Assembly (NCBI GenBank): GCA_021741065.1
Contig: JAIOYN010000001.1
Coordinates: 1-64,000, forward strand
Direction: 5' to 3'
Length of the DNA: 64,000 bases
From: Sphingomonadaceae bacterium
Lineage (GTDB): Bacteria; Pseudomonadota; Alphaproteobacteria; Sphingomonadales; Sphingomonadaceae
Translations under genes and position numbers: made by a program
Part shown: positions 1 to 64,000 of the stretch, piece after piece
Layout: each line of letters starts with the position of its first letter
Numbering within the stretch: position 1 is the first letter of the stretch
Notes under the pieces: generated by a model
What the model saw: only the letters and a program-made list of their open reading frames with translations
Told to the model about the DNA's origin: nothing
Database searches by the model: none

Positions 1-2
1 AT

Positions 3-182
3 GCGGTTTGGACGGTTGCCATTGGCACGACATTGGGCATGATGATCGCCAATGTACCGGCGGTCTGTTTGGGGGAGAAGCTGGTGGCGAAAATCTCGCT
101 GCGCACGGTGCATATTGTCGCCGCTGGAATGTTCCTGCTCCTTGGGCTTTGGCAGTTGTGGGAGTTGTCGAACCGCGTCTAA
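3..182 (+). CDS. GDT1/TMEM165 family cation transporter, C-terminal end (partial)
   Basis: The gene is cut by the left edge of the window; only the last 59 residues remain. They read as a membrane segment with a [14 protein letters not shown]-type loop, a short [11 protein letters not shown] stretch and a final hydrophobic helix ending in [11 protein letters not shown]. This arrangement is that of the second half of GDT1/TMEM165 (UPF0016) proteins, inner-membrane Mn2+/Ca2+ exporters made of two repeated three-helix halves. The signature acidic motifs lie outside the window, so substrate cannot be judged. Another frame is open over the same bases but has no membrane character. The gene ends 46 bases before argG and need not be co-regulated with it. 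Confidence 0.7.
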
Positions 183-228
183 GCTGTTAGGCGCGCCGCA
201 GATAATTTTGCTTCGGAACCAAAGTGAC

Positions 229-1446
229 ATGACAGACAGCATCAAGAAAGTCGTTCTTGCTTATTCGGGCGGACTCGACACCAGCGTAATCCTAAAATGG
301 CTGCAGGTTGAATATGGCTGCGAAGTCGTCACCTTCACCGCTGACTTGGGCCAAGGTGAAGAGCTCGAACCTGCGCGGGCGAAGGCTGTGCTGATGGGCG
401 TGCCTGACCATCATATTTATATTGATGATCTGCGCGAAGAATTTGTCCGTGATTTTGTCTTTCCGATGATGCGCGCCAATGCACGTTACGAAGGCGACTA
501 TCTATTGGGCACGTCGATTGCACGGCCGTTGATTTCGAAACGGTTGATTGAGATTGCGGCAGAAACGGGCGCTGATGCCATTGCGCACGGCGCGACGGGC
601 AAGGGTAATGACCAAGTGCGGTTCGAACTTTCGGCTTATGCGCTCAACCCCGATATCAAGGTTATTGCACCTTGGCGCGAATGGGACCTGACCAGCCGCA
701 CGCGGTTGATTGAATGGGCCGAGCAACATCAGATCCCCGTGCCAAAGGACAAGCGCGGCGAAAGCCCGTTCTCAACCGACGCTAATCTGCTGCACACCTC
801 GTCCGAGGGCAAGGTGCTTGAGGACCCGTGGGATGAAACACCCGATTATGTCTATTCGCGTACGGCCAATCCCGAAGACGCGCCGGACACGCCCGAATAT
901 ATCACGATCGATTTTGAAAAAGGCGACGGCATAGCGCTCAATGGTGAGGCCATGTCGCCGGCGACCTTGCTGGCGGCGTTGAACGAATTAGGTCGCAAGC
1001 ACGGCATTGGACGGCTTGATCTTGTTGAGAACCGCTTTGTCGGCATGAAGTCGCGCGGCATGTACGAAACGCCGGGCGGCGAGATTTACGCGCGTGCACA
1101 TCGCGGCATCGAAAGCATCACCTTGGACCGCGGCGCGGCGCATTTGAAAGATGAGCTGATGCCCAAATATGCCGAATTGATTTACAACGGCTTCTGGTTC
1201 TCACCAGAGCGCGAGATGTTGCAAGCAGCCATTGACCATAGCCAAGAGCATGTATCAGGTACCGTTCGATTGAAACTCTATAAGGGCCTTGCGAGCGTGG
1301 TCGGACGCAAGTCACCAAACAGCCTCTACAGCGAAAAGGTTGTAACGTTCGAAGATGACGCGGGCGCCTATGATCAGAAGGACGCTGCGGGCTTTATCAA
1401 ACTGAATGCGCTGCGTTTGCGTTTGCTGGCAGGACGTAAAGGGTAA
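229..1446 (+). CDS. argG: Argininosuccinate synthase
   Basis: ArgG (405 residues) condenses citrulline and aspartate with ATP to argininosuccinate, the penultimate step of arginine synthesis, in the cytoplasm. The N-terminus carries the ATP-pyrophosphatase P-loop AYSGGLDTS at residues 9-17, followed by family blocks such as [28 protein letters not shown] and the C-terminal [19 protein letters not shown]. Length matches the family. The frame is open 59 codons further upstream, but that part does not resemble ArgG, so the ATG at 229 beginning [15 protein letters not shown] is the start. It stands alone; the next gene begins about 120 bases on. Confidence 0.97.
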
Positions 1447-1568
1447 CTCCTGCGAATAAGGCACATAGGACGCAGATGGCAAAATAGATGAAAGTTCTTT
1501 GGACACGCGAAGGTTTAATTGCCTAATTAAAGCTGATACGCTCCTTGCTGGAAATGAGGAGACTCGAC

Positions 1569-3311
1569 ATGCATGATCTGGTTATTCGTGGCGGAACCAT
1601 CGTTGATGGCACGGGTACAGCGCGCTTTGTGGCCGATGTAGCGATCGATGGCGGCCTAATTACTGCCGTTGGCCAAATCAGTGCAGCAGGCCGCGAAGAA
1701 ATCGATGCGACTGGTAAGGTCGTCGCGCCCGGATTTGTCGACATTCACACCCATTATGATGGCCAAGCTACCTGGGACAGCGAAATGGCGCCATCCAGTT
1801 GGCATGGTGTCACCACTGTCGTCATGGGCAATTGTGGCGTGGGCTTTGCGCCGGCGCGCAAGGAGAAGCATGAATGGCTGATCGGCTTGATGGAGGGGGT
1901 AGAGGACATTCCTGGTACGGCTCTGGCCGAAGGTATGAAGTGGGATTGGGAGAGCTTTCCCGATTATTTGGATGCACTGGAGCGCTTGCCGCGCACAGTG
2001 GATATCGGCACGCATGTTCCGCATGGCGCGTTACGTGCGTATGTGATGGGTGAGCGCGGCGCCGATAATGAAGAGCCAACAGCAGCTGACATTGCCGAAA
2101 TGGGGCGGTTGGTTGAAGAAGGCGTGCGCGCAGGGGCGCTTGGCATTTCCACGTCGCGGACAGTTTTGCACAAGTCAATCGACGGTGAACTTGTGCCCGG
2201 CACGACAGCAACCGAACCGGAACTGCTGGCGCTCGGCCGAGCCATGGCGCGCGCCGGACATGGTGTGTTTGAATTGACATCTGATCTATTGCCCGAATGG
2301 GATGAATTCAGCTGGATGCAGCGGCTTTCGGCGGAAACGGGCCAGCCGATTGTTTTCACCATGCTGCAATCACCTATTAAACAGATGCACTGGGCGGACC
2401 AGATGTCGGCGATGCGGTCGGCAAATGATAATGGCGCAAATATTGTCGCGGCGATTGGGCTGCGGGGCATCGGCGTGATCATGAACTGGCGCGGCACAGT
2501 GCATCCATTTATGCGCAAACCAAGCTGGCAGGCGATAAAAGACCTTGGCTGGGATGCGCAAAAGGCGAAGTTGGCGGACCCTGCGTTTAAGGCGCAGTTG
2601 CTGGCAGAGGAAAATCTGCCACCACCGTCGCCCGATTTGGCGCCATTTTTCATGCTCGTGACTGCAGCATGGGCGATGCAATTCCCGTTGACGGACGATT
2701 TTAGCTATGAGCCCACGCGTGAAGAAAGCGTCTTCGGTTTTGCAAGTGCTGCGGCCAAAGATTCCGCTGAATTTGCGTATGACCAACTGATGTCAGATGA
2801 CGGCAATGGGATGATTTATCTGCCGATCCTCAATTACATGGACGGCAATCTGGAATTTACGAAGGAGCTGCTGGAGGCAGAGGATACGTTGGCGTCGCTG
2901 TCGGACGGCGGGGCGCATTGCGGCACTATTTGCGACGCCGCCGCGCCGACATTCCTACTGAGTTATTGGGCGCGCGACCGCAAAGCTGGAACGATTCCGC
3001 TTGAATTGGCGGTGAAACGGCAATGCCATGACACGGCGGCGCTATATGGGCTGAATGACCGTGGGCTCCTAAAGCCCGGTTATCTTGCCGATATCAACGT
3101 GATCGACTTTGACACGCTGAAACTACAAAAGCCGTGGTTAGCGGTTGACCTGCCCGCTGGCGGCAAGCGCTTGCTGCAAAAAGCCGTAGGCTATGTCGCG
3201 ACAATCAAGTCTGGTGTGGTTACGTTCCGCGACGGACACATGACAGGAACGCTGCCCGGCACTGTGATACGCGGTCCGCAAAGCGTGATGATGGCTGAGG
3301 CTGCCCAGTGA
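1569..3311 (+). CDS. N-acyl-D-amino-acid deacylase-like amidohydrolase
   Basis: A 580-residue metal-dependent amidohydrolase of the D-aminoacylase type. These enzymes remove acyl groups from N-acyl-D-amino acids or open related cyclic amides. Seen: an N-terminal urease-like beta domain ([14 protein letters not shown]), the metal-binding DIHTHYDGQ near residue 65, the [11 protein letters not shown] loop whose Cys bridges metals in D-aminoacylases, and [12 protein letters not shown] near residue 450 supplying the late Asp. The ATG at 1569 is preceded by a GAGGAG ribosome site 7 bases away, which rules out the upstream TTG at 1545. No signal peptide is visible, so it is probably cytoplasmic. Substrate is not decidable; sphingomonads carry several such paralogues. 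Confidence 0.85.
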
Positions 3312-3456
3312 GGGGAACTTAAAATCAAAACCCCGAGGTAAGCTGTGTTCTGCACGCTTTAGGCTAAGGGGCACGATAAGTGGATGGTTGTATGCCCCGC
3401 CGTGTCCTGATTCTGAGCTTGTTTCCGCATCACAGATTTCGAAGGTTACTCCGAAA

Positions 3457-4572
3457 TCAAACCCGCATGGGCATCAAGACATACAGCGCCGGTGACTCGT
3501 CATTCTCACGGATCAACGTCGGTGCGCTGGCGTCGGCGAGGTGCAACTCAACCACGTCGCCTTCGATCTCGCCCAAAATATCCATCAAATAGCGGGCGTT
3601 AAAACCGATTTCGAAACCCTCGCTGCTATATTGGCCGGATACTTCTTCCGCAGCCGTGCCGTTTTCGGGGCTGGTGACCGACAAGGTAATCTTGCCCTGA
3701 TCCAGCGCCATTTTGACCGCACGGGTTTTTTCGGTGGCGATGGTCGCAACGCGGTCGACGCCTTGTGAAAATGCCTTAGGGTCAATACGCAGCAATTTGT
3801 CATTGGCGGTTGGAATGACACGGCTATAATCGGGGAAAGTGCCGTCGATAAGCTTTGACGTCAGGATGACGCTGTCAAAAGTGAAGCGTATTTTGCTCGC
3901 CGACAGGTCAATCTGTATAACATTGTCACCGCTTTCATCGAGCAGTTTGCGAATTTCCGCAACGCATTTGCGCGGCACGATGATATCGGGCATATTTTCC
4001 GCGCCAGCGGGGCGTGGCAAGGTCACGCGCGCCAAGCGGTGGCCATCCGTCGCTGCGGCCTTCAACACAGGCTCGGCATCGTCGGTGACGTGCAAGAAAA
4101 TGCCGTTGAGATAATAACGCGTTTCTTCGGTCGAAATCGCAAAGCGCGTTTTATCGATGATCTGGATCAACGAACTTGCAGGGATTTCAAACGATGTAGG
4201 CAAGTCACCTTCGGCAATTGTCGGGAAATCTTCACGTGGGAGTGTCGCCAGCGAGAAACGCGCGCGGCCTGCATTGACGGCCATGCGACCATCGGCGGCG
4301 TGCAGTTGTACTTGCGAACCATCGGGCAGCTTCCGGGCGATTTCGAACAATGTATGCGCGGAAACCGTTGTTGCGCCGGGAGTTTCGACATCAGCAGCAA
4401 AAGTTTCAACGACCTGCAAATCCAGGTCAGTCGCGGTCAGCTTGATCTTGCCACCCTCACTGGCTTCGATCAGCACGTTGGACAAGATCGGAATAGTGTT
4501 GCGCCGTTCCACCACGGACTGGACGTGGCTCAGGCTTTTCAGCAGCGTCGCGCGTTCGATCGTGGCTCTCAT
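3457..4572 (-). CDS. dnaN: DNA polymerase III sliding clamp, beta subunit
   Basis: The beta clamp (371 residues) encircles DNA as a dimer and tethers polymerase III and other replication or repair proteins. Three successive clamp domains are recognisable: the start MRATIERATLLKSLSHVQSVVERRNTIPILSNVL is typical, the middle has FEIPASSLIQIIDKTRFAIS and TDGHRLARV, and the C-terminus ends YVLMPMRV, the usual M-P-M-R-[LV] end that forms part of the protein-binding pocket. Length fits exactly. No dnaA or recF lies beside it, which is common in alphaproteobacteria where replication genes are scattered. It faces the amidohydrolase gene tail to tail across a 145-base gap with no clear terminator. Confidence 0.97.
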   Translation of the reverse strand: MRATIERATLLKSLSHVQSVVERRNTIPILSNVLIEASEGGKIKLTATDLDLQVVETFAADVETPGATTVSAHTLFEIARKLPDGSQVQLHAADGRMAVNAGRARFSLATLPREDFPTIAEGDLPTSFEIPASSLIQIIDKTRFAISTEETRYYLNGIFLHVTDDAEPVLKAAATDGHRLARVTLPRPAGAENMPDIIVPRKCVAEIRKLLDESGDNVIQIDLSASKIRFTFDSVILTSKLIDGTFPDYSRVIPTANDKLLRIDPKAFSQGVDRVATIATEKTRAVKMALDQGKITLSVTSPENGTAAEEVSGQYSSEGFEIGFNARYLMDILGEIEGDVVELHLADASAPTLIRENDESPALYVLMPMRV

Positions 4573-4714
4573 TCAAATTCCCCTTGCCGGGCCGGGTGGT
4601 CCGCAAACCAGCCAAAAAACCCCATTACTATGCCGAATCTTCCATAACCGCTTTGATCATTAGGGCAAGCCGATAGCTTTTGCTTCCAACAATATCCTGT
4701 GGAATAAGGGTCAC

Positions 4715-5362
4715 ATGGTCATTTCAACAAAAAATCGACGGCTTTTCATCGCACGGCATGGGGAGACAGTGTTTAACAAAGTGGCACGGATGCAAGGGCA
4801 GGCAGAATTGCATACACCATTGACGTGGGAGGGTTGCAAGCAAGCGCGCGATATGGGCCTTGCGTTGGCGGACTATCTCGGGCCGGACCTCCGGCCCCAA
4901 CTTTGGTCATCCACTGCAGGCCGCGCGCTGCAGACGCTTGCCTTACTTGCGGAAGAAATTGATGCGGATTGGCACCAGACAAAACGCGACGACCGTTTGC
5001 TGGAAATCGACGTCGGACGTTGGTCAAGCCGGACCTATGCCGACATATCTGCCGAAATCGGACCAATCGTTGACATGGAACATAAATTGTTTTCGGTTCG
5101 GCCCGAAGGTGGCGAATATTATGAAGACGTAGCGCAGCGGTTGTCGCATTGGTTAGGCGAATTGCCCTTTGATCAGGATATGCTGATCATTTGCCATGGG
5201 ATGACCGCGCGGGTGCTTCGCGGGTTGCTGCTTGGGATCGAACCGATGGCGCAGTTCGGCGCGCCCATTGCGCCCAGCCTGGCTCAAGGTAGCATGGTCA
5301 TGATCCGCGACGGTTTCGAAGCTTTGGTCATCGACGGCAGCGGGCAGGGCGAGCGCGCGTGA
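4715..5362 (+). CDS. Histidine phosphatase family protein (phosphoglycerate-mutase-like)
   Basis: A 215-residue member of the histidine phosphatase superfamily, with the catalytic RHGET motif at residues 14-18 (His15 would be phosphorylated) and a second histidine in the CHGMTARVLRG motif near residue 160. The architecture is that of small soluble 2,3-bisphosphoglycerate-dependent mutase-like or broad-specificity phosphatases (GpmB/CobC type), and sequence alone does not separate them. It is transcribed away from dnaN with about 140 bases between them, and an AAGG-like ribosome site precedes the ATG. A CobC-like alpha-ribazole phosphatase role is possible because the organism takes up cobamides elsewhere in the window, but nothing local supports it. 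Confidence 0.85.
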   Translation: MVISTKNRRLFIARHGETVFNKVARMQGQAELHTPLTWEGCKQARDMGLALADYLGPDLRPQLWSSTAGRALQTLALLAEEIDADWHQTKRDDRLLEIDVGRWSSRTYADISAEIGPIVDMEHKLFSVRPEGGEYYEDVAQRLSHWLGELPFDQDMLIICHGMTARVLRGLLLGIEPMAQFGAPIAPSLAQGSMVMIRDGFEALVIDGSGQGERA

Positions 5363-5546
5363 AATAGCTGCCTGGCTGTTACCGTCTTGAGATCCATTCA
5401 AATAAAAAATTAGTTAAAGCCGAATTGACTAACTGAAACGCCGCAGATCTGTTACAAAAGATGACAGTTAATGCTTGTTTGATTACAAAATGCGCCTGGG
5501 TATGGCTCGCGCCCCGCGAGCCTCCAGTTTACGACGGCTATATGTC

Positions 5547-6599
5547 ATGGAAAAACCACTGACCCGTTTGCCCGAGCATGCCGACAATATGTCGGTCGCA
5601 TTGATATCGTCATCCTTTTCACCGCTTGTTTTGTTGCGTGAGGATCTGACGATTATCGCAGCGAGTAGATCCTTTTGCGCTGCTTTTGATATCGATTGCG
5701 CGGGCGTTACGGGCAAAAAGCTCGCCGAATTGGGTGGGGGCGAGTGGAATGTGCGGCAGCTAAACGCGTTGTTGCAAGCCACGGTCTCGGGCAAAGCCGC
5801 AATTGATGTTTAAGAAATGGATTTGGTTCGCCCTGAAAAGGATACGCTGCGGCTTTTGATAAACGCCCATACGCTCGATTATTTTGAAGCTGAGAGCATT
5901 CGTGTCGTGCTCGCCATCACCGATGTCACATCGCAGCGCTTGGCCGATAAAGTGCGCGACGATCTTGTTCGCGAAAAGCAGTTGCTACTGAACGAAATCC
6001 AGCACCGTGTCGCGAATAGCCTTCAGATAATCGCGAGTGTCCTGCTGCAAAGTGCGCGCAAGGTGCAGTCGAGCGAAACGCGAGAGCATTTGCGCGACGC
6101 CCATAACCGCGTGATGTCCATCGCAATGTTACAAAAGCACTTGTCGTCGACAGCCGTCGATAATGTCGGCCTCAAAAGTTACTTTGCGGATTTGTGCAAT
6201 AGCATCGGTGCATCGATGATCGGTGACCCCGGGCGCATAAAGCTCTCCACGCAATGCGATGACAGCGCTGTTGATCCAGATACGTCTGTCAGCCTTGGCT
6301 TGATTGTCACGGAATTGGTCATCAATTCGCTCAAACATGCCTTTCCGGGCCAAGACCAGCATGGGTCGATCAATGTTAGCTTCACATCGGATGGCAAGGC
6401 ATGGACACTCGTTGTCGCAGATGACGGCATCGGCATGCCCAAGAATGAAGAAGACCGTAAACCCGGGTTGGGCACAGGCATTGTCGAAGCATTGGCAAGC
6501 CAATTGGGTGCAGTTGTCATAATTTCGGATGAGGTGCCGGGGACACAGGTTTCTGTGGTCCGTACCGCATTAGCCGGAACACTGGCTTTTCGCGGATAA
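5547..6599 (+). pseudogene. PAS - HisKA_2 (HWE-like) sensor histidine kinase, interrupted by an in-frame stop
   Basis: Reading from the ATG at 5547, 88 codons encode a PAS-like domain that stops at a TAA (5811-5813). The same frame then continues without shift into the rest of the domain and a complete histidine kinase up to 6599. PAS homology runs across the stop: GGGEWNVRQLNALL lies before it and EMDLVRP..LRLLINAH after it. Homologues of this kinase type, as I remember them, usually have an aromatic residue where the stop falls, so a single change from TAC or TAT to TAA would explain it. The locus is either a recent pseudogene, a reinitiating two-part gene (ATG at 5817, three bases after the stop), or a sequencing error. 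Confidence 0.75.
5817..6599 (+). CDS. Kinase half of the interrupted sensor: HisKA_2 and ATPase domains
   Basis: This 260-residue reading frame begins at an ATG three bases after the stop and holds the end of the PAS fold plus an intact transmitter. The phosphoacceptor is His63 in the motif NEIQHRVANSLQ, typical of HisKA_2/HWE-like kinases. The ATPase domain shows the N box ELVINSLKHAFP, a G1 box VVADDGIGMP and a G2-like GLGTGIVEALASQLGA. All catalytic motifs are present, so if translated by reinitiation it could still be an active soluble kinase without its sensor. No ribosome site is apparent. There is no response regulator next to it. rlmN follows within 25 bases. Confidence 0.6.
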   Translation: MDLVRPEKDTLRLLINAHTLDYFEAESIRVVLAITDVTSQRLADKVRDDLVREKQLLLNEIQHRVANSLQIIASVLLQSARKVQSSETREHLRDAHNRVMSIAMLQKHLSSTAVDNVGLKSYFADLCNSIGASMIGDPGRIKLSTQCDDSAVDPDTSVSLGLIVTELVINSLKHAFPGQDQHGSINVSFTSDGKAWTLVVADDGIGMPKNEEDRKPGLGTGIVEALASQLGAVVIISDEVPGTQVSVVRTALAGTLAFRG

Positions 6600-6621
6600 C
6601 ATTATTATAGGCGCGGCTATC

Positions 6622-7866
6622 ATGCAGATTCCCGGCCATATCGACCCCGTAGTCACGCCGCGCGCCGTAACCCCGCGTAGCGATGGACGCATTGACCTTA
6701 TGGGGTTGAGCCATTTACAAATTCGGCAGTTGTTCGAAGAATCGCAGTTGGACGAGAAGGCGGCAAAGCTTCGTTCTAAGCAGGTTTTCCACTGGATTTA
6801 CCATCGCGGTGTCACCGATTTTGAGGCGATGACGGACATCGCCAAAACTATGCGGCCTTGGCTTGCCGACCGCTTTGTTATTGGTCGGCCTAAAGTGGTC
6901 GAGGCGCAAGTATCGTCCGACGGGACGCGCAAATGGCTTTTGCGTACCGATGATGCGCAAGACTATGAAATGGTGTTCATCCCCGATGCCGATCGCGGGA
7001 CTTTGTGTATTTCAAGCCAAGTCGGCTGCACGCTTAACTGCCGTTTCTGCCACACCGGCACGATGCGGCTGGTGCGCAATCTGACGCCCGGTGAAATCGT
7101 TGGCCAGGTCATGCTGGCACGCGATGCGCTTGGCGAATGGCCAAAGGGAAATATGGCCTTTGCGTCGGCGGATGAAGATGAGGACGACGAAGATGTCGGC
7201 CACTACACCGCCGATGGCCGCATGCTGACCAATATCGTGCTGATGGGTATGGGCGAGCCGCTCTATAACTTCGACAATGTCCGCGACGCTATGAAGATCG
7301 TTATGCACGGCGACGGCCTTGGTCTCTCGCGTCGACGTATCACCCTATCGACGTCAGGCGTCGTACCAATGATGGCGCGCGCTGGCGATGAGATCAATGT
7401 CAACCTCGCGGTATCGTTACATGCGGTTGTTAAAGAGGTGCGTGACGAACTGGTGCCCTTGAATCGCAAATATGGCATTGATGAATTGCTCCGCGCTTGC
7501 GCAGAATATCCCGGCATCAGCAACGCGCGGCGGATTACGTTTGAATATGTGATGCTGAAGGACAAGAATGACAGCGACGACGACGCGCTTCAACTTGTCA
7601 GCCTCATTCGTCAGTACAAGCTTCCGGCCAAGGTCAACCTGATCCCCTTCAATCCATGGCCCGGCGCAGACTATGCATGTTCTGAACCCGAACGGATTAA
7701 GCGTTTTTCCAGCATTATCTTTGAAGCCGGCATCAGCGCGCCTATCCGCACTCCACGTGGCCGTGATATCATGGCGGCATGCGGGCAGTTAAAATCCTCC
7801 AGCGAGAAGAAAAGTCGTGCAGAACTTGACCGCCTCGCCGAAGAAAAACAGGCGGCGTTAGGTTAA
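6622..7866 (+). CDS. rlmN: 23S rRNA (adenine-2503-C2)/tRNA (adenine-37-C2) methyltransferase
   Basis: RlmN is a radical-SAM enzyme that methylates C2 of A2503 in 23S rRNA and A37 of some tRNAs. The radical-SAM cluster motif is C136-TLN-C140-RF-C143 within QVGCTLNCRFCHTGTMRL, and the methyl-carrying cysteine is near residue 387 in GRDIMAACGQL, so both mechanistic cysteine sets are present. At 414 residues it is slightly longer than E. coli RlmN because of an N-terminal extension and an acidic insert (DEDEDDED) around residue 180 after KGNMAF, which I believe is usual in this order. The next gene starts three bases after the stop, suggesting cotranscription. Confidence 0.95.
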   Translation: MQIPGHIDPVVTPRAVTPRSDGRIDLMGLSHLQIRQLFEESQLDEKAAKLRSKQVFHWIYHRGVTDFEAMTDIAKTMRPWLADRFVIGRPKVVEAQVSSDGTRKWLLRTDDAQDYEMVFIPDADRGTLCISSQVGCTLNCRFCHTGTMRLVRNLTPGEIVGQVMLARDALGEWPKGNMAFASADEDEDDEDVGHYTADGRMLTNIVLMGMGEPLYNFDNVRDAMKIVMHGDGLGLSRRRITLSTSGVVPMMARAGDEINVNLAVSLHAVVKEVRDELVPLNRKYGIDELLRACAEYPGISNARRITFEYVMLKDKNDSDDDALQLVSLIRQYKLPAKVNLIPFNPWPGADYACSEPERIKRFSSIIFEAGISAPIRTPRGRDIMAACGQLKSSSEKKSRAELDRLAEEKQAALG

Positions 7867-7869
7867 GGC

Positions 7870-8451
7870 ATGGTCACGAAAGGCACAGAAGTGAACAGCG
7901 GTGTTTTTGCACGCCACAACCGCCTACCATTTGCGATTGACGTCGCCACGGGTTTATTATTCTACGTCATAGCCAAAATGACCGATTTACAGACTGCTGC
8001 CTTGGTTGGCGTTGTTGTTGGCTTTGGCCTTGTCACGTTTCAACGTATCACAAAAATCGACGTCACAGGCGGCCTCGCTTTGTTTGGCATCCTGATGCTC
8101 TGCATTTCGGCGGGCCTTGCAGTCTGGTTAAATGATGATGAATGGATCAAGCAACGCGGGACGATTACGGGCCTGATTGCTGCCAGCTTCTTCATCATTG
8201 ATGGCGTGCGTGGCGGGCCATATATCGGCAAAGGTTTGGCGCGCTATATGCCATATTCGGATATCCACGCGGGCCGCTTTGCTATCGTCATGGGCGTCAT
8301 CGGCCTGATTATGGCAGCGTTGAATTATGGCGCTGCAAAGTTGCTGACAACCGACAATTGGCTGTTCTACAAAACGTTTATTGATCAATTCATCGTTATG
8401 GCTCTTGTAGTATCGGCCATGCGCTATGCCCGGACAAGGCCTGCTGTTTAA
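7870..8451 (+). CDS. YciB/IspZ-like inner-membrane septation protein
   Basis: A 193-residue integral membrane protein with about five to six hydrophobic segments and the closing block FYKTFIDQFIVMALVVSAMRYAR. Size, topology and motifs such as GGLALFGILMLCISAGLAVWLNDD resemble the YciB/IspZ (intracellular septation protein A) family, whose members influence cell-envelope synthesis and division by a mechanism that is not settled. Similarity is moderate, so the name is tentative. It starts immediately after rlmN, and its last four bases overlap the end of the convergent thioesterase gene. Confidence 0.6.
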   Translation: MVTKGTEVNSGVFARHNRLPFAIDVATGLLFYVIAKMTDLQTAALVGVVVGFGLVTFQRITKIDVTGGLALFGILMLCISAGLAVWLNDDEWIKQRGTITGLIAASFFIIDGVRGGPYIGKGLARYMPYSDIHAGRFAIVMGVIGLIMAALNYGAAKLLTTDNWLFYKTFIDQFIVMALVVSAMRYARTRPAV

Positions 8452-9221
8452 GCGAAAATCGCGACCGATTGCATACCCGTTAGCACCGCGTCGCCGCGGC
8501 TGTTCCAAACCGTCATATACTGGCTGCTTACGCCGTTTGCGGCATGGTGCGTTTCACTGGATAGATACCACCAGCCATTTTCAGTGTTTGGCGCATCGGT
8601 CAACATATTGACCTGCCAATTCATGGAGCTCACCATTCCCTTTTCGGTCATGAGCCCCATCGCCGAAGGCGGCAAGGCATCACCAATGCAGATAAGTTCT
8701 GCAATTGGGTCCAGCCCTTGATGCTCGGTCAGCCGATGCCAGCTTGCGAGCCGATTGGTCGCCATCCCAAGCTCCAGCCTTTTATCTGGATATTGCATGT
8801 GCCCAGTAAAAAACTCTGGTGGGCCGCTGCGGACAACATCGTCGGTTGGAATAAGCGGGAAGTCTGGAGCCGGGATATTCACATAATCCAAATGGCTTTG
8901 CCTGCGGTTCATGAAAATGAAATTGCATGTCAGGCCTACGCCATCTGCGCCGGATATTTCCGCCTGAATGAAGGCGGTGTTCTTGCCGCGCCGCAGGATA
9001 TGTGCGCTGACCTCTATTTCGCCCGCCAAAGGCCCAACAAACGCGATCTGGGTGGATTGCAGAGGGGGAAGGTCATTAGCTGTGAGCTTAGCTGCCTGAT
9101 AGGCCAGCACGGAACTCAGACCGCCATAGGATGTGCGCCCTTGATGCCATGTCGGCGGAATGGAGATTTTGTGGGTGGTGGCGCCAGGCGTAAACTGGGC
9201 AAGAAGCGATGCGAGGTTCAT
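8448..9221 (-). CDS. Acyl-CoA thioesterase family protein (double hot-dog)
   Basis: A 257-residue protein with the layout of TesB-like double hot-dog thioesterases: an N-terminal half starting HQGRTSYGGLSSVLAYQAA and including STQIAFVGPLAGEIEVSAHILRRGKNTAFIQAEI, and a C-terminal half with LASWHRLTEHQGLDPIAELICIGDALPPSAMGLM and a closing WNSRGDAVLTGMQSVAIF strand. Such enzymes hydrolyse acyl-CoA thioesters in fatty-acid turnover. The family often keeps an Asp/Gln/Thr catalytic set; here the likely Asp is in ICIGDALPPSA. Convergent four-base overlap with the YciB-like gene; the tRNA-Val gene lies upstream on the same strand. Confidence 0.8.
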   Translation of the reverse strand: MNLASLLAQFTPGATTHKISIPPTWHQGRTSYGGLSSVLAYQAAKLTANDLPPLQSTQIAFVGPLAGEIEVSAHILRRGKNTAFIQAEISGADGVGLTCNFIFMNRRQSHLDYVNIPAPDFPLIPTDDVVRSGPPEFFTGHMQYPDKRLELGMATNRLASWHRLTEHQGLDPIAELICIGDALPPSAMGLMTEKGMVSSMNWQVNMLTDAPNTENGWWYLSSETHHAANGVSSQYMTVWNSRGDAVLTGMQSVAIFA

Positions 9222-9365
9222 TTTGATGACTTAGCGAGGGAAAATAAAAGCCGCAACCCGCGCACGAAAACTGGATCGGTAAGGGGGGCATCCAATGGCA
9301 AGCTGGAGCTATTGAGGTGCGGAAGCTTCGAAAAATCATCAAAAAAGACATCGCAAAGGAAAAAA

Positions 9366-9440
9366 TGGTGGGCGTAGCAAGGATTGAACTTGCGACCCCT
9401 GCGATGTCAACACAGTGCTCTACCACTGAGCTATACGCCC
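9366..9440 (-). tRNA. tRNA-Val (anticodon GAC), CCA encoded
   Basis: On the minus strand the sequence folds into a full cloverleaf: a 7-bp acceptor stem GGGCGTA/TACGCCC, a D arm with the AGTGGTA loop, an anticodon stem CTGTG/CGCAG with loop TTGACAT (anticodon GAC, valine codons GUC/GUU), a short variable loop, and a T arm GCAAG-TTCAATC-CTTGC. Discriminator A is followed by an encoded CCA. Length is 75 with CCA. The T-rich stretch after the 3' end may end transcription. Confidence 0.97.
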
Positions 9441-9742
9441 ACGCTGCGGCAGCCTCTAGCTGGGCTTGCCTTATCATTCAAGCCTATTTCAGTTCGCCGA
9501 AACTTTCCTTTGCAAGCAATCGTTCGACTTTGAGAACAAGACCCTTGAGATAGAGAGGGTTTGGACAGGACTTTGGCGCACGGCCTGTGCACCTCAGCAA
9601 AAAGTTCGGATCTTGCGTGGTTCTAACACGCCCCAAAACAAGGCAGCCGCCACGTTCCAGCGTCTGCATAATCGCACAGTTTTATTCTTTCCCATTTTGC
9701 TGAGAATTTGCCAATTATGAACATCAGAAGTTAAAGGGAAAC
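9441..9742. other. Intergenic stretch without a recognised gene
   Basis: Roughly 300 bases between tRNA-Val and the N-formylglutamate amidohydrolase gene. Short open frames here have no family resemblance or ribosome site. It must contain the tRNA promoter (minus strand) and the promoter of the downstream gene, but I cannot place either with confidence. Confidence 0.5.
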
Positions 9743-10612
9743 ATGGCACCAACGGACATAGATGGATTCGCAAGATGGGGCACGGATACACCATCTGTGC
9801 CTGTCCTGTTGTCCGTGCCGCATGCCGGGCGGGATTATCCATCGGGACTGTTCGATGCATTGAGGCTACCGCCTGCTGTTCTAATGCGGCTTGAGGACAG
9901 ATATACTGACATGTTGACGCGGCGCTGTGTCGAGTTGGGATATCCTGTCATTATGGCGCACCGTGCGCGGGCGTGGATTGATTTGAACCGCGACGAGCAG
10001 GACATTGATGCAGAAATGGTGCAAGGGGCGCTGCGAAGCGATTATCCCGCGCCAGGGGTCAAACAACGCGGCGGTCTTGGCCTGATTCCCCGAAGATTAT
10101 CAGGCGAGGGGGAATTGTGGAAACGGCAATTTACCTTGAGTGAGGTGGAGCATCGCATATTGTCGTTCCACCGACCCTATCATGCAGCAGTTGCAGATGT
10201 GCTTGAAAAGATGCGACGGCGGTTTGGCGTTGCTATATTGCTTGACCTACACAGCATGCCGCCGATTCGTGGCGGATCTTCTTTGCCAGTGCCGCAATTT
10301 GTCATTGGTGACCGTTTCGGCAAAAGTGCAGCGTCGCAATATGCCGAGTTGTTAATGGCGCGGTTGCGAGCCCAAGGGTTTAACGCTGCGTTGAACTATC
10401 CTTATGCTGGCGCCTATATACTTCGCCGCCATGCACGGCCACGGGCGAACATCCACGCCATTCAGTTGGAAGTCGATCGATCACTGTATCTCGATTCCGA
10501 TTTGCGCTATCCTAGTGTTGGTTTTGACCGCATAAACGCGATGATTTCTAATCTAGTTTCGGCGCTTGTCGACGAAGCTTTGGGCTCCGCTACCTTGATT
10601 GCCGCGGAATGA
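9743..10612 (+). CDS. N-formylglutamate amidohydrolase family protein
   Basis: A 289-residue member of the N-formylglutamate amidohydrolase (HutG/FGase) family, which hydrolyses N-formylglutamate or related N-acyl amino acids such as those released in histidine breakdown. Seen: LLSVPHAGRDYPSGLF at the N-terminus with the first metal His, DRYTDMLTRR, the ARAWIDLNRDEQDID block, LLDLHSMPP around residue 170 and a C-terminal HAIQLEVDRSLYLD. The ATG is preceded by AAAGGGAAAC, a reasonable ribosome site. No hut genes lie nearby, so involvement in histidine degradation is not supported by context. Confidence 0.88.
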   Translation: MAPTDIDGFARWGTDTPSVPVLLSVPHAGRDYPSGLFDALRLPPAVLMRLEDRYTDMLTRRCVELGYPVIMAHRARAWIDLNRDEQDIDAEMVQGALRSDYPAPGVKQRGGLGLIPRRLSGEGELWKRQFTLSEVEHRILSFHRPYHAAVADVLEKMRRRFGVAILLDLHSMPPIRGGSSLPVPQFVIGDRFGKSAASQYAELLMARLRAQGFNAALNYPYAGAYILRRHARPRANIHAIQLEVDRSLYLDSDLRYPSVGFDRINAMISNLVSALVDEALGSATLIAAE

Positions 10613-10616
10613 TCGT

Positions 10617-10647
10617 AAAAAAACCACCCCGGAGGTTTCCGGGGTGG
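10617..10647 (-). terminator. Intrinsic terminator of the structured RNA / sapC transcript
   Basis: On the minus strand a 9-bp GC-rich stem (CCACCCCGG with CCGGGGTGG, loop of six) is followed directly by seven U, a textbook rho-independent terminator. It is oriented to end transcription coming from sapC and the structured RNA, not from the plus-strand amidohydrolase gene. Confidence 0.9.
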
Positions 10648-10905
10648 CCTAGGTTCAGGGAGTTGATGCCCTCACAGGCATCGGTGGACGGAAACGGGAG
10701 GGGTTGATTCCGTCCATGCCCAAGAATGGGGTTCTGGCATTACGGTTTCAAGACTCACGTCGAAAACAAGTGCAGTTTGCGGACCAACCGCCCGATGGTT
10801 GCGAGGAATGGTGCATCACCCGCTAAGGGATGACGACCATCAGACTTTAGACGCATAGAGCAACTAGCCCAGGCCGTCACTTCCCCCAAATATGCGGCGT
10901 GACGG
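10640..10905 (-). ncRNA. Structured non-coding RNA of unknown family, 3' of sapC
   Basis: Between the sapC stop and the terminator lies about 260 bases with no plausible reading frame but dense pairing on the minus strand. In order: a 7-bp hairpin CCGTCAC/GTGACGG; an 8-bp closing helix joining GGCCTGGG (10868-10875) to CCTAGGCC (10646-10653); an extended hairpin with ATGGT/ACCAT outside TCATCC/GGGTGA; an outer GTTGC/GCAAC pairing; a hairpin ATGCC..GGGCAT with inner AGAA/TTCT; GGACGGAA/TTCCGTCC; GATGCC/GGCATC; then the terminator. A global closing helix followed by a terminator indicates a discrete stable RNA. I could not match it to tmRNA (no tag or acceptor end), RNase P or SRP RNA (no core motifs). 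6S RNA is not excluded. It could be transcribed alone or processed from sapC mRNA. Confidence 0.7.
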
Positions 10906-10924
10906 CATGAAGCATTCGTTTGGT

Positions 10925-11704
10925 TTAATTCGACGGGAGTTCCGTCACTTGCGGCACCTTACCTTGTGCGACTTGAACGGCAAAGATTTCGCGCATTAAC
11001 TGCAAAGAGAATAAATGTGCATGGATCAGCGCAAGAATACCGTTTTGGTTCAACTTGCGCACGGTGTCACCGCGAAGCTCGCGCAATTTATTTTCATCGA
11101 CCATCTTAAAGCCACGATAGATGAAGGGCTGCTCTTGACCTTCTTGTTGAATGGACACTTCGCCATCCATGAGAAGGTCGAGCTTCTGGATTTCCTCAAC
11201 AAAGGCGTGCGTTTGCGCGCCAGCATTTTCAAAGTCTTCGCAGAACTTCAAAATCGCCTTCGTGTTCTCGCTTGGTTGGCCGTCTTCAAACAAAGGCAGG
11301 CCTTCTTCAAATTCGCCAACAGCACCTGACGTTGGATCAAAGCACAACGACAGTTCGTCGGTGTCCGGACGCAGTTTTGCCAGCAGGAAAGGATAGCGGC
11401 GGACATATGCAGGGATGTAAACGGGGCGTTCAAAATGCCCTTCGTCATTCATGAAAGTGTTCACGCCTTCATTCATGCCCATCAAAACGAGCGGCACGGG
11501 GTTTTCCGATGCGGAGAAGATGATTGGATAGGTACGCGACGCCGGCACAAATTCTTCAATCGTCAACGGAATGGCATGTTGGCCCTCAAGGAATTTAGCA
11601 TTTTCGAGCATGCGTGACTTCCACGTCACATGATCGTTGCTGCTCAATGGCACAAGGTCGTTGTACAAAAGCGGGAGGTTGGCGGCTTGGGGCGCGGTGG
11701 CCAT
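10925..11704 (-). CDS. SapC family protein
   Basis: A 259-residue soluble protein of the SapC family (named after a Campylobacter S-layer locus; biochemical function unknown). Typical features: an early LYNDLVPLSSNDHVTWK block, PIIFSASENPVPLVLMGMNEGVNTFM and RPVYIPAYVRRYPFLLA near residue 100, and the later HAFVEEIQKLDLL. In sphingomonads and caulobacters such genes often accompany TonB receptors and cupin-like or tryptophan-halogenase genes; here it has none of these beside it. Start chosen at the ATG for MATAPQ because a GGAG lies six bases upstream; the in-frame ATG 12 bases earlier contains that site. A structured RNA and terminator follow the stop. Confidence 0.9.
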   Translation of the reverse strand: MATAPQAANLPLLYNDLVPLSSNDHVTWKSRMLENAKFLEGQHAIPLTIEEFVPASRTYPIIFSASENPVPLVLMGMNEGVNTFMNDEGHFERPVYIPAYVRRYPFLLAKLRPDTDELSLCFDPTSGAVGEFEEGLPLFEDGQPSENTKAILKFCEDFENAGAQTHAFVEEIQKLDLLMDGEVSIQQEGQEQPFIYRGFKMVDENKLRELRGDTVRKLNQNGILALIHAHLFSLQLMREIFAVQVAQGKVPQVTELPSN

Positions 11705-11770
11705 ATGTAACTCCATCGTTGAATTATAATAAAGAAATTTTGAAGGCGCCGTGTAAGCGGATAGCCGCGT

Positions 11771-13210
11771 TTACGCAAGCGGAACAAGCTTGCCGGGGTT
11801 CATAATTCCCAGCGGATCAAGCGCATTTTTAATGGCTCGTAGTGCGGCAAGCCGCGCCGGTTCGGTCAGGCGTTCGAACTCCGCGATTTTAGCCTGTCCA
11901 ATTCCATGTTCGGCAGAAAGCGACCCGCCATAAGCGCGCACGCGGTCATAGACATGTGACGTGATCGCTGTGCCGTCGCCGGCATACCAAGATGCCATAT
12001 CTATTCCGTCCGGGGCCTTGACATGAAAATGGATATTGCCGTCACCCAAATGCCCAAAGGCAAGGGTTTTGGTGCCGGGATAGCTGCTTTCGATCCCAGG
12101 GGATTCATCTTCAATGAAACGGGCCATCGCTGACACGGGTACGCTGATATCATGTTGCAATGCCGGCCCCGCCGCGCGCTCGGCCTCGGCAATGGAATCT
12201 CGGATTTTCCAGAATGCTTCGGCTTGTACTTCGCTACGCGCAATGGTTGCGTTGCCGAGCAGATTTTCATGCATGGCTTTTTCCAACAAATGCGTGGCCA
12301 GTTCGCCGGGGGACAACTGCCCTAGATCATCCTGCACAAATTCCATCAGCGCGTGCCAGCGATGCTCAGTATCCAGCGGCGGTCGGGTTCCGGCGATATG
12401 GGTTGTCACAGCATTCAGCGCGCGCTGCGGCAGAATTTCAAACCCTTCCAAGCGCTCCCGGCCGTGCCGTTGCATGAACAACAGCAAGTCATATGCTTGA
12501 GTAGGGCTGTCAATACCGGCCCACACGACGCAGCGATCTATCAGGGCCGGGACCGTGTGCAAGACGGCCTTGGTGACGATACCAATCGTTCCCTCTGCGC
12601 CAATCAGTAGTTGTTTTAGATCATAGCCGCGATTGTCTTTTTTTAACGGCGTCATTGCGTCATAGATGGATCCATCGGGTAAGACTGCCTCAAGGCCGGC
12701 CACGAGCATCCGCATTGTGCCGTGGCGGAGCACTTGCGTTCCGCCGGCATTTGTCGAGATCAAACCACCAACGGTGGCAGAACCTTTGCCGCCCAGGGTA
12801 AGCGGAAAGCGTCGCCCAACCGTTGCTGCGGCTTCGTGTAGATTCTGTAAAATGACCCCCGCATCACAGCATATCAGCCCATCATTAGCGTCAATCACGC
12901 TGATATTGTTGATCCGCCGCAGTGACAAGATTACCTGCTGACCGCTCTTATCGGGCGTTGCGCCGGCGACCATCCCGCTATTACCTCCTTGCGGAACCAG
13001 AGAAATCCGGTGCTTGGCCGCCAGCTTCACCACGGCTGCAACTTCGTCCGTGTTTGCTGGCGAAAGTAGGGCAGGGGCAGCTCCTGTAAATCGGCCACGC
13101 CAATCGGTCAGCCAAGGCGCAATCACGTCGGTTTCGTCCGAATAGCCCTTCGGTCCCAATATGGCACGAAATTCAGATAAAATCTTTACATCTGGCACAG
13201 TGTTTTCCAT
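11771..13210 (-). CDS. FAD-binding 2-hydroxyacid dehydrogenase (D-2-hydroxyglutarate/D-lactate type)
   Basis: A flavoprotein of about 479 residues of the GlcD/D-2-hydroxyglutarate dehydrogenase group, oxidising a D-2-hydroxyacid and passing electrons to an acceptor such as ETF or quinone. The vanillyl-oxidase-type FAD domain contains PQGGNSGMVAGATP and GLISTNAGGTQVLRHGTMR (residues 60-160). The C-terminal oxidase domain has AFGHLGDGNIHFHVKAP, and near the end SLSAEHGIGQAK and DPLGIMNPGKL. No iron-sulfur domain is fused. The substrate is not certain; the WLTDWRGRFTG opening matches the D-2HGDH subgroup. An alternative in-frame ATG lies 30 bases further upstream (13240). No signal peptide. Confidence 0.85.
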   Translation of the reverse strand: MENTVPDVKILSEFRAILGPKGYSDETDVIAPWLTDWRGRFTGAAPALLSPANTDEVAAVVKLAAKHRISLVPQGGNSGMVAGATPDKSGQQVILSLRRINNISVIDANDGLICCDAGVILQNLHEAAATVGRRFPLTLGGKGSATVGGLISTNAGGTQVLRHGTMRMLVAGLEAVLPDGSIYDAMTPLKKDNRGYDLKQLLIGAEGTIGIVTKAVLHTVPALIDRCVVWAGIDSPTQAYDLLLFMQRHGRERLEGFEILPQRALNAVTTHIAGTRPPLDTEHRWHALMEFVQDDLGQLSPGELATHLLEKAMHENLLGNATIARSEVQAEAFWKIRDSIAEAERAAGPALQHDISVPVSAMARFIEDESPGIESSYPGTKTLAFGHLGDGNIHFHVKAPDGIDMASWYAGDGTAITSHVYDRVRAYGGSLSAEHGIGQAKIAEFERLTEPARLAALRAIKNALDPLGIMNPGKLVPLA

Positions 13211-13300
13211 TGACCGTAAAAGTCCTAGATTGCAATTCATGATAGGTTCAACCTTATCGGGTAAAGCGATCCGAACTTCAACTTTATACCGGAATGTTTC

Positions 13301-13804
13301 TTGCGCGCACTATTGGTAATCATCCTTTTTGCGGTCGCATGCACAACATTGTCGCATAAGTCCTTGGCACATTTTGAGTTCGGCGCGATTGATCGTCCGT
13401 TTATGCCCTTGCTGGGGTTACAGACCGACTTTCGTCAGGTACGTATCGACCAACGTGTCATTGTTAGGTTTCCTGCCTCGGATTTAGCGCCGGCTGCGTT
13501 GGGTGCGCAACGACAGTCTATTGGCAAGATCAAGTATAAGGAAAAAAAGATCGGCAAATGCCTTTTGGTCAACAGGCTCGGTGGTTCGCGCCCTGGTCCG
13601 GACCGCAGTCTGGATTTGGTCACGCGGGACGGCATTCTTATTCGCGCGTATCTGGGGGACGGCTGCCTCGCACGCGAATTCTATGCGGGGGCCTATATGG
13701 AGCGGTCGTATGACGGCAAGTTATGCGTCAATCGCGATCTTTTGCATGCACGCACTGGTGCCAAATGCGATGTCGACAAATTCAGGTTGCTGATCCCGCG
13801 CTAG
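13301..13804 (+). CDS. Hypothetical exported protein
   Basis: A 167-residue protein I do not recognise. It starts with a hydrophobic stretch (LLVIILFAVACTTL) ending in a plausible signal-peptidase site near SLA-HFEFG, so export to the periplasm is likely. The mature part is basic and contains four cysteines in its second half, in a pattern that could form two disulfides. The start is a TTG at 13301 with a GGA eight bases upstream; no in-frame ATG exists at the right place. It is divergent from the FAD dehydrogenase gene and precedes the DEAD-box helicase by about 115 bases. The reading frame and signal peptide support a real gene, but function is unknown. Confidence 0.65.
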   Translation: MRALLVIILFAVACTTLSHKSLAHFEFGAIDRPFMPLLGLQTDFRQVRIDQRVIVRFPASDLAPAALGAQRQSIGKIKYKEKKIGKCLLVNRLGGSRPGPDRSLDLVTRDGILIRAYLGDGCLAREFYAGAYMERSYDGKLCVNRDLLHARTGAKCDVDKFRLLIPR

Positions 13805-13920
13805 TACCAGCGCAATCGGGCATGTATATTGACATTTCGTGCGGTAGCGACCAATGCCCATGCTCGTCTTTATGAACTTGTCTTTGATGGCGCTGCGCCA
13901 TCTTTTTTCCGGAACACCAT

Positions 13921-15312
13921 ATGCGTTTTGCCGATATCGGCCTGTCTGACGAGTTGTTAAGAGCCTTAAGCGAGGCTGGCTATGATGCGCCGACCCCAAT
14001 TCAGGCAGCAGCTATTCCGCAAGTTCAAATGATGCGCGACATAATTGCCATTGCGCAAACTGGGACGGGTAAGACGGCAAGCTTCGTTCTTCCCATGATT
14101 GACGTGCTCGCGAATGGCCGCGCGCGCGCGCGGATGCCGCGCAGCCTCATATTGGAACCAACACGCGAACTGGCTGCGCAAGTAGCAGAGAATTTTGAAA
14201 AATACGGCAAATATCATAAGCTGTCGATGGCGCTTCTGATTGGTGGCGTGCAAATGGGGGATCAGGTTAAGGCGCTTGAAAAGGGCGTTGACGTGCTGAT
14301 CGCTACCCCCGGCCGGTTGATGGACTTGTTTGAGCGCGGCAAGATTTTGCTGACTGGCTGCGAAATGCTCGTCATCGACGAGGCGGACCGTATGCTCGAC
14401 ATGGGTTTCATTCCCGACATCGAACATATCTGCACAAAATTGCCAACAACGCGCCAGACGTTGTTGTTTTCGGCAACGATGCCGCCACCTATCAAAAAGC
14501 TGGCGGACAAGTTTCTGTCGAATCCCAAATATATTGAAGTTGCGCGCCCCGCGACCGCCAACGTCAACATCGAACAGTTTTTGGTCAACGTAACCCAGAT
14601 GAAAAAGCGTGAGGTGCTGCGTGACCTTCTACGCACGGAAACAGTTTCGAACGCGATTATCTTCTGCAACCGCAAGACAACCGTACGCGAATTGAACACC
14701 AGCCTTCAACGTCACGGCTTTCGTTCCGGCGAAATTCACGGCGACATTGACCAAGCGTCGCGCCAGAAGCAATTGGAAGCGTTTAAGAATGGCGACATTG
14801 ACTTGCTCGTAGCATCCGATGTCGCTGCACGCGGGCTTGATGTTAAGGGCGTCAGCCATGTGTTCAACTTCGATGCCCCATGGCATCCGGATGACTATGT
14901 CCACCGCATTGGCCGCACTGGACGAGCCGGTGCCAAGGGTAAGGCTTTCACTTTTGTCACGAAGGCCGACCAAGAAGCTATTGAAAGCATCGAGAAGCTG
15001 ATCGGTAATAAGATCGAGCGGCTTGGGGAGATCGAGGTGCAGGTTGATGGCGAAGAACGCGTGCCTGCAAAACGGGGTCGTAGGACATCTTCGGTTAAGG
15101 CCAAGGAAGCGCGGCCCGAGCCTCCTGAGGCAGTGGCCGAAACGTCACAGCCAAAGCCTGTACGTGAGAAAACGGTCGCCAAGCCTGCGCGTGAAAAGCC
15201 AGAACCCAAGCCGGAATCTGCAAAGCCAGCCCAGTCGGGTGGCGCGGCAACTGGCGATGACGGTTGGAACGGTCCTATGCCCGGTTTCCTCAGCGTTGGG
15301 TTTGGGACTTAA
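13921..15312 (+). CDS. DEAD-box RNA helicase (RhlE-like)
   Basis: An ATP-dependent RNA helicase of 463 residues acting in ribosome assembly, RNA decay or cold adaptation. Motifs in order: Q motif (FADIGLS..GYDAPTPIQ), I AQTGTGKT, Ia PTRELAAQ, II DEAD, III SAT, IV IIFCNRKT, V ASDVAARGLD, VI HRIGRTGRAG. After residue 370 comes a low-complexity Lys/Pro/Glu-rich tail (repeated KPxREK and EPKPESAKP-like units) ending GWNGPMPGFLSVGFGT; such basic tails bind RNA non-specifically. The short RhlE-type core and tail make RhlE the closest subgroup. Monocistronic, with a bidirectional terminator downstream. Confidence 0.93.
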   Translation: MRFADIGLSDELLRALSEAGYDAPTPIQAAAIPQVQMMRDIIAIAQTGTGKTASFVLPMIDVLANGRARARMPRSLILEPTRELAAQVAENFEKYGKYHKLSMALLIGGVQMGDQVKALEKGVDVLIATPGRLMDLFERGKILLTGCEMLVIDEADRMLDMGFIPDIEHICTKLPTTRQTLLFSATMPPPIKKLADKFLSNPKYIEVARPATANVNIEQFLVNVTQMKKREVLRDLLRTETVSNAIIFCNRKTTVRELNTSLQRHGFRSGEIHGDIDQASRQKQLEAFKNGDIDLLVASDVAARGLDVKGVSHVFNFDAPWHPDDYVHRIGRTGRAGAKGKAFTFVTKADQEAIESIEKLIGNKIERLGEIEVQVDGEERVPAKRGRRTSSVKAKEARPEPPEAVAETSQPKPVREKTVAKPAREKPEPKPESAKPAQSGGAATGDDGWNGPMPGFLSVGFGT

Positions 15313-15421
15313 GCGACACCGCATGCTGCGTGATTAGTCGCATGGTTTCAAGATAATGTTTCTATCGTCATCCTGAGCTTATACTCGCATATTACTTCCA
15401 AGACCTCACCTCCAACAAACA

Positions 15422-15453
15422 AAAAAGGGCCCGCATCGCTGCGAGCCCTTTTT
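15422..15453. terminator. Bidirectional intrinsic terminator
   Basis: A hairpin AAAAAGGGC..TGC-loop-GCA..GCCCTTTTT, with A tracts on one side and T tracts on the other, lies between the convergent helicase and TonB-receptor genes. It can terminate both transcripts. Confidence 0.88.
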
Positions 15454-15473
15454 CATTTAAGTTAGCGAAGTTC

Positions 15474-18257
15474 CTAGAACTTGCCGCGTAATGTGATGCC
15501 ATAAGTCCGCGGTTCGGCAAGAAACTGGGATATCAGCTGGCGGCCACCTGGATATTGTGGATCTACAAATGGTGCTGAAGTTGCACCCGCCTGGAATGGT
15601 GAGTTGAAGGCAACCTGCGCATAATCCTGATTGAAGATGTTCTGGCCCCAAAGCTCAATGCCCCAGGATTCATCAGGACCGCGCAGACCAATACGCGCGT
15701 TGAATACGGCGAAACCGTCTTGCTCCTTCTGCGGGAACAGGTCGGAACCGGTATTGTAATCGCTGGTCATACGACCGTCGATATATACCAGACCGCTCAT
15801 GCCGTTGCTGCCAATGTCCGGCGTCCATGTGACGCTTGATGTGGCAACGAATTCAGGTGCGTTCGACAGATTGTCCCCTGGCAACTTACGCAGCGCGGGG
15901 TCAAGTGGTGCACCGGTCTTGCTGCCGACCAGATTGTCACGGTAGCTGGTTTTTGCATATGTCAGACCTGCAGCCATGCGGAAGTTACGTGCGGGCACCA
16001 AGGATGCTTCAAGCTCGACGCCTTGTGCGCGAACACCGTAGCCGACATCGCTTGCCGCACAGGCACCTGTTGTTGCCGCTGCTGCATTGAAGTTGGTTCC
16101 GGCTGCGGACAAGTTTTGGTCACGGTCAGCACCACCCAAATCCGAACCGCAACCGTTGATCGATTGAACAAGGAACACGGTACCGTTGAACGTATTCAGC
16201 TGGAAATTGCTGAAGTCCGAACGGAAGGCAGAAACGCTCAGGCCAAATGAACCGTTTGAGAATTTAGCACCTATTTCATAGCTGTCCACCAGTTCAGGGT
16301 CGAATTGGAGTCTGCCCGTCAACGCCTGCGCGCCGCCGGATGCTGCAAATGTGCCAATTGGTGACTTCAGCGCAGAACGGTCGAGGTTGAAACCACCAGC
16401 CTTATAGCCACGTGCAAAACTGCCGTAGACCAGCAGATCGTCAGTTGCTTTCCACGAGAGGATCGCGGTGCCAGTGAATTCATCTTCGCTGCGCTTGTCG
16501 TTAATCGAGACGCCGTTCAGTTCCGCTGTCGAGTTGCCTTGGCAAGCCAGACCAATCAACGAGCCCGCAAGCGCACGTGCCGTTGCGGTTGTGAGCGGGT
16601 TGCCTAAATCGTCGGTCACAAGGCCTTGGATTGCTGTACACGCTGTGTTGTCATTACCGAAGGTCGCGTTGAACTTCTTCTTGTCGCTGGTGTAGCGAAG
16701 GCCAAGTGTCAGATCCAGCGCATCGGTAATGTGCAGGATGTTGTGCGTGAACGCCGCGAAGTTCGTGCCGTTCTGGAAATAACGGTCGTTGGTGGTGCCC
16801 AGATTGTTGAGGTTATCAAGCCGCGTAAACGCCGCCAATATATCCGGAGCGGATATACCCGAAGCGCCACCGATGGTTGCAGTGCCAACGCCAGGGATGA
16901 CGCATAATGGGCTGGTAGGCGAATAAAGCCCAGCCAAACCGCCACCCGAAATGATGCGGCATGTTGCAAAGCGGCCATATTGATTACCGAAGCGCAGATT
17001 GTCGAGCACCGTCAATTTTTCATTGGCAAAGAAGCCGCCGACGAGCCAATCAAGCTTGCCGTCAAATGCTTCACCCTGCAAACGCAGTTCCTGAGTGAAA
17101 GTGTGGAATTGACGATAGGCGTTATCGCTTGGTGCACGGTACAAAATGTCAACTTCACCATAATCGGTGTCGGACGCCTGACCGGAACGATACTGGCGGT
17201 AAGCCGTAATCGAGGTCAAAGTTGCACCGCCAAAGTCATAATCGACCTGGCCGGAGAAACCGTAATCTTTGGTTTCACCGCTGAATTCACGGTTCGGGCT
17301 AACGGAAACATTGCGCCCAAAGCCTTGGTTGAACGCAGCCAATGGTTGACCCAAGTCGCGCAATACATTGACGATGTTGTTGGATGTTGCTGTTGAAGCT
17401 ACTCCTGTTGTGCTTGGATTGTTCAGGTCGCCAATAAATTGATTAACGGTCCGATCGACATAGGTTGCCGCGCAGCATTCTTCTGTACGGAAGGTATAGT
17501 CACCAATCAAACGAACAGACAACGCGTCTGTTGGTTCGAACAGCAACTGACCGCGCAGAAAATAACGGTCACGATTGTTGATGTCGCGGCCATTTTGGTC
17601 ATCGCGGTAGAAACCGTCACGCTTAACGTACACGCCGTCAACACGGAATGCCAATTGCTCCGAAATCGGGCCAGTAAAGCTTGTCGCGGCGCGCATGAAG
17701 TCATAATTGCCGTACGTCAGCTCGCCGCTGCCACCAAAGGTGAAGCTTGGCTTTTTCGAATAAATGCTGATCAGACCAGCCGAAGAGTTACGTCCACCCA
17801 GCGTGCCCTGGGGACCACGCTGTACTTCGACGCGGTCGATCTCGCCAAGCTCGTTCAGGCCAATACCCGACCGTGAACGGTAAACGCCGTCGATGAACAC
17901 GGGGACCGAGCTTTCAAGGCCAGGGTTATCGCCTACTGTGCCAATACCGCGAATACGGGCCGAGCCATTGGGTTCTGATCCGGTTGAGGACACGAGCAAC
18001 GATGGCGCAACTTGGTTCAGCTGACGAATGTCGTTGGCGCCACTGTTTTGCAGCGTTTCGGCGTTAACAGCGGAAATTGCGACAGGGACGTCGGAAAGCA
18101 CTTGGCTACGGCCTTGCGCCGTCACAACGATTTCAGCGTCGGATGTGTCTTCGCTTTGAGGCGCTACTTGCGCGAATGCCAAGCCGGGCACGGTAAGTGC
18201 GAGGCAAGCGGCCGACAGCCTCAATGCACGGTTAAAAGAATTGTCACGTCGTAACAT
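15474..18257 (-). CDS. TonB-dependent outer-membrane receptor
   Basis: A 927-residue outer-membrane receptor that would import a scarce substrate with energy from TonB-ExbBD. Seen: a signal peptide (RALRLSAACLALTVPGLAFAQ), a TonB-box-like EIVVTAQ just after it, and the plug domain with DVPVAISAVNAETL, ARIRGIGTVG, PVFIDGVYRSRSG and VEVQRGPQGTLGGRNSSAGLI. The long beta-barrel ends in a C-terminal Phe (GITLRGKF). Start at the ATG preceded by AGGAG seven bases away; the frame is open 20 codons upstream without a signal sequence. Substrate unknown: the plug subgroup is the large sphingomonad family for carbohydrates, aromatics or peptides. It lies downstream, same strand, of a three-gene catabolic operon. 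Confidence 0.93.
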   Translation of the reverse strand: MLRRDNSFNRALRLSAACLALTVPGLAFAQVAPQSEDTSDAEIVVTAQGRSQVLSDVPVAISAVNAETLQNSGANDIRQLNQVAPSLLVSSTGSEPNGSARIRGIGTVGDNPGLESSVPVFIDGVYRSRSGIGLNELGEIDRVEVQRGPQGTLGGRNSSAGLISIYSKKPSFTFGGSGELTYGNYDFMRAATSFTGPISEQLAFRVDGVYVKRDGFYRDDQNGRDINNRDRYFLRGQLLFEPTDALSVRLIGDYTFRTEECCAATYVDRTVNQFIGDLNNPSTTGVASTATSNNIVNVLRDLGQPLAAFNQGFGRNVSVSPNREFSGETKDYGFSGQVDYDFGGATLTSITAYRQYRSGQASDTDYGEVDILYRAPSDNAYRQFHTFTQELRLQGEAFDGKLDWLVGGFFANEKLTVLDNLRFGNQYGRFATCRIISGGGLAGLYSPTSPLCVIPGVGTATIGGASGISAPDILAAFTRLDNLNNLGTTNDRYFQNGTNFAAFTHNILHITDALDLTLGLRYTSDKKKFNATFGNDNTACTAIQGLVTDDLGNPLTTATARALAGSLIGLACQGNSTAELNGVSINDKRSEDEFTGTAILSWKATDDLLVYGSFARGYKAGGFNLDRSALKSPIGTFAASGGAQALTGRLQFDPELVDSYEIGAKFSNGSFGLSVSAFRSDFSNFQLNTFNGTVFLVQSINGCGSDLGGADRDQNLSAAGTNFNAAAATTGACAASDVGYGVRAQGVELEASLVPARNFRMAAGLTYAKTSYRDNLVGSKTGAPLDPALRKLPGDNLSNAPEFVATSSVTWTPDIGSNGMSGLVYIDGRMTSDYNTGSDLFPQKEQDGFAVFNARIGLRGPDESWGIELWGQNIFNQDYAQVAFNSPFQAGATSAPFVDPQYPGGRQLISQFLAEPRTYGITLRGKF

Positions 18258-18433
18258 CTGTTCTCTCCTAATGGACACATTTTTTAACAAAGTAGCGAAA
18301 GGGCATTTGAATGTCATTGCTCTAAACTACTATGCGCTTTGAAAGCTTGCCGGTGCGTCAATATTGCAACAATATCAGCAATGATGCCTCGAGCCGCGAC
18401 ATTTCACCGTGAAAATCATTCATGATTTCACGT

Positions 18434-18455
18434 CAAAATGCTGCGCAGCATTTTG
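18434..18455. terminator. Perfect 22-bp palindrome after the oxidoreductase gene
   Basis: A perfect inverted repeat (CAAAATGCTGC and its complement) begins two bases after the minus-strand stop of the NADP oxidoreductase; a second imperfect hairpin (GTGAAA..TTTCAC) follows. A T-rich end on either strand makes terminator function plausible, and it separates the catabolic operon from the TonB receptor downstream. Confidence 0.6.
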
Positions 18456-18457
18456 CT

Positions 18458-19474
18458 TTAGAGCTTAACTAACATTTTGCCTGTGTTTTCGCCGCTGAAC
18501 AGTCCGATGAAAGCTTCAGGTGTTTTTTCCAGCCCATTCTTCACGGTTTCGCGACCCTTGACGGCCCCAGATTGAATAAGGGCCGCCATATCCGCATTAA
18601 ACTCTGGCACCTGCGCGTAGAAATCAGGGAAAAGGAAGCCTTTAATCATGACCCTTTTGCCAATGATCATAGGCAGATACTGCATCGGCTGCGCCTTAAA
18701 GTCATTATACACGTCAATCATGCCGCAAATGGCAAAGCGCGCCCATTCCTTGGATGTCGCAAGCGCAGCGTCAAAATGTTCCCCGCCGACATTATCGAAA
18801 TACACGTCAATACCGGTTTCGCCCATGTCCTTCAGCGCAGCCATCAATTGTGGCAGCACCTTGCCCGATTTATAATCAATCACGGCGTCTGCGCCCAGTT
18901 CTTTTACCCAAGCGCATTTGTCAGCGCCACCTGCCGAACCAATGACCTTCATACCTTTGGCTTTGGCAATTTGCGTAACAGTCGAGCCTACCGCGCCAGC
19001 CGCAGCAGAAACAAATATCACTTCACCCGCCTTAGCCTCGGCAACCTTTAACAAGCCGAACCATGCGGTGCCGCCGGGCATGCCGATGATGCTGAGCCAA
19101 TGTTGGTCTGGCACGCCCAAATCTGGTAATCTTACTGGGGGCATTCCGGCAGGCGGCGTTTTGTCACCGCCGAAAACGGCCGTGTCACGCCAGCCAGCCA
19201 TGTGCAGCACCTTTGCGCCAACGGGAAATTCGGCATTGTTGCTTTCGGTAACTGTGCCGACTGCGCCGCCCGTCATGGGTTCGCCCAACATAAACGGATC
19301 CGCATAGCTTTTGGCATCATTCATGCGTCCACGCATATATGGATCGACCGACAGCCAGCTATTGGTCACGCGAAACTCGTCCGCGCCAAGCGGCGCGTCT
19401 GGATGTTCAACAATCGCAAAATCACTGCTGTTGGGAAGCCCAACCGGGCGGCTAGCCAATGTCCATGCGCGCAT
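18458..19474 (-). CDS. NADP-dependent zinc-free medium-chain oxidoreductase
   Basis: A 338-residue medium-chain dehydrogenase/reductase of the leukotriene-B4-12-hydroxydehydrogenase/CurA group, which reduces activated double bonds (alkenals, alkenones) with NADPH. Seen: N-terminal PDAPLGADEFRVTNSWLSVDPYMRGRM, the MPGGTAWFGLLKVAEAKAGEVIFVSAAAGAVGSTVTQIAKAKG Rossmann segment at roughly 135-180, and VYFDNVGGEHFDAAL. No zinc-binding cysteines are present. The ATG overlaps the stop of the upstream amidohydrolase as TAATG, so translation is probably coupled. Third gene of the operon; the substrate is likely shared with its neighbours but unknown. Confidence 0.88.
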   Translation of the reverse strand: MRAWTLASRPVGLPNSSDFAIVEHPDAPLGADEFRVTNSWLSVDPYMRGRMNDAKSYADPFMLGEPMTGGAVGTVTESNNAEFPVGAKVLHMAGWRDTAVFGGDKTPPAGMPPVRLPDLGVPDQHWLSIIGMPGGTAWFGLLKVAEAKAGEVIFVSAAAGAVGSTVTQIAKAKGMKVIGSAGGADKCAWVKELGADAVIDYKSGKVLPQLMAALKDMGETGIDVYFDNVGGEHFDAALATSKEWARFAICGMIDVYNDFKAQPMQYLPMIIGKRVMIKGFLFPDFYAQVPEFNADMAALIQSGAVKGRETVKNGLEKTPEAFIGLFSGENTGKMLVKL

Positions 19475-21249
19475 TATCGTGTCTCTCCATTTGGTTTTTC
19501 TTCTGCAGCATGTGCTGCAGCATTTTTGTAAACGGGCCGTCCACCGACCCATGTTTCTTGAACCACTGCATTACGCAATTCACGAGGGCTTGCAAGCAAA
19601 GGGTCGATATCAATCAAGATGAAGTCGGCATAATGCCCAGGCGTCAGCGAACCAAACTTACCTTCTGCAAAAGCGGCATATGCCGCGCCTATCGTAAAAC
19701 CAGCAAGCGACTGTTCGCGCGTAACGCGTTCTTCGGGGCGCCAGCCACCAAAGGGTTGGCCTTGGGCATCTTCGCGCGTCATAGCGGCGGCAAGGCCAGC
19801 AAAGGGATCAGCCGATTCTACCGGCACGTCCGAACCAAAGGCGAGCTTCCCTCCGGCGCGTGCAATCGACTGCCACGCATATGCACCGTTCAGCCGATCT
19901 GAACCAAGCCGTGCCTCAGCCATCAAACGATCTGATGTCTGGTGTACCGGTTGCATCGAAGAAATAATGCCGTGCTTGCCAAGCTTTTGCAGATCCGATG
20001 GGTCAACGATCTGGACATGCTCAATCCGCCAGCGTTGATCACCCTTATAGGTTTCGGACAATTCTTCGATGGCACTGATGACTTCCGCATTGGCGGCGTC
20101 GCCGATGGCGTGAATGGCGGTTTGGAAGCCATCCATAGATGCGCGTACCAGAAGGTTGCGGATTTCCGCGCTCGCCAAAAATTGAAGACCCGTTTGCCCA
20201 GCGGCATCGGCATAAGGTTTTTTCAACCAAGCGCCGCGGCTGCCTAACGCTCCATCGAGGTACAGCTTTACCCCGCCAAGCCGGAGCTTGTCGTTGTACA
20301 ACCATGGGCTGGGTCGTGGCCCAGCAATAGCGACCATGTTATCAATACCGCCCGCATAAGCGAAAATCCGTACCGTTAACCAGCCAGCATCCCCCGCTCG
20401 GCGATAGCTTTGCCAGTCGTCCATAGATGTGCCCATGTCGGCAATGGCGGTGATACCTAAGCTGTGCAACTTTTTCTGCGCCTCACCTAAGGCAATATCG
20501 CGCTCCAGTGGCTTGGGTATTGGCACAAATTTGCCAACCAACTCCGCCGCGGCGTCAACAAATATGCCGCTTGGTTTTCCGCTGATAAGCTCAATACGTC
20601 CGCCCGGCCGTGATTTTGACGCGACATTTACGCCAGCGATTTCCATCGCGCGGCTGTTAGCCCATCCGGCATGGCCATCGACGCGCTCAAGCCAAACCGG
20701 CCGGTCACTGACAGCCGCGTCAAGGTCTTGTGCCGTCGGAAAGCGGCCAAGGCCCCATTTTTCTTGGTTCCAACCACGCCCAATAATCCAGCGGCGTTCG
20801 GGATATTTCGCAGCATAAGCCGTTATCGCGGCCTGCGCTTCGGCAAGGCTATTCGTGGTGGAGAGGTCAAGCGTTAGTAATTGGAAACCAAGGCCCATGA
20901 CGTGGCCATGCGCGTCAATCAGGCCCGGCAACAATGTCGCGCCGCGCCCGTCCAACCGGAAATCAAGTTGCTTGGGTAGATCTCCCTTTTTGGTGCGTAA
21001 TTCGGTCACCTTACCATCGCTGCCCACCAGCATGGCGTTAAAACGGATCACCTTGCCATCTTTGTCGAGCGTAATGCCGTTAACATTTTCGACAAGCCCG
21101 TCGGCGAAAGCGGGCGATGCGGCAGAACTCGCAAAAAGGGCGATCGCGCATAACTTCAAGAATAGCCATTTCTTGTCTGACAGGAACGTGGCTTTGAACG
21201 AGGACGGGGCTTGAAGACGGAGCGCCATTGATAATGCGGCTTTCTTCAT
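19474..21249 (-). CDS. Exported YtcJ-like amidohydrolase
   Basis: A 591-residue metal-dependent hydrolase of the YtcJ-like amidohydrolase family (amidohydrolase_3). An N-terminal hydrophobic segment (LFLKLCAIALFASSAASPAFA) preceded by lysines looks like a signal peptide, suggesting a periplasmic enzyme. Metal motifs: LPGLIDAHGHVMGLG around residue 110, the HAIGDAANAEVISAI block, WRIEHVQIVDPSD and, late, LAFGSDVPVESADPF supplying the last Asp. Family members hydrolyse amide or ester bonds in diverse N-acyl or cyclic compounds, so the substrate cannot be named. Start overlaps the stop of the upstream dehydrogenase (ATGA) and its own stop overlaps the next start. Confidence 0.87.
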   Translation of the reverse strand: MKKAALSMALRLQAPSSFKATFLSDKKWLFLKLCAIALFASSAASPAFADGLVENVNGITLDKDGKVIRFNAMLVGSDGKVTELRTKKGDLPKQLDFRLDGRGATLLPGLIDAHGHVMGLGFQLLTLDLSTTNSLAEAQAAITAYAAKYPERRWIIGRGWNQEKWGLGRFPTAQDLDAAVSDRPVWLERVDGHAGWANSRAMEIAGVNVASKSRPGGRIELISGKPSGIFVDAAAELVGKFVPIPKPLERDIALGEAQKKLHSLGITAIADMGTSMDDWQSYRRAGDAGWLTVRIFAYAGGIDNMVAIAGPRPSPWLYNDKLRLGGVKLYLDGALGSRGAWLKKPYADAAGQTGLQFLASAEIRNLLVRASMDGFQTAIHAIGDAANAEVISAIEELSETYKGDQRWRIEHVQIVDPSDLQKLGKHGIISSMQPVHQTSDRLMAEARLGSDRLNGAYAWQSIARAGGKLAFGSDVPVESADPFAGLAAAMTREDAQGQPFGGWRPEERVTREQSLAGFTIGAAYAAFAEGKFGSLTPGHYADFILIDIDPLLASPRELRNAVVQETWVGGRPVYKNAAAHAAEEKPNGETR

Positions 21250-22115
21250 CCTTTAGGCAATCTTTTCACAATCGCACTGGTATCCAGACGGCCTCCGCCC
21301 ATATGCTGCACATCGGCGTAAAACTGGTCGATGATCGCGGTGATGGGCAGAGTTGCACCAACCGCGCGCGCTTCGTCGAATGCTAATCCAAGGTCTTTAC
21401 GCATCCAATCGACGGCAAAGCCAAAATCGAACTTATCCTCCGCCATACTGGCCCAGCGATTATCCATTTGCCAGCTTTGTGCCGCGCCGCCTGAAATGGC
21501 TTCATATACCTTTGCAACGTCGAGTTCAGCGGACTGCGCAAATCGCAAAGCCTCTGATAAAGACTGGATGATACCAGCAAAGGCGATTTGATTGCACATC
21601 TTGGTGATTTGCCCCGTACCGGGGCCGCCGACATGTACAATACGTTTGGAATAAGCCGCGATAATGGGTGAGGCTGCCGCGACAGAGGCTTCTGTCCCGC
21701 CGCACATGATGGACAAGGTTCCGTTCTCGGCCCCCGCCTGCCCACCGGTCACAGGCGCATCAACGATCAATAAACCCCGCGATTTCGCTTCAACACCGAG
21801 CTGTCGCGCAATGCGCGCGGAGACGGTGGTATGATCGATGTACAGGCTGCCCTTGGTCATCGCCGAGAACGCCCCGTCGCGGCCAACCGTCACACCGGAC
21901 AAGTCATCATCTGTGCCGACGCAGCTAATCACGACCTCGGCATCTTGAGCCGCATCTGCTGGCGAGCTGGCAAGCGCGCCACCATAAGCTTCGATCCATT
22001 TCTCGGCCTTAGCGCGCGAACGATTATACACCGTCAAATCATGCCCCGCCTGTTTGAGATGCCGAGCCATCGGGCCGCCCATGACGCCCAATCCGATAAA
22101 AGCTATTCTGGTCAT
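21246..22115 (-). CDS. NAD(P)-dependent beta-hydroxyacid dehydrogenase (3-hydroxyisobutyrate type)
   Basis: A 289-residue enzyme of the 3-hydroxyisobutyrate/tartronate semialdehyde reductase family. The Rossmann motif IAFIGLGVMGGPMARHL opens the protein. DAPVTGGQAGAENGTLSIMCGG at about 122-145 is the substrate-binding block. The catalytic lysine follows in GTGQITKMCNQIAFAG, and the C-terminal helical domain has DLGLAFDEARAVGATLPIT. It is the first gene of a three-gene minus-strand operon with overlapping junctions (dehydrogenase, exported amidohydrolase, ene-reductase-like MDR), diverging from threonine dehydratase about 56 bases away. Valine catabolism is possible, but no mmsA or acyl-CoA genes accompany it. 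Confidence 0.88.
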   Translation of the reverse strand: MTRIAFIGLGVMGGPMARHLKQAGHDLTVYNRSRAKAEKWIEAYGGALASSPADAAQDAEVVISCVGTDDDLSGVTVGRDGAFSAMTKGSLYIDHTTVSARIARQLGVEAKSRGLLIVDAPVTGGQAGAENGTLSIMCGGTEASVAAASPIIAAYSKRIVHVGGPGTGQITKMCNQIAFAGIIQSLSEALRFAQSAELDVAKVYEAISGGAAQSWQMDNRWASMAEDKFDFGFAVDWMRKDLGLAFDEARAVGATLPITAIIDQFYADVQHMGGGRLDTSAIVKRLPKG

Positions 22116-22171
22116 TCTTTAGCCTTAATGTCTGTTTTCAGTTAACGCCAGATGCGTTAGGGCCATTTTAT

Positions 22172-23392
22172 ATGTCTGACCTATTGACCCTGGACCATGT
22201 CCGCGCCGCCCATGACCGTATTCGCGATTCCATCGTGGCAACGCCAACCCTGCACAGCCAAACTTTGTCGAAGTTGACGGGTGCAAATATTTACCTGAAA
22301 TTCGAAAACTTGCAGTTTACCGCAGCCTATAAGGAGCGTGGCGCGCTGAACGCGATCCTGCTGCTTTCGGAAGAGCAACGCAGCAAGGGCGTGATCGCGG
22401 CGTCTGCCGGTAACCATGCGCAGGGGCTGAGCTTTCATGGCACGCGCCTTGGCATTCCCGTGACTATCGTCATGCCTGTACCAACGCCAACGGTTAAGGT
22501 CATGCAGACCGAGAGTGTTGGCGGCAAAGTGGTGCTGTTTGGGGAAACTTTTGATGATGCCTACAAACATGCACGGCAACTGGAAGCTGAGCAAGGTTTG
22601 ACCTTTGTGCACCCATTCGATGACCCGATTGTCGCCGCAGGGCAGGGTACTGTCGCGCTTGAAATGCTTGAGAGCATTCCGTCACTCGACATGCTTGTCG
22701 TGCCTATTGGCGGCGGCGGCTTGCTATCTGGTATGGGGACGGCGGCGCGCGCGTTGAAGCCTGATATTGGGCTCATTGGGGTTCAAGCGGAGCTTTATCC
22801 ATCAATGTATGCTTTGCTGAACAATCTGCAAATGCCTTGCGAAGGGGACACTTTGGCGGAGGGCATCGCGGTCAAAATACCAGGTACATTCACCAGCGAA
22901 GTTATCCGCGAGCTGGTGGACGAAATTGTCTTGGTGAATGAGGCGGAATTGGAAACCGCGGTCAGCCTGCTGCTACAGATTGAAAAGACAGTTGTGGAAG
23001 GTGCAGGTGCGGCGGGTCTTGCTGCGGTGATGGCCCATCCGGAGAAATTTGCAGGCAAAAATGTTGGCGTCGTCCTTTGCGGCGGCAATATCGATACACG
23101 GTTGCTGGCGAACGTCCTTTTGCGGGACCTTGCGCGGTCGGGTCGCCTGGCGCGCTTGCGTTTAGCTCTTCAGGACCGCCCCGGCGCGCTTTACAAGGTG
23201 ATGCGCTTGTTCAACGAACATAATGTCAACATCATCGAAATTTACCATCAGCGGATTTTTACGACCTTGCCAGCCAAGGGATTGATCACCGACATTGAAT
23301 GCGAAGCGCGGGATGCCAATCAATTACAAGGACTGGTTGATGGTTTGAATATTGGTGGCTACAAAGTCGAACGGGTAGAGCTTAACAAATAA
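22172..23392 (+). CDS. ilvA: Threonine ammonia-lyase (threonine dehydratase)
   Basis: A 406-residue PLP enzyme deaminating threonine to 2-oxobutyrate, the first step toward isoleucine. The PLP lysine is in FTAAYKERGALNA (about residue 57), the serine/threonine-binding ASAGNHAQGLSFHG follows, and the phosphate loop is PIGGGGLLSGMGTA. The C-terminus from residue ~330 is a single ACT domain (RPGALYKVMRLFNEHNVNIIEIYHQR), as in the mid-length TdcB/IlvA2 types that respond to amino acids; the classical biosynthetic enzyme has two longer regulatory repeats. Whether it serves synthesis or catabolism is therefore open. Monocistronic. Confidence 0.93.
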   Translation: MSDLLTLDHVRAAHDRIRDSIVATPTLHSQTLSKLTGANIYLKFENLQFTAAYKERGALNAILLLSEEQRSKGVIAASAGNHAQGLSFHGTRLGIPVTIVMPVPTPTVKVMQTESVGGKVVLFGETFDDAYKHARQLEAEQGLTFVHPFDDPIVAAGQGTVALEMLESIPSLDMLVVPIGGGGLLSGMGTAARALKPDIGLIGVQAELYPSMYALLNNLQMPCEGDTLAEGIAVKIPGTFTSEVIRELVDEIVLVNEAELETAVSLLLQIEKTVVEGAGAAGLAAVMAHPEKFAGKNVGVVLCGGNIDTRLLANVLLRDLARSGRLARLRLALQDRPGALYKVMRLFNEHNVNIIEIYHQRIFTTLPAKGLITDIECEARDANQLQGLVDGLNIGGYKVERVELNK

Positions 23393-23496
23393 GCAGGCAC
23401 CGAAGAAAGACGGTAAATGCGCTTTTCAGCATAGGATGAACCGCGCACAAAAGGCAAATAATGCATTAAAGGTCAATGCTGCCCAGCGGAGAGAAT

Positions 23497-24246
23497 ATGA
23501 GCGCACCAGTCCGTTTCCCGCGATTTTTTGTGACTAGCCCTGGCCCTTGTCCTTATTTGCCGGGCAAAACCGAACGGAAAGTTTTTACAGAGCTCAACGG
23601 TAGCCATGCCGATGAATTGAACGAAGCGCTTGGTCGCATAGGTTTTCGCCGTAGTCAGAATGTCGCATACCGACCAAGTTGCCTGGACTGTAAGGCATGT
23701 GTATCGGTGCGCGTACGAACGGACGAGTTCCGGCCAAATGCCACACAGCGCCGGATTTTGCGGCGCAATGCTGATCTGGTTGTGAGCGCCTGCCGCCCTT
23801 GGTCAACGACTGAGCAATATGATCTTTTGAGCCGCTACCTTTCCTCACGCCATCCCGACGGCGGCATGGCGAATATGGATGATATGGATTATGCGGATAT
23901 GGTCGAACAATCGCCCGTGCGCAGTCAAGTGATTGAATATCGAACCCCGCCGCGTTTCGGCCGGATTGGGGAATTAGTGGGCGCGTGCCTAACCGATCAG
24001 CAGAGCGACGGCATGTCGATGATCTATAGCTTTTACGATACAGAGATTGCAGGCCGATCCGGCCTCGGCAACTTCATCATCATGGACCATATTATGCGCG
24101 CAAAAGCCGCAGGGCTTCCTTATGTCTATTTGGGCTATTGGGTGAATGGTGCGGCACGGATGCATTATAAGACCCGGTATAGGCCGTTGGAGCGTCTTGG
24201 ACCCGAGGGGTGGGAATGTTTCGATCCCGATGCTGAGGCGGTTTAG
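23497..24246 (+). CDS. bpt: Arginyl/leucyl-tRNA--protein transferase (Bpt type)
   Basis: A 249-residue aminoacyl-tRNA-protein transferase. Bpt proteins attach leucine to N-terminal Asp/Glu, feeding substrates to the ClpS/ClpAP N-end degradation pathway. Family marks: [50 protein letters not shown] with the conserved Cys pair, and [42 protein letters not shown] near the end. The start is the ATG of [11 protein letters not shown] because GGAGAG lies just upstream; an in-frame ATG seven codons earlier lacks a ribosome site. Convergent with the sulfoxide reductase gene. Confidence 0.93.
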
Positions 24247-24264
24247 AATTGCCCTTTAGGCCAT

Positions 24265-24747
24265 TCAAATTCTGTCAGCGATAATCTTGGCGAGTATCTC
24301 GATGCCCTTTGCGTCTTCGGCATCAAAGCGGTTGAGTGTTGGGCTATCAAGGTCAATCACCGCGATAACCGTGCCATTAAGCTGCACAGGCACAACCAGT
24401 TCGGATGCGCTAATGACATCGCAGGCAATATGACCTGGGAAAGCGTGCACATCTGCCACCAATTGCGTCTCGCCGGATTGCGCGGCGGTGCCACAAACAC
24501 CTTTGCCAAAGGGTATCCGAATGCAGGCTGCCTTGCCCTGAAAGGGCCCTAAGACGAGTTCGCCATCGACCACGCGGTAGAAGCCCGTCCAGTTCACGTC
24601 CGGCAGATATTCCCAAAGTAAAGCCGCGATGTTCGCCATATTAGCGACAGCATCGTCCTCGCTACCGGTTAGAGCGTCAGCGGTGCGCGCCAATTCGGTA
24701 TACAGTTCGGCTTTGGGTGCTGCCGCATCAATTTCAAATGTGTACAT
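24265..24747 (-). CDS. msrC: Free methionine-(R)-sulfoxide reductase (GAF domain)
   Basis: A 160-residue single-GAF-domain enzyme reducing free methionine-R-sulfoxide via thioredoxin. Family block WEYLPDVNWTGFYRVVDGELVLGPFQGKAACIRIPFGKGVCGTAA contains the first two redox cysteines, with the catalytic third in HIACDVISASELVVPV. All three expected cysteines are present, so it should be active. The arfB gene lies immediately upstream on the same strand (12 bases), suggesting cotranscription; otherwise no functional link is obvious. Confidence 0.93.
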   Translation of the reverse strand: MYTFEIDAAAPKAELYTELARTADALTGSEDDAVANMANIAALLWEYLPDVNWTGFYRVVDGELVLGPFQGKAACIRIPFGKGVCGTAAQSGETQLVADVHAFPGHIACDVISASELVVPVQLNGTVIAVIDLDSPTLNRFDAEDAKGIEILAKIIADRI

Positions 24748-24759
24748 CGTCTTGCCTTA

Positions 24760-25161
24760 TCAATCGAAACTGACCTTGCCACGGTTTTTCTTGATCGTGG
24801 ATCGGCCCTTTTTGGTTTCAACCCGCCGTGCTTTGGCCGCCTTGCTTGGCTTGGTAGCGACACGGCGGGGTTGGCGGATATGTGCGCGGTCGATGAGTTC
24901 GATGACCCGCGCGCGCGCATCCTGCCGATTGGCCTCTCGTGTGCGGTGGCTGCGCGCGGTGACGATCAGTTCACCCAATATCGTCATCTTGCTCCCCGCC
25001 AGAATTTTCAACTGGCGAAAGGCATAAGGCTGCAGACCCAATGCATAAACATCGACACGCAATTGGCAGGCGGTCGCAACTTTATTGACATTCTGCCCAC
25101 CCGGCCCGGTTGAGGCCAAGAAGGTTTCTTCAAGATATTCTTCGGGAAGGTCAAAGGCCAT
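24760..25161 (-). CDS. arfB: Alternative ribosome-rescue factor ArfB
   Basis: A 133-residue class-I release-factor-like peptidyl-tRNA hydrolase that rescues ribosomes stalled on non-stop mRNA. The GGQ catalytic motif is in STGPGGQNVNKVAT near residue 25, and the protein ends in a lysine/arginine-rich tail (ATKPSKAAKARRVETKKGRS) that occupies the empty mRNA channel, both diagnostic of ArfB/YaeJ as opposed to full-length release factors. Start taken at the ATG of MAFDLPEEYLEE; a TTG 21 bases upstream is in frame but no ribosome site supports either. Downstream gene msrC follows within 12 bases. Confidence 0.92.
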   Translation of the reverse strand: MAFDLPEEYLEETFLASTGPGGQNVNKVATACQLRVDVYALGLQPYAFRQLKILAGSKMTILGELIVTARSHRTREANRQDARARVIELIDRAHIRQPRRVATKPSKAAKARRVETKKGRSTIKKNRGKVSFD

Positions 25162-25230
25162 AATGACGGTTGTAACAGCCAACGCGACATTTTGCTAATG
25201 TCACAACCGCTCGCCTAACGCTGAGGTGGA

Positions 25231-25944
25231 TTACCGCGAGTCCACCAGAACGATTTCGGCGTCCTCAATTGCGGTTATGGTTATGGTGCCTTCGCCGATG
25301 GCCACACCGTCCCGGGCAAGCGCACGCTCTCCGTCAATCTCAACCGCGCCGCTTGCTGGCACCATATAGGCATGCCGATTGGCGCCAACGGCATATTTCA
25401 GACTGTCACCCGCTTTGATCGTGGCCCCAAGCACGCGGGCGTCAGTGCGGATGGGCAAGGCATCATTATCCTCGTCAAAGCCGCTGGCCAGAATTTGCCA
25501 TGCCCCCGAACGGTCATTTTTGGGGAATGGTTTGGCACCCCAACTTGGTTCGCCGCCGGTACGATTTGGCATGATCCAGATTTGGAACAAGGTGGTGGGC
25601 TCATTTTCCAGATTGTATTCCGCATGGCGAATGCCGCTGCCTGCACTCATAACTTGAACATCGCCTGCCGCGGTGCGGCCTTCATTACCAAGATTGTCCT
25701 TGTGCGTGATTGCACCAGTTCGGACATAAGTGATAATTTCCATGTCGGCATGCGGATGAGGCGGAAAGCCAGACTGCGGTGCGATCACGTCATCATTCCA
25801 AACGCGGATCGCACCCCAGCTCATCCGCGCTGCGTCGTGATAGTTGCCGAATGAAAAATGGTGATGTGCGTCAAGCCAGCCATGGTTCGCCGCGCCCAGC
25901 GTTTCAAAAGGGCGAATTTCAAATTTCGTTTTTGCGTCGGTCAT
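25231..25944 (-). CDS. Pirin family protein (quercetinase-like bicupin)
   Basis: A 237-residue pirin of the YhhW type. The N-terminal cupin has HHHFSFGNYHD and FPPHPHADMEIITYV with the metal-binding histidines, followed by the inter-motif DVQVMSAGSGIRHAEYN. The C-terminal domain is a second, metal-free cupin. Bacterial pirins show quercetin 2,3-dioxygenase activity or act as redox-linked co-regulators. The ATG at 25944 begins MTDAKTKFEIRPF; the frame upstream is open by chance. Upstream and divergent lie the remains of a LysR regulator, the usual partner arrangement for this family in proteobacteria. Confidence 0.92.
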   Translation of the reverse strand: MTDAKTKFEIRPFETLGAANHGWLDAHHHFSFGNYHDAARMSWGAIRVWNDDVIAPQSGFPPHPHADMEIITYVRTGAITHKDNLGNEGRTAAGDVQVMSAGSGIRHAEYNLENEPTTLFQIWIMPNRTGGEPSWGAKPFPKNDRSGAWQILASGFDEDNDALPIRTDARVLGATIKAGDSLKYAVGANRHAYMVPASGAVEIDGERALARDGVAIGEGTITITAIEDAEIVLVDSR

Positions 25945-26043
25945 GTCGCGCACTCCATCGGCAGGGTGTTTTTGATATGCCCAACATAGCGCAGGATATT
26001 GGCATTTAAATGGAAACATTAGAAACATGTTGTTTCCAATATT

Positions 26044-26229
26044 AATCTGCCTGATTTGGGGGCTTTGGGCATTCTTGCTTATGTGGTGGAGCACAAAAGC
26101 TTCACCAATGTGGTCTGTGGCGTTGCATCTGGTTACAGCGTCTGGCACCATTCGGCCTCATATGGGAACTGCGCTTATAGAATATATGGTCGCGCAGCTC
26201 GGACGCTGAGGTTGTTTACACCCATAAGT
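26044..26229 (+). pseudogene. Decayed LysR-family regulator, N-terminal DNA-binding domain only
   Basis: Three short pieces in two frames together read as a LysR helix-turn-helix domain. Piece one (26044-26112) is LPDLGALGILAYVVEHKSFTNV, the usual first helix region. Piece two, in another frame (about 26134-26208), includes SGTIRPHMGTALIEYMVAQLG, resembling the recognition helix and linker start. Piece three, back in the first frame (to 26229), is LRLFTPIS, matching the common VRLFTRT end of the domain. Two compensating frameshifts, no ATG in frame and no effector domain show that the gene is dead. Its divergent position to pirin fits a former regulator of pirin. An imperfect GGAAAC..GTTTCC repeat at 26011-26036 may be its old operator. 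Confidence 0.65.
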
Positions 26230-26492
26230 TTCCGCCTTTGCAAATCTGTGCTCCTGATTCCGAGGTCAATTCCCACAAATGTTACAAAGCACACGATAAA
26301 ATTTACATTTTTATAGAAGCTGTAGCTCCGGAAAAATAGTTATTTTCTGTGAACAAAAATACCACAATCCTTAAAAATCATAATATTAACATCAAATTCA
26401 TCTTTCAGGTTGGTTCCTGTTATGGTTAATAAGGTTCGAAGCACGGCTGGATGAATTCGCGCGGATCCGAGGTTTTGAACAGGGGGTTCCCT
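26230..26492 (+). promoter_or_regulatory. AT-rich upstream region of ctrA
   Basis: About 260 AT-rich bases precede the CtrA-type regulator gene. One GATTC (a GANTC site for the cell-cycle methylase CcrM) is at 26256-26260. Several TTAA elements occur (26371, 26386, 26421 region), but I do not find the exact TTAA-N7-TTAA spacing of a consensus CtrA box. The ribosome site is AGGGGG six bases before the ATG. Promoter elements cannot be pinned down by eye. Confidence 0.4.
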
Positions 26493-27206
26493 ATGCGTGT
26501 TCTTTTGATTGAAGATGAACCTACCACGGCGAAGGCCATTGAACTCATGCTCGCCGCGGAAGGGTTCACTGTCTACAAGACTGCCTCGGGGGAGGAGGGT
26601 GTCGATCTGGGCATGCTCTATGATTATGACGTCATTTTACTCGATTTAAACTTACCCGACCTACACGGTTATGATGTTTTGAAACAACTGCGTGTTGGCA
26701 AAGTGCAAACGCCTGTGCTTGTTCTGTCAGGCATTAGTGAGATGGAGACTAAGGCTCGCTCCTTTGGCTTTGGGGCCGATGATTATGTCACGAAGCCATT
26801 TGATCGCGCGGAACTGATTGCGCGCATCCATGCGGTTGTGCGCCGATCAAAAGGCCATTCACAGTCCGTGATCCGCACGGGTAAATTGTCAGTGAACCTC
26901 GACAGCAAAACTGTTGAAGTCGATGGCAGCCGCGTGCACCTTACGGGCAAGGAATATGCGATGCTTGAGCTTTTGAGCCTGCGTAAAGGCACTACGCTGA
27001 CTAAGGAAATGTTCTTGAACCATCTCTATGGCGGCAGGGACGAGCCTGAATGGAAAATTATCGACGTCTTCATCTGTAAACTTCGCAAGAAATTGGCGCT
27101 GGCCTGTGGCGGTGAAAATTATATCGAAACGGTGTGGGGTCGTGGTTATGTGCTCCGCGATTTCGACCAGGTAGAGCAGTTCGTCGCCGAGCGCGGCCTG
27201 ACCTAA
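26493..27206 (+). CDS. ctrA: CtrA-type response regulator
   Basis: A 237-residue OmpR-class regulator closely matching CtrA, the alphaproteobacterial master regulator of cell cycle, motility and division genes. The receiver starts [20 protein letters not shown], with phosphoacceptor Asp51 (ILLDLNLPD) and Lys in DDYVTKPF. The C-terminal winged helix has [34 protein letters not shown] and [13 protein letters not shown]. Differences from the usual Ctr[13 protein letters not shown] instead of GGMDEPELKIID, and a C-terminus FVAERGLT without the final Ala-Ala that ClpXP recognises in Caulobacter. It could be the housekeeping CtrA of this lineage or a paralogue. The upstream in-frame ATG at 26451 lacks a ribosome site. 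Confidence 0.88.
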
Positions 27207-27226
27207 ACCCCATGGCTATATGTGAC

Positions 27227-28555
27227 TTAACGCCGTGGGGGCAGACCAGCGAAAGTAATCGTGCTTTCCGCGCCTTTCGCACTTAATGCGCTTACGCCGA
27301 CAAAATGATCATCAACGATCAATCCTTCTAGCACGGTCTTAGTGCCCTGCAGTTCGCGGACAAAGCTCCAATCCTGCGCATCGGCGCGGCGCTGATATAC
27401 GCGATAGGCTTGCGCGCCCGGGCTTGCGTCCCATGTGACAGTGGTGTTGGAAGTAACGGCACCGCGCAATACCGCCGATGCCGGCGCTGGCGGGGCATCA
27501 GCCAAGGCCGTTGCCGTCAGGACATTTAACATCGTCACCTTGGCTAAATAGTCGAAGTCCATCTTGTCGACGGTGTCGCCATATTCGATACCATTTTCGG
27601 TGCGCACATCCTGATGCTGGTGATGATAATTTTCGACGCCGACGGTGTACCGAATGGCCGGAAAACCGAGCTCGAGCGCAGGCAAATGGTCCCCGCCGCG
27701 CGCAAAGCGGTCAGGCCGGCGGACGCCAAAGACATCCAGTGCCACGTCCGGATAGGCCTGCGCCGCAACCTTGTCAGCAAAACGCATGAGCGAACGGCTT
27801 GGCCCGTCATCTTCACCGCCGCTGTTGCGCCGCGCCATTTGCCCTGCCAAATCTTCTGATGCGCGAATGCCTTCGCTGAAGACCCGCACGACATTATCAA
27901 CCGTCCGTCCGTCGGTGCCAAGCGTGCCGCCGACAATATCATTGTTCAACATCGCGCTGACTTTCCAGCCACGTTCCTTGGCGGTTTCGGCAAGCAGCCG
28001 TCCACCCATCAGGCCCTGTTCCTCGCCTGACAGCAAAGCAAAGACAATTGTCGCTTCATTCTGCGGCTGCTGAGACATGATTCGTGCCGCCTCAATCACC
28101 AACGCGCTGCCCGATCCATCGTCATTAGCGCCCGGTGCATCCTTGGTAAAATCCATCACATCGGAAACGCGGCTGTCGATATGGCCTGCGATAATGATGA
28201 CATGATCCCAGCCCATTTTGCCGGGCTTGATCGCGAGCACGTTGACAATATTGACGCCATTGGGAATGCGCGGACCCGACATGTTGCGTTCCAGATATTC
28301 GCTCTGCAGGCAGCCATTGCACGCCTTGGCGATTTTCGCGAATTCACTGTGTGCCCATTTGCGGGCCGCGCCGATGCCGCGTTTTGTGTCAGTGGCCGAT
28401 GACAATGTATGGCGCGTGCCAAAGCTGACGAGTTTTTCAACGTCTGCCTTTAGGCGCTCGGCCTTGGGTTTATTTGGGGTGCTGGCATATGCGGCCATGG
28501 AGGACGCGAAGCCGATAGCGATAAAGCCTGCCAAGGCGCATAGTTTTTTCATCAT
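27227..28555 (-). CDS. Exported M28 family zinc metallopeptidase with C-terminal fibronectin-III-like domain
   Basis: A 442-residue secreted aminopeptidase-like protein. A signal peptide (LCALAGFIAIGFASSMAAYA) is followed by the M28 domain with zinc ligands in IIAGHIDSR, PGANDDGSGSALVIEAAR, the catalytic/ligand glutamates in LLSGEEQGLMGG, and a late His in YHHQHQD. From about residue 355 (SAVLRGAVTSNTTVTWDASPGAQAYRVYQR) a fibronectin-III-like beta domain follows, probably for substrate or surface contact. All metal residues are in place. It lies convergent to ctrA with 20 bases between stops; a 9-bp stem (27208-27240) overlaps its end but lacks a U tract. Confidence 0.9.
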   Translation of the reverse strand: MMKKLCALAGFIAIGFASSMAAYASTPNKPKAERLKADVEKLVSFGTRHTLSSATDTKRGIGAARKWAHSEFAKIAKACNGCLQSEYLERNMSGPRIPNGVNIVNVLAIKPGKMGWDHVIIIAGHIDSRVSDVMDFTKDAPGANDDGSGSALVIEAARIMSQQPQNEATIVFALLSGEEQGLMGGRLLAETAKERGWKVSAMLNNDIVGGTLGTDGRTVDNVVRVFSEGIRASEDLAGQMARRNSGGEDDGPSRSLMRFADKVAAQAYPDVALDVFGVRRPDRFARGGDHLPALELGFPAIRYTVGVENYHHQHQDVRTENGIEYGDTVDKMDFDYLAKVTMLNVLTATALADAPPAPASAVLRGAVTSNTTVTWDASPGAQAYRVYQRRADAQDWSFVRELQGTKTVLEGLIVDDHFVGVSALSAKGAESTITFAGLPPRR

Positions 28556-28594
28556 CGTTTCTGTCCTATCCCGTCCGGCGCGTACTGGGCGTGT

Positions 28595-29758
28595 TTAGCC
28601 TTCAACCGCGAAAATCAATCCGGCATTTTTCTGCAACCTGTCAACAAGGCGCTCGCCCAATGCAGCGCCCGGCGTGGTGACGCCGCCCGGACCATCCTGT
28701 TCGCACAACGCAATTGCGGTTTCGCTGATCATCTTGCTGGTCGAACCATAGCCAGGGTCGCGGTCGCCCTTCACGCTGAAGCGCGCTGTGCGGCCATCGG
28801 GATATTCTGCAACGAACAGCACGTCATAAAAGCCGGTTTCGCGTTCTTCTTTGGTAGGGCCTTCGCCGGGCTTGGGGTCATCCGCGCCCCCCATCATGGG
28901 GGTGGATGCAACATGCTTGGCAATGGCTTCGCCTTGTTCGCCGGGGCCCGTCAGCATCATTTCGTCATAGACAAAATCGGCGCGATAAGCATGGCCCAGC
29001 AAATGGTTGGTGCGGTGGACATTTTTGGTGTTGATCGGGGCCATGACGAAACTGGTCGCCCAACTGCCCAGACTTTCGTCATATTCCGGTTTATTGCCTG
29101 CAGGCTGCGGCGGGCCCGCAAAATCGGCGGATAGGCTGAACGGGTTGGTTAAATAGCCGATAACCGTCGGGTCCTTGCCAGCGGCAGCCATAGTTGCTTT
29201 CAAGCTGGCTGCGGTGCCGCCAGAAAAAGTGCCCTTCATGGCACGCACACGGCCCTTCACGCGCGGCGCAGGCGCACCAAATGTCGCAATGCAATGCTTT
29301 TGCAGCATCATCACGCCAAGGTCGAAGGGGATGGAGTCAAAGCCAGCGGAAAACACGATGCGCGCGCCCGATGCCTTGGCGGCGGCATCATGCTGGTCAA
29401 TTTTCTGGCGCATCCATGCAGGCTCACCGCATAAATCGGTGTAATCGGTGCCATTAGCCACGCAGGCGGTGACAAGTTTATTGCCATAAAGCTGATAGGG
29501 GCCGACAGTTGTCAGAACGACTTTCGTGCGCTTGACCATCGCGTCGAGCGTAGCTGGGTCAGACGCATCAGCAACAATCAAGGCTGTGTCTGCAGCGGCA
29601 CCAATAAGATCACGCACTTCTTCCAACTTGGCGATCGAACGCCCCGCCATCGCCCATTTTAGGCCTGTTTTATCCTTCAAATATTCGGCCACCAAACGCC
29701 CAGTATAGCCCGTTGCGCCATAAACAATGATATCGAATTCGCGTGGGGTGCTTGGCAT
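28595..29758 (-). CDS. Saccharopine dehydrogenase-like oxidoreductase (trans-acting enoyl reductase type)
   Basis: A 387-residue NAD(P)-binding protein of the saccharopine dehydrogenase NADP-binding superfamily, nearest to the trans-acting enoyl reductase/SCCPDH group linked to lipid metabolism. The dinucleotide fold is FDIIVYGATGYTGRLVAEYL; later marks are VVLTTVGPYQLYGNKLVTACVANGTDYTDLCGEPAWMR and ARIVFSAGFDSIPFDLGVMML. No lysine-pathway partner is present, so true saccharopine metabolism is unlikely. The ATG of MPSTPREFD is preceded by AGAGGA seven bases away; an ATG ten codons upstream has no such site. Monocistronic as far as visible. Confidence 0.85.
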   Translation of the reverse strand: MPSTPREFDIIVYGATGYTGRLVAEYLKDKTGLKWAMAGRSIAKLEEVRDLIGAAADTALIVADASDPATLDAMVKRTKVVLTTVGPYQLYGNKLVTACVANGTDYTDLCGEPAWMRQKIDQHDAAAKASGARIVFSAGFDSIPFDLGVMMLQKHCIATFGAPAPRVKGRVRAMKGTFSGGTAASLKATMAAAGKDPTVIGYLTNPFSLSADFAGPPQPAGNKPEYDESLGSWATSFVMAPINTKNVHRTNHLLGHAYRADFVYDEMMLTGPGEQGEAIAKHVASTPMMGGADDPKPGEGPTKEERETGFYDVLFVAEYPDGRTARFSVKGDRDPGYGSTSKMISETAIALCEQDGPGGVTTPGAALGERLVDRLQKNAGLIFAVEG

Positions 29759-29913
29759 GAATATTCCTCTCTTTGGGGGTGACGGCATATTGGGGACAGT
29801 ATACCGCCCCTTAAGTTTACAAACATATATGCATAAGCGGCGTTTTTTGTAAACTTAGGAAGCGCGCGGGCGTGCCTTGGCATCGCCGCGCGGCGGGGGC
29901 AAGCACAACACTT

Positions 29914-30240
29914 TCATGATGTGCTTGGTATCGGCGCCAGTTTGAAATTCAACGCGCCGCCCAACCGCATTCTAATCGTGGTGACGCCGTGAATGGCGCG
30001 TTCCAAGGCATAAACGAACATCATGTCCCGCCCGAACCCCAACGCCCTGTCCCATTCCTCCGCAAAGCTCTCCGCGCCCACATGTTTTTTGAGATTATAA
30101 GCCGAAATCCGCAGCATCCCACGGCCTCCGCCACAGCATCAACCGTGCCCAGCGCTGCCAGCGCAACCAAAAACAACCGCAGCCGCTCCGGCGTCTACCC
30201 ATCATGCCGCACGCGGTCGAGCGCGACGGGGGTGAATTAG
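29914..30240 (-). pseudogene. Remnant of a small helix-turn-helix protein typical of sphingomonads
   Basis: Read on the minus strand, two frames join into one family: FTPVALDRVRHDG, an in-frame TAG, TPERLRLFLVALAALGTVDAVAEAVG, then after a one-base frameshift LRISAYNLKKHVGAESFAEEWDRAL. The family, as I recall it, reads RVRHDGWTPERQ..FL.AL...G.V..AA..VGMS..SAYRLR....A..F...WD.AL, so Trp has become a stop (TGG to TAG) and one base is lost near the VGM. The C-terminal part is also short. Function of the intact family is unknown; the fold suggests DNA binding. The flanks (29759-29913 and 30241-30377) hold nothing I recognise. Confidence 0.6.
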
Positions 30241-30377
30241 AATTCATGGTCTGATATGGTTCGTATAATTGTTTTTATCAAACTATTTGAATTATATAGT
30301 CAATGGGTTGGTTATCCGAATTTGGCTGTTGCAACGCAACTGCTGACATTGCGTTGGAAATGGTTTAGTATTGGGCA

Positions 30378-30977
30378 ATGGTTAATGCTGAAGATTTTGA
30401 CCACGCCGAAGCGGCCAAATATGCCAAGAGGCTTAACATCGTCCCGATCGCGTTATTCTGCGTTTGGTTAGGCTCGACGGTGATGTTCTGGCTGCAGGCA
30501 TTCGGCCCTTTGCGTACGTTTAATCGTGCTTCGCCAGGTGAGGCACCGTTTTGGTGGTTCCTCGGGTCTTTGTTGGCGAGCCACGCAATAACCTTTTTAC
30601 CTCAATCTTGGTATAGCGTCCGCCGATTTGAGGCGAGCGGCCGGATTTATGAAGTTCTTGGTGTCAAGGCCATACGAGCGCTGGTGAGCAACGGCGACCT
30701 GATTAATCGTTTCGTTCGCCGCCGTTTTCCCGACTATCGGGTGCAAGCTTTCGCGGGGCGGATTGAAAAGGTATCCAAGGACGGACGGAGAAATGAGCTG
30801 TCTCACCTAGTTTCATTCGGGGGTGGAATTGTCGTCGCAGTCTACGCTTGGCGAATAGGTTGGACCGATTGGGCGGCTTGGCTGACGCTGACAAACCTTC
30901 TGGCCAACCTCTATCCCGTCTTGGTTCAACGCTACACCCGATCTCGGTTAGAACAAATCGCCACGCGTCGCTGCTAA
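30378..30977 (+). CDS. Membrane protein, possibly related to CrtO-like acyltransferases
   Basis: A 199-residue protein with about four hydrophobic segments (two near the N-terminus, two near the C-terminus). The central part SWYSVRRFEASGRIYEVLGVKAIRALVSNGDLINR and a later ELSHLV resemble the conserved core (W....E..GR.YE.LGV..F) of the glycosyl-4,4'-diaponeurosporenoate acyltransferase (CrtO-like) family. The similarity is limited to this block, so enzymatic function is a guess. It is flanked by a pseudogene on one side and dcd, convergent, on the other. Codon use looks ordinary. The ATG chosen has no strong ribosome site. Confidence 0.6.
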   Translation: MVNAEDFDHAEAAKYAKRLNIVPIALFCVWLGSTVMFWLQAFGPLRTFNRASPGEAPFWWFLGSLLASHAITFLPQSWYSVRRFEASGRIYEVLGVKAIRALVSNGDLINRFVRRRFPDYRVQAFAGRIEKVSKDGRRNELSHLVSFGGGIVVAVYAWRIGWTDWAAWLTLTNLLANLYPVLVQRYTRSRLEQIATRRC

Positions 30978-31045
30978 GCGTCAGTTTTAAGAGGCTAATA
31001 TCGGACCCCCAAAAATTCTCAACCGATTAGGTCTTTAAACCCAAA

Positions 31046-31600
31046 TCACAACTTCGGCAAAGTCACCCCGCGCTGGCCCATATATTTGCCTGCGCGGTCG
31101 GCGTAGCTGGTTTCGCAGGGCTGCTCGCCTTTTAGGAACAGGAACTGGCACGCGCCTTCATTGGCATAGATTTTGGCGGGCAGGGGCGTGGTGTTGCTGA
31201 ACTCGAGCGTTACATGGCCTTCCCAACCGGGTTCCAATGGCGTGACGTTCACGATGATGCCGCAGCGGGCATAAGTGCTTTTGCCAAGGCAGATGACCAG
31301 CACATCGCGCGGCACGCGGAAATATTCGACGGTGCGGGCCAAGGCAAAGCTGTTGGGCGGAATGATGCAGACATCTGTCTTACGATCCACGAAGCTTTTC
31401 GGATCAAAATCCTTGGGGTCGACGATGGAGCTATCAACATTGGTGAAAATCTTGAACTCGTCCGCCACGCGCGCGTCATAGCCATAGGAGGAGAGGCCAT
31501 AGCTGATGCAGCCATCACGGCGCTGCGCCTCGACAAAGGGTTCAATCATGCCCGTCGCTTGCGCTTGTTCGCGGATCCAGATGTCAGACAATATCGACAT
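31046..31600 (-). CDS. dcd: dCTP deaminase
   Basis: A 184-residue dCTP deaminase converting dCTP to dUTP, the main source of dUMP for thymidylate synthesis. Family blocks: [73 protein letters not shown] including the catalytic glutamate, and a C-terminal [18 protein letters not shown] lid. Length is standard. The ATG of MSILSD sits five bases after GGGAG; a GTG two codons earlier overlaps that site and is discarded. Followed upstream by the cytidine deaminase gene on the same strand, a pyrimidine-salvage grouping. Confidence 0.96.
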
Positions 31601-31701
31601 AATCACTCCCTGTTAACCATTCCGCTTTTGCCAATTTGCGATGCGCGTGCAAGTGTTCGGCACGAAAAAATTGTGCGTATCTTCACGACGCGATGGCAGA
31701 C

Positions 31702-32133
31702 CTATTTTAAGTTGGCTGGACCAAAGCCGTGCGGCAGCAATTCCGACAAATGGAATGTCGCATAGCCCGTCGCATGTGCGCAATGCACCGGAATGTCGGT
31801 TTGTGCGAGGTCAGCTACTTCTTTGATAATCTGACGGCAACGACCGCAGGGCGTAATGGGGTCCGTCGCCTTGCCAACATGTCCGGCCAAGCCGCCAGCG
31901 ACCGCAATTTCGCGGATTGCGCGTAATTGGCCGTCACTATTGGCTTTAGAAATCGCTACGGTTTCGGCGCATAATGTCATGCCATAGCTGGCATTTTCAA
32001 AGTTGCTGCCGGTCACAATTTGGCCATTGTCGAGCAACAAAGCAGCGCCCACATGGAAATTGGAATACGGCGCATAAGCGGTCTTGGCCGCGTCTATCGC
32101 AGCTTCAACCAAGCGTGCTGTCATCACGTTCAT
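31702..32133 (-). CDS. cdd: Cytidine deaminase
   Basis: A 143-residue zinc-dependent cytidine/deoxycytidine deaminase of the small tetrameric type for pyrimidine salvage. The zinc site is Cys55-Ala-Glu57 (TLCAETVA) with Cys96 and Cys99 in PCGRCRQ; the substrate block YAPYSNFHVGAALL and GSNFENASYG precede it. The ATG overlaps the stop of the GH25-like gene as ATGA, so it is translationally coupled to that unlikely partner. dcd lies about 100 bases downstream on the same strand. Confidence 0.95.
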   Translation of the reverse strand: MNVMTARLVEAAIDAAKTAYAPYSNFHVGAALLLDNGQIVTGSNFENASYGMTLCAETVAISKANSDGQLRAIREIAVAGGLAGHVGKATDPITPCGRCRQIIKEVADLAQTDIPVHCAHATGYATFHLSELLPHGFGPANLK

Positions 32134-32816
32134 TTGCGCACCACGACCCAGCGCACCGCGCCGTCGATGCCGCTTACACGGCGGTGTGTGTTGGCGGTCC
32201 ACATAACCCAAGGGCGCGCCGAATAATCGGGGGAAATACCGTTGCCCTCAAGCCAGATGTTGCGATCAATCGACTTGCTCACTTGATACTCCTCTTCGAA
32301 GTCCGGCGTTAGTAACAGGATTGCGGGGCTGCCGCTATGCGCCTCAATCTGGTTTAAGAAAGTCGCCAATTCTGCCAAAATCAAGGCGCGGTTTGGGCGG
32401 CTTTTGCAGCCTTCGGAAAAATCCATTTGCACCGCCGGAGGCAACGCGCGGTCATTGCGGGGTACGCTGGTGATAAACATCGTGGCCTGTTCGGATGCCG
32501 AACGGCACAGGTCAAAATGATGCAGCGCGCCAAAGCGAATGCCTGCCTCCTGCACCGCGGCCAGATTGGTTTCAAACTGTGGATCGCGGCCGCGCGCTCC
32601 TTCGACGGCGGTAATATAAGCAAAATCGACGCCCGTTGCGGCCAATTCCGACCATCTGGGTTGACCATTGCTTTCGTTCGCGACGATGCCCTGTACGGGA
32701 TAATTATCGCGCGACGGGGCCCATCCGATGGCATAGGTCCACGCCGCATAGCCCGAAAAAGCTAAACCCAGCAGCACCAAGACCCAGCGGATCAATTTGC
32801 GATTTCGCTTTAGCAT
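32130..32816 (-). CDS. GH25-like membrane-anchored protein, catalytic acids replaced
   Basis: A 228-residue protein with an N-terminal transmembrane anchor (LIRWVLVLLGLAFSGYAAW) and a glycoside hydrolase family 25 (lysozyme) fold: RWSELAATGVDFAYITAVEG, DPQFETNLAAVQEAGIRFGALHHFDLC, SGSPAILLLTPDF and SARPWVMW..RVSGIDGAV. In active GH25 enzymes the first strand reads G-[IV]-D and the second motif D-x-E; here these are G43-I44-V45 and Q130-M131-D132, so all key acids are shifted or lost. It may bind glycan without cutting, or do something else. It is coupled to cdd by an ATGA overlap. Confident of the fold, not of activity. Confidence 0.75.
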   Translation of the reverse strand: MLKRNRKLIRWVLVLLGLAFSGYAAWTYAIGWAPSRDNYPVQGIVANESNGQPRWSELAATGVDFAYITAVEGARGRDPQFETNLAAVQEAGIRFGALHHFDLCRSASEQATMFITSVPRNDRALPPAVQMDFSEGCKSRPNRALILAELATFLNQIEAHSGSPAILLLTPDFEEEYQVSKSIDRNIWLEGNGISPDYSARPWVMWTANTHRRVSGIDGAVRWVVVRK

Positions 32817-32902
32817 GCAGCCCCGTTTAAACCCTTTGATTCGAAACCAAGAATAGGCGCTCCGCCCACGCGAAGTCGAGAGGCGTTGTGGCGCGCTGGA
32901 CG

Positions 32903-33385
32903 CTACGCTTTAATGTGCAACACGCAAATAAGCGTAAACAATCGGCGGGCGGTAGCAAAATCCACCTCCACTTTACCGTCAAGCCGCTCCATCAACAGCT
33001 CCGCCGCCTCATTATGTACCCCGCGACGTGCCATATCGATGGTCTCAATTTCCGCCGCGCTTGCCTTGCGAATGGCTTGGTAATAGCTGTCGCAGATGGC
33101 GAAATACTCTTTCACCGTGCGCCGAAAACGGCCAAGGCCCAGCACCAGTATTTCGTGCGGCGTTCCATCCTCGCGGCGGATATCGAGGATGAGGCGGCCT
33201 TCCGCGACGCTGATGTTTAAATGATATGGTCCCGCATAACCGTCGCCCATATCGCGCAGCGGTTTGAAGACATTGTCTTCAATCAGATCAAAAATGGCGA
33301 CGCGGCGTTCTTGTTCAATGTCGGCATTGCGCCGCAAGATCGTTGCTTCGTCCAATTCAACTTTGATGATGCGCGGGTCCGCCAT
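32903..33385 (-). CDS. UPF0262 family protein
   Basis: A 160-residue soluble protein of UPF0262, an alphaproteobacterial family of unknown function. Characteristic segments are ERRVAIFDLIEDNVFKP, GPYHLNISVAEGRLILDIR, LGLGRFRRTVKEYFAICDSYYQAIRKASAAEIETIDMARRGVHNEAAELLMERL and the closing RRLFTLICVLHI. No catalytic motif or membrane segment is visible. In many relatives it neighbours ribosome-associated or phosphatase genes; here it is divergent from dnaB with about 150 bases between. Confidence 0.92.
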   Translation of the reverse strand: MADPRIIKVELDEATILRRNADIEQERRVAIFDLIEDNVFKPLRDMGDGYAGPYHLNISVAEGRLILDIRREDGTPHEILVLGLGRFRRTVKEYFAICDSYYQAIRKASAAEIETIDMARRGVHNEAAELLMERLDGKVEVDFATARRLFTLICVLHIKA

Positions 33386-33532
33386 GAGGCTGTGTTAGCT
33401 TCAGATATTTTTGGGGCAAGGGGTTAACGAGATACAAGCAAGTGCGTTATGCAAAATATTGTCCACAGCCATATCCCCGCACTTCTTTTTTGGGCCCCTT
33501 GCGCAGTGGGACATGGTAAAGGATAGGGAGCC

Positions 33533-35017
33533 ATGGCCGAATTGATCAGACTTGCCGCAGCACATGAAGCGGAACCGCAACGCTTACCGCGTAATATTGA
33601 GGCGGAGGCGGCCTTTTTGGGCGCTATCCTGATCGATAACCGCGTGATGGAGGATGTCTCAATCAATCTGCAGCCCGACCATTTTTTTGAACCGTTGCAT
33701 GGCCGAATTTTTGACCAGATCCAGCGCCTCATGGACCGCAACATGCTGGTCACACCGGTCACGCTGAAGCCTTTTTTCGAAGCCGATGAATCGATGCGCG
33801 AGCTTGGCGGGCCAGGCTATTTGATTAAACTCACCGCTGACGGTGCCGGCTTGATTGGCGCGCGTGACTTTGCCCAGCAAATTTACGACTTGGCTCTGCT
33901 GCGTGAATTGGTGACCGTGGGCCGGACTCTCGTCGACAATGCGCTCGATACTAGCGAAAGCGTCGATCCGAAGGGGCAGATTGAAGCTGCTGAAAGCGCG
34001 TTATACAAAGTTGCCGAAGGCGAAGGCGAAACTGGCTCCATGAAGAGCTTTCTTACCGCATCAACCGAGGCCATCAAAAATGTGGAAAAGGCGCTTAACT
34101 CGGGTGGCAGCCTTTCGGGTATCACAACGGGCCTTAACAGTATCAACACGAAATGTGGCGGCTTACACAATTCCGACCTTGTGATTTTGGCTGGGCGCCC
34201 AGGCATGGGTAAGACATCATTGGCCACCAATATTGCGTTCAATGCCGCGCGGCGCTGGGTACAAGAACGTGAAGACGGCATCGAAGAATCCAAGGGTTCT
34301 GGCGCAAAAGTTGCGTTTTTCAGCCTCGAAATGTCCGCCGACCAGTTGGCGACACGTATTTTGGCCGAACAATCGGGGATTAGTTCCGAACTGTTGCGCA
34401 TGGGTAAAATCTCCCGCGACGACTTCCGCGAGTTGTCGCGCGCGTCGCGTGAATTGCAGGAATTGCCGCTCTACATTGACGATACGCCTGCGCTCACCAT
34501 TGCTGCATTGCGCACCCGTGCGAGGCGGTTGCAGCGGCGGCACGGAATCGGTTTGATCGTTGTGGACTATTTGCAGCTCCTCCAAGGCTCTAGCCGCGCG
34601 AACGACAACCGCGTCAACGAAATTTCCGAGATCAGCCGAGGTCTGAAAACGCTGGCAAAGGAATTGAGCATTCCCGTTGTTGCGCTATCTCAGCTTAGTC
34701 GTGCGGCCGAACAGCGCGAAGACAAGACGCCGATGTTGTCCGATTTGCGTGAATCGGGTTCGATCGAGCAGGACGCCGATATGGTTTGGTTCGTCTACCG
34801 CGAAGATTATTATGAGCTGATGAAAAAGCCCGATGAGGGCACGCCTGCATTTGAGGCCTGGAACGAAAAAATGGAGCGGATTCACGGTATTGCAGAATTG
34901 ATCATCTCCAAGCAACGCCATGGTTCGACCGGACGCGTGCGGATGAAATTCGAAGCCAAGATTACGCGCTTTAGCGATTTGGCCGATGACCAATATGCCG
35001 ATGCAAGATATCATTGA
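33533..35017 (+). CDS. dnaB: Replicative DNA helicase
   Basis: DnaB (494 residues) is the hexameric 5'-3' helicase at the replication fork. The N-terminal domain opens with LPRNIEAEAAFLGAILIDNRVMEDV; the RecA-like motor has Walker A AGRPGMGKTS near residue 222, FSLEMSADQLATRILAEQSG, Walker B LIVVDYLQLLQGS, and the H4-like QLSRAAEQREDKTPMLSDLRESGSIEQDADMVWFVYR. A longer loop (REDGIEESKGSGAK) before the SLEM block is an insert common in alphaproteobacteria. No intein. The start ATG is preceded by AGGGAGCC. An inverted repeat lies downstream before ubiG. Confidence 0.97.
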   Translation: MAELIRLAAAHEAEPQRLPRNIEAEAAFLGAILIDNRVMEDVSINLQPDHFFEPLHGRIFDQIQRLMDRNMLVTPVTLKPFFEADESMRELGGPGYLIKLTADGAGLIGARDFAQQIYDLALLRELVTVGRTLVDNALDTSESVDPKGQIEAAESALYKVAEGEGETGSMKSFLTASTEAIKNVEKALNSGGSLSGITTGLNSINTKCGGLHNSDLVILAGRPGMGKTSLATNIAFNAARRWVQEREDGIEESKGSGAKVAFFSLEMSADQLATRILAEQSGISSELLRMGKISRDDFRELSRASRELQELPLYIDDTPALTIAALRTRARRLQRRHGIGLIVVDYLQLLQGSSRANDNRVNEISEISRGLKTLAKELSIPVVALSQLSRAAEQREDKTPMLSDLRESGSIEQDADMVWFVYREDYYELMKKPDEGTPAFEAWNEKMERIHGIAELIISKQRHGSTGRVRMKFEAKITRFSDLADDQYADARYH

Positions 35018-35069
35018 GGCTGGCTTAGAACGACGGTTCATTTGAAAAAAAACGTCACTTTGCCAAAAA

Positions 35070-35159
35070 CGTCACCCTGAACTTGCTTCAGGGTCCATCG
35101 TGCCAAACGACCGGCGGTTGCAGCTGATGAATAGACCCTGAAACAAGTTCAGGGTGACG
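35070..35159. repeat. Inverted pair of a 26-base intergenic repeat
   Basis: Two 26-base arms (35070-35095 and 35134-35159) are inverted copies differing at one position, separated by 38 bases. Each arm is itself partly palindromic around CCCTGAA..TTCAGGG. Elements of this kind are, as I recall, common between genes of sphingomonads. It sits between convergent dnaB and ubiG and could act as a bidirectional transcription stop or mRNA end stabiliser. A degenerate half (CGTCATCCTGAGCTT) occurs near 15368, after the helicase gene. Confidence 0.8.
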
Positions 35160-35167
35160 AAGTAAGG

Positions 35168-35908
35168 TTATCCACCCCGCAACCGTGCACTTAAAATATA
35201 ATTCAGCGCCATATTGTCGCTTAAGTGCAGGCCTGACATCGGTGAAAACGCGATACCTTGCATATGCATCACGTCCAGCCCCGCATCCAAAAGCAAGGCG
35301 GACAATTCTTCCGGCGTCAGGAACTTATCCCAATCATGTGTGCCGCGGGGGACCTGGCCCAGCCGTTCGGCGGCCTCGACCAGAAACAAACGCGACGCCG
35401 TTGTGCGGTTTGGCGTTGAAAGCAGCAACAGCCCAGCGGGCCTGAGGTGACGGACTAATTCGGCAATAAAGGCCGCCGGATCCATAACATGTTCAATGAC
35501 CTCCATGCACGTCACGACGTCAAATTGGCCAAGGCTTTGCGCAGCGATTTCGCCCGCGCGATAGTCAATGGTAAGTCCAGACACCGCCGCATGCGCCTTT
35601 GCCGCCGCGATATTCTCAGGTGCAGCATCAACGCCGCTGACGTTGGCGCCAAGCCGCGCGAGCGGTTCGCATAGCAAACCAGCGCCGCATCCGACATCCA
35701 GCGCGGTCTTGTCCTTTAGCGGATAGCGTGATTTGGCGTCGCTACCAAAATGGGTATCAATTGCAGACCGGATGAAGCGCAGCCGCACAGGGTTCAGTCT
35801 ATGCAGCATCGCAGAGCTGCCCTTTGGGTCCCACCATTCAGCGGCGAGGGCGCCAAAATGTGCCGCTTCCGCAGCGTTAATTGTCGTGGGTAAGCTTGCG
35901 TTTGTCAT
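35168..35908 (-). CDS. ubiG: Ubiquinone biosynthesis O-methyltransferase
   Basis: UbiG (246 residues) performs both O-methylations of ubiquinone synthesis using SAM. The SAM motif I is ALDVGCGAGLLCEPLARLG near residue 70, with FDVVTCMEVIEHVMDPAAF and the UbiG-specific N-terminal AAEWWDPKGSSAMLHRLNPVRLRFI and C-terminal THDWDKFLTPEELS. Length fits. It is divergent from lysC, 54 bases apart, so the two promoters share a short region, as is usual for these two genes in alphaproteobacteria. Confidence 0.95.
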   Translation of the reverse strand: MTNASLPTTINAAEAAHFGALAAEWWDPKGSSAMLHRLNPVRLRFIRSAIDTHFGSDAKSRYPLKDKTALDVGCGAGLLCEPLARLGANVSGVDAAPENIAAAKAHAAVSGLTIDYRAGEIAAQSLGQFDVVTCMEVIEHVMDPAAFIAELVRHLRPAGLLLLSTPNRTTASRLFLVEAAERLGQVPRGTHDWDKFLTPEELSALLLDAGLDVMHMQGIAFSPMSGLHLSDNMALNYILSARLRGG

Positions 35909-35962
35909 ATCCTGTCCCTATCAGGACCCGGGATTGTAATATAGCAATTATTGAAGGTTTGC

Positions 35963-37219
35963 ATGGCGCGCATAGTAATGAAATTTGGCGGCACGTCGAT
36001 GGCCGGTACCGAACGCATCCGCCGCGTTGCCCAATTGGTCAAGCGTCAAGCCGAACGCGGCGACGAAGTGGCTGTCGTCGTTTCTGCCATGGCGGGGGAT
36101 ACGGACCGCCTTGTTAATTTCTGTCGCGAAGCCAATGCGCTTTATGATCCAGCCGAATATGATGTGGTTGTGGCCGCTGGGGAGCAGATTACCGCTGGCT
36201 TGCTGGCTATCACGCTGCAAGCACTAGGTTGCGAAGCCCGCAGTTGGTTGGGATGGCAAATGCCGATCCATACCGATGATGCCCATGCCAAAGCGCGGAT
36301 CGGGGCGATTGATACTGACGATTTGCTGGCGTCGATGAAGGCGGGCAATATTGCCGTCATTCCCGGGTTTCAGGGCCTGACCGATGACAACCGCATCACC
36401 ACTTTAGGTCGAGGCGGGTCGGACACATCGGCGGTTGCGGTTGCTGCGGCGATAAAGGCTGACCGCTGCGATATCTACACCGACGTCGATGGCGTTTACA
36501 CCACAGACCCGCGCATCGTGGCCCGCGCGCGCAAGCTTAAAGCGGTCACCTACGAAGAAATGCTTGAGCTGGCCTCAGTGGGTTCAAAAGTATTGCAAAC
36601 CCGCTCGGTCGGCCTTGCGATGAAGGAAGGCGTGCGGGTTCAAGTGCTGTCCTCCTTCATTGACGATAGCGCCCCCGATGCCGACAGCATCCCCGGCACG
36701 ATGATACTGACCGACGCAGAATTGGAGAATAGCCAAGTGGAACGCCAACTGATCACCGGCATCGCGCATGATAAAAATGAAGCGAAAATCACGCTCACCC
36801 GCGTCCCGGACCGTCCCGGCGCCGTCGCCAATATCTTCACGCCGTTGGCCGATGCCAACATCAACGTCGATATGATCATTCAAAATGTGGGCCGTGATAA
36901 GGGCGAAACCGACGTGACCTTCACATGCCCGCAAGCCGACCTTGCGCGTTGCACCGACATTCTCGAAAACCGCCGCGATGCCATTGGCTATAACCGCCTG
37001 ATCCCCGACACCAAGGTTGCGAAAATCTCGGTGGTCGGCGTCGGTATGAAAAGCCATGCCGGCGTTGCCTCGACCATGTTCAGCAGCCTTGCCGACCGCA
37101 AAATCAACATTCAGGCGATTTCGACGTCCGAAATCAAAGTCAGCGTGTTGATTGACGAGGATGAAACCGAGCTCGCGGTCCGCGTGCTGCATACGGCTTA
37201 TGGGTTGGATGCGGAGTGA
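35963..37219 (+). CDS. lysC: Aspartate kinase
   Basis: A 418-residue aspartokinase catalysing the first step to lysine, threonine, methionine and diaminopimelate. The kinase domain begins RIVMKFGGTSMAG and contains GRGGSDTSAVAVAAAIKADRCDIYTDVDGVYTTDPR; two C-terminal ACT domains (ITLTRVPDRPGAVANIF and KISVVGVGMKSHAGVASTMF) bind lysine/threonine for feedback. The ATG for MARIVMKFGG has AAGG five bases ahead; an ATG four codons earlier is less suitable. No internal start of the beta subunit was examined in detail. The next gene follows by 20 bases. Confidence 0.96.
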   Translation: MARIVMKFGGTSMAGTERIRRVAQLVKRQAERGDEVAVVVSAMAGDTDRLVNFCREANALYDPAEYDVVVAAGEQITAGLLAITLQALGCEARSWLGWQMPIHTDDAHAKARIGAIDTDDLLASMKAGNIAVIPGFQGLTDDNRITTLGRGGSDTSAVAVAAAIKADRCDIYTDVDGVYTTDPRIVARARKLKAVTYEEMLELASVGSKVLQTRSVGLAMKEGVRVQVLSSFIDDSAPDADSIPGTMILTDAELENSQVERQLITGIAHDKNEAKITLTRVPDRPGAVANIFTPLADANINVDMIIQNVGRDKGETDVTFTCPQADLARCTDILENRRDAIGYNRLIPDTKVAKISVVGVGMKSHAGVASTMFSSLADRKINIQAISTSEIKVSVLIDEDETELAVRVLHTAYGLDAE

Positions 37220-37239
37220 AGAAAAATTGGTTCTAACAT

Positions 37240-38238
37240 ATGACTAAACTCCAACATCTCATGCAACGCGGCACGGACTTTTTGGGCTGCGACGTAGCGA
37301 TTATGTGCGGGGCTATGTCTTGGGTGTCGGAACGCAATCTTGTGTCGGCAATTTCCAATGCGGGTGGCTTTGGCGTCATTGCCTGTGGTGCAATGACACC
37401 TGCGTTGTTGGACGCAGAAATTGCGGCGACGAAAGCGCTGACGTCGAAGCCCTTTGGTGTGAACCTGATCACCATGCATCCTCAGATCATGGAACTGATT
37501 GCGATATGTGCGCGCCATCAGGTCAGCCATGTCGTGCTGGCAGGCGGACTGCCGCCCAAGGGCAGTATCGAGGCGATCAAGGAATTTGGCGCGAAGGTGG
37601 TTTGCTTTGCCCCTGCGCTCACGCTTGCAAAAAAATTCGCGCGTTCCGGCGTTGATGCGCTGGTCATTGAGGGCAGCGAGGCAGGCGGCCATATTGGGCC
37701 TGTGGCGACGTCTGTGTTGGCGCAGGAAATCTTGCCAGAACTTGGCGACCAATTACCGATTTTCGTCGCGGGCGGCATTGCCCGTGGCGGCGCAGTGGCA
37801 AGCTATCTGGAAATGGGCGCTGCAGGGGTTCAATTGGGCACGCGCTTTGTTTGCGCACATGAAAGCATCGCACACCCCAATTTCAAGGCCGCGTTCCTGC
37901 GCGCGAATGCGCGCGATGCGGTCGCCAGTGTGCAAATTGACCCCCGCTTGCCCGTCATTCCCGTTCGGGCGTTGAAGAATAAGGGTACCGAAGAGTTTAC
38001 CAAGAAACAGGTCGAAATTGCGGCGATGCTTGATCGCGGCGAAATTGATATGGAAACGGCGCAGCTTGAGATCGAAAAATATTGGGCAGGGGCGCTGCGC
38101 CGCGCGGTGATTGATGGCGATGTCGAATATGGCTCCGTCATGGCCGGGCAATCGGTGGGCATGGTCCATGTGGAGCGGCCTGTCGTGGATATCATCGCAA
38201 AGCTGTTGGATGAAGCCAACGCCGCTTTGGCTAGGTGA
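37240..38238 (+). CDS. Nitronate monooxygenase family protein (2-nitropropane dioxygenase-like)
   Basis: A 332-residue FMN TIM-barrel protein of the nitronate monooxygenase/FabK superfamily. Marks: PIMCGAMS-like opening (VAIMCGAMSWVSERNLVSAISNAGGFGVIACG), PFGVNLIT, the EGSEAGGHIG loop containing the catalytic-type His, and FVAGGIARGGAVASYLEMGAAGVQLGTRF binding the FMN phosphate. These enzymes oxidise nitronates, or reduce enoyl-ACP in FabK relatives; the GSEAGGHIG motif favours the former group. It lies 20 bases after lysC on the same strand but has no evident link to it. Confidence 0.88.
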   Translation: MTKLQHLMQRGTDFLGCDVAIMCGAMSWVSERNLVSAISNAGGFGVIACGAMTPALLDAEIAATKALTSKPFGVNLITMHPQIMELIAICARHQVSHVVLAGGLPPKGSIEAIKEFGAKVVCFAPALTLAKKFARSGVDALVIEGSEAGGHIGPVATSVLAQEILPELGDQLPIFVAGGIARGGAVASYLEMGAAGVQLGTRFVCAHESIAHPNFKAAFLRANARDAVASVQIDPRLPVIPVRALKNKGTEEFTKKQVEIAAMLDRGEIDMETAQLEIEKYWAGALRRAVIDGDVEYGSVMAGQSVGMVHVERPVVDIIAKLLDEANAALAR

Positions 38239-38317
38239 TAGATCATCCTCCCCATCGACTGAAGATGGGAAAAATTACCGTCTTGCCAACACAACACAGC
38301 GTGCGCATATCCGGTGC

Positions 38318-38791
38318 ATGAACGATAACAATTTGCCGGAACTTACCCCGCTTGATCCTGCATTTATAACGACAAGCCGGATAGCCACCGCGCTGGGCTT
38401 GCTACCATTTGTGATTGGAGCTGGCGTGCTGGAGTTTGCACAACTGCTACCGCCTGGCAGCTTTCTTGTGCCTGTGTTTTTGGTCTATGCGTTCGTCGCA
38501 TATACTGTGCCCGCCCGCAAATATCGGCATTGGGGCTATGATATGGGAACCGACCGGCTGCGCGTTGTGCGTGGATATATGTTCTACAGCGACACGATTG
38601 TGCCCTTTGGACGCATCCAGCATATTGATGTGGACCAAGGCCCAATCGACCGGCGTTATGGCCTTGCGAAGCTGACGGTGCACACGGCCGGTAATCACAA
38701 CAGCACCGTGGCGCTGCCGGGCTTGGCGCATGCCGACGCTCTGGCCATGCGCGAGGCCATTCGCGCCGCTATTCGGCAAGAACTGTTGTGA
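38318..38791 (+). CDS. Bacterial PH-domain membrane protein, YdbS-like
   Basis: A 157-residue protein with two hydrophobic segments (LGLLPFVIGAGVLEFA and FLVPVFLVYAFVAYTV) and one bacterial PH-like (bPH2/DUF304) domain: DRLRVVRGYMFYSDTIVPFGRIQHIDVDQGPIDRRYGLAKLTVHTAG. Such proteins act in pairs with a larger three-domain partner (YdbT); in Bacillus the pair affects resistance to certain bacteriocins, and the molecular role is unknown. The GTG start of the partner gene overlaps its stop (GTGA), so the two are translationally coupled. The upstream open frame is chance overlap with the monooxygenase gene. Confidence 0.88.
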   Translation: MNDNNLPELTPLDPAFITTSRIATALGLLPFVIGAGVLEFAQLLPPGSFLVPVFLVYAFVAYTVPARKYRHWGYDMGTDRLRVVRGYMFYSDTIVPFGRIQHIDVDQGPIDRRYGLAKLTVHTAGNHNSTVALPGLAHADALAMREAIRAAIRQELL

Positions 38792-40329
38792 ACCAAGCCA
38801 TAGATGACCCTGTTGACGTGACAGGGCAGGAAGGCGAACGGTTGCACATAAGCGGCCTGTTCGTCGGTTTTGTTTCGGGCCTGCCGCAATTGCTGTTCCC
38901 GCTGCTTGCTGCGGTTTTTGGCGCGCGCAAAGCAGACAATCCTGCGCTCATACCGATAATGATCGCGGCTGTGCTGGCGATCAGTCTATTCTTCCGCTGG
39001 CTTGGATGGCGGCGTTTTCGCTATCATGTCGGCGCGGATGATATCCGCGTGGAAAAAGGGATATTGAACCGCACGGCCCGTTCCATTCCCTATGACCGCA
39101 TTCAGGATGTAAGCATTGAGCAAAAGCTGCTGGCGCGCTTGATGGGGCTGAGCGAGGTCAAGTTTGAAACAGGCGGTGGCGATGGTGATGACGCTACGTT
39201 ACGCTTCGTCACTTTGGAGGAGGCGAACCGGTTGCGCGCGTTAATCCGCGCGCGCAAGGCGGACGAAGTGGTCGCGCAAGATGTGCCACAAATAGCGGAA
39301 CCCGAGGATGCGGAAACCATTTTCGCGATGGATGACAAGCGTGTGCTTATCCTTGGCCTCTATTCCTTTTCACTCATCATTTTTGCAGTTCTTGGTGGCC
39401 TTGCCCAACAGTTTGATTTTTTACTGCCGTTCGAGTTTTGGGACTTTAAACGCTGGGCGGGCCTCGCCGAAGAAAGCGGGGTGAACGTCAACAGTATCAA
39501 TCACGTCGGCATGGCAGCGCAATTGATCTTGGCCTTTGGTGCGTTCAGTAGTCTTATTTTCATTGGCTTTGTCACCGGCGTTGCCCGTACATTTTTGCGC
39601 GAATACGGGTTCCGCCTAACGCAGACGGCAAAGGGGTTCAGGCGACGGCGCGGCCTGTTCACGTTGACTGATGTTGTGATGCCCACGCATCGAGTGCAGG
39701 CGGCGGTTGTGCAGACCGGACCGATCCGCAAACGGCGCGGCTGGCACAGCCTGAAATTTGTCAGCTTGGCGCAGGATAGCAAGCAAGAAAGCAACTATGT
39801 CGCCGCGCCATTGGCTACATTGGACGAGCTGTGGCGCATATCGAAGGCCGCAGGGATTGCCGCACCTGATGGCGATGAACGGCTACGCAAAGGCGCAGCA
39901 TTGCACTGGATTATTCATCTGTGCCTGCTCATGCCGCCTTCACTGATCGCGATGACAGCATTGGTGATTTTTGCCGACGCATCCCTTGCGCCGACGCTGT
40001 TGTTGGCGCTGTTGTTGGTGATTGCGGCATTCCTGTTTTGGTGTGACTGGCGCAGTTATCGCTTCGGGCTGGATGATCAGCAATTATACCTTCGGCGCGG
40101 TTGGTGGCAGCAGCGATTGACGCTTGCGCCGCAGCTAAAGGTGCAAAGCGTGGAGATTGCGCAAGGGCCATTGGCGCGGCGTTATGGCCTCGCGTCGCTC
40201 AAATTCGGGATTGCAGGCGGCACGCTGGAAATCGTGGCCCTGCCGCTGTCGACGGCGCAGGCCATTCGCGCGGCGGTTATGGAAAAGGTCGCCGCTGTTA
40301 ACTATTCAGCGATTAATCAATCGCGTTAG
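38788..40329 (+). CDS. Bacterial PH-domain membrane protein, YdbT-like
   Basis: A 513-residue membrane protein with three pairs of hydrophobic helices, each followed by a bPH2/DUF304 domain: RVEKGILNRTARSIPYDRIQDVSIEQ (about 88-115), RRRGLFTLTDVVMPTHRVQAAVVQTGPIRKRRGWHSLKF (about 290-330), and LRRGWWQQRLTLAPQLKVQSVEIAQGPLARRYGLASLKF (about 432-470). It is the larger partner of the preceding YdbS-like protein, with which it shares a GTGA overlap. Role unknown, probably at the cytoplasmic membrane. Its 3' end overlaps the convergent PhoD-like gene by 17 bases. Confidence 0.88.
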   Translation: MNQAIDDPVDVTGQEGERLHISGLFVGFVSGLPQLLFPLLAAVFGARKADNPALIPIMIAAVLAISLFFRWLGWRRFRYHVGADDIRVEKGILNRTARSIPYDRIQDVSIEQKLLARLMGLSEVKFETGGGDGDDATLRFVTLEEANRLRALIRARKADEVVAQDVPQIAEPEDAETIFAMDDKRVLILGLYSFSLIIFAVLGGLAQQFDFLLPFEFWDFKRWAGLAEESGVNVNSINHVGMAAQLILAFGAFSSLIFIGFVTGVARTFLREYGFRLTQTAKGFRRRRGLFTLTDVVMPTHRVQAAVVQTGPIRKRRGWHSLKFVSLAQDSKQESNYVAAPLATLDELWRISKAAGIAAPDGDERLRKGAALHWIIHLCLLMPPSLIAMTALVIFADASLAPTLLLALLLVIAAFLFWCDWRSYRFGLDDQQLYLRRGWWQQRLTLAPQLKVQSVEIAQGPLARRYGLASLKFGIAGGTLEIVALPLSTAQAIRAAVMEKVAAVNYSAINQSR

Positions 40330-41470
40330 CCACCTGCGTTTCAATCACGCTGCCATCATCCTTGCGCAATGTCATCGTTACCTTTTTGGTCGCCCAATCA
40401 ATGTCGATCTGCCCAAAATTGGGGATGCCCCAGAACCCGCCTGTTCGGCGTGGATCGGGTTCCCGTTCACTGCCATCACCTTTGCCAAAAGCGAAATTGA
40501 GCGAACTGGATGTAAAATCCCATAATGGCTTGGAAAGGCCGGCGGCATTTGTCTTGTAGAAACCGCCGCTATGCCGGTCACCGGTCAGGAAAATGGCGTT
40601 GTTCACGCCCTTTTGACCAAGCAATGCATATAGGCGATCGCGTTCCTTGGGAAAATTGGTCCAGCCTTCGAAATTATGCGCGTCGGTAATCACCTGTGTT
40701 GATGAAATGATGAAGCGGACATCGGCTGGTTTTTCGAGTTCCTGCGCCAGCCAATCCCATTGTGTTTGGCCCAATACCGTCGCTTTGGGGTCCATGTTGG
40801 GAATATACCAACCCAGCGTGGGACCGGGATCGCGATAGGGCATGGTTGCAAGGTCTGACCGGAAAAAGCGGCCGTCGAGTATGATGAACTGCACGCGTTT
40901 GCCCTTTGGTCCGACAATGCGGCTTTCATACACGCCGGGGCGGGATTTTACTTCGTCTGAGGAACCCCAATAAGTTTCATAGGCTTTTTCTGCCCATTCC
41001 TTGAAGGCGAAAGCGCCGCCGGCGTCATTGGCGCCATAATCATGGTCGTCCCATGCCGTCATCATCGGCACGCTGCGGCGGAACCGGTCGAACTCAATGC
41101 GGCTGCTGAGCTTTTTATAGCTTGCGGCCAGCGTCGGGATATCCGCGCCATTGGTGGGCCTTGTGTCGCCATAAACATTGTCACCAATCAGCAGGAACGC
41201 TTGCGGATTTTGCGCGGCAATGACGTCCCAGATTTTCATGTCGCGGTTTTCATTCAGGCAACTGCCAAAGGCGAAACGCGTGATCGCCGTATCCGCCACC
41301 AGAGCGGGGCTGGGGGCTGCCTTAGGCAATTTGGTGTCCATGGTAGCATAATAAGGCCGAAGTGCCTCCTGGGCGCTCTGTGGGGCAATGGGGGCTACAT
41401 TGGACGTCGAGGTGACGTTAATGGCGCAACCGGAGAGTAAGAGCCCGATAATCGGGAGGGCATATTTCAT
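40313..41470 (-). CDS. PhoD-like alkaline phosphatase lipoprotein, last gene of the B12 operon
   Basis: A 385-residue metallophosphatase of the alkaline phosphatase D family. The signal sequence ends in a lipobox (LLLSGCAI), so it should be a lipoprotein facing the periplasm. Core marks: TRFAFGSCLNENRDMKIWDVIAAQ, FLLIGDNVYGDTRP, MTAWDDHDYGANDAGG, IISSTQVITDAHNFEGW and FLTGDRHSGGFY, holding the metal-binding Asp, Asn and His residues. It has no separate PhoD N-terminal domain, unlike the second PhoD in this window. The ATG overlaps the btuD stop as ATGA, placing it under the cobalamin riboswitch. A role with phosphorylated cobamides or their precursors is inference only. Confidence 0.87.
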   Translation of the reverse strand: MKYALPIIGLLLSGCAINVTSTSNVAPIAPQSAQEALRPYYATMDTKLPKAAPSPALVADTAITRFAFGSCLNENRDMKIWDVIAAQNPQAFLLIGDNVYGDTRPTNGADIPTLAASYKKLSSRIEFDRFRRSVPMMTAWDDHDYGANDAGGAFAFKEWAEKAYETYWGSSDEVKSRPGVYESRIVGPKGKRVQFIILDGRFFRSDLATMPYRDPGPTLGWYIPNMDPKATVLGQTQWDWLAQELEKPADVRFIISSTQVITDAHNFEGWTNFPKERDRLYALLGQKGVNNAIFLTGDRHSGGFYKTNAAGLSKPLWDFTSSSLNFAFGKGDGSEREPDPRRTGGFWGIPNFGQIDIDWATKKVTMTLRKDDGSVIETQVANAID

Positions 41471-42243
41471 GATGGGACCTTGCCTTTGATGCATAGCTGT
41501 ATTGTCCCTTCCTCGTCCTTGAAGAGATTCGCGTCAATCCCGTAAACATGTGCTAGATTGGCTGCAGTGATGACGTCTTCGACGCTACCTTGGGCAAACA
41601 ACCTACCTTCGTGCAGCAGCAATATATGATCGGCAAAGCGCACCGCATATTGCAAATCATGCAGCACCGCGACGACGCCTTTTCCGGCTTCGGCCTGCCG
41701 CTGGAGTAAAGCCAAAATGTCGAGCTGAAAGCCGGGATCGAGGTTCGCGAGCGGTTCGTCCGCCAATATCCAATCGGGCTCACTCGCCAACACGCGCGCC
41801 AGCAGAACGCGGGCGCGTTCGCCGCCCGATAGTTGCGTGACTGGACGATCTGCAAAGCCTTCGGTGGCGGTCGCGGACATTGCGGTCGTTATGGCCCTGC
41901 GGTCGTCTGCCGATGGCCCTGTGCCGCGCATATGGGGAATGCGACCAAGCGCGACCAAAGCCTCTGATGTGATGGCCCAATGCGTTTCCGCGCCTTGCGG
42001 CAAAAGGCCAATTTGGCGGGCGCGGTCTGTTGGGGCCATGCGGGCGATGTCGGCGTCATGCAAGCTGGCGCCGCCGGTTTGCGGTCCCAAAAGGCCTGCG
42101 AGGCAAGCGAGCAAGGTGGATTTTCCTGCGCCATTCGGGCCCAGAATGACAGTGAATTTTCCGGCTTCAAATGTCGCGTTGATCGCATCCAATATGCGCC
42201 TTTCGCCATAAGAAAAACCAAGATTTCGAACGATCAGGGTCAT
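41467..42243 (-). CDS. btuD: Vitamin B12 ABC transporter ATP-binding protein
   Basis: A 258-residue ATPase of the FecCD-type importer family. Walker A is LGPNGAGKSTLLACLAG, the signature LSGGERARVLLARVLASEP, Walker B WILADEPLANLD, and the switch His is in VAVLHDLQYAVRFADHILLL. FecE, HmuV and BtuD are hard to tell apart by sequence; the name rests on the operon (btuB, btuF and btuC upstream, cobalamin riboswitch). Start overlaps the btuC stop as ATGA. It ends in the start of the PhoD-like gene. Confidence 0.9.
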   Translation of the reverse strand: MTLIVRNLGFSYGERRILDAINATFEAGKFTVILGPNGAGKSTLLACLAGLLGPQTGGASLHDADIARMAPTDRARQIGLLPQGAETHWAITSEALVALGRIPHMRGTGPSADDRRAITTAMSATATEGFADRPVTQLSGGERARVLLARVLASEPDWILADEPLANLDPGFQLDILALLQRQAEAGKGVVAVLHDLQYAVRFADHILLLHEGRLFAQGSVEDVITAANLAHVYGIDANLFKDEEGTIQLCIKGKVPS

Positions 42244-43205
42244 GCATTACCCCTTCGATAGCGCAGCAGCAGCAATAGGAAAAACGGCGCGCCCAGCACG
42301 GCCATGGCAATACCCAGCCGCACTTCGCTGGGGCCGGGGAGCAAGCGGACAAGGCTATCGGCGGTCAGCGTCAGGATCGCGCCGCCCAAGGCCGAGGGCA
42401 GCAATATTTTTGATGGCTGCTCCCCATAAAGGGCGCGGATGAGATGCGGGACGATCAACCCGACAAAGCCGACCACGCCCGATACCGCAACCGATGCGCC
42501 AACGGCGAGACCAACGCCTAGCACGATAATCCACTGTAACCGGAACAGGTTGATACCAAGGCTCCGCGCGCCATTTTCGCCCAAGGTCAGCGCATCCAGT
42601 GCGCGGCCAGTGGAGAGCAATAATGCAACGCCCAGCGCCATGAAGGGCAAAGCTGTCGCAACATCGACCATCAACCGGTCGGTGAGTGCGCCCATCAGCC
42701 AGTTGATAATCTCGCTCGCGGCAAAGGGGTTCGGCGCGATGCTGATGATAAAAGCGGTCAGCGCACCCGCCAAAGTCGACAACACCATGCCACCCAAGAT
42801 AAAACCAATGGGGCCGCCGTTCCTTGAAATTGCTAGTAATAACAATATGCTAGACCCTGCTCCTAACATCGCGCAAGCGAATAGACCGAAGGGCAGCAAG
42901 TTGAGCCCAAGGTAAATCGCCCCGACGCCGCCCAGTGCCGCGCTGGCCGACACGCCCAGCACCGTCGGGTCCGCCAGCGGATTGCGCAGATAGCCCTGCA
43001 GCACCGCGCCCGAAAGCCCGAGTACCGCGCCAATGCAAAGGCCAAGTAGCGCGCGGGGCAGGCGCAGTTCCAGGAAAATCCAGCCATCGGCGCTATCTGC
43101 CGCCCATGAACTCGGCCAGATCCAGACCTTCCCCGCCATCAACGATAGCAGGAACGCCGCGAGCGTAAGGAGCAACAGGAGCGATGTTAAGCCGCGGTTA
43201 TTCAT
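42240..43205 (-). CDS. btuC: Vitamin B12 ABC transporter permease
   Basis: A 321-residue FecCD-family permease with about nine to ten hydrophobic segments, forming the membrane channel as a dimer. Family blocks: LRLPRALLGLCIGAVLGLSGAVLQGYLRNPLADPTVLGVSASAALG, GAAL-type GFILGGMVLSTLAGALTAFI, and VSGVVGFVGLIVPHLIRALYG, the last being the region that meets the ATPase. Cobalamin specificity is inferred from the riboswitch and neighbours. Start overlaps the btuF stop as ATGA. Confidence 0.92.
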   Translation of the reverse strand: MNNRGLTSLLLLLTLAAFLLSLMAGKVWIWPSSWAADSADGWIFLELRLPRALLGLCIGAVLGLSGAVLQGYLRNPLADPTVLGVSASAALGGVGAIYLGLNLLPFGLFACAMLGAGSSILLLLAISRNGGPIGFILGGMVLSTLAGALTAFIISIAPNPFAASEIINWLMGALTDRLMVDVATALPFMALGVALLLSTGRALDALTLGENGARSLGINLFRLQWIIVLGVGLAVGASVAVSGVVGFVGLIVPHLIRALYGEQPSKILLPSALGGAILTLTADSLVRLLPGPSEVRLGIAMAVLGAPFFLLLLLRYRRGNA

Positions 43206-44038
43206 GGCCTATCCTTGCCGAAGGACGCGCGGGTTTTCTTTAGTATCGCCGACACTTTGATAATGGTCGGACCGCCGCAGAATAACAGCCTGTCCGGGAA
43301 TTCTATTATGCGTGTGCGGTCCCCCAAATACGCCAGCAGCCTTTGCCGCGCGCTGATGTCGCGGGCATTCGAACCGGGCTTCTGCGTGGGCATGAAGATC
43401 ACCACTGGCGGGTTGCGCATCAGGGTCTCTAACGGCAGCACCCCCCATGAGGATAGTCCATATTGTGCGCTGGCGTTGCGAAAGCCGTGGCGTGCCAGCA
43501 ATTCGTCCTGCAACGTGCCTTTACCCGCCACAAATCCACCATTTTGCCAGATAATGGCCGACACAAATGGGCCTGAAAATTGGGTGCTGGGTAAAGATTC
43601 CTGAATGTGGGAAATCAGGGCTTCTCCGGCATCTGTCCTGTCGAGTACGGCCGCGATTGTCCGGATCTGCTGCATGTCTTCGGCGATGGTCGGCGCGACC
43701 CCCAATGCCACGGTTTTAATGCCCGCCCGCGCAAGAACCGCGTTGGTGCCTCCACTGGCAAGATTTCCCGTCAGCACCATCTTGGGCCGCGCCAACAATA
43801 CTTCCTCTGCGCTGATGCCAATGGCGGGCAATTGCCGCGCCCATGTCAAAGGGGCAGATGCGCTATTGGGGTCGTGCGAATATATACTCACCGCCGTGAC
43901 TTGGCCGGGCAATGCTATTTCGGCGAGCACTGCATCAATGCAAGGATTGTTCGACACGACGCCATGCGGTGCAATGGCGGGCTGGCTGGCGCATCCCGCC
44001 AAGGCAAAAGCCGCAAGGAGGCACACGCCAAAGCGCAT
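43202..44038 (-). CDS. btuF: Cobalamin-binding periplasmic lipoprotein
   Basis: A 278-residue substrate-binding protein of the FecB/BtuF cluster. It begins with a lipoprotein signal (LLAAFALAGC, Cys16), so it is membrane-anchored in the periplasm rather than free. Typical marks are SNNPCIDAVLAEI, LPAIGISAEEVLLARPKMVLTGNLASGG, IRTIAAVLDRTDAGEAL and the late FPDRLLFCGGPTIIKVSAIL. It would deliver cobamide from BtuB to BtuCD. The ATG shares bases with the btuB stop (TGATG); an adjacent in-frame TTG is a poorer start. Confidence 0.88.
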   Translation of the reverse strand: MRFGVCLLAAFALAGCASQPAIAPHGVVSNNPCIDAVLAEIALPGQVTAVSIYSHDPNSASAPLTWARQLPAIGISAEEVLLARPKMVLTGNLASGGTNAVLARAGIKTVALGVAPTIAEDMQQIRTIAAVLDRTDAGEALISHIQESLPSTQFSGPFVSAIIWQNGGFVAGKGTLQDELLARHGFRNASAQYGLSSWGVLPLETLMRNPPVVIFMPTQKPGSNARDISARQRLLAYLGDRTRIIEFPDRLLFCGGPTIIKVSAILKKTRASFGKDRP

Positions 44039-45885
44039 CAAAATTTGGCCCTTATGCCCATCGTCGCGTTCCGGCCAAAGCTGTTATAGCCTGCGACCAC
44101 CGTGTAATCTGCGTCGAGCAGATTATCGATGCGGCTATATATCTCCAGCGCATCGGTAAGTGGCATCGACGCCCGCAGCCCAACCAACGCATAGCCATCA
44201 AGCCGGACCGTGTTCGCGGCATCGTCGAAGCCATCGCCGATCCACAATAAGCTGCTTCCAACGGACAGGCCGAAAGGCGTCTTCCAATCGGCGGTCAGGC
44301 TGACACTATCTTGTGGGCGCAATGTTTGCCGTTTGCCGAAATTGGCGCCAGCCGTGCGGTTGATAGCGTCCACTAACGTATAGCTTGCTTCTAGGCTCAG
44401 ATTGTCGATGGGGGTTAGGTTCACACCCGCCTCAAGTCCCTTTGACGTCACCTTATCGATGTTTTCCGACTGGAAGGTGACGGAGGAATAAGCAATCAGG
44501 TCGTTGCTGCGGCGGTTGAAATAGGTCGCGAAAATTTGCGCCTTGCTGCCCAGAAATTGATGTTCAACGCCGAGATCGAAATTGCGCGCGGTTTCGGGCT
44601 TGAGATCAAGATTGCCATAAGGCGGTTGCCCTTCTGTCAAGGTGGGGGCGCGAAACCCTTCGCCATAAGTTACGCGGAACGTCGTCTGCCCATCATTAGG
44701 CGAAAAAGCCGCGTTGCCGCCAACGGTCGTTTGCCCGCCATAATCATCATAGACATCATGCCGCACACCGGCGGTTACAGTGAGGCCGGAGACGGGACGC
44801 AATATCATTTGGCCAAAACCGCTGCCCAGATCGTTGCGGGCGATATCGGGGGCTGCCCCCTCAAACGATGTGCTGGCAAAGCTGCGTTCATATTCTGCGC
44901 CAGCCACCAAAGTCAGCGCATCGTTCAGGTCAAACGCCGCATGATATTCGGCGCGGTCAATTGCACCGCGCACGTTGAAATTGTTGAAACTGAACGCCAC
45001 AGGATCCGTACCAACCCGCTTTATGTCGGTGCGGGTATAAGCGATCCTGTTTTGTAGGCGACCGTCGAGCAGCTCGAAATTTGCGCCGACATAGCCGACA
45101 AATTGCCGGTTGCGCGAAACGGGTAAGGCGTTCGCGCCGACACCAAAGGCTGAGTCATATTCGACTGTGGCGCGGTTGTAATAGCTGCGGAAATCAAAGC
45201 GCACGTTGTCGCTGAGATTGACCTTCAACCGCGCATTGCCCGTTAGATTGTCATAACCATCGCGTTCGGTCCCACCTGCCAGCGCGGAAATGCCGTCGCT
45301 GTTGACGAAAGAACCGCCGACGCTGCCTTCCAATACGCCACCGCTACCCGCAAGATTGGCGTTTAGCCTCTTGGTATCATAGGCCCCATATTCCGCGCCC
45401 ATGCGGCCTTCAAAACCGTTTACTGGCGCGATGGATTGGACATTCACGACGCCGCCAATGGCTTGGCTGCCCCAGATGACCGAGTTTGGCCCGCGCAAGA
45501 TTTCGACGCGGCCAATATTGCCCGTCATCAATGCACCAAAATCGAACGCCCCATTGGGGCTGGACAGGTCGTTAATCCGGACGCCGTCGATGAGAACCAA
45601 TGTCTGCGCGCTGCTACCGCCGCGGATGAAGGCGCTGCTTTGCCCGCCAAGGCCGCCGCGCGTCGCGATGCTGACGCCCGGCACGGTTTGCAGCGCCTCG
45701 GCTATGGTTGCGCTTTGTAATTGGTCAAGCCGGTCGCGATCGACAATGTCGATGGCTTGTCCTGTTTCAGAGCGCGGTTGGGCAAAGCCGCTGGCGGTGA
45801 CGACAATTTCATCCTCTGCCGTTTGCGCAAAGGCCGCGAAAGGCAGCATCGCAAGCGCGGCTGCCGTCGTTTTTAAAAGGGTCAT
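44038..45885 (-). CDS. btuB: TonB-dependent vitamin B12 receptor
   Basis: A 615-residue outer-membrane receptor of the BtuB type. Signal peptide TAAALAMLPFAAFAQ is followed by a TonB box EDEIVVTASG, the plug domain (IDIVDRDRLDQLQSATIAEALQTVPGVSI, SAFIRGGSSAQTLVLIDGVRINDL, RVEILRGPNSVIWGSQAIGGVVNVQS) and a 22-strand-like barrel ending NATMGIRAKF with C-terminal Phe. Length and the short plug are typical of BtuB, smaller than the other TonB receptors here. The mRNA leader contains a cobalamin riboswitch and hairpins over the AAGGAG ribosome site eight bases before the ATG. Confidence 0.93.
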   Translation of the reverse strand: MTLLKTTAAALAMLPFAAFAQTAEDEIVVTASGFAQPRSETGQAIDIVDRDRLDQLQSATIAEALQTVPGVSIATRGGLGGQSSAFIRGGSSAQTLVLIDGVRINDLSSPNGAFDFGALMTGNIGRVEILRGPNSVIWGSQAIGGVVNVQSIAPVNGFEGRMGAEYGAYDTKRLNANLAGSGGVLEGSVGGSFVNSDGISALAGGTERDGYDNLTGNARLKVNLSDNVRFDFRSYYNRATVEYDSAFGVGANALPVSRNRQFVGYVGANFELLDGRLQNRIAYTRTDIKRVGTDPVAFSFNNFNVRGAIDRAEYHAAFDLNDALTLVAGAEYERSFASTSFEGAAPDIARNDLGSGFGQMILRPVSGLTVTAGVRHDVYDDYGGQTTVGGNAAFSPNDGQTTFRVTYGEGFRAPTLTEGQPPYGNLDLKPETARNFDLGVEHQFLGSKAQIFATYFNRRSNDLIAYSSVTFQSENIDKVTSKGLEAGVNLTPIDNLSLEASYTLVDAINRTAGANFGKRQTLRPQDSVSLTADWKTPFGLSVGSSLLWIGDGFDDAANTVRLDGYALVGLRASMPLTDALEIYSRIDNLLDADYTVVAGYNSFGRNATMGIRAKF

Positions 45886-45926
45886 GGATTATTCTCCTTC
45901 GCATGACGTCCAACAAAATGTCGTCA
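45881..45926 (-). promoter_or_regulatory. Mutually exclusive hairpins at the btuB ribosome-binding site
   Basis: On the mRNA, GTCATG (45907-45902) can pair with CATGAC at the start codon (45886-45881), enclosing the AAGGAG ribosome site and the ATG. The same segment, as CGTCA (45908-45904), can instead pair with an upstream TGACG (45926-45922). The two pairings share 45904-45907 and cannot coexist. This is the layout of a sequestor/anti-sequestor switch downstream of the riboswitch aptamer. Confidence 0.5.
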
Positions 45927-45981
45927 CGCGGAGGCAAACCCCGATTGCGCCAGTGTCCCGCAAGCACAAAGGACAAACCGC

Positions 45982-46165
45982 AATCAGGCAGGTCTCCTGG
46001 CTTCCGGGTCAATGCGCTTGCTCCGCCTTCCCAGTTTCACGGTCACCCGTTTTTCCAGTGGCATATGGAGCAAAAGCTCGCCGGTTACAGTTGCGGGAAC
46101 AGCGCCGGATTTCCGCCGGCTTCCCTATTATCCACGCTCTCGCGCAGACCTGGTGCGTGATGCGG
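45982..46165 (-). promoter_or_regulatory. Cobalamin riboswitch
   Basis: The minus strand carries the consensus of the B12 aptamer in order: AATAGGGAAGCCGG, GAAATCCGGCGCTG, the B12-box-like CCCGCAACTGTAACCGG (about 46081-46100) and the closing GCCAGGAGACCTGCC (about 45987-46001). All core blocks are present with normal spacing, so it should bind adenosyl- or another cobalamin and repress the btuB-F-C-D-phoD operon when B12 is abundant. It lies about 100 bases upstream of btuB. Exact ends are approximate. Confidence 0.95.
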
Positions 46166-46213
46166 GGTTAGGCGGGTTTTGGTTCGAGAGCAAGGGGCGG
46201 CGCGATTGCGCCC

Positions 46214-46810
46214 TTAATGCCGCGTTTTGCCGGGGCGCTGCATGCCCCAAAATTGCGGGCCTTCGGGGACTTGCCAGCTATGTTTGATGGCAAAGCCGAA
46301 GCTTTGGTACAAAGGGATATTATGTTCGTCGGCGGTTTCTAGATAGGCAGGCAGGCCATCTTGATCTGCGCGCTCTAGCCCTGCGCGGATCGCTGCGCCG
46401 CCAAATCCCTTGCCCTGAAAAGCGGGGTCGCAACCGGCAAAATGCAAATACCAGACAGGCTCTTCCGGCAAATGTTTTTCGATTAAATTGGATATTTCAA
46501 GCCCGCGCAAAATCGAGAAGCGCAATTGCTGCACAAAGGGAATGAACAGCCGCGCGGTGTCGAATACGGAATCGCGCGCTTGACCGGGGCCGCGCCATAA
46601 GGTGACCGCTTCTATTCCGTCCGTGCCGAACACAGCACCCTTGCGATGTTCATCGCGCAGGAATAGATGGAATGCACCCAGCAACCGGCGTGCGCGTAGG
46701 GCCGGATCGGGGATGACATAGCTCCAACCCGATTCATTCTGGAACGCGCGCGCCAGCGTTTCGGCAATCTCCAGATTGTCTGTGGGCTTGAGCAGCTTCG
46801 CGTCCGGCAA
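46214..46810 (-). CDS. GNAT family N-acetyltransferase
   Basis: A 198-residue GNAT protein. The acetyl-CoA-binding motif A is LHFAGCDPAFQGKGFGGAAIRAGLERADQDGLPAYLETADEHNIPLYQSFGF (about 122-175), with the Q/R-x-x-G-x-G/A core as QGKGFGG. Substrate is unknown. It starts two bases after the stop of the molybdenum hydroxylase large subunit, so it is part of that operon, and ends about 50 bases before the cobalamin riboswitch on the same strand, so readthrough into the B12 operon is conceivable. Confidence 0.85.
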   Translation of the reverse strand: MPDAKLLKPTDNLEIAETLARAFQNESGWSYVIPDPALRARRLLGAFHLFLRDEHRKGAVFGTDGIEAVTLWRGPGQARDSVFDTARLFIPFVQQLRFSILRGLEISNLIEKHLPEEPVWYLHFAGCDPAFQGKGFGGAAIRAGLERADQDGLPAYLETADEHNIPLYQSFGFAIKHSWQVPEGPQFWGMQRPGKTRH

Positions 46811-46812
46811 AT

Positions 46813-49056
46813 TTATCCCTTTGCCTGCGTCATGATCGGCAAATTGCGCACGCGCTTGCCGGTCGCTGCGAACAAGGCATTGGCCAAGGCAGGTGCCGCA
46901 GGTGGCACGCCGGGTTCACCAATACCACCCATCTGTGCGCCGCTGTTCAGGAAATGGATATCCTGCACCAATGGTGACTGCGCCATGGTTAGCAACAGAT
47001 AATCGCTCAGGTTGCTTTGCTGCACTTTGCCTTTGTCGAGCGTGATCGCTTCGCCAATGGCCGAGGACAGGCCCATGATCGTGCCGCCCTCAATCTGCGC
47101 CATCGCGGCGTCGGGGTTCACGATGCTGCCTGCGTCGACAACAGTGGTGACCTTGTGCACCTTTGGCATGCCATCTGCGCCAACCGAGGCTTCCACCACC
47201 ATTGCAACGATGGTTTTGAAGCTTTCGACCAAGGCGACACCGCGTCCACGTCCAGCCGGCACAGGCGTGTTCCATCCGCTGCGCGCCGCAACTTCATCCA
47301 GGACACGCAAATGCCGTGAATCCGCCTTTAGATGGTTGCGGCGGAAAATGACGGGGTCTTCGCTCGCGGCATGCGCCAGTTCATCCATGAAGCTTTCATT
47401 GTAAAAGCCTTGCTGTGTCGAATTGACCGACCGCCATGCGCCCGTTTGCTGGTTCGACACATGTGCAAAATGCCGACGTGACACGGCAGGCAAGATATAT
47501 GGGAATACGGTCTCGCTCTCCGCGCTTTCGGGTTGGGCATAATCATTGCGGAAAGCAGCAATGCGCTTCTTGTCGGTCAATGATGCGGTCAGCACCGCGG
47601 AGCTTTGCGGGCGATAGGCGCCTTGTGCGACCTCTTCTTCGCGGCTCCAAATCAGCTTGACGGGATAAGGCAATTGCATGGCAAGTTTGGTCACTTGGCT
47701 GACAATTTCCATATACATGGGCAGGCGACGGCCAAAGCTTCCGCCGATGATCATGGGGTGGAATGTGACATCATCGGCATCAAGCTCCGACACTTCAACC
47801 GCCATCATTTTGGTGGCCAATGGATCCTGCATCCCGCCCCAAATGTCGAGCTTCCCATCCTTATATTGCGCGGTGAGCGCGAAGGGTTCCATCATCGCAT
47901 GGTGCAGAAACGGCACCTGATATTTCGCCTCGATGGGCTTTGCGCCAAGTCCTGCCTGCACATCGCCTTCGCCCGCTTCGCCGTCTGCCTCTCCTTTGGC
48001 AAACAGCGCGTCATGCGCTTTGAATATCGATGCGGTGGAAATGCCTGCATTGCCACCGTCGGAAAAACTGGGTGCCAAAGCGCGCAGGCCGGAAATTGCG
48101 GGCCAATAGCCCTTGGCCACAACGGCGACGGCATCATCCAGCTTGATGACCTTCTCCACGCCCTTGATCGCCAAGGCAGGTGCAGTGTCGACGGATGTTA
48201 GCTTGCCGCCGCGCACGGGGGCGGCTTGAATCGTTGCCACGCGCATGTTGGGGATCGCGAAATCCATGCCATATTGCACGCTGCCATCAACCTTGGCGGG
48301 AATATCGAGCCGCTGCATCGATTGCCGCATCAGGCGATATTGTGTGGGGTCTTTTAACTTGGGTTCATTGTCGAGAGACAAGGTCGCCGCTTCGGCCGCC
48401 AGCTCCCCATAACGCAATGACTGGCTCGATTTTGCATGAATGACACGGCTGTCCTGCGTCGTCAGCTCGGCTGTAGGGACATTTAGCCGCTTCGCTGCCG
48501 TTTCCATCAGCGCCAACCGCGTTGCCGCGCCTACCTTTTGAAAGGTCATTTGGCCGGTGAACCGCAAGGCGGTTGAACCACCGGTAATCTGCAGGTTCAT
48601 TTGCCGCGCGATGAACGACAAAAAGGATTGGGGGATACCATTGATGATCGCTGGCTGACCGGTCATTTCGGCCATAAATCCGCGACCCAAGCCGACATTG
48701 GCAAAGGCAGGTTCGGCAGGCGCGGAGACGATACGCACTTGCTCCCATGCCGCATCCAATTCTTCGGCGAGCATTTGCGCAAGGCCGGTGTTGGACCCCT
48801 GACCGATGTCGGTGTGCGGCGAATAAATGGTGATGACGTCATCTTCGCTGATTTTCAGCCAGGTCGCAAAACTATGCTCACCTTCGCCTGTTATGCGTGC
48901 CTTGGCGTCCTTGGTGGCGTTGCTGTCCGCAATTGAGATGCCGAACAAGCCAGCGCCAACGATGGCAACGCCGCCGATCAGGAAGGCGCGGCGTTTGACG
49001 CCCTTGCGCTTTAAGGGGGCTTCGGTTGTCGTATCGGCTATGGGGGTATCGGTCAT
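46813..49056 (-). CDS. Molybdopterin-binding subunit of a xanthine-dehydrogenase-family enzyme (IorB-like)
   Basis: A 747-residue large subunit resembling isoquinoline 1-oxidoreductase beta, carrying the molybdenum-cytosine-dinucleotide cofactor that hydroxylates N-heterocycles or aldehydes. An N-terminal twin-arginine-type leader (KRRAFLIGGVAIVGAGLFG) predicts export to the periplasm or membrane. Seen: YSPHTDIGQGSNTGLAQMLAEELDA, MIIGGSFGRRLP, the duplicated aldehyde-oxidase domains and, near the end, GGIGEPGVPPAAPALANALFAATG with the catalytic glutamate. Its start overlaps the stop of the iron-sulfur subunit (TGATG). The electron acceptor is likely a cytochrome, but none is encoded here. Substrate unknown. 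Confidence 0.9.
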   Translation of the reverse strand: MTDTPIADTTTEAPLKRKGVKRRAFLIGGVAIVGAGLFGISIADSNATKDAKARITGEGEHSFATWLKISEDDVITIYSPHTDIGQGSNTGLAQMLAEELDAAWEQVRIVSAPAEPAFANVGLGRGFMAEMTGQPAIINGIPQSFLSFIARQMNLQITGGSTALRFTGQMTFQKVGAATRLALMETAAKRLNVPTAELTTQDSRVIHAKSSQSLRYGELAAEAATLSLDNEPKLKDPTQYRLMRQSMQRLDIPAKVDGSVQYGMDFAIPNMRVATIQAAPVRGGKLTSVDTAPALAIKGVEKVIKLDDAVAVVAKGYWPAISGLRALAPSFSDGGNAGISTASIFKAHDALFAKGEADGEAGEGDVQAGLGAKPIEAKYQVPFLHHAMMEPFALTAQYKDGKLDIWGGMQDPLATKMMAVEVSELDADDVTFHPMIIGGSFGRRLPMYMEIVSQVTKLAMQLPYPVKLIWSREEEVAQGAYRPQSSAVLTASLTDKKRIAAFRNDYAQPESAESETVFPYILPAVSRRHFAHVSNQQTGAWRSVNSTQQGFYNESFMDELAHAASEDPVIFRRNHLKADSRHLRVLDEVAARSGWNTPVPAGRGRGVALVESFKTIVAMVVEASVGADGMPKVHKVTTVVDAGSIVNPDAAMAQIEGGTIMGLSSAIGEAITLDKGKVQQSNLSDYLLLTMAQSPLVQDIHFLNSGAQMGGIGEPGVPPAAPALANALFAATGKRVRNLPIMTQAKG

Positions 49057-49538
49057 CAGACGGCTCCCTCTACGGCTTGGGCGGCCTGCCCAGTGGCGGC
49101 GCGAATGGCCTTGCGAATACGCGGATAGGTGCCGCAGCGGCAGAGGTTGGTCATCGCGGCGTCAATTTGGGCATCGCTGGGGCGACCGGTTTTTTCAATG
49201 AGCGCGACGGCCGCCATGATTTGTCCCGACTGGCAATAGCCGCATTGCGGCACTTGCGCCGCAATCCAAGCTTTCTGGACCGCATGCAGCGTACCATCGG
49301 CGGACTTTAGACCTTCAATCGTAGTAATTGATTTGCCAGCCACTTCACTGACGGGGAGGCTGCATGAACGGGCGGGTTCGCCATCGACATGGACGGTGCA
49401 CGCCCCACAAGCGGCAACGCCGCAACCGAATTTTGTGCCCGTCAGGCCAAGCTCTTCGCGGATCACCCACAATAAGGGCGTATCTGGTTCAGCGGACAGG
49501 GCAACTGCTTTGCCGTTGATTGACGTTTCTATTGCCAT
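49056..49538 (-). CDS. (2Fe-2S) subunit of the molybdenum hydroxylase (IorA-like)
   Basis: A 160-residue small subunit with two [2Fe-2S] clusters: a plant-ferredoxin-type set [22 protein letters not shown] (residues ~38-60) and the C-terminal set [26 protein letters not shown]. It moves electrons from the molybdenum site of its partner. No signal peptide, so it would be exported by hitch-hiking with the Tat-leader subunit. Start at the ATG eight bases after GGGAGC; the upstream ATG eleven codons earlier lacks one. Divergent from the XdhC gene, 69 bases apart. Confidence 0.93.
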
Positions 49539-49607
49539 GTGATGAAGCTCCCGACCAATATCGCGTTTCATATAGCAACGCTTCTTTCACTTTGCTAGCG
49601 GGTAGCC

Positions 49608-50546
49608 ATGAAAACAGGCAGTGCCAATCATGATCGCATCCTTGCCGCCGCGCAGGATTGGGCGGGCGCGCCGATGGCGATTGCGACCGTGGTCGAAACC
49701 TGGAAATCTGCGCCATGTCCAACGGGCACGCATATGCTGGTCCATGCCGATGGGCGCTTTGTAGGCTCGGTGTCGGGCGGCTGTGTCGAGGCCGATGTTC
49801 TGGAACGCGCGCAGATGGTGCTTGCTGGCGCGCCTGCGGTACTCAGGCGGTATGGCGTTGCCGATGATGCCGCATGGGACGTTGGCCTGCCCTGTGGCGG
49901 CGATATTGTCGTGCTGGTGCAGCCTGTGTCGGCGGACGGTTTTCCCGAAAGCTTATTTTCAGACATCGTTACCGCGCGGCGCAATGGGGCCGTGTTATCG
50001 GTCGTGACCGACCTTGCCACGGGCCGCAGTATTGCTTCGGACGGCGCGCAGGCGGACGGCTTCGTAAACGTCTATTACCCGCCCCGCCGTTTGCTGATTG
50101 TCGGCGCGGTGGAGATTGCAGCGGCATTATCGGCCATTGCGGTGTCACAAGGCATCGATGTCACTTTATGCGACCCGCGCGGGCGGTTTTTGACGGCGGA
50201 CCGTTTCCCCGGTGTACGCCTTGATGATCGCTGGCCCGACGATGCGGTGAAGGCCTTTGCGCCCGATAGCCGCAGCGCGATTGTGACCTTGAGCCATGAT
50301 CCCAAAATTGATGATCCCGCGTTGATAGCTGCATTGGCAAGTCCTGCGGCGTATGTGGCGGCCTTGGGTTCAGTGCGGTCGCATCAGGCGCGGCTGTCGC
50401 GGCTGTCTACGGCGGGGGTCAGCGCGGCACAATGCGCGCGGATAGAGGGGCCAGCGGGCGTTGCGATCAACGCAATCAGCGCGCCGGAAATCGCGCTGTC
50501 GATTGCGGGCGGCATGATCCGCGCGTTTAATCTGGGCCTGCGGTAA
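49608..50546 (+). CDS. XdhC family molybdenum-cofactor maturation protein
   Basis: A 312-residue XdhC/CoxI-family protein, which binds molybdenum cofactor, promotes its sulfuration and hands it to xanthine-dehydrogenase-type enzymes. The N-terminal XdhC domain shows ATVVETWKSAPCPTGTHMLVHADGRFVGSVSGGCVEADVL (roughly 27-66) and GLPCGGDIVVLVQP. The C-terminal Rossmann domain has PPRRLLIVGAVEIAAALSAIA and AYVAALGSVRSHQARLSRL. The second glycine-rich loop lacks the usual H in GAGHV-type motifs (GAVEI). It is divergent from the hydroxylase subunits it probably serves, and its stop overlaps the next start (TAATG). Confidence 0.92.
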   Translation: MKTGSANHDRILAAAQDWAGAPMAIATVVETWKSAPCPTGTHMLVHADGRFVGSVSGGCVEADVLERAQMVLAGAPAVLRRYGVADDAAWDVGLPCGGDIVVLVQPVSADGFPESLFSDIVTARRNGAVLSVVTDLATGRSIASDGAQADGFVNVYYPPRRLLIVGAVEIAAALSAIAVSQGIDVTLCDPRGRFLTADRFPGVRLDDRWPDDAVKAFAPDSRSAIVTLSHDPKIDDPALIAALASPAAYVAALGSVRSHQARLSRLSTAGVSAAQCARIEGPAGVAINAISAPEIALSIAGGMIRAFNLGLR

Positions 50547-51139
50547 TGGAGGCCAAAAAGGTCGCAATTGTCGTCCTTGCCGCCGGAAATGCCCGGCGAT
50601 TTGGTTCGGATAAGTTGATGGCAGATTTGGATGGCGTGCCGTTGGGTGTGCATGCGGCGCGTGCCTTGCTTAGCATACCAGCCGCAGCGCATTTTGCGGT
50701 GTGTCAGCCCGACGCCGCCATTGCGCCGCATTATGCGGAGTTGGGTTATACATGCGTTGAAAATCCAAATGCCGACCTTGGCCTGTCCGCTTCGTTACAT
50801 CTCGCGGTTGCGGCGGCGGCAAAGACGCAAGCGCAAGCGTTGCTGATTGCGCTGGCCGATATGCCGTTCATTGCTGCAGCGCATATCGACGCGCTGATCG
50901 CGGCGTGCGAGGGCGAAATCATCGCGTCATCGGATGGCGCCCAAGCCATGCCGCCCGCTATTTTTCCACGCGCCACTTGGCCTATGCTCTTGGATACACA
51001 GGGCGATGCGGGCGCACGGCACATCTTGTCGCAGGCCCGCAGTTTTGCTGCGCCAAGCGGCAGTTTGCGTGACATTGACACGCCAGATGATTTGGCCGCT
51101 TCAAAATCGCCGCCGCTTGGCTTAGACCGCTCCTCATGA
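50546..51139 (+). CDS. MocA-like molybdenum cofactor cytidylyltransferase
   Basis: A 197-residue nucleotidyltransferase of the MobA/MocA group; MocA adds CMP to molybdopterin-Mo to give the dinucleotide cofactor used by IorAB-type enzymes. The NTP motif is VVLAAGNARRFGSDKLMADLDGVPL near residue 10, where active enzymes have LAAGxSxRxGxxK; it is followed by ADLGLSASLHLAVAAA and ALADMPFIAAAHID with the metal-binding D. Between XdhC and a sulfotransferase in one coupled transcript. Cytidylyl versus guanylyl specificity is inferred from the XDH-family neighbours. Confidence 0.88.
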   Translation: MEAKKVAIVVLAAGNARRFGSDKLMADLDGVPLGVHAARALLSIPAAAHFAVCQPDAAIAPHYAELGYTCVENPNADLGLSASLHLAVAAAAKTQAQALLIALADMPFIAAAHIDALIAACEGEIIASSDGAQAMPPAIFPRATWPMLLDTQGDAGARHILSQARSFAAPSGSLRDIDTPDDLAASKSPPLGLDRSS

Positions 51140-52779
51140 ACCAGCCTTCCGCTCGCACCGCGATTGAAGCCGCCTTGCGCAACCCCAACCTCATGGCGGC
51201 GGCTGTGGCTTTGTCGGAAAACCGGTTGGAGGATGCAGAGCCGTTATTGCGTGGCCATTTGCGCGATGCGCCAACCGATGTGGCGGCGATCCGCATGATG
51301 GCTGAACTCGCCGCGCGCGTTGGCCGGTTGAAAGATAGCGAGGCGTTGTTGCGCCGCGCATTGGAACTGACGCCGGACTTTGGCGCAGCGCGGGCCAATT
51401 TGGCAACGGTGCTCTATAAACAAAACCGCTTTCCAGAAGCGCTGGAGCATCTCAACGCCGTTTTGGCGGAGGGTGGCGACAACCCCGTTCAGCAAAATCT
51501 GAAGGCCGCAGCGCTTGGCCGGATTGGCGGCTATGAAGAGGCAATTGCGCTCTATCAGGAACTCACCGCGCGTTTCCCCGACCATGCCAAATTATGGATG
51601 AGCTATGGCCATATGCTCAAGACCGTTGGCAATCAGGAAGAAAGCATTGCCGCATATCGCCGCGCTTTGGCGGCTGAGCCGACCTTGGGTGAGGTTTATT
51701 GGAGCCTCGCCAATTTGAAGACGGTAAGTTTCTCGGACGATGACGTTGCGGCAATGGACGCGGCTTTGACGACGGAAAGTCTGGGCACGGAGGATGAATA
51801 TCATCTCCATTTCGCACTGGGCAAGGCGATGGAGGAGCGCGCCGACCATGACGCGGCATTCGCGCATTATGCCAAAGCGAATGCCTTGCGTTGTGCCGAA
51901 CTTCATTATGATCCGCAGGCGGTGCGTAAGCAGGTCGATACGATCATTACGCAATGCACGGCTGCATTTTGGGATGCGCGTGCTGGGCAGGGGCATGATG
52001 CGCCCGACCCGATTTTCATCATTGGCATGCCGCGCGCGGGTTCGACATTGATTGAACAAATATTGGCCAGCCATTCGATGGCCGAAGGCACGATGGAATT
52101 GCCCGATATCCCGGCGATGGCGCTACGCGAAGGGCGAGATGGACGCGAGGAGCGAGAGGGGCGCGAAGGTCGCGACACCGACTGGATTGACGCTTCATGT
52201 GGTTTTAGCGCGCAGGACGCTGAACGGCTGGGCGCCGAGTTTATCGAACGTACGCGTATCCAGCGTAAAACCGCCAAGCCGTTCTTCATCGATAAGCTGC
52301 CTAACAACTGGAATTATGTCGCATTCATCCGCCTCATCTTGCCCCATGCGAAAATCATCGACGCGCGGCGTCACCCGCTTGATTGCTGTTTTTCCAACTA
52401 CCGGCAACATTTCGCCAAGGGGCAGGCGTTCAGTTATGACCTTGCCCATATGGGGCAATATTATACCGATTATGTGCGTTTAATGGCACATTTTGACGCG
52501 GTTCAGCCGGGGTATATCCACCGTGTCATCCATGAAGAATTATTGGAAAATCCCGAACGTGAAATTCGGGGGCTGTTGGATTTCCTAGGCCTTCCGTTTG
52601 AAGAGAATTGTTTGAACTTCCATCAAAACACACGCGCCGTGCGTACGGCGTCCAGCGAGCAAGTGCGGCGGCCCATCAATCGGGACGGCGTGGATCAATG
52701 GAAACCCTATGCCGTGCATCTCGAGCCATTGAAGCGCGCATTGGGCGGTTTGTGGGAGACTTACCCTGCAATATCATAG
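51136..52779 (+). CDS. TPR-containing sulfotransferase family protein
   Basis: A 547-residue fusion: tetratricopeptide repeats over residues ~15-250 (EDAEPLLRGHLRDAP, KDSEALLRRALELTPDFGAARANLATVLYKQ and others) and a C-terminal sulfotransferase domain. The 5'-phosphosulfate loop is PIFIIGMPRAGSTLIEQILASH (~297-318) and the 3'-phosphate motif DARRHPLDCCFSNYRQHF (~412-430). The arrangement resembles bacterial proteins related to tyrosylprotein sulfotransferase. A charged repeat (REGRDGREEREGREGRD, about residues 332-348) is encoded by near-tandem DNA units. Start overlaps the MocA stop (ATGA); a TonB receptor follows 120 bases downstream. Acceptor unknown, no signal peptide, hence cytoplasmic. 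Confidence 0.88.
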   Translation: MNQPSARTAIEAALRNPNLMAAAVALSENRLEDAEPLLRGHLRDAPTDVAAIRMMAELAARVGRLKDSEALLRRALELTPDFGAARANLATVLYKQNRFPEALEHLNAVLAEGGDNPVQQNLKAAALGRIGGYEEAIALYQELTARFPDHAKLWMSYGHMLKTVGNQEESIAAYRRALAAEPTLGEVYWSLANLKTVSFSDDDVAAMDAALTTESLGTEDEYHLHFALGKAMEERADHDAAFAHYAKANALRCAELHYDPQAVRKQVDTIITQCTAAFWDARAGQGHDAPDPIFIIGMPRAGSTLIEQILASHSMAEGTMELPDIPAMALREGRDGREEREGREGRDTDWIDASCGFSAQDAERLGAEFIERTRIQRKTAKPFFIDKLPNNWNYVAFIRLILPHAKIIDARRHPLDCCFSNYRQHFAKGQAFSYDLAHMGQYYTDYVRLMAHFDAVQPGYIHRVIHEELLENPEREIRGLLDFLGLPFEENCLNFHQNTRAVRTASSEQVRRPINRDGVDQWKPYAVHLEPLKRALGGLWETYPAIS

Positions 52780-52899
52780 TTGCCGCCATGCAACACAAAA
52801 AGGCAAATTGCCTTATAAATAGATTTTTAGGCGAAAATATATTGCGTGACTGCGCGTTTAGGCGCCTATTTGTATCAAATTAACCAACAGGGGGTAATT

Positions 52900-55326
52900 G
52901 TGCTTACACTAAATCATCGGACCAAGGTCCGCACGGCCATGGCCGCATTGCTGACATCAACTGCTTTTGGCGTTGTCGTTCCTGCAATGGCGCAGGAAGC
53001 CGCTGACGCGGACAGCAATGTCATCGTCGTCACCGCGCAAAAGCGCGAACAGAATTTGCAGGACGTGCCCATCGCGATCAACGCCATTGGCAATGAAAAG
53101 CTCGACCAATTGCAGGTCAGCGAATTGCAGGATGTTGTGAAATTCCTGCCTTCGGTCACCATTCAGCAAGGCGGACCCGGTTTCGCGCAAGTCTATTTCC
53201 GTGGCGTGGCCTCTGGCGAAAACGCGAACCACTCGGCTTCGCTGCCAACGGTTGGTACCTATCTTGACGAAATGCCGATCACGACCATTCAAGGTGCGCT
53301 CGATCTGCATGCTTATGACCTTGCACGTGTCGAGGCGCTCGCCGGACCGCAGGGCACATTATATGGCGCAAGCTCGATGGCCGGCACGTTGAAGCTGGTC
53401 ACTAACGCGCCGGATACATCTGGTTTCTACGGCAGCGCTGGCGTTGAGCTGAACACTGTTGCCCATGGCGATATTGGATCGATTTACGAAGGCTTCGTCA
53501 ACGTACCGATTGCCGAAGGTGCGGCAGCGCGTCTGGTTGGCTGGTATCGCGACGATGGCGGCTATATCGACAATATTGCGGGTAGCCGGACTTATGCCTC
53601 ATCCGGCATCAAGCAGAGCAACGCCGCATTGGTTGAAAAAAACTATAACGACGCCGAAACTTATGGCGCGCGTTTGGCGCTGGGTATTGACCTTGACGAC
53701 AATTGGACCATCAAGCCCACAGTGATGGGTCAGGTCCAGAATACGCAAGGTAGCTATTCTCAAGAACGATCGGGACAGACCAAGAAGGAACTGCAGACCG
53801 TCCAATACAACCCCGAAGGCAGCCGCGATAAATGGATTCAGGCGGCGCTGACGGTTGAAGGGAAAATCGGTAATTGGGATGTGACCGCGACGGGCGGCCA
53901 TTTGCGCCGCAAGACCGAAACACAGTCGGATTATTCGGATTACGCGTATTTCTATGATGCGCTGTCCGGTTACGGCAACTATTTCTACGACAATGCCGGG
54001 GCTCTTGTGAACCCGAACCAATATATCCAAGGCATTGACCGGTACAAGAAAAGCTTCGGTGAATTGCGGGTCGCAAGCCCAGCCGACGCACCCATGCGCT
54101 TCATCGGCGGTCTATTTGCACAACGCCAGTCGCACAATATTGAACAAAATTACATCATCGACAAAATTGCCGATGCCATCACTGTGACGGGAACCGACAG
54201 CAATATCTGGTTGACCAAGCAGCAGCGGGTTGACCGCGATTATGCTGCGTTCGGTGAATTGACCTATGATTTGACGGAGAAGCTCTCGCTGACCGGCGGC
54301 TTGCGTTATTATAAATTCGATAACTCGTTGCAGGGCTTCTTCGGCTTTTCTGGTGGCTATTCTAGCAAGACAGGCGAAGCCGCCTGCCTCAACACCAATG
54401 GCACCACGCGGCGCGCCAACCCGGCGGGAACGCCTGTGCCCATTCTTGTTGATGGCAGCCCTTGCACCAATGTCGACAAATCCACGTCGGACACGGGCTT
54501 CATCCAAAAAATGAACGCAACATATAAAGTCAATGACGATGTCTTGCTCTATACTACATGGTCGCGCGGTTTCCGTCCTGGCGGGATCAACCGTCGCGGT
54601 ACCTTGCCGCCTTATGGTTCGGACAAGCTCGACAATTATGAATTGGGCTGGAAAACCACATTTGGTGCGTTCCGTTGGAACGGCGCTGTGTTCCAGGAAG
54701 ATTGGAATAATATCCAGCTTTCCTTCTTGGGTGCGAACGGCCTGACCGAAATCCGCAATGCCGGTGTTGCCCGTATTCGCGGTCTCGAAATGGACGCGGG
54801 ATACCGTGCTGGCGGGTTTAGCCTGAACGCTGGCTTTAGCTATAATGACGCGTCCATCCGCCGCGATTTCTGCGCGATTGCCAATGCAACTTTTGATTGC
54901 ACCACGGCTGGCAATTCCTTGCTGGCGGAGTCTGGATCGCGTTTGCCTGTGACTGCCAAGGTTAAGGGCAATGCCATTGCACGGTACGAATTCCCTGTCG
55001 CGGATTGGGATGGTCATGTGCAGTTCGCGGTCAATCACACGGGCAGCCGCCGGAGCGATTTGCGGCCCGCGCAGAATAGCATCAAAGGCAATCTGGATGC
55101 CTATACCACCGCTGACTTCTCGGTTGGCGTGAAGAATGAGGCATGGTCGATTGAGGCATTTGCCACAAATCTGTTCGATACACGTGGCGTGGTGAACACC
55201 GGCGTCCAGTGTCTTGAAACGGTCTGCGGAACGGGTGTCACGGCGTCAACGCCAACAGGTGGCGCGTTTTACGACGTGCTCATCAAGCCACGCGTCATCG
55301 GCGTGAAATTCTCGCGCGATTTTTAA
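52900..55326 (+). CDS. TonB-dependent outer-membrane receptor
   Basis: An 808-residue receptor. Start chosen at a GTG with AGGGGG five bases upstream, giving a normal signal peptide (VRTAMAALLTSTAFGVVVPAMAQ). Then come a TonB box NVIVVTAQKREQNLQDVPIAI, the plug (LQDVVKFLPSVTIQQGGPGFAQVYFRGVASG, VGTYLDEMPITTIQGALDLHAYDLARVEALAGPQGTLYGASSMAGTLKLVT) and a barrel ending PRVIGVKFSRDF. It belongs to the large sphingomonad group with QKR-x-Q-x-L-QDVP boxes, whose substrates range over aromatics, flavins and glycans. Downstream of a TPR sulfotransferase and followed by its own terminator. Confidence 0.93.
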   Translation: MLTLNHRTKVRTAMAALLTSTAFGVVVPAMAQEAADADSNVIVVTAQKREQNLQDVPIAINAIGNEKLDQLQVSELQDVVKFLPSVTIQQGGPGFAQVYFRGVASGENANHSASLPTVGTYLDEMPITTIQGALDLHAYDLARVEALAGPQGTLYGASSMAGTLKLVTNAPDTSGFYGSAGVELNTVAHGDIGSIYEGFVNVPIAEGAAARLVGWYRDDGGYIDNIAGSRTYASSGIKQSNAALVEKNYNDAETYGARLALGIDLDDNWTIKPTVMGQVQNTQGSYSQERSGQTKKELQTVQYNPEGSRDKWIQAALTVEGKIGNWDVTATGGHLRRKTETQSDYSDYAYFYDALSGYGNYFYDNAGALVNPNQYIQGIDRYKKSFGELRVASPADAPMRFIGGLFAQRQSHNIEQNYIIDKIADAITVTGTDSNIWLTKQQRVDRDYAAFGELTYDLTEKLSLTGGLRYYKFDNSLQGFFGFSGGYSSKTGEAACLNTNGTTRRANPAGTPVPILVDGSPCTNVDKSTSDTGFIQKMNATYKVNDDVLLYTTWSRGFRPGGINRRGTLPPYGSDKLDNYELGWKTTFGAFRWNGAVFQEDWNNIQLSFLGANGLTEIRNAGVARIRGLEMDAGYRAGGFSLNAGFSYNDASIRRDFCAIANATFDCTTAGNSLLAESGSRLPVTAKVKGNAIARYEFPVADWDGHVQFAVNHTGSRRSDLRPAQNSIKGNLDAYTTADFSVGVKNEAWSIEAFATNLFDTRGVVNTGVQCLETVCGTGVTASTPTGGAFYDVLIKPRVIGVKFSRDF

Positions 55327-55430
55327 CGATTGTTCACTTTTCTTCGTACAAAAAATTTGTAGTAAGAAAAGTGTAACATCGTGCGAAAGCGCATGACATA
55401 AAGTTTGTCGCCAAAAGCGACAGGGGGAGG

Positions 55431-55459
55431 AAGCCGGATCTGAAAAGGTCCGGCTTTTT
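55431..55459 (+). terminator. Intrinsic terminator after the TonB receptor
   Basis: An 8-bp stem AAGCCGGA/TCCGGCTT with a ten-base loop is followed by a T run, about 100 bases after the receptor stop. A second small hairpin (TGTCGC/GCGACA) precedes it. Confidence 0.85.
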
Positions 55460-55480
55460 CATTTCCCCTTGCTGTGTTCT

Positions 55481-57100
55481 TTACGCAAATATCCGTTTGA
55501 ACAGGCTGCGGTCGGCGAGCACTTCGGTAGCGCAATTATGCCCCGGAGCGCCGGTCACACCGCCGCCCGGATGGCTGCCCGCGCCGCACATATACAGGCC
55601 CTTTAACGGCCCGCGATAGGCGCCGTGGCCCAAAATCGGGCGCGCAGACCATAACTGGTCAAGGCTCATATTGCCGTGCATGATGTCGCCGCTGACCAGT
55701 CCGAATTTCCGCTCCAGCCCCTTGGGACTGAGGATTTGGCGGCCCAAAACCGACGCGCGGAAGCCGGGGGCATAAGCCTCCACTGTGCTGATGATGTCAT
55801 CGGCAGCTTGGCCTTCTTCGGCGTCCCAATCGCGTGCTGTGCCATCGGCATTATTGGGCAGTTCTGGCGCAAATTGCTGACAGAACAGGCTCGCAACATG
55901 CTGCCCTGCGGGCGCAAGGCTGTCGTCGACAGTCGAGGGGATAAGGATTTCGACGATGGGCTTTTGCGACCAGCCATCGCGCTTTGCATCCAAAAAGGCG
56001 CGGTCCATATAATCCAATGTCGGCGCGATGATGATGCCCGATTGATGATGCTCGCCCGCTTCGGGAAGGCAGGTGAATTTGGGCAGTTCGGACAAAGCGA
56101 CATTCATGCGGAACGTGCCGCTGCCTGCCTTGAAACCCTTTACGCGGCGTTTGAATTCCGGCTTCAGGTCGGCATCATCGAATAGGCGTTCGTACAGCAG
56201 CTTTGGCCCAACATTGGAAATCACGCGGTCCGCGACAATTTCTTCGCCGCTTTCAAGACGCACGCCCGCGACCTTTTCACCGTCCACCAACACGCGTGAT
56301 ACGGGCGCTTCCAAGCTGATTTCGACGCCAAGATCGCGGCATACCTTGGCCATGATCTGCGTGATCGCACCCATGCCGCCGATGCTGTGGCCCCACGCGC
56401 CCTTATTGCCATTCACTTCGCCAAAGACGTGGTGCAGCAGGACATAAGCGCTGCCGGGCGTATCGGGGCTGGCATAGTTGCCGACGACTGCGTCAAAACC
56501 GAACGCGGCCTTTACCGCTTCGCTTTCGAACCAGCTATCCAAGAAGCTGCGCGCCGATTTGGTGAAGAGTTCCAGCACGTGCCGTTGCTGCGATAGGTTG
56601 AGCTTCATCAGCCCGCGCCCCTGTACGGCGGCATCGATAAGGGTTTTTAGGCCATCGCCCACATTAGGCGGCGACCGCAATGCAAGATCGCGCAGGACGT
56701 CGGCGACGCCTTCCAACATGTCATAATATTGCGGCAAGACCGCTGCGTCATGCTTTGAAAAGCGGGCGAATTCGGCCTGCGTCCGCTCCAGCCCGCCACC
56801 GAGTTTCAAATAGCCGCCATCTTCTTGTGGTAGGAAGTTGGAAATAGGCCGTTCAATGACGCGATAGCCATGATCGACCAGCTTCATGTCGGCAATGACT
56901 TTGGGTTGAAGCAGGCTGACGGTGTAGCTGGCGACCGAGTTGCGGAAACCGGGGTGGAATTCTTCGGTAACCGCCGCGCCGCCAACGACATCGCGGCGCT
57001 CGACGATGCGGACCTTTAGGCCTGCGCGCGCGAGATAAAAGGCGCAGACAAGGCCATTATGGCCAGCACCGATGATAAGGGCGTCATATTTTTGGGTCAT
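55481..57100 (-). CDS. FAD-dependent oxidoreductase, phytoene-desaturase-like (PYROXD2 group)
   Basis: A 539-residue flavoprotein of the COG1233/PYROXD2-like group. The dinucleotide motif is YDALIIGAGHNGLVCAFYLARAGLKVRIVERRDVVGGAAVTEEFHPGFR. The middle has GAWGHSIGGMGAITQIMAKVCRDLGVEI, and the C-terminus YRGPLKGLYMCGAGSHPGGGVTGAPGHNCATEVL, the FAD-closing signature. This group is related to carotenoid desaturases, but no carotenoid gene is nearby and most members have unknown substrates. The ATG overlaps the stop of the Rieske oxygenase gene (ATGA), so they form one operon. Confidence 0.88.
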   Translation of the reverse strand: MTQKYDALIIGAGHNGLVCAFYLARAGLKVRIVERRDVVGGAAVTEEFHPGFRNSVASYTVSLLQPKVIADMKLVDHGYRVIERPISNFLPQEDGGYLKLGGGLERTQAEFARFSKHDAAVLPQYYDMLEGVADVLRDLALRSPPNVGDGLKTLIDAAVQGRGLMKLNLSQQRHVLELFTKSARSFLDSWFESEAVKAAFGFDAVVGNYASPDTPGSAYVLLHHVFGEVNGNKGAWGHSIGGMGAITQIMAKVCRDLGVEISLEAPVSRVLVDGEKVAGVRLESGEEIVADRVISNVGPKLLYERLFDDADLKPEFKRRVKGFKAGSGTFRMNVALSELPKFTCLPEAGEHHQSGIIIAPTLDYMDRAFLDAKRDGWSQKPIVEILIPSTVDDSLAPAGQHVASLFCQQFAPELPNNADGTARDWDAEEGQAADDIISTVEAYAPGFRASVLGRQILSPKGLERKFGLVSGDIMHGNMSLDQLWSARPILGHGAYRGPLKGLYMCGAGSHPGGGVTGAPGHNCATEVLADRSLFKRIFA

Positions 57101-58257
57101 TTTTTGCTCCAGCCCGATGCCGGGCGTTGTTCGAGGCGCGCCTCGGGAATGATGTTGCGGATTTGGCGGCAGAAGCTTTTCAAGCACACTTCCTTGTCGG
57201 ACAGCGGACCCATGGAAAAACTGCGGCTGGCCATGCCTTGCTGCACGCGGGTGATGAGGACGGTGTCCTCCGCATTGACTTGCCGGTTGATACGCCAGTT
57301 GAGGTAACGCGCGGCCCGCATTTCGCGGCGGTCATCTTTAAGGACGTAACTGATCTCCCGGATGACGCAGCTATCGGGCCCCGTGGGCAGCCATTGCATG
57401 AAATCTACTTGGTCAGGGTAAATGTCGAAAGCGACTGACGGCCATAGCTTGAAATAGAGCCAGCGTTTCTGATTAATGGCGGGCAAATGCGGCACAGGTG
57501 GCAGCAGGTTTTGATAGGCGCGTTCCGACCAATTGGCCGATGGCCGGTCGACAAGGTCGCCCCACATGCGGTCAACATGCGGCTCTGCCTCAACACCATA
57601 GCTTTTGCCGAACAGGCGCGTGAGGCCGGGATGCGCGACGGGGATGTGCAAGCCATCGGAATAATTGTCGCCGACATTTTTCCAGTTCACCGCGCGCGGG
57701 CGCATGGTGACGCGGCCAAGTGCCCGCAGTTCTTCAAAACAATAAGGCGCAACTTGCGCTTCATAAGGCGCCATCATGTCGGCCACTGAAGGCCCGCCGC
57801 TTTCCAGACGGACGAATATAAACCCGCGCCAAATTTCCATATCGACGGGCACAAGGCCGGCCTTATCCTTGTCGAGCGTCGGGTAAGATGCGCTGTCGGG
57901 CACGCCGGTCAAGCGGCCGTCGAGATCATAGGTCCAAGCGTGATAGGGGCAGACCAATTTCTTGGCGCAACCGCCGGAACCATCGACCAAGCGGCTGCCC
58001 CGGTGGCGGCAGACATTGGTGAAGGCGCGCAGCACTTGGTCCGCGCCGCGCACGACGATGACGCTTTCATTGATATAATCGAGGCTGTGCCAGTCACCTT
58101 CACCTGCAACGTCGCTGACATGGCACACCACTTGCCATGACGGGCGGAAGATGCGGTCCACCTCCAGCGCGGCGAATTCAGGATCATCATAGGTCCAAGC
58201 CGGCAGGCTCCAGCCTTCCAGATGATCTTGCGGTGTATGTGCGCCTGATTCGGACAT
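57097..58257 (-). CDS. Rieske non-heme iron oxygenase, alpha subunit
   Basis: A 386-residue terminal oxygenase. The Rieske cluster motif is CRHRGSRLVDGSGGCAKKLVCPYHAW (CxH..CxxH, about residues 85-110). The mononuclear iron motif is in VGDNYSDGLHIPVAHPGL near residue 207, with two His and an expected later Asp. Single-component architecture with no beta subunit, ferredoxin or reductase gene beside it resembles the quaternary-amine demethylases (GbcA, StcD) and O-demethylases. A BetI-like regulator is divergent, which weakly favours an amine substrate. Start at the ATG preceded by GGGGAG; the longer open frame upstream runs over the regulator and is not coding. Confidence 0.9.
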   Translation of the reverse strand: MSESGAHTPQDHLEGWSLPAWTYDDPEFAALEVDRIFRPSWQVVCHVSDVAGEGDWHSLDYINESVIVVRGADQVLRAFTNVCRHRGSRLVDGSGGCAKKLVCPYHAWTYDLDGRLTGVPDSASYPTLDKDKAGLVPVDMEIWRGFIFVRLESGGPSVADMMAPYEAQVAPYCFEELRALGRVTMRPRAVNWKNVGDNYSDGLHIPVAHPGLTRLFGKSYGVEAEPHVDRMWGDLVDRPSANWSERAYQNLLPPVPHLPAINQKRWLYFKLWPSVAFDIYPDQVDFMQWLPTGPDSCVIREISYVLKDDRREMRAARYLNWRINRQVNAEDTVLITRVQQGMASRSFSMGPLSDKEVCLKSFCRQIRNIIPEARLEQRPASGWSKK

Positions 58258-58269
58258 CTTGCTCCCCTT

Positions 58270-58287
58270 GTTATACGAGTGTATAAC
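58270..58287. promoter_or_regulatory. TetR-type operator between the oxygenase operon and its regulator
   Basis: A perfect inverted repeat GTTATAC-N4-GTATAAC lies midway between the Rieske gene start (58257) and the regulator ATG (58294). Its position blocks both promoters, as expected for a divergent TetR-family repressor. The right arm includes TATAAC, which also fits a -10 element for the regulator, with TTGCTC 17 bases upstream as a weak -35. Confidence 0.75.
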
Positions 58288-58293
58288 AGCGGC

Positions 58294-58890
58294 ATGCAAT
58301 TGCGACAAGTCTTCACCCGCGAAAGTGCGGATACACGCCGCGACGCGTTGATTGCGGCAACGGCGCGTTGCTTGGCGACGCGCGGCGCACATGGGACATC
58401 GGTGCGCGCGATCTGTCTGGAGGCAGGGGTTTCGGCGGGTTTGCTGCGGCATTATTTTGACGGCATTGATGCGTTGGTGGCGGCAACCTATCGCGCAACC
58501 GGCGCGCGGGTCGCGGCGGCGTTGCATGCTTCTGTTGATGCTATTCCCGCCGATAACCCGCGCGGTCGATTGCTGGCCTTTGTCACCGCCAGTTTCCGCG
58601 CGCCGATTGCGGATCCGGAACTGCTCGCGACATGGCTGGCCTTTTGGAGCCTGTCGCGCACCGTGCCCGCCATTGGTGAAATTCACGATGAGATTTACGC
58701 CGAAAACCGGCAGGATATGGAGCGCCTCATCCGCGCCTGCCCCAATGCGCCGGAGGATGCTCGATTGGCGGCCGTGGCGCTGACGGCCTTGGTCGACGGC
58801 CTGTGGCTTGAACTCAGCTTGGGCAACGCGCCTTTCAGCGTTGTCGAGGCGGAGGCTTTGGCCGAAAAATGGCTAGATAGTTTTATTTAG
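58294..58890 (+). CDS. TetR family transcriptional regulator (BetI-like)
   Basis: A 198-residue repressor with an N-terminal helix-turn-helix (RRDALIAATARCLATRGAHGTSVRAICLEAGVSAGLLRHYFDGIDALVAATY) and a BetI-like ligand domain (AFWSLSRTVPAIGEIHDEIYAENR..LTALVDGLWLELSLG). It probably controls the divergent Rieske/FAD operon through the inverted repeat just upstream. The ATG lies seven bases after the -10-like TATAAC, with no ribosome site, so the mRNA may be leaderless; a GTG at 58279 is in frame but lies inside the operator. Confidence 0.9.
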   Translation: MQLRQVFTRESADTRRDALIAATARCLATRGAHGTSVRAICLEAGVSAGLLRHYFDGIDALVAATYRATGARVAAALHASVDAIPADNPRGRLLAFVTASFRAPIADPELLATWLAFWSLSRTVPAIGEIHDEIYAENRQDMERLIRACPNAPEDARLAAVALTALVDGLWLELSLGNAPFSVVEAEALAEKWLDSFI

Positions 58891-59004
58891 GACTGCCGGC
58901 GCGCTTGTCACAGCGCTGCAACAGCAATGGATTAGCCCGTGATGCGAAGCACCGATGCGGTGCACCCAACGGATATTTGGGAACACAAAAGGGGGAAGCC
59001 GGAC

Positions 59005-60630
59005 ATGTCATTCATAATCGATCGCCGCCAGCTGCTGGCCACCGCGGGATTTGGTCTGGGCGGGCTGATGCTGCCGGGCGGAGCTGCGATGGCGCAGACG
59101 CTTCTGGGCCTCACCGGATTTACGCATAATGTCGCGAGCGGAGAGCCGGGGCCGGACTCGGTTCTGTTGTGGACGCGTTATGTGAACCCAACGGGCGGCG
59201 CATCCAAGGTGCGGGTCGAAATTTCCGAAAGTCAGGATTTTGCCAAAATTGCGGGCGGCGGCGAAATGGTCACAGGGCCTTGGCGCGACCATACAGTGAA
59301 AATCACCATCGACAATCTTGCACCCGGCAAATGGCATTGGTTCCGCTTCATCGCGCCCGATGGCAGCATTTCGCCAGTTGGTCGCACCAAAACCCTGCCC
59401 GTCGGTAAAGCGGCGAAATTCAACATCGCGGTGTTTTCCTGCTCTAATTTGGGCTTTGGCGAATTCAACGCTTATGGCCATGCCGCCGCGCGGGACGACA
59501 TTGATCTCGTGCTCCACATGGGCGACTATATTTATGAATATGGCCGTGGCGGCTATGATGGCGGCGCGAAATTTGCCGCGCGGATATTCCCTGCGGATGA
59601 AATTCTGACGCTGGCGGATTACCGTTTACGCTACGCTAGCTATCGTTCGGACACGCAGTTACAGGCGCTGCACGCGAACTTCCCGATGATCGCCAATACC
59701 GACGATCATGAAACCGCCAATGACAGTTGGGAAGGCGGCGCGCAGAACCACAGCGTGGATGAAGGCGACTGGAATTCCCGGCGCAACGCCGCGATGCAGG
59801 TATGGCGCGAATGGTTGCCTGTGGGTGAGCAGCCTTGGAAGGAATATCCGATTGGCGACCTTGCGACTTATTATCGCACGGACACGCGCGCAGTCGCGCG
59901 GACCAAGCCTTATGCCTATAGTGACCTTCTTCGCTCGGGTGATCCGGCAAAGGCACTTTCCGAATATCGTGATGGCGCGTGGCGCGATCCTTCCATGACG
60001 ATGTTGGGCAGTGAACAAGAGGCGTGGCTGTCACGCGCGATTGGCCGCAATCGTTCCACATGGGCGGTGCTCGGTTCGGGTACTAATATGGGCTATAACT
60101 ACACGCCAGAGAACGCGATGGATTGGGTCCCTCAATTCGCGCCGGAACGCGCGAGCAATTATGTGCGGCAGGGCATCGCTGCGACAAAGGCGGGCTTACC
60201 CTATAATCTCGACAATTGGGGCGGTTACCCTGCAGCGCGGTCACGCTTGTTGGCGGCGGCGCAGCGCGCAGACGCAAACTTGGTGGTGGTAACGGGCGAT
60301 AGCCACAATGGCTGGGCTTATGACTTGCCCGAAGGCGGAAAGCCAGCCGGCGTTGAATTTGGCGGCCATAGCGTATCGTCGCCTGGCTTTGAAAGTGCCA
60401 TTCCGTTCACCGCACCGGCCGATGTCGCACGCAGCTTGCTTGACAACAGCAAGCAGGAATTGCGCTGGGTCGATACATCCAACCGCGGCTATATGCATTT
60501 GTCGCTCACCCCGCAGGCGGCGACCAATGAATGGGTGTTTATGCAGACGGTCAAGGACGTGTCGCTTGCCACCAAGACGAGCCATAAAATGAAAGTGCGC
60601 CCCGGTCGGAAGATATTGGAGCAAGCATAA
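59005..60630 (+). CDS. phoD: Tat-exported PhoD family alkaline phosphatase/phosphodiesterase
   Basis: A 541-residue PhoD. The leader IIDRRQLLATAGFGLGGLMLPGGAAMAQ has a twin arginine and a hydrophobic core, so Tat export of a folded metalloenzyme is likely. Next are the PhoD N-terminal domain (FTHNVASGEPGPDSVLLWTRYV) and the catalytic domain with FSCSNLGFGEFNAYGHAA, VLHMGDYIYEYGRGGYDG, MIANTDDHETANDSWEGG and VVTGDSHNGWAYDLP. It releases phosphate from mono- or diesters. An ATG 22 codons earlier gives a leader with an odd extension; GGGGGAAG before 59005 favours the shorter form. Neither a pho box nor a phosphate operon was seen. Confidence 0.92.
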   Translation: MSFIIDRRQLLATAGFGLGGLMLPGGAAMAQTLLGLTGFTHNVASGEPGPDSVLLWTRYVNPTGGASKVRVEISESQDFAKIAGGGEMVTGPWRDHTVKITIDNLAPGKWHWFRFIAPDGSISPVGRTKTLPVGKAAKFNIAVFSCSNLGFGEFNAYGHAAARDDIDLVLHMGDYIYEYGRGGYDGGAKFAARIFPADEILTLADYRLRYASYRSDTQLQALHANFPMIANTDDHETANDSWEGGAQNHSVDEGDWNSRRNAAMQVWREWLPVGEQPWKEYPIGDLATYYRTDTRAVARTKPYAYSDLLRSGDPAKALSEYRDGAWRDPSMTMLGSEQEAWLSRAIGRNRSTWAVLGSGTNMGYNYTPENAMDWVPQFAPERASNYVRQGIAATKAGLPYNLDNWGGYPAARSRLLAAAQRADANLVVVTGDSHNGWAYDLPEGGKPAGVEFGGHSVSSPGFESAIPFTAPADVARSLLDNSKQELRWVDTSNRGYMHLSLTPQAATNEWVFMQTVKDVSLATKTSHKMKVRPGRKILEQA

Positions 60631-60718
60631 GCCCGCTATTTAATCGACCAGTTAAATCGCCTTGATTTTATGCCTCTCCTCGCGCCATAGGAAAGCAATG
60701 GCGTGAGGAGAGAATGAC

Positions 60719-61837
60719 ATGCAAATGGCTGGGCTGGGATATAGCGAAGAACAGATCGAGCTTTTGGATGTGGCCACGAGCTTTTGCCGGGACAAGTCGC
60801 CCATCGACCGCGTCCGCAAGCTGATGGACAGCGATTTGGGCTATGACGCCGATGTCTGGGGCGAAATGGCGGCCTTGGGCTGGACGGCCATATCTATACC
60901 TGAGGCGCATGGAGGCGTTGGCCTGACGCTCGCCGAGGTTGTGCCGGTAGTCGAACAAATGGGCCGGCATTTGATGGCATCGCCTTTGGTATCATCGACC
61001 TTGGCATCGCAGGCGATCTTGGTGGGCGGTACGGAAGCGCAAACGTCCGAATGGCTGCCAAAGCTTGCCGAAGGCGCAATAGGCACGCTCGCTTTGTCCG
61101 AAGCGCATGGCGACTGGGACCTGCAGAATATAACGGCAACGGCAAAGCAGGCGGGTGATGCCGTTCATCTGTCTGGCGAGAAGCTTTTTGTTGCATGGGC
61201 GGAGACCGCCGATGTCGTCATTGCATCAGTGCATTTGGATGGCAAACCAGCTTTGGTTTTGCTCACCGCAGCCGACATTGCGGGCCGCCTGCGCCGCGAG
61301 TCGATTATTGACGAAACCAAGCGCAGCTTTGCCTTGTCGCTCGATGGCTTGGTCGTGGGGCGCGCGGCGTTGTTGGAAATCGACCGTGCGACATCGACCT
61401 TGTCGCACATCGAACAGGCCGCCAATCTATTGCAGAGTGCGGAAATGTGCGGCGGATCGCAAAGCGTGATCGATTATACCGTAAGCTATCTGCAAACGCG
61501 CAAGCAGTTTGGAAAGCTTATCGGCGAATATCAGGCGCTGAAGCACCCGACGGTTGATGCTTATGTTGAATATGAAAAGGCGCGGTCCCATTTGTACAGC
61601 GCTGCCAACAGTTTCAGTGACCAAGGCGTTGGCGAAATCGCCGTGCGCATGGCCAAGGCCGCGGCAGACGCAACCTATAGCTTTGCCGCCGACCGGGCGA
61701 TTCAATTTCATGGCGGCTTTGGCTTTACCCATGATTGCGATGCGGGCCTGCATCGCCGTGCCGCGATATTTCATGCGTCGCAATTTGGTGATGCGGCATG
61801 GCAACGCGCAAAGCTGGCCCCTTTGCTGCTCGGATAA
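60719..61837 (+). CDS. Acyl-CoA dehydrogenase family protein
   Basis: A 372-residue flavoprotein of the acyl-CoA dehydrogenase superfamily, oxidising an acyl-CoA to the enoyl-CoA with ETF. N-terminal helices (AALGWTAISIPEAHGGVGLTLAEVVPVVEQMG), a middle beta domain, and C-terminal helices with YLQTRKQFGKLIGEYQALKHPTVDAYVEYEKARSHLYSA and AIQFHGGFGFTHDCDAGLHRRAAIFHASQFG are all present. The usual catalytic Glu position could not be confirmed by eye; the TxxCDxxxHxR-like end suggests the steroid/short-branched subgroup. It is monocistronic here with no thiolase or CoA ligase around it. Confidence 0.88.
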   Translation: MQMAGLGYSEEQIELLDVATSFCRDKSPIDRVRKLMDSDLGYDADVWGEMAALGWTAISIPEAHGGVGLTLAEVVPVVEQMGRHLMASPLVSSTLASQAILVGGTEAQTSEWLPKLAEGAIGTLALSEAHGDWDLQNITATAKQAGDAVHLSGEKLFVAWAETADVVIASVHLDGKPALVLLTAADIAGRLRRESIIDETKRSFALSLDGLVVGRAALLEIDRATSTLSHIEQAANLLQSAEMCGGSQSVIDYTVSYLQTRKQFGKLIGEYQALKHPTVDAYVEYEKARSHLYSAANSFSDQGVGEIAVRMAKAAADATYSFAADRAIQFHGGFGFTHDCDAGLHRRAAIFHASQFGDAAWQRAKLAPLLLG

Positions 61838-62157
61838 CCGGTATATTGGGCCAAAGGGGCTGCGAGCCCGGGCGTTAACTTCAGGGCGGTAAAAGTTTAC
61901 CTTTTTTTACAATGCACCTCAGGCCGCAGTATTGGCTAAGTTTTGTGATATCCTCTCATATTGGCTGTATTTGTTCCCGTTCCGGCGGCGATATGCCGTG
62001 CATTTATACGCACCTGACTTAACGGATTGAATATAAGGCATAAGTATCGGGTCGCCTTGATACTTATCCATGTTCATTTTGCACGAACGCGAAACATGGG
62101 TGCATATTGCGATCCTATGCACCGATGTTTTTCCATAATGCGAGCTGCTGGAGGAAT
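61838..62157. other. Intergenic region with no recognised gene
   Basis: About 320 bases between the acyl-CoA dehydrogenase and the RidA-like gene. Short open frames show no family resemblance or ribosome site. The end contains the strong GGAGGAAT ribosome site of the following gene; I see no other structure. Confidence 0.5.
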
Positions 62158-62415
62158 ATGTTTGATTTACAGAGCGATTCCGATGTGACGGACCAAATTC
62201 ACACGTTTGACGTTCCGATAAAGCTGACGCGAGCGCAATTGGAAAAAATGCTGCGCGCCGTGGAGGCCGATGTCGATGCGATGACTGATTTTAACATGGT
62301 ATATCGCGAGTTTTTTGCAGAACCCTATCCTACACGCTCAACGATTGTGTCGGCCTTGGTTGTTCCGGATGCAATGGTGGAGGTTGAAGCCATTGCGTAT
62401 CGTGAGAGCAAATAA
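62158..62415 (+). CDS. Short RidA-like protein lacking part of the fold
   Basis: An 85-residue protein whose second half, FNMVYREFFAEPYPTRSTIVSALVVPDAMVEVEAIAYRES, matches the C-terminal half of RidA (YjgF/L-PSP), enzymes that clear reactive enamine intermediates from PLP reactions. RidA is about 130 residues; here the first beta strands are missing and roughly 18 residues seem deleted between LEKMLRAVEA and DVDAMTDF. The conserved active-site Arg position (PTRSTI) is kept, but the sequence before it is irregular. A perfect GGAGGAAT precedes the ATG, so it is probably translated. It may be a decaying gene or a specialised short form. Confidence 0.6.
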   Translation: MFDLQSDSDVTDQIHTFDVPIKLTRAQLEKMLRAVEADVDAMTDFNMVYREFFAEPYPTRSTIVSALVVPDAMVEVEAIAYRESK

Positions 62416-62460
62416 AGCGGGCGACGCCGAGGCGGACGGTGGCGGTGACCGGACAGAAAT

Positions 62461-63363
62461 TTAGCCAGCATCCTTTTGTATCGCAAAAGCGTTTATCAAC
62501 GCATGCACCACAGGGTCCGGATTAGCATTTCTAAGCGTGATGGCGCTGACGTCATATCGCGCGCCGTCGCTGAGGGGCATGGGCATGACCGTCAGGTTGA
62601 GTGCGCGCGCTTCCCGTTGCGCGAAGGATGCGGGCAATAAGGTAATCATGTCGCTTTCTGCGACCAACGCAAGGCACGATACCAGACTGAGAACGCGGTA
62701 ATGCGGGAATCCCGAGCGGCGATGTTTTTCCTCTATCTCGGACGGAATTGCGGAACGGTAGTTCCTGTCATAGCCGGGAATAGCCCATTTATACTGCAGC
62801 ATTTCGTCCGCACCAAAGGTCCCTTGCAACGCCGGATGGTCTTGGCGCATCACGGCAACATAGGCTTCGTCGATGATCTTATTGATATGAAACAGGCGCT
62901 GTTCGGGAATGGCGCTCACGCTTGTGGAGTGAAAAAGCAACATGTCCGCTTCGCGTTGGCGCAACCGGCCTGCGGCGATATCCAAGGGCAGGGTTTCGGC
63001 GGTTACACGGATGTTGGGATACGCTTTGTAAAAGGACGTGAGGGCTTGCGCTAAGGAGGCTTCCATCACGGCGGGCCCTGCAATGAGCCGCAAATGTCGT
63101 CTGCCGGATAAGACCTCATCGCCGATTTTATCGGCTAAAGCCAAAAGCTCCTCTGCCCTTTGTGCAAGGCGGTTGCCGGCATCGGTGGGGACAACGCTGC
63201 GCGTGGTCCTGTTAAACAACTCTGTGCCCAATTCTTGTTCGAGCAACTGCAAGGATTTGGTGAGCGCCGAATGCGTCATGCCAAGCTCGTTCGCGGCCCG
63301 GCTAAAGCTTTTGTGGCGATACACAGCGACGAACCGGGATAGTCTATTCAGATTTATATTCAT
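62461..63363 (-). CDS. LysR family transcriptional regulator
   Basis: A 300-residue LysR regulator: helix-turn-helix INLNRLSRFVAVYRHKSFSRAANELGMTHSALTKSLQLLEQELGTELFNRTTRSVVPTDAG at the N-terminus and a periplasmic-binding-like effector domain from about residue 90. The start MNINLNRLS is taken because it is the normal beginning; an upstream ATG twelve codons earlier adds a non-matching cysteine-rich stretch. It is divergent from the sterol-desaturase-like gene, about 90 bases apart, and probably regulates it or itself. Effector unknown. Confidence 0.93.
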   Translation of the reverse strand: MNINLNRLSRFVAVYRHKSFSRAANELGMTHSALTKSLQLLEQELGTELFNRTTRSVVPTDAGNRLAQRAEELLALADKIGDEVLSGRRHLRLIAGPAVMEASLAQALTSFYKAYPNIRVTAETLPLDIAAGRLRQREADMLLFHSTSVSAIPEQRLFHINKIIDEAYVAVMRQDHPALQGTFGADEMLQYKWAIPGYDRNYRSAIPSEIEEKHRRSGFPHYRVLSLVSCLALVAESDMITLLPASFAQREARALNLTVMPMPLSDGARYDVSAITLRNANPDPVVHALINAFAIQKDAG

Positions 63364-63453
63364 GTTCCAATAATTACATAATATGCATTTATTATTCAAT
63401 TTTTTAAATTTTTAGCCCGTTTATTTCCGTTATCATTCGTGGGAGAGAAATGT

Positions 63454-64000
63454 GTGACCATAGGGCAATTTATCAACCAAAATTGGGTCGTAATCGCACT
63501 TGTGGCTTTTGCACTGGGCATATTGCTCGAACTGGGCGCCATTCGCTTCCTCAAGCGCAAGGGCGATGTGCCGTTGAAAGACTCGCTGCTCTCGATTTTT
63601 CTGGGGCTCGCCAGTGACCCTGTAAATGCCATATTCGCTTTCATCACCACTGGCGCTTTGTTTGCGGCGGCGCCCTTTGCCATCGGCGAAATTCCCACCA
63701 CTTGGGGAACGTTCTTATTGTGCTTCGTGCTCGATGATCTGCGGTTCTATGTGCACCACCGCATATGCCACCGCGTCCGGTGGGGTTGGGCCATGCATAT
63801 CGTGCATCATTCATCCACCAATTTTAACATGCCTATCGCGCTGCGCCAAAGTTGGATGAAGCACTTTACCGGCACGATGATGCTGAAAATTCCGCTAATA
63901 TTAATCGGCTTTGACCCGGTGTTGGTTATTTTTTGCGGGGTCTTAAATGCGACATACCAATTTTTCCTCCACACGGAGACGATCGACCGTTTGCCGCGCT
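63454..64000 (+). CDS. Sterol desaturase/fatty acid hydroxylase family membrane enzyme (partial)
   Basis: The gene runs off the right edge; 182 residues are visible. Start is a GTG six bases after GGGAGAG. There are two to three hydrophobic segments (WVVIALVAFALGILLELGAI, AIFAFITTGALFAAAPF, TFLLCFVLDDLRFYVHH), then the di-iron histidine motifs DDLRFYVHHRICHR and HIVHHSSTNFN, and later FFLHTE with further metal His. This is the fatty acid hydroxylase superfamily (di-iron, membrane-bound), which hydroxylates or desaturates lipids. The closing histidine cluster lies beyond the window. Divergent LysR regulator upstream. Confidence 0.88.
   Translation, partial: MTIGQFINQNWVVIALVAFALGILLELGAIRFLKRKGDVPLKDSLLSIFLGLASDPVNAIFAFITTGALFAAAPFAIGEIPTTWGTFLLCFVLDDLRFYVHHRICHRVRWGWAMHIVHHSSTNFNMPIALRQSWMKHFTGTMMLKIPLILIGFDPVLVIFCGVLNATYQFFLHTETIDRLPR

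Follow-up and report, generated by a model that had tools for sequence, protein, structure and literature searches.

A probable sphingomonad orthologue of the alpha-r8 small RNAs beside an N-formylglutamate amidohydrolase gene

The alpha-R8 small RNAs (sRNAs) are described as occurring in all Alphaproteobacteria except the Rickettsiales, most species having one copy beside the gene for N-formylglutamate amidohydrolase (FGase), and the traits given for them are an intrinsic terminator together with a UUUCCUCCCU motif in single-stranded form (Vogt et al. 2025, PMC12559287). In the same account, SisA of Caulobacter crescentus represses mRNAs through UUUCCUCCCU and is countered by the sponge CrfA, with Hfq. 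MmgR of Sinorhizobium meliloti belongs to Rfam family RF00519, of which the RNA treated here is most likely a member too; it has been described (PMC7143759) as Hfq-dependent, 77 nt long and having three stem-loops and an anti-Shine-Dalgarno motif. From a sphingomonad, SuhB of Sphingopyxis granuli TFA has been presented as a 61-nt, Hfq-dependent repressor of thnR (PMC6563040).

Here we analyse a window of 64,000 nucleotides, the whole stretch of DNA from a Sphingomonadaceae bacterium, in which an earlier note had placed a large structured RNA directly downstream of a sapC gene. We read the RNA gene in the window as the sphingomonad orthologue of the alpha-r8 sRNA, with its own promoter, a length of ~100 nt and an intrinsic terminator. 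Judged by sequence comparison, we would put the probability of this at roughly 0.85. The features of the locus are as follows.

9743 to 10612, plus strand: FGase gene, convergent to the sRNA (PF05013, 217.9 bits)
10617 to 10716, minus strand: probable alpha-r8 (MmgR/SisA-type) sRNA, ~100 nt, with the 5' end placed from the -10 box and the 3' end from the T run
10617 to 10650, minus strand: predicted intrinsic terminator, 13-bp hairpin and T run
10651 to 10664, minus strand: linker AACUCCCUGAACCU, the anti-Shine-Dalgarno-like core of the alpha-r8 family
10665 to 10682, minus strand: predicted stem-loop 2, 7 bp
10685 to 10716, minus strand: predicted stem-loop 1, 9 bp, with the C-rich loop UCAACCCCUCCCGU at 10707-10694
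10722 to 10728, minus strand: putative -10 box CATTCT(T), spacer 17 or 18 by register in the window copy
10746 to 10751, minus strand: putative -35 box TTGAAA
10925 to 11716, minus strand: sapC gene, the upstream neighbour in sphingomonads (PF07277, 229.7 bits)

Rfam matches and likeness to described RNAs

The FGase gene ends at 10612 and the T run of the sRNA at 10617, such that the two are adjacent in the window. An Rfam covariance search, which the earlier note had proposed, returned no family at gathering level for the region; its best match was RF00519, the family named suhB (10609-10686, minus strand, 30.7 bits, E 1.4e-4, or 1.5e-4 genome-wide), under the gathering score of 41 bits. The same holds for sphingomonad copies in general, with none of the 19 scanned (the window copy, 10 loci and a further 8 loci) reaching the RF00519 cut-off. 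The earlier note had also failed to assign the RNA to tmRNA, RNase P or SRP RNA, and we agree, there being no gathering-level match to any of these in the window.

At gathering thresholds, only a tRNA and a cobalamin riboswitch were found in the window. The riboswitch (45970-46168, minus strand, 117 bits) lies upstream of ORFs that by inspection resemble a TonB receptor (44038-45885, minus strand), a substrate-binding protein and a permease, which together look like ordinary vitamin B12 uptake.

SisA, the Caulobacter crescentus member of RF00519, has in common with the window RNA the FGase linkage, the intrinsic terminator and a CUCCCU core after a hairpin. The two differ in the core, which is AACUCCCUGAACC in the window instead of UUUCCUCCCU, in the sequence of stem-loop 2 and in the score of the window RNA, which lies under the Rfam cut-off. 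The window copy agrees with the 10-nt family core UUUCCUCCCU at 7 of 10 positions. Among the 93 distinct sphingomonad sequences introduced below, 55 agree at 8-10 of 10 positions (10 in 2, 9 in 20, 8 in 33), with 7 in 36, including the window, and 6 in 2. The window RNA fits alpha-r8 by synteny, terminator, a shortened core and homology, falls short of the Rfam score, and has the 10-mer in part.

Among the alternatives, we consider an AbcR1/AbcR2 (alpha-r15)-type RNA improbable. The general layout and size are as described for AbcR1/2 (PMC7143759), and these RNAs, like the window RNA, have three stem-loops and two CU-rich unpaired segments. However, the genomic neighbours differ: synteny with FGase is the linkage described for alpha-R8 (PMC12559287), while in S. 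meliloti the genes flanking AbcR1/2 are SMc01226 and lsrB (PMC7143759). In addition, the best Rfam match was RF00519, in a scan that reduced overlapping clan matches to the best family.

Extent and structure of the sRNA gene

A protein search with SapC yielded 80 loci (L032-L111), of which 65 have a C-rich core with a T run after it. When the window and the 29 loci recruited through the RNA itself (L003-L031) are counted too, this core and T-run pattern is present in 95 of 110 loci, 93 of them distinct. In the common layout that emerges from the 93 distinct sequences, the RNA has a -35/-10 promoter of its own and consists of two hairpins, a CUCCCUGAACC linker and, at the end, an intrinsic terminator. 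On this comparative basis, the minus-strand stretch is a real, discrete and conserved sRNA gene of ~100 nt. R1, a covariance model that we built from 22 sphingomonad copies, matches it at 10618-10727 with 77 bits, and at E up to 1 the rest of its genome (an assembly that is 84% complete) gives no other match.

Transcription is most likely from the predicted own sigma-70-like promoter. When scored against TTGAAA/TATCTT with a spacer of 16-18, 91 of the 93 distinct upstream regions reach at least 8 of 12, whereas 50 composition shuffles average 6.9 and peak at 11 of 93; the consensus was derived from the same 93 sequences, which are themselves mutually related. The boxes at 10751-10746 and 10728-10722 would put the start near 10716. 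The sRNA promoter is visible only through comparison of relatives. A simple consensus scan listed neither this promoter nor its terminator, and it gave fewer promoter-like sites than its own shuffles (1 versus a mean of 2.0).

The earlier note had described something larger, a structured RNA of ~260 nt closed by a helix of 10868-10875 with 10646-10653, either separately promoted or derived from the 3'UTR of sapC as a regulator. The separately promoted non-coding RNA survives our analysis, but the 260-nt extent does not, the gene being one of ~100 nt (10716-10617). That the minus strand folds beyond chance is confirmed, both for 10612-10925 (z -4.10 against dinucleotide shuffles) and for 10650-10905, with the terminator left out (z -3.25), and the better-than-shuffled folding of the long sequence is one point in favour of the 260-nt form. 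Another is that sapC reads towards the RNA with no gene between the two in the window. However, although 8 pairs are possible on paper for the closing helix, the MFE and centroid folds both lack it and place its 3' arm in or beside the terminator stem. Nor is it maintained by compensation in five near relatives, which keep 7, 5, 7, 5 and 5 of the 8 pairs while the terminator-side arm never changes. The conserved promoter-like element also lies inside the proposed RNA.

In the five near relatives, which were chosen for a similar sapC-FGase distance, identity to the window is 0.36-0.91 over 10905-10760 versus 0.77-0.96 over 10728-10617. With 10612-10925 (314 bases) as the blastn query, matches were obtained in 35 of 149 genomes of the family, the window's own included. 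Outside the window's genus they cover 44-73 bases only, near the 3' end (query 236-310 of 314), and the single other match within the genus spans query 172-310. A plasmid collection searched with the whole stretch gave no match. At one locus (L033), a cytochrome b561-like ORF (3293-3967; assigned by inspection) lies between sapC and the RNA, where the window has no such gene. Because of the lower 5' identity, the 3'-only blastn matches and this intervening ORF, it looks as though the 5' half of that 260-nt fold consists of spacer and promoter, outside the RNA. The ORF in L033 also speaks against a 3'UTR origin, as does the occurrence of the RNA at loci without sapC within 1.5 kb. Accordingly, we give very little credence to a 260-nt RNA or a 3'UTR-derived sapC regulator.

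Returning to the ~100-nt alpha-r8-type gene, compensatory changes in the sapC-downstream regions of Sphingomonadales, which the earlier note had suggested looking for, are strong on alignment A4, in which 50 sequences, including the 22 that built R1, were aligned to R1, so that it is model-fitted and leans towards the model. On A4, 94.6% of 1490 cells are in standard pairs, versus a shuffled mean of 71.7%. Both-side changes occur in 24 of 30 pairs, and 0 of 500 shuffles reach any of five measures. When the partners were slid by 1-3 columns as a control, 37.8-47.3% of cells were paired. By helix, both-side changes on the fitted A4 are found in 10 of 10 model pairs of helix 1 (stem-loop 1; 86.9% of cells paired), 7 of 7 pairs of helix 2 (stem-loop 2; 98.6%) and 7 of 13 pairs of helix 3, the terminator. 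The terminator hairpin with its T run, which the earlier note had called, is indeed present at 10650-10617, and 98.4% of helix 3 cells are paired across the 50 sequences.

On A1, an unfitted MAFFT alignment of 43 sequences, the compensatory changes extend to stem-loop 2 and the terminator only. There, RNAalifold predicted 19 pairs, 13 with both-side changes, and did not predict stem-loop 1, which is misaligned between clades in A1. The counts given above for stem-loop 1 pairs come from A4. As a counterweight to the leaning of A4, besides the slid and shuffled controls, sequences were folded singly, and all 93 form at least three hairpins. The CUCCCUGAA stretch is invariant in all 43 A1 sequences, partly by construction, A1 having been picked with a pattern of the core, and variants of the linker core do occur, e.g., in L202, L204 and L210. 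Over a 10-nt linker stretch, the mean unpaired probability exceeds 0.5 in 76 of 93 sequences, the stretch being partly paired in the folds of the other 17. In the fold of the window copy, the linker CCC pairs partly with GGG at 10721-10719, which is upstream of the proposed start. In the stem-loop 1 region, a CCC with a mean unpaired probability above 0.5 is found in 92 of 93 sequences.

Distribution and genomic neighbours

Of 246 genomes of the order, 193 have an R1 match at E up to 0.001 and 53 have none; in a class sample, 44 of 385 genomes have one at this threshold, four of them from the window's own family. Many of the R1 matches outside the own family are weak, at about 32-50 bits. R1 also detects the RNA in L075 and, truncated by the contig end, in L043. 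A further search covered 15 genomes that had lacked the RNA either at sapC or in the order sample. Nine of these have the RNA elsewhere or on another contig, with FGase adjoining it in eight of the nine. The remaining six gave no R1 match at E up to 0.1; two (G068 and G273) belong to the window's own genus, and four (the genomes of L061, L065, L066 and L073) are labelled Sphingorhabdus or Sphingomonadaceae. At L073 there is just a short sapC-FGase gap with a terminator. Since 6 of 15 and 53 of 246 genomes are without an R1 match, the RNA can be lost or diverge past the reach of R1. The genome of L061 also has a different locus (L126), with CCTCCCTTAAGAC and a terminator, which is perhaps a strongly diverged copy.

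The FGase gene lies within 1.5 kb of the RNA in 30 of the 30 top own-family copies and 6 of 7 weaker ones, in 10 of 13 R1 copies picked from other families of the order, in 16 of 26 from the rest of the class, and, for the best RF00519 matches, at 24 of 30 loci, with four genomes shared between these and the R1 class loci. It is convergent to the RNA at every locus that has it; it is absent beside 10 of the 26 class R1 copies and 6 of the 30 RF00519 loci. A sapC gene is within 1.5 kb of 24 of the 30 top and 5 of the 7 weaker own-family copies. Outside the own family, none was found within 1.5 kb in the order (0/13), the class (0/26) or the RF00519 loci (0/30). Because of these high FGase counts and the zero counts for sapC outside the family, FGase is probably the ancestral neighbour of the RNA, as far as synteny can tell, with sapC a neighbour in sphingomonads only. 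In five of the six genomes that L067-L072 come from (Blastomonas or Sphingomonas by label), the RNA is beside FGase and away from sapC.

These five genomes, together with the FGase-linked copies of other families that have no sapC within 1.5 kb, make it unlikely that the RNA is a sapC 3'UTR product or is tied to SapC function. The earlier note had raised both ideas.

It could also be proposed that sphingomonads have an independent sRNA family, which arrived at a C-rich seed and terminator design by convergence and stands beside FGase by chance. The score below the Rfam cut-off would agree with this, as would a stem-loop 2 and linker unlike those of other class copies. However, 26 of the 39 R1 copies examined from beyond the own family and 24 of 30 RF00519 loci have FGase nearby, always convergent, which chance explains poorly. 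The similarity also runs in both directions. RF00519 matches the window RNA, and R1 matches cut-off-level RF00519 genes in other families, retrieving RF00519 members there with E down to 4.6e-8 (class sample). Among R1 loci in other families, RF00519 is present at cut-off level in 11 of 14 scanned (out of 26 fetched) from the class sample and in 10 of 12 scanned (out of 13 picked and fetched) from other families of the order. By inspection, copies in L192-L201 partly bridge the sphingomonad and alpha-r8 types. We therefore hold separate origin to be highly improbable and keep to the alpha-r8 assignment.

A 6S RNA, which the earlier note had not excluded and with which the size class and hairpins would agree, can be dismissed, with no RF00013 match at E up to 10 in 10560-10960 and a 6S candidate of full model length elsewhere in the genome (L001, G000:C65:3161-3331, minus strand; 43.4 bits, E 1.4e-7, cut-off 46.4).

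A second sRNA type and the possible mode of action

Sphingomonads have a second, dispersed sRNA type that matches RF00519, in which GCCTTTCAGGC is followed by CCTCTCC and a terminator (L112-L116, L117, L118-L123, L130 and L131). The copy in the window's own genome (L117, G000:C107:21812-21886) scores 39.8 bits on RF00519, and one in Sphingopyxis indica scores 54.9 bits; that species has a cut-off-level locus (L113) with no FGase within 1.5 kb. In all, three copies at cut-off level were found, in two of nine genomes. None of the 14 second-type loci has FGase within 1.5 kb, and R1 gave no match in the three that were searched (L112, L113 and L117). Several second-type copies share an upstream sequence, roughly TTCGCACTTGCACAAAA. 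Sphingopyxis indica carries both types, and RF00519 did not retrieve its FGase-linked R1 copy (L249) at E up to 0.1.

By RF00519 score, then, the FGase-linked RNA is more distant than the second type, which counts against a simple reading of the scores. Our reading is that the FGase-linked RNA would be the positional orthologue and the second type a set of dispersed paralogues, by analogy with SisA versus SisB-D in Caulobacter, a pattern described in PMC12559287. SuhB of Sphingopyxis granuli TFA goes by the same Rfam name and has a design similar to that of the window RNA. Because Sphingopyxis indica has both types (L113 and L249), TFA SuhB is probably a gene distinct from the window RNA and one of the second type.

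The genome encodes Hfq (62.9 bits), and by sequence comparison the RNA has one copy in its own genome and two C-rich segments that are mostly predicted open. By analogy with MmgR and SisA, the RNA would bind Hfq and act in trans. The CUCCCUGAACC stretch, possibly joined by the loop of stem-loop 1, would pair with the ribosome-binding sites of mRNAs for metabolism and transport. Such pairing would lower translation of the targets and tune carbon and storage metabolism to the nutrient state, and the action of the RNA would not run through sapC. A search of the own genome for the seed complement plus ATG found two sites, one of them the antisense strand of the RNA itself, and the reversed control found one. 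Because the result matches the reversed control, no target is supported by this search. For the gene at the other site, an initial stretch of 128 aa has no Pfam match at E up to 0.001. A literature search on an FGase-linked sRNA in sphingomonads found nothing relevant among the papers it returned.

A more tentative proposal, to which we lean against giving even odds, is that the RNA is a two-seed regulator in Sphingomonadaceae, the C-rich loop of stem-loop 1 being a second conserved anti-Shine-Dalgarno seed besides CUCCCUGAACC, with SuhB as a dispersed paralogue and the tasks split between them. A second seed is possible because the stem-loop 1 region has a CCC predicted open in 92 of 93 copies. 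In contrast, among 57 copies from elsewhere in the class and order, rough folds placed a CCC in a loop ahead of the core in 9 (8 more loci were without the pattern).

Most likely, the window RNA is a diverged representative of a family that is already known and is nothing unusual of its kind; its value is in annotation. Boundaries, a promoter and a structure can now be given for an sRNA whose score stayed under the Rfam threshold in each of the 19 sphingomonad copies scanned, and the alignment could serve to extend RF00519. As a probable alpha-r8 orthologue without sapC-linked novelty, the RNA should not be read as part of SapC biology. We suggest that sphingomonad annotation uses suhB as a name for dispersed paralogues, such that results obtained with Sphingopyxis SuhB may not transfer to the FGase-linked RNA.
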